From a virus: DNA of 23,033 bases. Where the stretch lies: the IMG/VR virus record IMGVR_UViG_3300049846_000283, positions 1 through 23,033 of that record. One strand, 5' to 3'. Shown piece after piece: positions 1-23,033 of this stretch (positions are counted from its first letter, which is position 1; each line of letters starts with the position of its first letter). The notes below the pieces were generated by a model. It searched no databases. It was not told where the DNA came from and was given only the letters and a program-made list of their open reading frames with translations. A program made the translations under genes and the position numbers.

Positions 1-27
1 ATTTACTACTAATTAATAAATATTTTT

Positions 28-132
28 TTACTCGATTAATAGACCTACTAAACCTAAAAATAAAAATAGACCTATAAAGATAATAAGTATAAATACTATC
101 TGCTTTTCAAAGTTTCTTTCTCTTTCGCTCAT
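28..132 (-). CDS. 34-residue single-pass membrane peptide
   Basis: This is a short frame with an ATG at 132 and a TAA ending at 28. Its ATG overlaps the TGA of the preceding gene in an ATGA arrangement, the usual coupling in this phage, and that supports a real gene despite its size. The first ten residues are charged (MSERERNFEK). The rest is almost wholly hydrophobic (IVFILIIFIG and onward) up to a final Glu, which fits one transmembrane helix with a cytoplasmic N-terminus. I do not recognise a family. A last-gene-in-operon membrane peptide could be a holin accessory or a superinfection-exclusion factor, but that is only a guess. The 27 bases to its left hold nothing I can name. Confidence 0.55.
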   Translation of the reverse strand: MSERERNFEKQIVFILIIFIGLFLFLGLVGLLIE

Positions 133-302
133 AATCCTTTTGTTGCTCGTTCATGTCTTTTGCGTTTAAACTCCTTTTCTAGCGCATTTAACGCTATCTT
201 TTTACATTCGTCGACTCCTAGTATGTCAACGATACAATTCTTTACTCCTACGTAAAGAGTTTGTTTTTTTAATGCTTCGTCTTTAATTAATGGTCGTGCC
301 AT
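129..302 (-). CDS. 57-residue basic hypothetical protein
   Basis: The ATG at 302 lies two bases after the stop of the preceding gene, and the TGA at 131-129 overlaps the ATG of the next small gene. The product begins MARPLIKDEALKKQ and ends with a Lys/Arg-rich helix (EKEFKRKRHERATKGL). It has two cysteines and no membrane segment. The opening A-R-P-L-I-K-D resembles short phage proteins with a helical, DNA-binding-like character, but I cannot assign a family. The evidence is the tight spacing on both sides and protein-like composition. The function is unknown. Confidence 0.6.
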   Translation of the reverse strand: MARPLIKDEALKKQTLYVGVKNCIVDILGVDECKKIALNALEKEFKRKRHERATKGL

Positions 303-304
303 GA

Positions 305-700
305 TTAATTATTTTGTTGTTTGTAAAATTCATCTAGTGTAATACAGTTGTTCCAAGGTGTTTCGTTTTCATAGTATACATAACCAGCTATCATTTGTAG
401 CTTATTCACTACACGTCTATCTGTGTCTTCATCGTCCCAAAAAACACACATTTCTCCTACTTTTGGCTGTGGTTTAGGTCGCTCTTGGCTAAAGCCTTGT
501 AGCGTGTATTCTGTGAATGATAGAATAGGGGTTTTTGTATCTTTAGACCATACACCATTATATGTATATGAATCTGTACATCCATTTTTGTATTTGACTT
601 GTATTGGATAAAGCTCGTCCCAATTATCATTAATCACTTCTCCCCAACCTAACCTAATGTCAAATACTTTGTCGCCTAGTTTAAAAATTTGTTTTTTCAT
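305..700 (-). CDS. Hypothetical protein with N-terminal DKVFD...GWG motif
   Basis: This is a 131-residue soluble protein. Its N-terminus carries L-G-D-K-V-F-D-I-R-L-G-W-G-E-V (residues 8-22). That is followed by a beta-rich stretch with a Y-P-I-Q-V-K-Y segment, then L-S-F-T-E-Y-T-L and a Q-E-R-P-K-P motif. From memory this architecture recurs in small proteins of flavobacterial phages and prophages, and the start suggests a small SH3-like beta barrel. A shorter relative of the first 20 residues is encoded at 1056-1217 in the same operon. No catalytic residues are apparent and the role is unknown. Its start region overlaps the preceding 53-residue gene by 20 bases. Confidence 0.85.
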   Translation of the reverse strand: MKKQIFKLGDKVFDIRLGWGEVINDNWDELYPIQVKYKNGCTDSYTYNGVWSKDTKTPILSFTEYTLQGFSQERPKPQPKVGEMCVFWDDEDTDRRVVNKLQMIAGYVYYENETPWNNCITLDEFYKQQNN

Positions 701-842
701 TTCTTTGCTTATTAATTAATTCTACTTCTCTGTCTTTTCTTTCGTTTAACACTCTATGATAATGTTCTACATTAAATCTGTCAAAGTGCCTCCAAGTCTT
801 TAACGCTTGACTTGGAATTGGTTTAAATTCATTCTGCTTCAT
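681..842 (-). CDS. 53-residue hypothetical protein
   Basis: This frame fills the apparent gap between the genes at 829-1059 and 305-700. The ATG is at 842 and the TAA ends at 681, overlapping the neighbours by 14 and 20 bases. The product is charged and helical (MKQNEFKPIPSQALKTW, then a segment with HYHRVLNERKDREVELI). It has a single tryptophan and no cysteine or membrane segment. The amino-acid mix looks like real coding, and the frame removes a 128-base hole in an otherwise gapless operon. I do not recognise it. Confidence 0.55.
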   Translation of the reverse strand: MKQNEFKPIPSQALKTWRHFDRFNVEHYHRVLNERKDREVELINKQRNEKTNF

Positions 843-1059
843 CGTTCAAATTGTATTTAGTTACTAACTCGTCTATTACATAGAATAAACCGAAATCAAC
901 ATTTGTAGCTCTATGTTTAATCATGTCACTATTCGCATTTACATGAATTGCATCTATGTTTAATCTATGCCACAAATCGCACAACTCCTCTTCTGTTTCA
1001 ATTACTAACTTCAACTCAATAGGCTGAAATACCGCATTTTCTTTTACTTCAATTTTCAT
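829..1059 (-). CDS. 76-residue acidic hypothetical protein
   Basis: The ATG at 1059 overlaps the previous stop as ATGA. The bases just before it (GGAAGAGTT) also resemble a Shine-Dalgarno site, though they are part of the upstream coding sequence. The product starts MKIEVKENAVFQPIELKLVIE and continues as an acidic alpha/beta protein with E-T-E-E-E-L-C-D-L-W-H near residues 22-32. The pattern of a beta strand, an acidic helix and H-V-N-A resembles small phage proteins of unknown function. No catalytic or binding motif is clear. Confidence 0.8.
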   Translation of the reverse strand: MKIEVKENAVFQPIELKLVIETEEELCDLWHRLNIDAIHVNANSDMIKHRATNVDFGLFYVIDELVTKYNLNDEAE

Positions 1060-1217
1060 AACTCTTCCTTTTTTAAATTATTAATGTTACTATGGTTGTA
1101 CACTACACTTACTTTGTAAAACAATACACCGACTAATATTCTGTGTCTTCCTACGTAGTTTACAACACCCCAACCATATCTAGCGTCATAAACTTTATCG
1201 TTCAATTCAAATGTCAT
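1056..1217 (-). CDS. 53-residue DKVYD...GWG small protein
   Basis: The frame is open further upstream, but the ATG at 1217 is preferred. It leaves an 11-base overlap with the previous gene rather than 62, and it begins directly at the conserved segment (MTFELNDKVYDARYGWGVV). The motif L-x-D-K-V-[FY]-D-x-R-x-G-W-G matches residues 8-20 of the protein at 305-700, so the two are short and long members of one family. The remainder is beta-rich and ends in a Lys-rich tail whose TGA overlaps the next ATG. The function is unknown. Confidence 0.7.
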   Translation of the reverse strand: MTFELNDKVYDARYGWGVVNYVGRHRILVGVLFYKVSVVYNHSNINNLKKEEL

Positions 1218-1581
1218 ACCAGTTTTCTTTTCTTTCGTCATACTTTGCGTCTGGGTCTTCGTAGTCATCTAACTCGTCCTCGATACAGTCCTCTAAACAT
1301 TTGTCAAATGCCTTGTAAATTAATTCGTCCAAGTCGGGAAATTCTGAAAAGAAACGTTGTATATCTTCTGCATATATAGCTATATCTTTGTCGTAATCGT
1401 AAAAGTAGGATTTTTCCCATTTGTACTCAAACTCCCAAACCGCTAGAATTGTGTCTGTATTTCCGTCACCCCAATAGCACGTATAGCATGGTTTACTACT
1501 TCTTAGCTTGATTTTTGTGTCGTCAAAATACACATCATCTGAATAGCTTAACAAATCTTTTATATATTGTTCCTTTGTCAT
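1207..1581 (-). CDS. Strongly acidic 124-residue hypothetical protein
   Basis: The ATG at 1581 overlaps the TAA of the upstream gene (TAATG). By my count Asp plus Glu make up about 35 of 124 residues against about 15 Lys/Arg, so the net charge is near -20. The acids are densest at the C-terminus (LEDCIEDELDDYEDPD). A C-x-x-C pair (C-Y-T-C) lies near residue 32, followed by many aromatic residues in W-E-F-E-Y-K-W-E-K-S-Y-F-Y. No family is recognised. Such charge is seen in DNA-mimic anti-restriction proteins, but nothing here proves that role. Confidence 0.85.
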   Translation of the reverse strand: MTKEQYIKDLLSYSDDVYFDDTKIKLRSSKPCYTCYWGDGNTDTILAVWEFEYKWEKSYFYDYDKDIAIYAEDIQRFFSEFPDLDELIYKAFDKCLEDCIEDELDDYEDPDAKYDERKENWYDI

Positions 1582-1805
1582 TAGTCTTGGTTTTTAGGTG
1601 TTAATATTTTAGTCCACATTGAGCAAGGCGAGTAATCTATAACATTATCATTTGCCATATAAAATGGGTCATATTTGCTAAATAGATTTGAATACGTACA
1701 GTTATATTTTAAATTGGTTTCATTTGCGAATTTCTTCATGCTATTAACACACGCCAATCGTTGACGTAATGTTAATGGCTTTTTTCTTAATCTGTTTTTA
1801 TTCAT
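1581..1805 (-). CDS. 74-residue basic hypothetical protein
   Basis: This short protein starts MNKNRLRKKPLTLRQRLACV, which is strongly basic. It continues with a segment rich in Asn, Tyr and Cys (three Cys in all) and ends P-K-N-Q-D. The stop is fused to the ATG of the acidic protein downstream (TAATG), so a basic and an acidic small protein are made in tandem. No domain is recognised. The basic N-terminus could contact nucleic acid or the acidic partner, but that is inference only. Confidence 0.75.
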   Translation of the reverse strand: MNKNRLRKKPLTLRQRLACVNSMKKFANETNLKYNCTYSNLFSKYDPFYMANDNVIDYSPCSMWTKILTPKNQD

Positions 1806-1821
1806 AACGCTTTTTTAATTA

Positions 1822-2067
1822 TTACCAACTTTTTAGTTCTAAATTCCAATCATTTTTTAATTGTTCAAACTTCTTGAAAAAAGCATGAAATGTTTTGTAT
1901 GTATAATATGAACCGATAAAACTAATATTATACCCATTAGCCCATGCATTTCTCTTTTCGTTTCTAAAAGTACACTCCATACTTCTATAATCGTCAGTAA
2001 ACGTTCTTTCGTTGTCGAAAATAATCTCTTTACCTTGGCTTAGATGTTGTTTTAAAAAGTCTTTCAT
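1822..2067 (-). CDS. 81-residue hypothetical protein, first gene of the left operon
   Basis: The open frame extends to a TTG at 2094, but that codon lies inside a -7 promoter box. The ATG at 2067 (MKDFLKQHLSQGKEI) is the credible start and leaves a leader of roughly 20 bases. The protein is mixed-charge and aromatic-rich (SFIGSYYTYKTFHAFFKKFE) and has no membrane segment. It leads the run of small genes down to position 28. I do not recognise it. Small first genes in phage operons are often host-takeover or anti-defence factors, which is context rather than evidence. Confidence 0.8.
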   Translation of the reverse strand: MKDFLKQHLSQGKEIIFDNERTFTDDYRSMECTFRNEKRNAWANGYNISFIGSYYTYKTFHAFFKKFEQLKNDWNLELKSW

Positions 2068-2091
2068 AATACTATTTTTTAAATTATGATA

Positions 2092-2121
2092 CAAAGATAC
2101 ACATAAATAATTAATTTCAAA
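2092..2121 (-). promoter_or_regulatory. Bacteroidota-type promoter for the left operon
   Basis: On the minus strand TTTG (2121-2118) is followed, after 18 bases, by TATCTTTG (2099-2092). This matches the Bacteroidota sigma-ABfr consensus TTTG, 17-23 bases, TAnnTTTG. Transcription should start near 2085, about 20 bases before the ATG at 2067. It is the only complete two-box match I found in an intergenic space of this window. Confidence 0.8.
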
Positions 2122-2171
2122 ATTTATTCTTAATTATTTTCAATATTTATTGTTAATTTATAATTATTCTA

Positions 2172-2202
2172 AATAACAAAAGCACCGAATTTCTCCGATG
2201 CT
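2172..2202 (-). terminator. Rho-independent terminator after the lysis genes
   Basis: Minus-strand RNA folds GCAUCGGA / UUCGGUGC (2201-2194 with 2189-2182) around a GAAA tetraloop, followed by UUUU, a G, and more U-rich sequence. Two pairs are G-U on this strand. On the plus strand they would be C-A mismatches, so the signal works for leftward transcription. Nearly the same stem occurs at 22950-22980. Confidence 0.85.
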
Positions 2203-2239
2203 CTTACCTAAATAATTTAAAAAATAAGCGTTATGATTG

Positions 2240-2247
2240 CAAATATA
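2240..2247 (-). promoter_or_regulatory. Candidate -7 box TATATTTG before the terminator
   Basis: TATATTTGCA begins directly after the TAG of the gene at 2248. It fits TAnnTTTG, but there is no convincing TTTG box upstream. A transcript from here would run only about 60 bases before the terminator at 2202-2172. The same TATATTTGCA plus terminator layout occurs at 23027-22950. The decamer also occurs once inside coding sequence (4904-4895), so chance is possible. Confidence 0.35.
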
Positions 2248-2667
2248 CTAAATAATCTCTAACTCTACGCTTTTTTCATTCATCAACAAATCGTACAATT
2301 TCTTTTCGTATACTTTGCTTTCTGTTAAACCGCCTTTAACAGTGTTTTTACCTACTAATATACACCCATGCGAATGTTCTGCTTTGTTTCCTGCGTGTAT
2401 GCGTACACCTGCGAAATTTGGCACGTTTAACAATAAAGGCATAATACGTTTAAATCGTTTGCTCATATTCATAATAACGGTGTATTTTCCGTAAGGAATT
2501 GCCGTTTCTCCGAATACTTTACCCTCGCCTTTGTCGTTTAAGTCTCCGTCTTTGTTTACGTCCCTAACTCTATCCTCCAACGTGTCCGAAAAGTAAATAT
2601 CATTAATATACAATTTACCAATCGTGTACGTATCACGCAATGCTATTCGTTCTAATCTCAATTTCAT
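2248..2667 (-). CDS. DUF5675 / YkuD-like probable peptidoglycan-active enzyme
   Basis: This 139-residue protein has the hallmarks I associate with the phage DUF5675 family. It shows T-L-E-D near residue 29, an acidic D-V-N-K-D-G-D-L-N-D loop (36-45) that looks metal-binding, and G-E-T-A-I-P-Y-G-K-Y-T-V (53-64). It then has V-R-I-H-A-G-N (88-94) and S-H-G-C-I-L-V-G (99-106). His91, His100 and Cys102 have the spacing of the H...SHGC active site of YkuD-type L,D-transpeptidases. The gene is the last in the late unit, overlaps the amidase-like gene by 35 bases and sits on a terminator. A role in lysis or wall modification is the best inference. There is no signal peptide. Confidence 0.75.
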   Translation of the reverse strand: MKLRLERIALRDTYTIGKLYINDIYFSDTLEDRVRDVNKDGDLNDKGEGKVFGETAIPYGKYTVIMNMSKRFKRIMPLLLNVPNFAGVRIHAGNKAEHSHGCILVGKNTVKGGLTESKVYEKKLYDLLMNEKSVELEII

Positions 2668-3142
2668 AAAAGTAATTTTTTCTAATCCATTCGTATAAAT
2701 CTTGTGGCGACATTCTATAGCTTTCTATTACACCATAGCACCATGCCACAAACTCACTACAATACATTTTTTCGTTGTCCTTTGGCTTTCTATAATTCCC
2801 TGTTAATAGTTCCCAAGGTTGGCGTATAATTAAGCCCTCAAAGTCGTATGCCGTATTTCCGCACTTGCTTAACGCTCTTTCTGCAAAGGTCTTTTCGTTT
2901 ACAAGGTTACTACTTCTAAACACTCGGTACTTATAATTGTACATTTTAACCCATTCGTAAAATGGTCGTAAATTAGTGCCGTCTTTTTGCGAATCAATTA
3001 TATAAGGCTTTCCCCAAACCTCGACATATACCCCTGCATGGCTAAACTCCGATTTAGTAAACTTTTTAATTAGCCTAGCTACTAATCTTTGTCCGCTACA
3101 CATGAATATATCGCCTGTTTTATAAACGTCTGTAACTTCCAT
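2633..3142 (-). CDS. Permuted papain-like (YiiX/NlpC-P60-type) amidase, putative endolysin
   Basis: The open frame reaches a GTG at 3151. I chose the ATG at 3142 (MEVTDVYKTGDIFMCSG), giving 169 residues. The fold signature is the circularly permuted NlpC/P60 kind. T-G-D-I-F (9-13) is followed by F-S-H-A-G-V-Y-V with the probable catalytic His35, and by Y-C-S-E-F-V-A-W with the probable nucleophile Cys128 and a following Trp. Known family members cleave amide bonds in peptidoglycan or act on lipids. The gene sits between a holin-like membrane protein and a YkuD-like enzyme, so host-wall lysis is the likely role. It overlaps the upstream gene by 23 bases. Confidence 0.8.
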   Translation of the reverse strand: MEVTDVYKTGDIFMCSGQRLVARLIKKFTKSEFSHAGVYVEVWGKPYIIDSQKDGTNLRPFYEWVKMYNYKYRVFRSSNLVNEKTFAERALSKCGNTAYDFEGLIIRQPWELLTGNYRKPKDNEKMYCSEFVAWCYGVIESYRMSPQDLYEWIRKNYFYEIEIRTNSIA

Positions 3143-3410
3143 ATTTATCACGATTCGTTATGTTTTGCACTAACTCGTTTGTTTTTTCCAATGCTTCGGT
3201 ATTCTTTTCTATTTGGTTAAGTAATACGTTTTGGTAGTTCTTGCTACATTCTTTCGTCTCAAGGCGCAACGCTTTAACCTCTTGTCGTATTTCCTCGTTG
3301 TTTCTAGTGTTTTCTTGCCAAAAATAATAAATGGCAATACCCATAACTACGAATGCTAAACCGCCTTTAATTAACTCTTTTAATACCGTTTCTTTCATTT
3401 CTTTTGTCAT
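3120..3410 (-). CDS. Holin-like single-pass membrane protein
   Basis: The frame extends to an ATG at 3437, but the ATG at 3410 overlaps the previous TGA as ATGA and gives a cleaner N-terminus (MTKEMKETVLKELIKGG). The 96-residue product has one hydrophobic helix (about residues 16-34, GLAFVVMGIAIYYFW). A long charged, probably coiled-coil C-terminal part follows (EEIRQEVKALRLETKE, then NQIEKNTEALEKTNELV). It lies just before two probable wall hydrolases, so a holin or spanin-like role is inferred from topology and position. Single-helix proteins with this shape are common in Bacteroidota phage lysis cassettes. Confidence 0.65.
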   Translation of the reverse strand: MTKEMKETVLKELIKGGLAFVVMGIAIYYFWQENTRNNEEIRQEVKALRLETKECSKNYQNVLLNQIEKNTEALEKTNELVQNITNRDKYGSYRRL

Positions 3411-3610
3411 CGTTCTACGTTTGTATCTCCCCACCATGTACGGTTATACACCTCCGCAAATCCGCTTGAATCTACACCCTCTGTTACACGATTACTACCG
3501 TCCTCCGTAAGTCTTAACTCGTAAGATTCACTATTACGTAAATATTCGTCTCCTTGCTCCCCAAATCCGCTAAGGTTATCAACTGCATTTCCCCAACCTA
3601 TTGTATTCAT
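3407..3610 (-). CDS. 67-residue small structural-type protein with R-x-T-E repeat
   Basis: The ATG at 3610 overlaps the previous TAA, and the TGA at 3409-3407 overlaps the next ATG. The product starts MNTIGWGNAVDNLSGFG, is rich in Gly and Asn, and carries LRLTEDGSNRVTEGVDS. This is a degenerate double copy of R-[LIV]-T-E-x-G that also occurs near the C-terminus of the large tail protein at 14992-17268. The I-G-W-G opening is, from memory, seen in small proteins beside fibre genes of flavobacterial phages. A minor virion or fibre-tip role is plausible but unproven. Confidence 0.7.
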   Translation of the reverse strand: MNTIGWGNAVDNLSGFGEQGDEYLRNSESYELRLTEDGSNRVTEGVDSSGFAEVYNRTWWGDTNVER

Positions 3611-3795
3611 TTTACTATCAATTTTGTAAGGTCTTGACTTAGTTCTACTGTTTCGCCTTTCAATCCGTTCATATCCGCAATAAGGTTTAAATCCTCATTC
3701 ATGCGTTGTTGAATTGCGCTAAGTTGTGCAAGATAAGCCCTAAACCTATCCTGCACTTCCTGCGTTAACTTAATTTCTTGGTGCGCTTGGCTCAT
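3607..3795 (-). CDS. 62-residue helical small protein
   Basis: The product is almost entirely helical with heptad-like hydrophobics (VQDRFRAYLAQLSAIQQRM, then LNLIADMNGLKG), so it is probably a coiled coil. The ATG at 3795 lies inside the end of the previous gene (26-base overlap), and the stop overlaps the next ATG. It resembles small Gln-rich coiled-coil proteins that sit between fibre genes and lysis genes in Bacteroidota phages. The function is not known. Confidence 0.7.
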   Translation of the reverse strand: MSQAHQEIKLTQEVQDRFRAYLAQLSAIQQRMNEDLNLIADMNGLKGETVELSQDLTKLIVK

Positions 3796-4027
3796 TTTGT
3801 GCTAAATCTAATTCAATCATTGAAATAATTGCAACTCCTAACTCTGATGCTTTCCAAAAGTCGTAATCACGCTCATAGTGTTTAATTTCTTCTTTCACTA
3901 TTTCTCCGTCTATTTCTACTACTTCTTTATAGCCTACTTTAAGTAATTTTGTGTCGTCAAATGCTTGTAAAGAGTAAAATTCTCTTTTTATTTGAACTGC
4001 TTTGTTTTCGTTTACTACTGTTATCAT
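3770..4027 (-). CDS. 85-residue hypothetical protein, possible fibre accessory
   Basis: This protein begins MITVVNENKAVQIKREFYS and contains a beta-hairpin-like segment (YKEVVEIDGEIVKEEIKHY). It then has an acidic helix with I-I-S-M-I-E-L-D-L-A and a short tail. It lies directly downstream of the fibre-like gene with 11 bases between them. Such genes are often chaperones or small caps of the fibre, but no motif proves this. No membrane segment or cysteine is present. Confidence 0.7.
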   Translation of the reverse strand: MITVVNENKAVQIKREFYSLQAFDDTKLLKVGYKEVVEIDGEIVKEEIKHYERDYDFWKASELGVAIISMIELDLAQNEPSAPRN

Positions 4028-4038
4028 TTTATGTTATT

Positions 4039-4734
4039 TTATACAATGTTTATTACTCCTCCGTTATTCCACAAATCGCCAGCACTTAAACCTGCTGCTG
4101 ATGTAGGCAAATTTGGCATAGATACTTTACCACCGTCATGTAATTTTAATATTGTTAGCGTGTCCGCATAATCTTTAAAATCACATTGACCATTCGACAA
4201 AATAGATAGTTTTGTACCTGATCCTGTTGATTGTGACCATACAGCGTAATTATTAGCTGATTTAAACTGACCACCGTAGCTACTTGTCGATATTGCTTCA
4301 ATACCTTTCCCTGATGATGAAATAGCGTACACACCTCTTCCGCTTGTCGATGTAGCATACAATGCTATTTCGTCTGTTGATTCAAAGAAACCTGCATACT
4401 CACCATTTGGTGCAGTCGAATATATACGTGCTGAGGCTAAAGCATTTGCGTTTACTGATAACCTAGTGTTTACCTTTGTATTTCCGTTAACAGTAAATTT
4501 ACCAACGTTATCAAAAGTCAACTCGTATGTGTTTATGTTATGCGTTCTATTTGCCGTAAATGTCAAGTTAGCACTTGCAAAGTTACTTGTACTTACACCT
4601 GCAAATACTTCACTACCCGTTACACGCTTACTTACGTACCCACCTAACCCATCTGGCTCGCTAATCTCTAGTAAGTCTGTTGCTCCTAGTGTTGCACCCT
4701 TGGCTGTTAGTTCCGATATTCTCTTTTCTGCCAT
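4039..4734 (-). CDS. Tail fibre / receptor-binding-like protein
   Basis: This 231-residue protein starts MAEKRISELTAKGATLGATD, a typical virion-attachment start in Bacteroidota phages. The middle is beta-rich with imperfect short repeats suggesting a beta-helix: Y-A-T-S-T-S-G-R-G-V-Y, then A-I-S-S-S-G-K-G-I-E, then A-I-S-T-S-S-Y-G-G-Q-F. It ends with a compact cap (SMPNLPTSAAGLSAGDLW, then NGGVINIV) like those at the tips of phage fibres. It follows the connector gene and precedes lysis, so a host-recognition or decoration role is likely. The target receptor cannot be told from sequence. Confidence 0.75.
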   Translation of the reverse strand: MAEKRISELTAKGATLGATDLLEISEPDGLGGYVSKRVTGSEVFAGVSTSNFASANLTFTANRTHNINTYELTFDNVGKFTVNGNTKVNTRLSVNANALASARIYSTAPNGEYAGFFESTDEIALYATSTSGRGVYAISSSGKGIEAISTSSYGGQFKSANNYAVWSQSTGSGTKLSILSNGQCDFKDYADTLTILKLHDGGKVSMPNLPTSAAGLSAGDLWNNGGVINIV

Positions 4735-4822
4735 TTCTCTCTAATTTTAAAATATATTGTTTTAACTTTTCTACGTTTTCTTTCTTTGGCTCATAGCCCT
4801 TTTTAGATACACCATCCTGCAT
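4661..4822 (-). CDS. Possible 53-residue overlapping small protein
   Basis: The ATG is at 4822, 20 bases before the end of the connector gene, and the TAG ends at 4661. The first 27 codons fall mostly in the 68-base gap and read like real protein (QDGVSKKGYEPKKENVEKLK, then QYILKLERNG). The last half overlaps the start of the fibre-like gene in another frame and looks less convincing. It may be a genuine small helical gene whose stop lies inside the next gene, or a short frame occurring by chance. Confidence 0.45.
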   Translation of the reverse strand: MQDGVSKKGYEPKKENVEKLKQYILKLERNGRKENIGTNSQGCNTRSNRLTRD

Positions 4823-5303
4823 AATAATTATCGTCTTTAGGGTAAACGTCTCCAGATGTATTTTCGTTATACTCTGGAAACAAATTACTGTTGTTGCAAA
4901 TATAGTCTAAAAAACGCTGTGAATAGTTTTCTGCTATACTTCTTTCCTTTTCTACTAAAAAGTCTAATTCCTCTTTGCTTATCGTTTCTGCGTTTTCGCT
5001 TGAATGTTTATATACTCCTTTATTCGCTATTGTATATGCTGAAAAAGGCAAATACTCCACCATTGCCCAATGTATAAGCATAGGTTTAATAAATTTTGTT
5101 ACTAGGTTTAAATAGTCGCCTGCTAACGTGTCGTTTTCGATATCGTCTTTAATCTTATCAAACAACTTTGTACCTAGATATTGTTGTATATGTATGTCTT
5201 GTGCTATCTTAATGAATTGTATAAACTTATCAGTATCTACGTTTCCGTCTGTTGCCGTATATTTTACTAAATCTGCTCTAGTTATAAATAGTGCTTCTGC
5301 CAT
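4803..5303 (-). CDS. Head-tail connector/adaptor-like protein (DUF6712-like)
   Basis: This 166-residue, mostly helical protein has its ATG fused to the portal stop (TAATG). Near the N-terminus it shows the usual adaptor-like pattern F-I-T-R-A-D-L-V-K-Y (6-15). D-K-F-I-Q-F-I-K-I-A-Q-D and Q-Q-Y-L-G-T-K-L-F-D-K-I follow (about 26-50), then helices with W-A-M-V-E-Y-L-P-F. This resembles the DUF6712-type proteins found next to portals in Bacteroidota phages. The position directly after the portal supports a role in the neck joining head and tail. The assignment rests on pattern and context, not on a catalytic motif. Confidence 0.65.
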   Translation of the reverse strand: MAEALFITRADLVKYTATDGNVDTDKFIQFIKIAQDIHIQQYLGTKLFDKIKDDIENDTLAGDYLNLVTKFIKPMLIHWAMVEYLPFSAYTIANKGVYKHSSENAETISKEELDFLVEKERSIAENYSQRFLDYICNNSNLFPEYNENTSGDVYPKDDNYYAGWCI

Positions 5304-7033
5304 TATTGAAATCTTTTATTTGTTGGTAAAAAGCCATTATAAGGTAAATTCTTAGGCTGTACGCTCACTTGATACGGGTTTCTAATCTTGTAACCTCTTT
5401 TCTCTGCTGTACTTGTCGCTATTTTACGTGCATCATTGCTTAAAGGGCTTATAGTATCTGTATTTAAAGTAGCGTATACTTCTCTTCTCCAAACATGATG
5501 ACAATTACCACCGCCTTTAAACTTAAATATGTCGTATGTATCCGCTCCCTCTGGTCCCCATTTAGGATTTACCCTAGCGTCTTTTGACATTGCCATAATA
5601 TCCTCTTTTCTGTAAAGTTTATCAGCTTGTAACATTGCTTTACAAAATGGTCTTGTATCATCGCTTAATTTACCTGTATAACGGTAACGTGTAAAGTATT
5701 TTACTCCTTTTACTTCATCGTCTTGTTCACTACGTGCAATTGGTACGGCTTTTCCTGTTGTTACAAAGTTTAATACCTTTTGTGATAACTTAATGTTTTC
5801 AAAATCGAACTCATCACTTCCGTCATCATCAAATGAATCTACTAATATCCAATTTTCGCTAGGTTTTTCGCCATACTCATCAATCCAACTTTGTGAGGAC
5901 ATTTCCACTCCTGTTTCCTCTGCTACTTGTTCTTTTGTTTGTGCGTTTTCTAAGTCTACAAACTCTAAAGGCTGTAACGTTTTAAAGAATAGGTTTAAAT
6001 TGATTTTATTATATGCTAGAATTGAATCTAAAGCGTCTATAATTAAATCTTGTATAGGTTTGATAACCATATTGTCAAATAGTATGCTAGAGTTTTTTAA
6101 TTCATCTGCATTGGAGCTAAAACCATTTGTCGAGGCAATACCAAACAATAAAGGACTTGTTACATTGTGTGCCATCATCAATTTACGCACGCACTCTTCC
6201 GATAAATACGAATAATGTTCTGGAGCATCATTTAAAGGCACATCGTCAATAGTAGTCTTGCTATCCGAATTTCTATTAAAGGCAATTATAATTTTTTCGC
6301 CTTTCGAACCTGCTAACTTAGACATTACCTTATTCTTTATCTCTTCCATTTTCGCAACGTCTGTTTCTCCGTTGTTGAAATTGATAACCTTAGTACCGCT
6401 AAATCCGTTTTTTACCTCGTTAATCAAATAGTCTGCTACTTCTTCTTCCAATAGTGCGTATGGAATACCACCTTGATAGTCTACGTTTGCAAAATACTTT
6501 TTACCTACTGAATAAGGCTTAATACATAATATCTCAAGGCTTTCGTTTGACATTCCAAACGCTGGTATTCTTTGCGGTTGGTATTCTCTTAAGTCTGCCC
6601 AATTGTTAGAGTAGTAATACGCTTCAATTTCGCCTTTTTCGTTGCACTTTTCAGGTCTTACTAATTGCGTTGGTACGTGTTCTACTTTTGCTATTCTTTT
6701 TCTGTCTTTAGAGTAAATTACTTGTAAGTGTCCTTGTCCTAATAACTTTAAATCGTTTACTACTTTACGAATAACGTCTTTAGGAAACAATACAAGCATT
6801 TGTGCGTAGTCATTTGGCTTTTTATTAGCGTCTGTTGCACTCAATCCTTTTCCGTATACTAATCTACAAATATTGTTTATAATAGCGTTATTTGTCGTGC
6901 TATTCGTATATCTGTCTATTAAGTATTGGTAGTAGTCGTTATTTTCTCCATACTCTACCCAATCATTTCTTGAATCTTCCTTTATTACTGGTGTAGTGTA
7001 CTGACTAAATTCTATAATATTTATATTACTCAT
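5303..7033 (-). CDS. Portal protein with fused MuF-like C-terminal region
   Basis: This 576-residue protein forms the ring through which DNA enters the head. The N-terminal two thirds follow the HK97/SPP1-type portal pattern. There is an opening N-D-W-V-E-Y-G and N-N-D-Y-Y-Q-Y-L (23-39), a stem/wing region with L-G-Q-G-H-L-Q-V-I-Y (98-107), and the H-N-V-T-S-P-L-L-F-G-I segment (289-299) typical of these portals. Residues about 445-545 add a second module with D-T-R-P-F-C (459-464), N-P-K-W-G-P-E-G-A-D-T-Y-D (489-501) and G-G-G-N-C-H-H (507-513). This resembles the Cys/His end of MuF-type head morphogenesis proteins. It lies after the capsid and tail-tube genes, which is unusual. Confidence 0.85.
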   Translation of the reverse strand: MSNINIIEFSQYTTPVIKEDSRNDWVEYGENNDYYQYLIDRYTNSTTNNAIINNICRLVYGKGLSATDANKKPNDYAQMLVLFPKDVIRKVVNDLKLLGQGHLQVIYSKDRKRIAKVEHVPTQLVRPEKCNEKGEIEAYYYSNNWADLREYQPQRIPAFGMSNESLEILCIKPYSVGKKYFANVDYQGGIPYALLEEEVADYLINEVKNGFSGTKVINFNNGETDVAKMEEIKNKVMSKLAGSKGEKIIIAFNRNSDSKTTIDDVPLNDAPEHYSYLSEECVRKLMMAHNVTSPLLFGIASTNGFSSNADELKNSSILFDNMVIKPIQDLIIDALDSILAYNKINLNLFFKTLQPLEFVDLENAQTKEQVAEETGVEMSSQSWIDEYGEKPSENWILVDSFDDDGSDEFDFENIKLSQKVLNFVTTGKAVPIARSEQDDEVKGVKYFTRYRYTGKLSDDTRPFCKAMLQADKLYRKEDIMAMSKDARVNPKWGPEGADTYDIFKFKGGGNCHHVWRREVYATLNTDTISPLSNDARKIATSTAEKRGYKIRNPYQVSVQPKNLPYNGFLPTNKRFQ

Positions 7034-7391
7034 AAGTTATAAACTCGTTAAGTGTTGCGTTTGACGTATATTGTCCGTTACTAATTTTAAACGTTACTAC
7101 GTTTTGCGATGTGCATAATATCTTACCAACAAACAATAAAGTACCTGTGTCGTAGATTTTAAGTATGTATCTTCTACCCTCTTTTATATCCCATATACGT
7201 GTCAATGATGTGTAATAGTCGCCTAAAAAGTATGTTGCTTCCTCGTCGTCTATCTCTTGGGTAAAATCTATATCTACAGCTACGTTTGTTTCTTCGTCAA
7301 TTATGCGTATATCCGTAACGGTAACGACCTCTACAGTTGGTATAAATGCCAATGTTTGCGGTGCTACATTTTCGGGTGTTAATACTATCAT
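7026..7391 (-). CDS. 121-residue structural-type protein upstream of the portal
   Basis: This beta-rich protein starts MIVLTPENVAPQTLAFIPTV. It has Y-T-S-L-T-R-I-W-D-I-K-E-G-R-R-Y-I-L (about 61-78) and C-T-S-Q-N-V near the end. The pattern recalls short proteins between tail-tube and portal genes in Bacteroidota phages, possibly a head-completion or tail-joining factor. The gene follows a terminator and uses the AGTTTATTAGAT leader directly before its ATG. It overlaps the portal start by eight bases. No catalytic residues are visible. Confidence 0.7.
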   Translation of the reverse strand: MIVLTPENVAPQTLAFIPTVEVVTVTDIRIIDEETNVAVDIDFTQEIDDEEATYFLGDYYTSLTRIWDIKEGRRYILKIYDTGTLLFVGKILCTSQNVVTFKISNGQYTSNATLNEFITYE

Positions 7392-7403
7392 ATCTAATAA
7401 ACT
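7392..7403 (-). repeat. Repeated translation leader, copy 1
   Basis: The 12 bases AGTTTATTAGAT lie directly against the ATG at 7391. Identical or one-base-different copies precede the ATGs at 12846 and 20038. The leader contains no Shine-Dalgarno sequence. It is a possible AU-rich ribosome entry element. Confidence 0.6.
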
Positions 7404-7437
7404 AAAAAAGGGCTGATTTGTATTAAATCAACCCCTT
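7404..7437 (-). terminator. Terminator after the tail-tube gene
   Basis: Minus-strand RNA forms a stem from 7437-7425 with 7419-7407 around a five-base loop (GGGUUGAUUU against AAAUCAGCCC), followed by a run of U. A G-U pair and a terminal wobble exist only in the minus-strand RNA, which supports leftward termination. The next ATG (7391) follows within 15 bases, so read-through must feed the portal gene unless there is another promoter. Confidence 0.8.
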
Positions 7438-7457
7438 AATTTTAGAGTAAATAAGTA

Positions 7458-8000
7458 TTATACTGTTACAATAGATGCGTCATCGAATAATACCGCTAAA
7501 TCTGTTTCATTTGAACAGTCTAAGAAATTTGCTTGTAACTCTTCCATTCCTACAAATGTCAAAGTATATCCGTTAAAATCTCCCATTGCTACACCTGATT
7601 CGATATTAGCAGTTGTTAGTTCCATACCTCTATTCAAACCTGCCAAAAAGTATTGGTCGTTACGTGTTCTTACTACTACGTGAGGACGTCCGTAAGCCAA
7701 TAGTTTAACTGATTTTTGCGTAGTAATATCTTGTTTTTTTAATTGTACTGAAATCGTTTGCTCAACGAATGTAGTACCGTTTTCTCTACTTGAGTTTACT
7801 ACTTGAGTAAAGGAGTTAGTACCTTTTAATTCGTATTTGTACAATGATGTTACACCCGTAACAGAATCTATAACGTCTGTATTCGTAATGTTATACGAAA
7901 GACCTGCAATGTCCCCGTAATTAATGAAATAGATAGCATCTAAACCGCCTACTGCGTCTTTACACACCTCTAATCTTCCGTTTGCTAAATCACAACTCAT
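7458..8000 (-). CDS. Probable major tail tube protein
   Basis: This 180-residue beta-rich protein begins MSCDLANGRLEVCKDAVGGL. Its C-terminal half has the repeated-strand look of tail tube subunits: S-V-Q-L-K-K-Q-D, Y-G-R-P-H-V-V-V-R-T-R-N, then G-V-A-M-G-D-F-N-G-Y-T-L-T-F-V-G-M-E. The D-x-N-G-Y-T-L-T-F-x-G-x-E segment in particular resembles siphovirus tube proteins. The gene lies just after the capsid gene and has a terminator on each side, as expected for a protein needed in high copy. A head decoration role remains possible. Confidence 0.65.
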   Translation of the reverse strand: MSCDLANGRLEVCKDAVGGLDAIYFINYGDIAGLSYNITNTDVIDSVTGVTSLYKYELKGTNSFTQVVNSSRENGTTFVEQTISVQLKKQDITTQKSVKLLAYGRPHVVVRTRNDQYFLAGLNRGMELTTANIESGVAMGDFNGYTLTFVGMEELQANFLDCSNETDLAVLFDDASIVTV

Positions 8001-8022
8001 CTGTTTATGTTTTTAATGTTAT

Positions 8023-8050
8023 AAAAAAAGGTGGTGTTTTTTGCACCACC
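8023..8050 (-). terminator. Terminator after the major capsid gene
   Basis: A perfect seven-base stem, GGTGGTG (8050-8044) and CACCACC (8036-8030), closes a CAAAAAA loop and is followed by seven T on the minus strand (8029-8023). It stands 25 bases after the capsid stop and 23 before the next ATG. It probably sets the capsid-to-downstream ratio by partial termination. Confidence 0.85.
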
Positions 8051-8074
8051 CTATTATTCGTTTTTGGCTAATTA

Positions 8075-9031
8075 TTAGTTAGCAGCGTTTGTAATACCGT
8101 AAGTAACGATATCTGATACTGAATGGTAGTTAACTGCGTATCCTGTTCTCAATATAAAACGTACATTTTGTGAACCGTCAACGTCTGCCATATCAATCAA
8201 ACGTACTTCGTTTTTATCGTTCTCCAATCCGCATCCAAAGAATAAGTTGTCTTTAGTTGTTGCCATCATTGTGTTAGATGCAAGACCGTTAGCAACAAAC
8301 AATTTGATACCTTCAAATGATAACGCTTCCATGTTAGAATACCATTGTGTACCTTTGTTGTCTGTACCGTTAGCACCGAAACCAGATGCACCAAATCCAC
8401 CTAATGCTCTTACGTATGCTTTAGCAACGTTTTGAGGAATGTAGATATGTAAGTCATCACGTCCGTACAATGCATTAGGGATAGCGTCTGCTACTTTTCC
8501 TAACTCATCGATTACGTTAGATGCTGTTACTGTTGTACCTGCTACTTCGTTTGCTGTTGGCAATGCTGCGTCTGCTGTTAACAAAGTCATAATACCGTCA
8601 ATTTGTCCTGCTGTAGCGTTAGCACCTCTCCAAATAGATACTTCAATCTCTGATGCTACTTTCTCTACTACGTAAGCTGTCAAATAATCTGCAAAAGATT
8701 TAGCCAATACTTTGTTTGCTGAATAACCCATTTCCTCTGCTTGGAAAGTAGAGATGTAGTTTTTCTTACACAATTCTAAGTTAACTTGAAAATTCTCTAA
8801 AGTCAAATATCTTTCAGTAGTAGTTACTGTTGATGTAGACGTGAAATCACAAGTTTCATTTTTTAACAAACCGTCTGTTGATAGTTTGTGCATTACACCT
8901 TTGTAAGCGATGTTAGGTACGATTGTCATACCACCATTTGCCAAAGTGTTACCGCTCAATAGAGCAGCTTTAACCCACAATTTAAGGTCTTGACCTGCAT
9001 ATGTGGTAGTTACTGATTGGGTTGTTGCCAT
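8075..9031 (-). CDS. Major capsid protein
   Basis: The 318-residue protein starts MATTQSVTTTYAGQDLKLWV and has the overall pattern of HK97-fold capsid subunits of Bacteroidota phages. It has an N-terminal arm and then E-N-F-Q-V-N-L-E-L-C-K-K-N-Y-I. A long helix region follows (S-A-N-K-V-L-A-K-S-F-A-D-Y-L), then a Y-G-R-D-D-L-H-I-Y-I-P-Q-N-V-A segment in the middle, and a beta-rich end with Q-N-V-R-F-I-L-R-T-G-Y-A. The scaffold gene lies 25 bases upstream, and a strong terminator follows. Codon use looks more regular than in neighbouring genes, as often seen for abundant proteins. I see no separate protease-cut delta domain. Confidence 0.88.
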   Translation of the reverse strand: MATTQSVTTTYAGQDLKLWVKAALLSGNTLANGGMTIVPNIAYKGVMHKLSTDGLLKNETCDFTSTSTVTTTERYLTLENFQVNLELCKKNYISTFQAEEMGYSANKVLAKSFADYLTAYVVEKVASEIEVSIWRGANATAGQIDGIMTLLTADAALPTANEVAGTTVTASNVIDELGKVADAIPNALYGRDDLHIYIPQNVAKAYVRALGGFGASGFGANGTDNKGTQWYSNMEALSFEGIKLFVANGLASNTMMATTKDNLFFGCGLENDKNEVRLIDMADVDGSQNVRFILRTGYAVNYHSVSDIVTYGITNAAN

Positions 9032-9056
9032 TTTTTATTTGTTTTTAATTTATTTT

Positions 9057-9671
9057 TTATTTTCCGTATACTGATTGTAAGATTCTGTCACGCATAGAAA
9101 TTTCTGCTTTAGGTGCAAGGTCTACGTGTTCGATTGGATTTTTTGCTTCTGGGTTGAACGCTAACGGCTCAACTGCTGGCTCTTCAAACTCTACGATATC
9201 TGTAGATTCTTCTTCCTTAACTTCTGATAATTTAAGTGCGTTTAATTGCTCTTTCAATGATTCAATTTCTGCGTCTTTAGCGTCCATTTCTTCCTGTGTA
9301 AATCGTAACTCTCTAACTGTTGATTCTACGATTGATTTAGGTTGTCTTTCTTCCGCTTTTGGCTCTGCTGTCATTTCTTCCGTTGGCATTTCGTTGCTTG
9401 GTACTTCTACATCCGTTTCTGCGTCCATGATTGCGCCAATAATACCCTCTTGTTCTACTACTAGCTTTCTTCCGTCTTCTAGTTCATACTCGCCAATAGG
9501 TAACGGGATAGTTTGGTCTTCTGCTACGATTGAAACGTTTTGACCTGCTTCAAATACTTCTGCCTCGATAACAGTAACACCGTCATCTAGTTTCATTTGC
9601 TCAAACTTTACTACTTCTTCTTTTAGACCTAGTAAAACTGCTATTTTGTTTAATGCTTCTTTTGCTTCCAT
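9057..9671 (-). CDS. Capsid scaffold-like protein
   Basis: This is a 204-residue, very acidic protein. The N-terminal part is beta-like (KFEQMKLDDGVTVIEAEV, then L-P-I-G-E-Y-E-L-E-D-G-R-K-L-V-V). A low-complexity Glu/Pro stretch follows. Next comes a coiled-coil segment about residues 125-148 (EEMDAKDAEIESLKEQLNAL), and the protein ends with a basic tip (MRDRILQSVYGK). A coiled coil with a short basic capsid-binding end is the standard scaffold plan, and the gene lies directly before the capsid gene. It is probably removed by the protease encoded at 12259-12846. Confidence 0.75.
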   Translation of the reverse strand: MEAKEALNKIAVLLGLKEEVVKFEQMKLDDGVTVIEAEVFEAGQNVSIVAEDQTIPLPIGEYELEDGRKLVVEQEGIIGAIMDAETDVEVPSNEMPTEEMTAEPKAEERQPKSIVESTVRELRFTQEEMDAKDAEIESLKEQLNALKLSEVKEEESTDIVEFEEPAVEPLAFNPEAKNPIEHVDLAPKAEISMRDRILQSVYGK

Positions 9672-9708
9672 AACTAAGTAACTTTATTATTTTTTGTTTG
9701 TTACATTT

Positions 9709-9888
9709 TTAACCGTTAATTACTCTCACTTGGATAGTATGGTTTACAACTGCATTGTTTTGATTTGTCAGTTGTCCGATACCCTGATTGATTAACTCCC
9801 CTTTGCAACATTCTTTTGAATATGTGCCGTTTTCGCATAAACAAGCCCCACTAGAACTCGTTGGCGATGTGTTTTTTTTCTTTGCCAT
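9709..9888 (-). CDS. 59-residue protein with SEC-C-like zinc motif
   Basis: The ATG at 9888 and TAA at 9709 fill the apparent gap between 9671 and 9904. After a basic, Ser/Thr-rich start (MAKKKNTSPTSSSGA) it carries C-L-C-E-N-G-T-Y-S-K-E-C-C-K-G (residues 16-30). The spacing C-x-C-x8-C-C matches the zinc-binding SEC-C motif at the end of bacterial SecA and other proteins, including the Gly and Tyr between the Cys pairs. The rest is a beta-like tail. It is probably a small zinc protein made within the head module. Its role is unknown, and it could be a structural clip in the virion or a binding factor. Confidence 0.7.
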   Translation of the reverse strand: MAKKKNTSPTSSSGACLCENGTYSKECCKGELINQGIGQLTNQNNAVVNHTIQVRVING

Positions 9889-9903
9889 GTATTTACGTTT
9901 TAA

Positions 9904-10107
9904 TTATTTACCTACCTTTAATGCGTGATTTACCGCTTGACCACCTGTTACAAGTGCTACTATTGTTAGCCCTGCTATACCTATCGGATTTGTTACAATT
10001 CCCATAGTTAGTAATACTGTTGATGTAGTAGCTAACAAAGTCTTAATTTGTCCTTTTACTCTGTTCTTTCTGCTACTTCTAGCTTTTATTTTGTCTATTA
10101 TTTTCAT
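9904..10107 (-). CDS. 67-residue membrane protein
   Basis: The ATG at 10107 overlaps the preceding TGA (ATGA). A basic N-terminus (KIKARSSRKNRVKGQIK) is followed by a hydrophobic part of about 35 residues split by N-P (LLATTSTVLLTMGIV, then IGIAGLTIVALVTGG). That is enough for one long or two short membrane helices. It could act as a holin, since the small size and positive-inside start fit, but it sits in the head module far from the lysis genes. A membrane-linked assembly role is equally possible. No family is recognised. Confidence 0.65.
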   Translation of the reverse strand: MKIIDKIKARSSRKNRVKGQIKTLLATTSTVLLTMGIVTNPIGIAGLTIVALVTGGQAVNHALKVGK

Positions 10108-10385
10108 CCTCTTAATTTAGTTAGTTGAGTGAATAAAATTTCTATTGTTGTACATTCAACACCTAAAACGCTATCAATTTTTATTACGTTTTGTGTTTGT
10201 GTTATACCTACTGTTAAGTATCTCCATTCTTTCATGTTTATGTCGATACTATTTCCATTTGACTTTATATAAATTAAACCAATTGACTTTTCATCAAATG
10301 ATACCTTAGGCGTGCCTATTATTGTGGATAGTTCGTTTGTTTCAACTATCACACTACTACCATCTTTTGTTATTACTAATCCCAT
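10104..10385 (-). CDS. 93-residue hypothetical structural-type protein
   Basis: The frame extends to 10439, but the ATG at 10385 (MGLVITKDGSSVIVE) begins just after the previous stop, so the longer start is rejected. The protein is beta-rich (SFDEKSIGLIYIKSNG, then MKEWRYLTVGITQTQNVIKI) and soluble, with a single Cys. It follows the 478-residue fibre-like gene. It may be a small accessory or cap for that protein, which is inference from position. No active-site motif is visible. Confidence 0.7.
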   Translation of the reverse strand: MGLVITKDGSSVIVETNELSTIIGTPKVSFDEKSIGLIYIKSNGNSIDINMKEWRYLTVGITQTQNVIKIDSVLGVECTTIEILFTQLTKLRG

Positions 10386-10386
10386 G

Positions 10387-11823
10387 TTAAATATCTTCGT
10401 AATATGTGAATGTTGCTGTAACGTTTGAACTTGCTCCACTTGTTACCTTTGCTGATATACAGAACTCTAAATTAGGCGGTATTCTTATTTCAAAATCCCT
10501 TAGGTTTACTGAAATAGTTCCTTTTGATGATACCGCAAAAGCTGTCAATAATGTACCACCACTTACTGTATTTGCTGTTGTATCAACATCTGATACTAGA
10601 TTATTACCTACGTTAGCATAATTTGTAGCACCTGAAAATGTCGGATTTGTTCTAACTTCTATTTCTACGTTTTGCGATGATTCTGATGAAATACTTATAT
10701 TTATAGGTTCTATTTCTACTTGATTATATACACCATTATAAGTACGTCTATTCCTTACTGTTAATATATTTGTAAATGTTGTAGATACTGACTGTGTATT
10801 TTTTACCGCTCTTGGGTTACGTGTCTTAAATACTTTACCCTGTACTGCACATTGAAACGATGCACATTGTACAGTTATGTTAGTTGTGCTACCAAGTGAA
10901 ACACAATAAAGACCTGCTCTCATGCTTGGTTGATTTAAGTTAGTACGTGTGTTTGCATTTGCCCACTTAATTATATGTACTACTTTTAATCTTCCTGTTT
11001 CGGGATTCTCAATGTAAAAGAATATATCTCCAAATCCTAAATACTGATATGCTATTTTATAAATGTTTCCTTTTGTTGGGTCTAACCATGTACAAGTATC
11101 TTGATTCCATGATGATTTCGGTACGTGTACAGACGTTTTAGTTACACCTGCCGTAGTTTGTACTATTGTACCAGTTGATGTTGCGTGAGAGTAAGAATAT
11201 GTACCGCTTTTTGCTCCATCTGTTTCCGCACTTATTATTACTGTTGAGCCTATTTGATTCGCTACCCATGCACTCTGATTAGCATTTAACCATTCTGCAA
11301 TTTGATAAGCGTTAAACGCCGTTGTACCTGCTGTTAATGGTATTGTGTAAGCTGTACTATTTAAAGTAAGTGTAAGGTTTGTACTACCACTACTTGCAAC
11401 CGTTACAGTCAACGTGCGCACTTCTGCTACACCTCCATATCTATGCCATATACCAAATGTAGTACCGTCATAACCAAAACTTAATTCATCGGTCAAATTA
11501 ACTAGCCCTACACCACTCCAACTATTCGCTACATTGTTTAGAAATATTGCCGTGAATTTTGCTTGACCACCTTGACCTGAATTATAATTTAATGAACGAA
11601 AAGATTGTATTGCACCATAACCGCCTACTGTTGTACCTGTCGTTACAGTCATTAACCTATCATTCACGCCAGTTGTACCACTAGCATTAGTATAACTCCT
11701 AAAATTACTAGGTATAAATCCGTAAACAGTATTTGTTTGAATAAATGGTGTATCTTGCGCCACTTGAACCTCACCAAATGCTGTCAAAGGTTCACTTATA
11801 TTTTGATTTCTAATTAAACTCAT
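10387..11823 (-). CDS. Large fibre/decoration-like virion protein
   Basis: This is a 478-residue beta-rich protein. It has a distinctive middle with G-Q-G-G-Q-A-K-F-T-A-I-F (84-94), S-F-G-Y-D-G-T-T-F-G-I-W (115-126) and L-T-V-T-V-A-S-S-G-S (138-147). Later it has W-L-D-P-T-K-G-N-I-Y-K-I-A-Y-Q-Y-L-G-F-G (246-265) and V-V-H-I-I-K-W-A-N-A-N (281-291). I recall this set of motifs from large virion surface proteins in very different viruses, including jumbo phages, but cannot check it here. It is encoded between the prohead protease and the scaffold, so a head fibre or capsid decoration is more likely than a tail fibre. Confidence 0.65.
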   Translation of the reverse strand: MSLIRNQNISEPLTAFGEVQVAQDTPFIQTNTVYGFIPSNFRSYTNASGTTGVNDRLMTVTTGTTVGGYGAIQSFRSLNYNSGQGGQAKFTAIFLNNVANSWSGVGLVNLTDELSFGYDGTTFGIWHRYGGVAEVRTLTVTVASSGSTNLTLTLNSTAYTIPLTAGTTAFNAYQIAEWLNANQSAWVANQIGSTVIISAETDGAKSGTYSYSHATSTGTIVQTTAGVTKTSVHVPKSSWNQDTCTWLDPTKGNIYKIAYQYLGFGDIFFYIENPETGRLKVVHIIKWANANTRTNLNQPSMRAGLYCVSLGSTTNITVQCASFQCAVQGKVFKTRNPRAVKNTQSVSTTFTNILTVRNRRTYNGVYNQVEIEPINISISSESSQNVEIEVRTNPTFSGATNYANVGNNLVSDVDTTANTVSGGTLLTAFAVSSKGTISVNLRDFEIRIPPNLEFCISAKVTSGASSNVTATFTYYEDI

Positions 11824-11824
11824 A

Positions 11825-12259
11825 TTATCCTGCTACTATCCAATTAACACCTGTTGACTTTATAACCAATGTTTCATCTTGATAGACGTATTGGTTTGTT
11901 TCGTCCGATATTGTTTGTCCTCCCGTTGTTGCTATTGTGATTATTCCTGTACCTGTATTTGTTATCTCAAATGCTCTACCAGCTATTCCTACCGCTGTAG
12001 GCAACGTAATAGTGAAACTATTTGCCGTACAATTAACCGTATAGTCATTTGATGTTAGCGTGTAGTTTGCTGTTTTCTCAACATACGGTAAATCTGCTAA
12101 ATCAATGCTCCATGTCCTATCTACGCTTAAATCATAGGTAACACCATTAATAGTTAATTCTCTTGATGTTGGTACATATCCGCTTAAGTCTGTCGGTAAA
12201 TCCGAATATTCCTTAGTTGTGTACGTTCTATTACCTATGTTAATGTCGTATGTAGGCAT
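11825..12259 (-). CDS. 144-residue fibre-like protein
   Basis: The ATG is fused with the protease stop (TAATG). The product has R-E-L-T-I-N-G-V-T-Y-D-L-S-V-D-R-T-W-S (33-51), a common hinge motif in fibre proteins of Bacteroidota phages. It is followed by a small beta domain: A-N-Y-T-L-T-S-N-D-Y-T-V-N-C-T, T-I-T-L-P-T-A-V-G-I-A-G-R-A-F, and I-T-I-A-T-T-G-G-Q-T-I. That last domain resembles those at the ends of phage appendages. It probably partners with the 478-residue protein encoded one base downstream. Confidence 0.7.
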   Translation of the reverse strand: MPTYDINIGNRTYTTKEYSDLPTDLSGYVPTSRELTINGVTYDLSVDRTWSIDLADLPYVEKTANYTLTSNDYTVNCTANSFTITLPTAVGIAGRAFEITNTGTGIITIATTGGQTISDETNQYVYQDETLVIKSTGVNWIVAG

Positions 12260-12846
12260 TAATCAATTTGTTTTAATATGTCAATGATTTTGTTTAGCTT
12301 GTCTTGGTCTTCGTCTACATTGATAGTAAATAGTTTCTCCATTCCCGAATATAAAGCCTCGATTGAATAACCTTTGTATTTACCCTCTTTTACTTGTTGC
12401 CAAACTTCATCGTTGTTTACTTTCATCTTTACTATCCAAGCACCTTTTGGAGCGTTTAGTTTATAGATGTTTGATTTGTCGTTTTTCTCATCTTCAACTA
12501 TCCAACTTTCTACCGTTGATACGTCTTCAACTTTTCTTTGGTGGTCTACAGTAACATTATTCAAGTTTAACGAACTCATGTACTTTTCTTGTGTTAGTTT
12601 TATCGTTTCAGCACTTAACCAAACATTAAACTCCTTATCTTTTACACGTCTGTATATACGTTTGTCAGGCACTAACACCATTCCTGTAATTTCCCTTTTA
12701 TCTTCATTCGTAATTTGGAACTCTATTACTTCTTCTGAAAATGCTACAAAGTCTTCTTGTATTGCTGGATTCTCAACTAATGAAATCGCAAATACTCCGT
12801 CTTTTTCTTTGTCTATTACCAATTCTACTTCCTCTAACTTTTTCAT
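12259..12846 (-). CDS. Prohead maturation protease, XkdF-like (S78-type)
   Basis: This 195-residue protein matches the XkdF-like putative serine protease pattern. After an N-terminal region with S-L-V-E-N-P-A-I-Q-E-D (22-32) it has G-M-V-L-V-P-D-K-R-I-Y-R-R (55-67). His102 follows in V-T-V-D-H-Q-R-K, then E-S-W-I-V-E-D (113-119), and Ser161 in Y-K-G-Y-S-I-E-A-L (157-165). His and Ser are the expected catalytic pair. The family trims scaffold and capsid N-termini during head maturation. The length is that of a lone protease domain with no fused C-terminal part. The gene has the AGTTTATTAGAT leader before its ATG and follows the tape measure gene. Confidence 0.8.
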   Translation of the reverse strand: MKKLEEVELVIDKEKDGVFAISLVENPAIQEDFVAFSEEVIEFQITNEDKREITGMVLVPDKRIYRRVKDKEFNVWLSAETIKLTQEKYMSSLNLNNVTVDHQRKVEDVSTVESWIVEDEKNDKSNIYKLNAPKGAWIVKMKVNNDEVWQQVKEGKYKGYSIEALYSGMEKLFTINVDEDQDKLNKIIDILKQID

Positions 12847-12858
12847 ATCTAATAAACT
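12847..12858 (-). repeat. Repeated translation leader, copy 2
   Basis: AGTTTATTAGAT abuts the ATG at 12846, identical to the copy at 7392-7403. The TAA stop of the tape measure gene reads into it, so the signal lies wholly in the 11-base gap plus one base of the stop codon. Confidence 0.6.
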
Positions 12859-14861
12859 TAAAGTGTTGCGTTTTGTATTCTATTTCTGTCTAGGGCTTGC
12901 GCTGTTGTTACTTGACCACTCACTACGTAGGCTTGTACTGGCTGTTGTTGAAGTGTTGCTAATTGGTTTACTCCACTATTTCCAACTACGTTAAAATTAG
13001 GTGTTGTGGTAGTTTGTGTTGCGCCTTGTGGTATTGATACTCCACCAGTTCCACCTTGTGCGCTTGTGTCCTCAATTTTAGTTTTAGCAATCTTCGCCAC
13101 GTTTGCTAGTCCTGCTGTTACCGCTACACCTGCTGCGATTGTTTTTATTACAATACCTCCAGGAGTTGATGCAAAAGCACTTTGCGCACCTTTATATGTG
13201 TCTACTATTGCGGACGCTATACCTAGTGCCTTTTGTGCGTTAAATTGTGCCTTTGCTTGTTTTTTGTTTCGTGCCGTAAATGCTCCGATAAGGTCGCTAA
13301 CTGCACTCAGTCCGCTTGCTACTAAATCTATCTTAACTTGGTTTAACCTTTTATCGTCTTCGATTTGTTTGTCTACTGATTCTTTGTTAATACGCTCTAT
13401 TTCTTCTTGCTTTGCTTTTTCTGCGTCTATTTCCTCTTGTGCGTATTTTACGTTAATGTCATTTACTAAGTTTAAACGTTGCTCCTCTAAATATGCTGTT
13501 TCAATACCGTATTGTTTTGCTTGTTCGATTAAGTAAAAATACTTATCGTTGACCGCTTGTACTTCTCTATCTTGTGCGCTCAAATATTGGTTTGTGTATT
13601 CCTCTTGTGCTTGTTCTAATTCGTTTAAAAAGTCGTTTTCTAATTCTTTTATGTTGCGTATTCTTTCTCGTTCTATTTCCTCTGCTTTTAAACGGGCTTC
13701 CTCTAGTTGTTTAAGTTTTTCTTCGTGTCTTTTCTTTTCCTCTTCTGCTCTTTGTCTGCGTTGCTCGTTTAGTTTGTTTTCGCTTTCGCTAGTTATACCA
13801 TTTGCCTTTTCTAACTGCTCTGCTTGCATCAAAACGCTTTGCGCTATGTCTGTTATACTCTTTGCCCTTTGGTTTGCTTCTGCTTGTTCCTCTTTCGCTC
13901 TTTTCGCTTGTCGCTTACGTGTCTCTGCTAGTAATTCGTCTGTGCTACCTGTTACCGTTTTTAAACCAATAGCCCATTTGTCCGCTATCGTTGTTTGGTC
14001 TTCAAATTGTGATGTTATTCCTTTTACTTGTTCTTCCGCTGCTTTGGCAAATAATGCGTTTGCTTGCGCTCTTAAAGCTGTAGCCTTAACATATGCTTCC
14101 GTCTTCTTGTAATATAGTTCCTCTGCTTCGTTTAGACTTGTTGCCTTTCCGAATGAATCGCCTAAAGTATCGTTATACGTCTGTAGTGCTTCCTCTTTAC
14201 TTATTACACCTTGTTTTGCTAACTTAAATGCACTTTCAACTTTTTGCGTAGACTGTATAGCATCTTGCGCACCTTTTCGGTAGTCTTCCATTGTTGCGTT
14301 CAATGCGTCTTGTGCTTCGTTTGTTTCTCCTAAAGCGTCTTGTAAGTCATCCCAATAAGCAATAGCCGTACCAATAGCCGTCAATAGTAAACCAATACCC
14401 GTTACCATGAAAACTTTTGAGGCTTTCGTCATTCCGTTAAAAGCATTTACCGCAACTGCCCCTAACTGTTTAAAACTTCTACCTGCGTCTTCTAAACCCT
14501 CTAAACCTTGCGCCAAAGCCATAGCACTCTGAACACGTAGCAACGTTTCTTGTAACTTGGACGATTCTACACCAAGTAAGCCCATAGCACCCTCCACGGC
14601 ACTAAATCCACTAGCAACCGATTGAATAGCTTTACCAGTAGCATTAAATACACCCTCGCCTTTAAACGCTTGGATAGCATCGTTTGTGTCTTCTATTTGG
14701 TCTTTTAGTTCCGCTGCTCTTTTTGCTGCGTTGGCTACTTCTTGACTTGTTTCTCCGTATGTCTGTACTAACTTCTGTACTTCTAAAACCGCCTCTTTAT
14801 ATTGAGACTTTAAAGATTGTACGTTGTCCTTTATTTCTACTTCAATTACTTTCTTTTCCAT
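12858..14861 (-). CDS. Tail tape measure protein
   Basis: This 667-residue protein sets tail length. It has a coiled-coil start (SLKSQYKEAVLEVQKLVQ) and Ala/Gly-rich amphipathic helices. A hydrophobic segment lies near 147-168 (VFMVTGIGLLLTAIGTAIAY). A long Lys/Glu coiled coil follows about 360-500 (EEEKKRHEEKLKQLEEARLK). The C-terminal helical region has A-L-G-I-A-S-A-I-V-D-T-Y-K-G-A-Q-S-A and A-A-G-V-A-V-T-A-G-L-A-N-V, both typical of tape measures. At about 0.15 nm per residue it implies a tail near 100 nm. No muralytic domain is visible. Confidence 0.88.
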   Translation of the reverse strand: MEKKVIEVEIKDNVQSLKSQYKEAVLEVQKLVQTYGETSQEVANAAKRAAELKDQIEDTNDAIQAFKGEGVFNATGKAIQSVASGFSAVEGAMGLLGVESSKLQETLLRVQSAMALAQGLEGLEDAGRSFKQLGAVAVNAFNGMTKASKVFMVTGIGLLLTAIGTAIAYWDDLQDALGETNEAQDALNATMEDYRKGAQDAIQSTQKVESAFKLAKQGVISKEEALQTYNDTLGDSFGKATSLNEAEELYYKKTEAYVKATALRAQANALFAKAAEEQVKGITSQFEDQTTIADKWAIGLKTVTGSTDELLAETRKRQAKRAKEEQAEANQRAKSITDIAQSVLMQAEQLEKANGITSESENKLNEQRRQRAEEEKKRHEEKLKQLEEARLKAEEIERERIRNIKELENDFLNELEQAQEEYTNQYLSAQDREVQAVNDKYFYLIEQAKQYGIETAYLEEQRLNLVNDINVKYAQEEIDAEKAKQEEIERINKESVDKQIEDDKRLNQVKIDLVASGLSAVSDLIGAFTARNKKQAKAQFNAQKALGIASAIVDTYKGAQSAFASTPGGIVIKTIAAGVAVTAGLANVAKIAKTKIEDTSAQGGTGGVSIPQGATQTTTTPNFNVVGNSGVNQLATLQQQPVQAYVVSGQVTTAQALDRNRIQNATL

Positions 14862-14995
14862 TTTCTGCGTGTTTGGTCTATTGCCTCGGTTATGTTTTTA
14901 GGGATTTTATTATACCCTTTTGCTATGTCTATTTCTTTACTAATTCCAATAAACTTATCTAGCTTTAATAAGTCTAACATTTGCTTTGTCGTCAT
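14846..14995 (-). CDS. 49-residue small protein before the tape measure
   Basis: The ATG at 14995 overlaps the TGA of the large tail gene (ATGA), and the TAA ends 16 bases inside the tape measure gene. It therefore fills the only sizeable gap in the tail module. The product is basic and helical (MTTKQMLDLLKLDKFIGISK, then R-R-K-W-K-R-K at the end). A small gene directly before the tape measure is the usual place for a tail assembly chaperone, but this one is very short. From the sequence alone it is a hypothetical protein with good positional support. Confidence 0.65.
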   Translation of the reverse strand: MTTKQMLDLLKLDKFIGISKEIDIAKGYNKIPKNITEAIDQTRRKWKRK

Positions 14996-17268
14996 GGTGC
15001 TTGTATTGAATATATTTGTGTTGTTGTTGTTCCAAATAACCCCGTATAAGTAACCGTAATAGTTATAATTTGTGGCTCTCCCTCTTCACTTCTTCTGATG
15101 TTTCCGTCTTCGGTTATTCGTGTGATACCGTCCTCGGTTATTCTTTGAAATGATGTATTTGGATTTATTGGATAACATATTGTTGCAATTCCTGACTGTG
15201 TAAACGAACTAGGGGTAATTGTTACGCTTGGGTCGTCACTCGTTAAGGTTGCACTTACACCACGTCTTAACTCAATAGGAAACTCTAAACACTTTGCCTT
15301 AAAGTCTGTATCAATGAATATGTTACTTACAATAGGTCTAAAGTCTAAGATTAACGAAAAGTTTACTTCTCCCGTAGTTAGGTTTGATTGCATTTCGTTT
15401 ATTATGTACCTCTTATCTCTAATAATTAACCTATCATTTAACTGTAGGCTTGTGAGTAGTGATATTGGTAAATACGTCTTTACTCTTACTAATCTATTTT
15501 TTAAGTTGTATAAATTATTCAAATAACCAAAATAGTAAGTAGCATAAATACTATTTGTAACTGGCTCGTTCAATATGCTTGAAATATCTGCACCAAAGTT
15601 TAACGAATACGGCAATGTATTATACAATGCGTCTTGACCAAATGCTACGTATGTAGTTATGTTGTCCGTTGTGGTATCGTTATCAAAGTAAATGTCAGTA
15701 TCTAACTCATCGTATAAATACAAAAGTACTGGTTTCGGTGTATATGGTTGAAAGTCGTTGTTTAATGCGTATGCTACTTGTGTTTCCGTTCCGCTGAACT
15801 TGTTAAACATTAAATTCTCAAAAGGCACTTTTACTTCATACTCGCCACCGTCATACGTAAACTGTTGTTCTAAACTTCCATACTCACGTTCAAATAATTT
15901 AAAGAATTGCCTATTTAGGAAACTCTCGCTTTGTTCGTGTTCAAACTTTATACGCTTGTATAACGGCAACCGCTCAACGTCTATACTAGTTACGTCTGTA
16001 TGTTCTGTTATATCTATTACCGCTCCCTTTCTATACCAATCATCCAACGGTTCTAAAGTAAATACGTCTGTTTCTACTGAATAACAAGTAAGGTTAAATT
16101 TCTTTGTCAAGCCCGCTACAAAGTCGCTAACTTTCATGTCAGGCATATTGTTAGCAAGGTTTAACTCTGCGTCTAAGGTCAACGCCAATCCGTTAACCGT
16201 TGTAAATGTTACCACTTGTTGTAATGCTGGTGGAGGGCTTCCGTTTTCTCCGTATATCGTTTTTGTATATAAAATACTTGAACTTAAACTTAGCGGATTG
16301 TCAGCGTAAATGTAAAACCCCCAAACACTATTCAATCCCGAAACATTTTGTTCTAATGCTATGTTGTACGTTGCATCTCCACTACCTACAATTGTTGTAT
16401 ATAGCGCAAAGTTTTTATACACCTTAATGTAGTATTGTTCTGTACTTGCTACCGTATTAACGTTTAATTGTACTCTATGCGTACCACCGCCAAAGTCGCC
16501 ACTATCGTAACTGTATTCTAGTGCTTCGTCTTGGCTAAACATATTATACAATAGCGTTGTTACATTAAAGTTATCTTTGTTTTTAAGCCATAAGAATAAC
16601 TTATTAAAAAGTCCGCTATCTAAGAATGTACCCTCAAATGTTATTCCGTATGTCGTTTGTATGACGTCTAAAATACTTTTAACTTTTAAGGCTGGGAATA
16701 ATTCGGTGTAATATATTGCTCCTGCTGGTGTATCTATGTTGTTACTTGGTGTTGAGCCGTTATACTCCCAAAGTCGCTTAGATGAAATTAAAGGATAACG
16801 TACATCATAATCAGTCGTGCCGTCTGTTACTCTGTCTTGCACTTGCGCTCCTGTATATTCGTGCGTGTATGCGCTAAAGTCTAAATCTCTAAGTTTGTCC
16901 TCTCCGAATAGGTCTTTTAAAGCTCTTACGTCTCCGTAGAATGTTAAGGTATAACTTTCAGGCTTTCCGTTTTTAAGATTTGATTTTTCTATTTGTATTT
17001 TACCACTTCTAAACGGGGTTAAGTCTATTTCTATTTTAGCACTACGTCTTATGTTGTGGTCTATTGTTCCGTCTATATCCGATTGGTAAAAATGCTCAAA
17101 TATTTGATTGTTTACTGTCGAAGCTGGTACGGTAAATGATTGTGAAAAGTCGGTAAATACTTTCGAAATATCGCTAATGTTTTGAACGGTAGAATTAACT
17201 TGTATTTGTTCGTCATTAAATAACTCTAGCCTTTGTCCCTCAATGTATATTTGTACTGTTCTTTTCAT
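14992..17268 (-). CDS. Large distal tail / baseplate protein
   Basis: This 758-residue beta-rich protein starts MKRTVQIYIEGQRLELFNDE, then has S-D-I-S-K-V-F-T-D-F-S-Q-S-F-T-V-P-A-S (32-50). That N-terminal pattern is seen, from memory, in tail-tip proteins of Bacteroidota siphoviruses. A central region has T-F-Y-G-D-V-R-A-L-K-D-L-F (about 127-139), and a later part has R-L-I-I-R-D-K-R-Y-I-I-N-E-M. The C-terminal part is an Ig-like strand set with an inserted repeat, R-I-T-E-D-G-I-T-R-I-T-E-D-G-N-I-R-R-S-E. It overlaps both neighbours and probably forms the tip that meets the host surface. Confidence 0.75.
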   Translation of the reverse strand: MKRTVQIYIEGQRLELFNDEQIQVNSTVQNISDISKVFTDFSQSFTVPASTVNNQIFEHFYQSDIDGTIDHNIRRSAKIEIDLTPFRSGKIQIEKSNLKNGKPESYTLTFYGDVRALKDLFGEDKLRDLDFSAYTHEYTGAQVQDRVTDGTTDYDVRYPLISSKRLWEYNGSTPSNNIDTPAGAIYYTELFPALKVKSILDVIQTTYGITFEGTFLDSGLFNKLFLWLKNKDNFNVTTLLYNMFSQDEALEYSYDSGDFGGGTHRVQLNVNTVASTEQYYIKVYKNFALYTTIVGSGDATYNIALEQNVSGLNSVWGFYIYADNPLSLSSSILYTKTIYGENGSPPPALQQVVTFTTVNGLALTLDAELNLANNMPDMKVSDFVAGLTKKFNLTCYSVETDVFTLEPLDDWYRKGAVIDITEHTDVTSIDVERLPLYKRIKFEHEQSESFLNRQFFKLFEREYGSLEQQFTYDGGEYEVKVPFENLMFNKFSGTETQVAYALNNDFQPYTPKPVLLYLYDELDTDIYFDNDTTTDNITTYVAFGQDALYNTLPYSLNFGADISSILNEPVTNSIYATYYFGYLNNLYNLKNRLVRVKTYLPISLLTSLQLNDRLIIRDKRYIINEMQSNLTTGEVNFSLILDFRPIVSNIFIDTDFKAKCLEFPIELRRGVSATLTSDDPSVTITPSSFTQSGIATICYPINPNTSFQRITEDGITRITEDGNIRRSEEGEPQIITITVTYTGLFGTTTTQIYSIQAP

Positions 17269-18332
17269 TATACCACGCTGTTAATTGTATCGTATGCGTA
17301 TTCAAACTCTAATGTGTAGTTTATTAGATTCATGTTAATGTGTTTATTTAAGTCCGTTTGCTTTGTGTTTATCTTAACAGGCTTATTATCTAATAACACT
17401 CTTTCGCTTAACATTATTTCCTTTAGTGATTCTTTCCAATTCTCATTAACCCACCCTGTATTTACTCGAATCTTTTCTTTTCCGTTTGCGTTAAATACTT
17501 TTCTTTGCCCTTGTAATATGTCGTAGTCTACTAAGTCGCTTTGCATTAAGTTATACTCGCTATTTTCAACCTCGAATGTATCGTAACTAGCTTTAAAAAA
17601 GAAATCCCTGGACCAACCGCCAAACTTATTAATGTAGTCAATTACTACTGGAGTATATTTACATTCTTCTTTAGGCATAAATGTACCACTCCATTGTAAC
17701 ACGTTTGAAGCGTTAAATACTTCTACTAGGTTTCCGTCTGCATACCATGTAGGGTAAACCCTATAAACTGATTTAATACGTGTGTCTACAAATGTAAGTT
17801 GTTGTACTAATCCACTATTTAGGTTTGTATATCTTACATACCAATTTATTGAGCCGTCTATTGTTATTTGTCCTGCTCTCTTTAGTGTATCTGTTGCTAG
17901 ATTTGCCGTACTATCATATAGGTAATAATACGTATCTTCACGTAGTAATACATTTCCGCTATCTGGGTTGTATTCATCGTTGTAATATCCGTAACCGTCT
18001 ACAGCTGTTGTTGTTAATGTAGTTAGTAGTGTGTATGTTGTTCCTACTCTTTTAAAGCGTTCAATCTTTACGTTACACCAATGCGTATTAGTTGTGTTAG
18101 TGATTGAGTTGTAAATATTTTGAAACGTTGTTAAATCAAAGTATTCACGTATGTACGGGCTTACATCATACGTCATTAACGTAATGTTAGAAGCTGGTAT
18201 ATCTTTACTCAATGTGTATTGTGGTGTACTTGGTGCTGAACCTGTACCATTCCAAAGGTAAATATTTATCTTACTTCCTACTGCTCCAACTTCATCAACT
18301 GAAATTATATACGGGCTTCGTGCTAATATCAT
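17268..18332 (-). CDS. Distal tail / tail-tip structural protein
   Basis: This 354-residue beta-rich protein starts MILARSPYIISVDEVG. It has strand and Tyr/Asn-rich segments such as I-N-I-Y-L-W-N-G-T-G and T-Y-D-V-S-P-Y-I-R-E-Y-F. Its end, N-K-H-I-N-M-N-L-I-N-Y-T-L-E-F-E-Y-A, resembles tail hub proteins. Its start and stop overlap the neck-like gene and the large tail protein. The R-S-P-Y-x-I opening is one I associate with Bacteroidota phage tail-tip proteins. The specific role (distal tail hub or baseplate wedge) is not fixed by sequence. Confidence 0.7.
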   Translation of the reverse strand: MILARSPYIISVDEVGAVGSKINIYLWNGTGSAPSTPQYTLSKDIPASNITLMTYDVSPYIREYFDLTTFQNIYNSITNTTNTHWCNVKIERFKRVGTTYTLLTTLTTTAVDGYGYYNDEYNPDSGNVLLREDTYYYLYDSTANLATDTLKRAGQITIDGSINWYVRYTNLNSGLVQQLTFVDTRIKSVYRVYPTWYADGNLVEVFNASNVLQWSGTFMPKEECKYTPVVIDYINKFGGWSRDFFFKASYDTFEVENSEYNLMQSDLVDYDILQGQRKVFNANGKEKIRVNTGWVNENWKESLKEIMLSERVLLDNKPVKINTKQTDLNKHINMNLINYTLEFEYAYDTINSVV

Positions 18333-18847
18333 ATTCGTGCGTTTTCTACTGTTATTCTAAATAGTTCTGTTGCTTCAATTCCGTATTTCTCTACTATCTC
18401 ACTGGGAAATCGTTTGTACGCTTTCTCAAATGGTTTTGTAAAAAATAGGCTTGGCTTTATTCCTTTATTGTAAATATGTTTCTGCAATATAAATCCTATT
18501 GTCTTGTAATTGCCTTTTACATATTGTCCTTTTTCGTTTCTTAGTCTAAATCGTTTACGTTTTGCCCACTCCATTAAAGGCTCCATTGGTGGCTTTTTAT
18601 TCGTGTACTTGTAAGGTGTGTTGTACTTCTTTTGTTTTCCACTAACTCCCCTATCTTGGTAAAGTCCCCAATCCTCCATGCTAAAGGACATTTCAAAACT
18701 ATTCTTGCTTACTTTGTAACTACCCTTTAATGATTTGTAAAGTTGATATGTGTAATTTTTCTTTGAGCGTGTTAAATTCTTTTTAGACTCACGTATTACG
18801 TAATCTCTAAACTCCTTTAGTGCTTGGTTTACTTGTTCTCTATCCAT
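18329..18847 (-). CDS. HK97 gp10-like neck/tail-completion protein
   Basis: The frame extends to a TTG at 18853, but the ATG at 18847 is fused with the upstream TAA (TAATG), giving 172 residues. The N-terminal helix is basic (ESKKNLTRSKKNYTYQLYKS). It is followed by E-D-W-G-L-Y-Q-D-R-G-V-S-G, then I-L-Q-K-H-I-Y-N-K-G-I-K-P-S-L-F-F and K-P-F-E-K-A-Y-K-R-F. The Y-x-D-R-G-x-S-G and K-G-I-x-P-x-x-F-F elements fit the gp10-like head-tail joining family. Position between a tail-terminator-like gene and tail-tip genes supports this. Confidence 0.7.
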   Translation of the reverse strand: MDREQVNQALKEFRDYVIRESKKNLTRSKKNYTYQLYKSLKGSYKVSKNSFEMSFSMEDWGLYQDRGVSGKQKKYNTPYKYTNKKPPMEPLMEWAKRKRFRLRNEKGQYVKGNYKTIGFILQKHIYNKGIKPSLFFTKPFEKAYKRFPSEIVEKYGIEATELFRITVENARI

Positions 18848-19299
18848 TAACAAACAGTTGTTGTATTTGGTAAATCAATATCGAACGTCATAGTCCAACC
18901 TGCTTGGTTATTTTCGAAACGCTCAACAAACGGCTCTAATTCGGACGTGCCAACTAACTCGTATCTGTCGTCTAATAATTCGCCTCGTTTCATCATTCCG
19001 TCAAATCGTAACAATACTTCTAACATAGAATTTAATACGTCTATTTCATTGTCGTTGCCTCTAAAACTATCTGTTGCCTCTTCTTTGCTTATATCCACTA
19101 CATCCATGGCAATTAACGAAACATTAAAACGTACTGTTGTGTTTAAGGGTGTAGCAGTATTCACCATTATGTGTACCATTGGAAATATACTTTCTCTGCT
19201 TAAATCAACGTCATCTAAAAAGCCTCGTGTTACTTGGTTTATTATTACATCGCTAATAAAGTAGTCTTTTATCTTTGTTAGTAGCTTATTGTACGTCAT
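18847..19299 (-). CDS. Tail-terminator-like minor structural protein
   Basis: This 150-residue alpha/beta protein begins MTYNKLLTKIKDYFISDVII. The middle shows F-P-M-V-H-I-M-V-N-T-A-T-P, and the end has F-E-N-N-Q-A-G-W-T-M-T-F-D-I-D-L-P-N. The layout of N-terminal helix, strand, and Trp plus strand end suits the tail terminator fold. Its ATG overlaps the TGA of the -1 frame of the preceding chaperone-like gene, a useful clue that the -1 frame is the true reading there. The function is inferred from fold pattern and neighbours. Confidence 0.6.
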   Translation of the reverse strand: MTYNKLLTKIKDYFISDVIINQVTRGFLDDVDLSRESIFPMVHIMVNTATPLNTTVRFNVSLIAMDVVDISKEEATDSFRGNDNEIDVLNSMLEVLLRFDGMMKRGELLDDRYELVGTSELEPFVERFENNQAGWTMTFDIDLPNTTTVC

Positions 19300-19550
19300 T
19301 TCTTTTTCAATTTTCTAAGTTCAATTTCTGTTTTTTGTTTTTCAAAAGCAAGGTATGTAAGACACTTTCTAAGTGGTTCTCTTGTAATGGTGTCAAACTT
19401 TGTAATGTCGCCTTGAGCCAACGCATATATGCTCGGATACCATCCCCATTGTTTTGCAAATTGGTACTCTTCGCTGAACTCGTTAACACTTTCAGTTGAT
19501 TCTCCGAATATAGTAGGGAAGCTTTCAATAATTCTCTTTTTAAATTGTAA
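19296..19550 (-). CDS. -1 frameshift extension of the chaperone-like gene
   Basis: This frame is entered only at the run of nine T. It is closed by a TAA at 19562-19560 immediately upstream and has no ATG or GTG of its own. From 19550 it reads 84 codons with convincing protein content (FGESTESVNEFSEEYQFA, then W-G-W-Y-P-S-I-Y-A-L-A-Q-G-D-I, then L-T-Y-L-A-F-E-K-Q-K). It ends TGA at 19298-19296, overlapping the next ATG as ATGA. The predicted fusion is about 247 residues, close to the 243 of the unshifted product. The expected biology is a long, shifted tail assembly chaperone product. A one-base sequencing error in the T run is the alternative. Confidence 0.75.
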   Translation of the reverse strand, partial: LQFKKRIIESFPTIFGESTESVNEFSEEYQFAKQWGWYPSIYALAQGDITKFDTITREPLRKCLTYLAFEKQKTEIELRKLKKK

Positions 19551-20038
19551 AAAAAAACCTTACAACCCAATGCTATATTTACAGGTGCTAACTTCATCAA
19601 CTCGCTGTAAACGTGTGAACCTTGATATGCTTCTATTTCGTATTTGTTGCCTAGCTTCTTTACTATTGGTCTGTATAGTACAGCCATTGCTTTGTGGTAC
19701 GTTTCTAAGTCGTGTATGTACTTATCTATGTCTATGTACTCGCCATAACTTATATTCTCTAAGTCAGGTATAAATCCAAACTCTATATCATTTACTTTAA
19801 ACCTTTCCACAAATGGAGTTTTTTGTTTGAACAACTTGTCAAATGATTCTACTAACTCTATTACGTCTGCATAGTTTATTTTAAGTACGTCTTTCAGTTG
19901 AAGCCCGCAAAATATTTCTACCATTTTTTGACTTACAAATTCCTCATCGTTTGAATCTGTCGCCAACTTGACAAACTTTTGATATGATTGTAATGGGATT
20001 TCTTGTAGTGATGTTGGTATATTTATCTCTAACTTCAT
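19307..20038 (-). CDS. Tail assembly chaperone-like protein, unshifted frame
   Basis: The zero-frame product is 243 residues, starting MKLEINIPTSLQEIPLQSYQ. The shared N-terminal 163 residues are helical, with F-G-F-I-P-D-L-E-N-I-S-Y-G-E-Y-I-D-I-D-K (about 87-106), M-A-V-L-Y-R-P-I, and end at K-V-F-F. After that point this frame continues as R-E-L-L-K-A-S-L-L-Y with N-G-D-G-I and a Leu-rich tail, while a -1 frame looks at least as protein-like. The gene follows the large terminase gene and uses the repeated AU-rich leader. A chaperone role is inferred from the frameshift and the tail-module position, not from a recognised domain. Confidence 0.7.
   Translation of the reverse strand: MKLEINIPTSLQEIPLQSYQKFVKLATDSNDEEFVSQKMVEIFCGLQLKDVLKINYADVIELVESFDKLFKQKTPFVERFKVNDIEFGFIPDLENISYGEYIDIDKYIHDLETYHKAMAVLYRPIVKKLGNKYEIEAYQGSHVYSELMKLAPVNIALGCKVFFYNLKRELLKASLLYSENQLKVLTSSAKSTNLQNNGDGIRAYMRWLKATLQSLTPLQENHLESVLHTLLLKNKKQKLNLEN
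19549..19557 (-). promoter_or_regulatory. Slippery run of nine T for -1 frameshifting
   Basis: The minus strand reads GG, nine T, ACAA. It contains U-UUU-UUU heptamers, allowing tandem -1 slippage of Phe codons. I see no strong stem or pseudoknot within the next 30 bases, although an AAAAAG follows ten bases on. A homopolymer error in the sequence is the competing explanation. Confidence 0.7.
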
Positions 20039-20050
20039 ATTTAATAAACT
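20039..20050 (-). repeat. Repeated translation leader, copy 3
   Basis: AGTTTATTAAAT abuts the ATG at 20038 and differs by one base from the copies at 7392-7403 and 12847-12858. It precedes the frameshift gene. Confidence 0.55.
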
Positions 20051-20071
20051 TTAAATTTTGATTTTGTAACG

Positions 20072-21229
20072 TTAGAACACGTGATATGTTCCTTTTGCAT
20101 TTTTACCTAGCGTTTCCATTTCGTGATAACGCACCGCATCTATAATATGGTTGTAAAAGTCAATAGGTTTATTTAGCGTTTTACCTGCTTTATCTTTGTC
20201 CCAAGTGTACGCTCGTAGTTCTTTGATTAAATTAATGCTTTGCTTCGTAACTAAATAGTCTTGTTGTTGCATTAAGTCAATACCGTAGTTTATAGAATCC
20301 CTACCTTTTACTGTTGGGTGTATGTTTATTCCGTATCTGTATATTTCCTCAATGGATTTTGGTTCGGCACTATCCGCATATATTACCACGTTTCTAGGTA
20401 GTATCTTGGCAATATCAGAGTTTAACATACCTGTACGGTAACACAATTCATTTAGTATTCGTTTTCCATTCCATTCGTACACTTCTACTACTGCTGTAGG
20501 GTCTGCACTATATCCAAAGTCTAATCCTAAACCAATTAAACGGGCTTCATCTGGCACTTTGTCAATCGTTGACCAATTACTAAATACTACACCCTCTAAA
20601 CTTCCTATTTGCCCTAGTCCATACACTTTCCACCAGTTGTCCCAATAAGATGAGGTCTTTGCTTTTTCTTTTGCGCTTTCAATCTCTTTTATAATCGTTT
20701 CGTCTAGTGCTTCGTTATCTTTGTAGTTGAGTATTATAAAGTCTGCGTCCTCGTCTTTTAATACTTCGGTATGCGCCCAAAATTCATTTGTAGGGTTAAA
20801 GTCTAAATAAATATCTTGGTTTGTACGTATACTCAATTGGTGGTATGCGTCAAATGGAATATTGTTTGCCTCATTAACGTATAATATGTTTCTTCTCGCT
20901 CCCCTCACTTTACTTTCGTCCTCTACACTAAAAAATTCTATATAGCTACCATTCGCAAAAGTATATGTAAGTAGTGAACGATTCCAATGGTCGTCAACGT
21001 ATCTATTCGTCAACTTCATAATCTTTAAGAAATCTTTCATTGCACCACGTCTTAAATGTGGTATAGATTCAGAAACTACGCTAATCTCTAAAAATGGTTT
21101 AGCAGCTGCTTTAGATATTAGTACAGGCAATATCCCAAACGTTTTCCCTGCTGACGTACCACCTTGTATTACTTTTTTACGCTTTTTTAAGGCTCTTATC
21201 TTCTTTATTGCTGTCGTATAAACAAACAT
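20072..21229 (-). CDS. terL: Terminase large subunit
   Basis: This 385-residue packaging motor cuts and drives DNA into the head. The ATPase part has Walker A G-G-T-S-A-G-K-T (23-30), a Walker B-like I-L-Y-V-N-E-A (115-121, catalytic Glu120), and D-F-N-P-T-N-E-F-W (143-151), the usual site of the coupling motif. The nuclease part has L-G-L-D-F-G-Y-S-A-D-P (234-244, Asp237), Y-A-D-S-A-E-P (284-290, Asp286) and H-I-I-D-A-V-R-Y (361-368, Asp364), the three acidic residues of RNase H-fold terminases. All key residues are present and the length is normal for the short Bacteroidota phage form. It is separated by 65 bases from the small subunit. Confidence 0.95.
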   Translation of the reverse strand: MFVYTTAIKKIRALKKRKKVIQGGTSAGKTFGILPVLISKAAAKPFLEISVVSESIPHLRRGAMKDFLKIMKLTNRYVDDHWNRSLLTYTFANGSYIEFFSVEDESKVRGARRNILYVNEANNIPFDAYHQLSIRTNQDIYLDFNPTNEFWAHTEVLKDEDADFIILNYKDNEALDETIIKEIESAKEKAKTSSYWDNWWKVYGLGQIGSLEGVVFSNWSTIDKVPDEARLIGLGLDFGYSADPTAVVEVYEWNGKRILNELCYRTGMLNSDIAKILPRNVVIYADSAEPKSIEEIYRYGINIHPTVKGRDSINYGIDLMQQQDYLVTKQSINLIKELRAYTWDKDKAGKTLNKPIDFYNHIIDAVRYHEMETLGKNAKGTYHVF

Positions 21230-21294
21230 TATTGTATTCCTATTGCGTTTAAAGTATCGTTTTTTACGAGGGTAGTATCCCTAAAACATTGGAT

Positions 21295-21723
21295 TTAATT
21301 ATTGGAATCCTGACTTTCGTCTTCATCACTAAATAAAGGTTGTTCTACTACCGTTTGCTGTACCTTTTCCACTAGGTTGTTTAATCGTTGTGTGATGCTT
21401 GGATTGTACATTCCTGCCATACCTCCCTCTATTTGGTCTTGCCGTATTTCCTCACGTATATGCGAACAGATACTCAAAAAACGTTTGTATCTTCCATTTG
21501 TATTAGCAAAATAGTTTTGTAGACCTGATGCTATACCTTGTTTAAAAACGTAAACGTTGAAGCCTTCCATTGTTAAAGGTTTTTCTTTTTCTCTCCAAAC
21601 TAATTGTGCTTCTTTTCCTACATAGTCTGCTACTCTAAAAGGATTTGACTTTGTTTTTTTTTTGTATTGTTCGAATAGTTCTTGTAGTTGTTCGGGGCTT
21701 TCTATTTTGTTTGGTCTTCCCAT
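21295..21723 (-). CDS. terS: Terminase small subunit
   Basis: This 142-residue protein begins M-G-R-P-N-K-I-E-S-P-E-Q-L-Q-E-L-F-E-Q-Y, the start common to many phage small terminases. It has a helical body with T-M-E-G-F-N-V-Y-V (51-59) and a region rich in aromatic and basic residues (YFANTNGRYKRFLSICSHIR). The C-terminal end is acidic (LFSDEDESQDSNN), as expected for contact with the large subunit. It sits directly before the large subunit gene and recognises DNA for packaging. There is no complex start problem: the ATG at 21723 is the only good start. Confidence 0.85.
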   Translation of the reverse strand: MGRPNKIESPEQLQELFEQYKKKTKSNPFRVADYVGKEAQLVWREKEKPLTMEGFNVYVFKQGIASGLQNYFANTNGRYKRFLSICSHIREEIRQDQIEGGMAGMYNPSITQRLNNLVEKVQQTVVEQPLFSDEDESQDSNN

Positions 21724-21742
21724 AGCTTATTTAGTTTTTATA

Positions 21743-22018
21743 TTAGTCGCAATTTATTCTATACATAACGTTGGTGTCTGGGTAACTTATTTGTTCGTCA
21801 TTTGCGCAATCCGTTACTATTGTGTCTGTGTCGATTAGCACCCATTCGTATGATGTATGTCCGTCAGCCCATGTAAAATACATATGCTCGCTTTTCATTA
21901 ACTTGCATTCGCATTTAGGCTTTTCCTTTTTGCATGACTGTAAGAATAATGTTAGACCAATTCCTGCTAATAACGTTATAATACTTGCTATTAGTAATTC
22001 TTTAATGTTCACTTTCAT
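21743..22018 (-). CDS. Predicted small lipoprotein
   Basis: This 91-residue protein has a basic N-end, a hydrophobic segment (about 8-26, LLIASIITLLAGIGLTLFL) and a lipobox L-Q-S-C (26-29). It is thus a predicted signal peptidase II substrate with a mature part of about 63 residues. After the Cys comes K-K-E-K-P-K-C-E-C-K, and later a beta-rich Trp/Thr segment. The Lys/Glu just after the Cys resembles, loosely, surface-export signals of Bacteroidota lipoproteins. The gene overlaps the preceding one by 17 bases. A host envelope role such as superinfection exclusion or lysis (spanin-like) is inferred, with low certainty as to which. Confidence 0.7.
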   Translation of the reverse strand: MKVNIKELLIASIITLLAGIGLTLFLQSCKKEKPKCECKLMKSEHMYFTWADGHTSYEWVLIDTDTIVTDCANDEQISYPDTNVMYRINCD

Positions 22019-22400
22019 ATTCGTTTACTATTTTGTTTAGTTTGGTTATTATTTCTTGCCAACATGAACCGCATGATGTAGGTTGTTGTCTTACGTTAAA
22101 TACTCTTGAATAAATAGGTAATAGGTTACTTTGTTCGTTTGGTGTTATAGTATCTCTATTGCCTCTATTTTCAAAGAATGTTTTTAAAGTGATGTATTCT
22201 TTCTCTGTTAAGCAGTTTGGTTTGTTGTAAGGAAATAGTTTGTTTAACTTTTCTTTTCTTTCGTCACATCCGCAGTCCTCGCCAAGTAAAAATTTAACAG
22301 CTGCTTTTATTCCTGTTGCTTCTGTTATCTTTTCTATTGTATCTCCTAGACCTTTACTTGCTTCTATTTGTGCTTTTGTTCTTCTTTGTCTTTTTGCCAT
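22002..22400 (-). CDS. 132-residue protein with two Cys pairs
   Basis: The N-terminus is basic (MAKRQRRTKAQIEASKG), then G-E-D-C-G-C-D-E-R-K-E-K-L-N-K-L-F (about 40-56) and P-N-C-L. Near the C-terminus it has T-S-C-G-S-C-W-Q-E-I. Two C-x-C/C-x-x-C-type elements about 65 residues apart suggest a zinc-bound fold, and the basic start could contact DNA. I recall similar proteins beside terminases of Bacteroidota phages. The position between the sigma-like gene and the packaging genes supports a regulatory or packaging role, but no function is known. Confidence 0.75.
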   Translation of the reverse strand: MAKRQRRTKAQIEASKGLGDTIEKITEATGIKAAVKFLLGEDCGCDERKEKLNKLFPYNKPNCLTEKEYITLKTFFENRGNRDTITPNEQSNLLPIYSRVFNVRQQPTSCGSCWQEIITKLNKIVNEYESEH

Positions 22401-22406
22401 AATAAA

Positions 22407-22922
22407 TTATATTAGTTCATAATCTTTATTTATATAGTCTTGGTAGCTTTCGCCTACGTTTTCAATCAATCTCTTTTTACAGTTCCTTAGCGTGTTGTTT
22501 ATGCTTGAGAATGTTAGTCCCGTTTCTGTTTCTAGTGTTCGTAAACTTTTACCTGACTTTCTGTATAAGTCGAAAAGCATCTTATCGTACCAATGCCAGT
22601 TATTTATCTCTTCTTCTATTCTTTCGTGTATTCGTGATTCCCCTAAATGCTCTATTACTTCGTCAGGTATTTTGTGTAGTGTTTTGTCTAGTTGTTCTGG
22701 TTGGTATTTCTTTACTTCTGTGTAGTGCATATTTCGTAACGTTACCCATACATATAAAGTGTTTGGTTTTCCGTTCTTCATTATCTTCTCATTTGTGTAC
22801 TCATTTAGTCTTATATACATATCTTGCACTAAGTCTTCAGGGTTTGCGCTACCTATTGATTTAGCCATTTTCAGCCAATCAATATGATACTTCGATAACT
22901 CTTTTAATATACTCACGTTCAC
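22407..22922 (-). CDS. Sigma-70-like transcription factor
   Basis: This 171-residue protein starts at GTG 22922, or GTG 22916. Both lie upstream of the conserved part, and an internal ATG at 22868 would cut into region 2. It has a short region-2-like segment, A-N-P-E-D-L-V-Q-D-M-Y-I-R-L (26-39), and Y-V-W-V-T-L-R-N-M-H-Y (57-67). A C-terminal helix-turn-helix of region-4 type follows, with K-S-L-R-T-L-E-T-E-T-G-L-T-F-S-S-I-N-N-T-L (125-145). This resembles small phage sigma-like regulators of flavobacterial phages, which probably switch on late genes. It is the first gene of the late unit, so it may control its own operon. Region 3 is missing. Confidence 0.8.
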   Translation of the reverse strand: MNVSILKELSKYHIDWLKMAKSIGSANPEDLVQDMYIRLNEYTNEKIMKNGKPNTLYVWVTLRNMHYTEVKKYQPEQLDKTLHKIPDEVIEHLGESRIHERIEEEINNWHWYDKMLFDLYRKSGKSLRTLETETGLTFSSINNTLRNCKKRLIENVGESYQDYINKDYELI

Positions 22923-22949
22923 AAATTTATAAAAAATATTTTAATAAAA

Positions 22950-22980
22950 GAAAAAGCACCGATTAATTTACCGATGCTTT
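22950..22980 (-). terminator. Terminator in the leader before the sigma-like gene
   Basis: Minus-strand RNA pairs AAAGCAUCGGU with AUCGGUGCUUU (22980-22970 with 22963-22953) around a six-base loop, then runs into U-rich sequence. The stem core GCAUCGG/UCGGUGC is the same as in the terminator at 2172-2202, including the G-U pairs. It ends transcripts from the right, about 30 bases before the sigma-like start, so it may also act as an attenuator. Confidence 0.85.
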
Positions 22981-23019
22981 AACCAAATCTAAAAAAATAA
23001 ACTCACTATGTCTGTCGTG

Positions 23020-23027
23020 CAAATATA
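23020..23027 (-). promoter_or_regulatory. Candidate -7 box TATATTTG at the right end
   Basis: TATATTTGCA matches TAnnTTTG. Any TTTG box would lie beyond the window. A transcript starting here would meet the terminator at 22980-22950 after about 35 bases. The same layout occurs at 2247-2172. It is possibly the promoter for the late unit, with an attenuated leader. Confidence 0.4.
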
Positions 23028-23033
23028 TAAATT

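Follow-up and report, generated by a model that had tools for sequence, protein, structure and literature searches.

Frameshifted tail assembly chaperones are already known. In the lambda G/GT pair (PMC5009743), a single gene of the tail module, flanked by those for the major tail protein and tape measure, yields two products with a common N-terminal part; slippage toward the 3' part of the gene gives access to a C-terminal domain in the -1 frame, and the zero frame stops shortly past the slip, which leaves G far shorter than GT. Chaperones of this type bind the tape measure and tail tube proteins and do not occur in virions. The lambda slippery site is GGGAAAG. In dnaX of Thermus thermophilus, a cellular gene, slippage is transcriptional: the mRNAs transcribed from its nine T vary in length and yield two products (PMC5009743). 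Bacterial RNA polymerase slips efficiently at T runs of nine or more (PMC5009743). Here we analysed a window of 23,033 nucleotides (the whole stretch of DNA under study, positions 1 to 23,033 of IMG/VR virus record IMGVR_UViG_3300049846_000283) from a Bacteroidota-type phage, in which one gene of the tail module resembles lambda G/GT in being a single gene with a common N-terminal part and a -1 C-terminal domain that would be reached by slippage toward its 3' part. It differs from lambda in that its two products are nearly equal in length, that its zero-frame end is itself selected over at least about 65 codons and overlaps the -1 end (dual coding), that it follows the gene for the terminase large subunit (TerL), and that a T9 or T10 run takes the place of the lambda site. 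With dnaX it shares the run of nine T and the prospect of two products, whereas dnaX has nearby stops in both other frames and no second selected domain, and slippage at the run in the window has not been demonstrated.

The gene lies on the minus strand, as do all features given below, with its ATG at 20038 and its zero-frame stop at 19309-19307, which gives a product of 243 aa; the slipped, trans-frame product has 247 aa. Both would share an N-terminal domain of 160 codons (19559-20038), an open zero frame that leads into a run of nine T (19549-19557) flanked by GG and AC and containing the in-phase heptamer T TTT TTT. Past the run, the zero frame continues for 80 codons (19310-19549) as the C-terminal tail of the G-like product, presumed to be the more abundant one, and the -1 frame stays open for 84 codons (19299-19550) as the putative T-like C-terminal domain, which includes WGWYPSIYALA and LTYLAFEKQK. 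The TGA of the -1 frame (19298-19296) overlaps the ATG of the next gene (19299) in the form ATGA (19296-19299). Upstream, the -1 frame is closed by a TAA at 19562-19560, and after this TAA it contains neither ATG nor GTG in the window, with a single TTG far inside; the third (+1) frame is closed by a TAA (19540-19542) three codons past the run. TerL (20072-21229; Pfam Terminase_3C and Terminase_3) is located immediately upstream of the gene, and the tape measure protein (12858-14861; PHROGs tape measure matches, best E 9e-13) is encoded five genes downstream. The match to PHROG 32199, a family of unknown function, covers the N domain and reaches just past the run (E 5e-13); the family profile comprises 175 positions and lacks the -1 end. 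The initial annotation, made from sequence alone, had proposed a programmed -1 frameshift at this site, and its T9 run, two open frames, ATGA overlap, 84-codon -1 frame without ATG or GTG, near-equal products (243 and about 247) and position after the terminase all held, the one failure being the distance of the upstream TAA from the run, given as three bases and in fact two (GG).

The nearest described relatives are the Nonlabens phages P12024L and P12024S (Inhavirus), in which genes 40/41 and 38/39 encode a homologous N domain (hhalign prob 99.5) together with a T9 run in the same phase, a -1 domain with WGWY (or WSWY) and the same gene order. They differ in their zero-frame end, which extends only 28 codons from the first codon of the run and represents the classical short-G form; such a short end, with G much shorter than GT, was found only in the Nonlabens phages and a few others. 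The long zero-frame end may derive from a short Nonlabens-like end through stop loss, an order of events that is inferred and no more than possible. In each phage the gene pair, annotated as two hypothetical proteins, looks like one slippage gene; the two loci, both with T9, lie at 6001-6695 of JQ823123.1 and 3001-3695 of JQ823122.1. As a separate observation, an ORF at 22407-22922 of the window, upstream of the terminase genes, resembles a small sigma-70-type factor, judged from its translation only, and a phage sigma-70-like protein is annotated at a similar place in P12024L.

Relatives numbered 122 in a protein search of viral contigs and more than 590 in an alignment search; three of them lie in contigs of Bacteroidota metagenome-assembled genomes (MAGs) and two in isolated phages, the Nonlabens phages P12024L and P12024S. 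Protein similarity brought up 121 distinct relatives, and 121 of 121 had exactly nine T in the same phase, with differing codons around the run (GTT or CTT before it; TGG, TAC, TAT or TCG after it). Translated across the run, the family shows the patterns VFFY/W and VFFLxF in the two frames. When the loci from protein searches and from pattern scans for T8, T9 and T10 were classified jointly, 278 of 285 had the -1 arrangement in the same phase, with T9 in 235 and T10 in 43; because the pattern scans select for the run and its context, 121 of 121 is the unbiased figure. Of the remaining rows, one kept the phase with T8 and three joined the two parts in frame through T10; T8 gave a +1 arrangement in two more, and the last, with T6, was a spurious internal run. 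In the 43 T10 forms, a GTT or CTT codon at the 5' edge of the run has become TTT by substitution, which preserves the phase; a requirement for exactly nine T was considered and dropped, as many loci have T10 of this kind. No relative without a slippery run was found, although only the protein searches, and not the pattern scans, could have detected one. A stop in the +1 frame at the third codon after the run was present in 120 of 121 relatives, which could be a mere consequence of the two coding frames. The gene order TerL - slippage gene - g150 - g174 - g354 - g758 - tape measure was conserved, with TerL, the gene and g150 kept together in all large loci except one, where no TerL match was obtained.

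Several individual loci departed from this picture. The T10 loci with the T-like end in frame (L174:958, L184:3029 and L215:2226) and the T8 loci in the +1 arrangement (L220 and L222), in which the T-like end would need another shift, may be due to homopolymer errors, to natural variation or to contigs derived from RNA. In L034 the T9 run is intact, but codon 143, within the N domain, is a stop, which probably reflects a sequencing error or a dead gene.

Both frames past the run are under selection. In the window itself, the zero frame stayed as open as observed in 0 of 1000 draws in which the synonymous codons of the -1 frame were redrawn, and in 1 of 1000 permutations of the gene's own codons. 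With synonymous codons redrawn, a zero-frame stop is expected after a median of 6 codons, against an observed zero frame open for 62-88 codons, with p below 0.01 for most relatives. Stops and conservation were evaluated in 50 diverged relatives, with identities below 90%. Across overlap columns 3-69 (about 67 codons), 0 zero-frame stops were observed against 168 (sd 8) expected, and the null was taken as calibrated because the same statistic in the N-domain control gave 972 observed against 949 expected. Four-fold synonymous sites of the -1 frame were 0.95-0.99 identical over overlap codons 3-26, mostly 0.65-0.84 up to about codon 74 and about 0.5 beyond, with a pairwise identity of 0.447 as the N-domain baseline. 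Zero-frame residue conservation exceeded the null by 0.27 in segment I (19484-19549; YNLKRELLKASLLYSENQLKVL in the window, family consensus WTLGNELLxATLNYLExE) and by 0.18 in segment II (19382-19438, around IRAYMRWLKATLQSLTPLQ; mean excess 0.184), compared to 0.03 (0.026) in the control. Leucine occupied zero-frame columns 5 and 9 in 50 of 50 sequences, and column 54, in segment II, in 98% against 37% under the null. In columns 74-96 the zero-frame conservation signal was gone and stops were present (130 against 164 expected); many relatives end the zero frame at 57-68 codons, short of the -1 frame end, and in some groups it stays open to about 90 codons. With conservation fading and stops appearing in columns 74-96, selection is taken to maintain the zero-frame tail as a protein end over about 65-70 residues in these 50 relatives. 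The -1 end is conserved in all relatives.

Comparison thus establishes the run, both frames and the selection on them. Programmed slippage with two selected ends is very likely, with the expression of both products remaining an inference in the absence of protein or RNA data. The corresponding claims of the initial annotation fared well: the improbability of the open zero frame by chance held, programmed access to the -1 frame with two real ends is strongly supported by comparison, and the codon-level selection and family-wide conservation that it had proposed to look for were found in both frames and in 278 of 285 loci, respectively. It had also stated that reads with eight or ten T, or relatives with the W-G-W-Y end in frame and no slippery run, would point to an indel instead; indel variants proved rare (3 in-frame T10 and 2 T8 of 285), and no relative of the latter kind was found in the protein searches.

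The AlphaFold model of the N domain had a pLDDT of about 85-92 over most of its length, and the last N-domain helix (153-191 in the model) extends into segment I of the zero-frame tail. Segment II was modelled as a low-confidence helix (198-215), the remainder of the tail being of low confidence, and the -1 end is predicted to form a folded, all-helical domain (pLDDT 87.5). The function of the gene is less directly supported. A fold search returned a family of uncharacterised phage proteins, the Nonlabens one among them, and the sole match named tail assembly chaperone was a weak one in BFVD (E 0.15). Pfam and solved-structure sequence searches revealed no relative, a PDB sequence search with a profile of the -1 end gave no relative, and PDB fold comparison gave generic helices only, mainly over residues 157-223, with no match for the -1 domain. 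Chitinase matches to the zero-frame profile in the PDB sequence search were at chance level only and were discarded, and the annotated chaperone of Flavobacterium phage FPSV-S2, which adjoins the tape measure, showed no recognisable relationship (hhalign prob 6). Gp10 of Flavobacterium phage 6H is a weak, remote relative of the N domain (hhalign prob 64). Past 6H gp10, an unannotated stretch with a T-like domain in another frame is present (L160; NC_021867.1, 10047-10927, minus strand), and this region probably contains an unannotated frameshift whose exact site is unresolved. A lambda G/GT-like tail assembly chaperone pair is the best reading because of the slippage architecture and the conserved tail-gene order; we regard it as likely, inferred from architecture and weak fold evidence, and as part of it the usually short G end has likely been turned into a second, dual-coded C-terminus. 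Against it, the gene does not adjoin the tape measure as in lambda, and no homology to known chaperones has been demonstrated. The tail-chaperone reading of the initial annotation is in this sense plausible and remains inferred.

We propose that one gene gives rise to two selected proteins with a common 160-residue N domain and different C-terminal 80-90 residues. Without a slip, the G-like form carrying the zero-frame tail would be made; a slip at the T run to the -1 frame would produce the GT-like form carrying the folded helical domain, through one extra U if the polymerase slips or through a -1 step on T TTT TTT if the ribosome does; and a slip to the third frame would be stopped within three codons, leaving the N domain alone. 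By analogy with lambda G/GT, the ratio of the chaperones would be fixed by the slippage rate, and the T-like domain would recruit the tail tube protein. Two-product slippage yielding a chaperone set is likely the best overall explanation; that both products are expressed, that they act as chaperones and that the polymerase is what slips are inferences.

As for which machinery slips, we lean slightly towards RNA polymerase as the main cause, an inference drawn from the T9/T10 length of the run (278 of 285 loci, with one in-phase T8), the lack of downstream structure and the length-dependent avoidance of such runs elsewhere. Folding z-scores in four windows downstream of the run averaged about 0 in 52 relatives, and RNAalifold detected no covarying pairs there. 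Among 2011 other genes in the fetched loci (the chaperone gene having been removed by HMM), T6, T7, T8 and T9 occurred at 0.85, 0.59, 0.30 and 0.08 of the synonymous-shuffle expectation, a 12-fold avoidance of T9, and the in-phase T TTT TTT occurred at 0.54 of expectation against 0.26 and 0.34 in the other phases. The avoidance of T runs thus depends on length, not on codon phase, and the conserved T9 thereby stands out. Long A runs were also strongly avoided in these genes (A9 at 0.38 and A10 at 0.26 of expectation). Replication errors could contribute to run avoidance, and the pattern may still accommodate ribosomal slippage. The word frameshift in the initial annotation need not mean a ribosomal event, as polymerase slippage fits at least as well.

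In the strongest rival, polymerase slippage plays no part, and tandem slippage of Phe-tRNA on T TTT TTT moves the ribosome to the -1 frame, as in the classical chaperone genes of lambda type; we consider this a serious alternative, if a slightly weaker one. In its favour, every -1-arrangement locus with T8-T10 contains T TTT TTT in phase, L218 retains the -1 arrangement with only T8, and the frameshifts known from tail chaperones have been ascribed to the ribosome (PMC5009743). Against it, nine or more T are kept though seven would suffice, with the caveat that the flanking T may be held by the amino acids of both frames; no stimulatory structure was detected downstream, which does not exclude it since some bacterial sites lack one; and elsewhere in-phase heptamers are tolerated better than those in other phases. 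It is unlikely that the zero-frame tail is functionless as a protein and open only for ribosome cover, avoidance of polarity or reaching the next start: the zero frame does stop near the next start in the window and in many relatives, but its residues exceed the calibrated null in two segments, and many relatives stop at 57-68 codons, before the -1 frame end. It is very unlikely that synonymous conservation here reflects an element acting as RNA or DNA instead of a second protein end; it is very high right after the run, but there is no structure signal, and the excess follows zero-frame codons, excludes stops and ends approximately where the shorter zero frames end. A sequencing error or recent indel is all but excluded, and refuted for the family, as only 5 of 285 loci have other counts that break the arrangement and the remaining loci come from many independent metagenomes and isolated phages.

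Collectively, a slippage gene with two selected overlapping ends is very likely real, widespread and apparently unannotated in this group, and gene-calling programs probably overlook it or break it in two in hundreds of phage contigs. In the literature searched, which was covered only in part, we found no frameshifted tail chaperone reported to have two ends that overlap and are each conserved, and none reported to depend on a T9/T10 run. A bolder reading, which on present evidence could as well fail as hold, is that programmed polymerase slippage on T9/T10 supplies the tail assembly chaperones of a large and mostly uncultured group of phages. Two selected, alternative C-terminal ends would lie in overlapping frames of one stretch of DNA, with the third frame closed at once, and G-like, GT-like and N-only forms would arise from one gene in a ratio set by the polymerase. 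If the polymerase does slip, it would be transcription, not translation, that sets the tail-assembly ratio in these phages.
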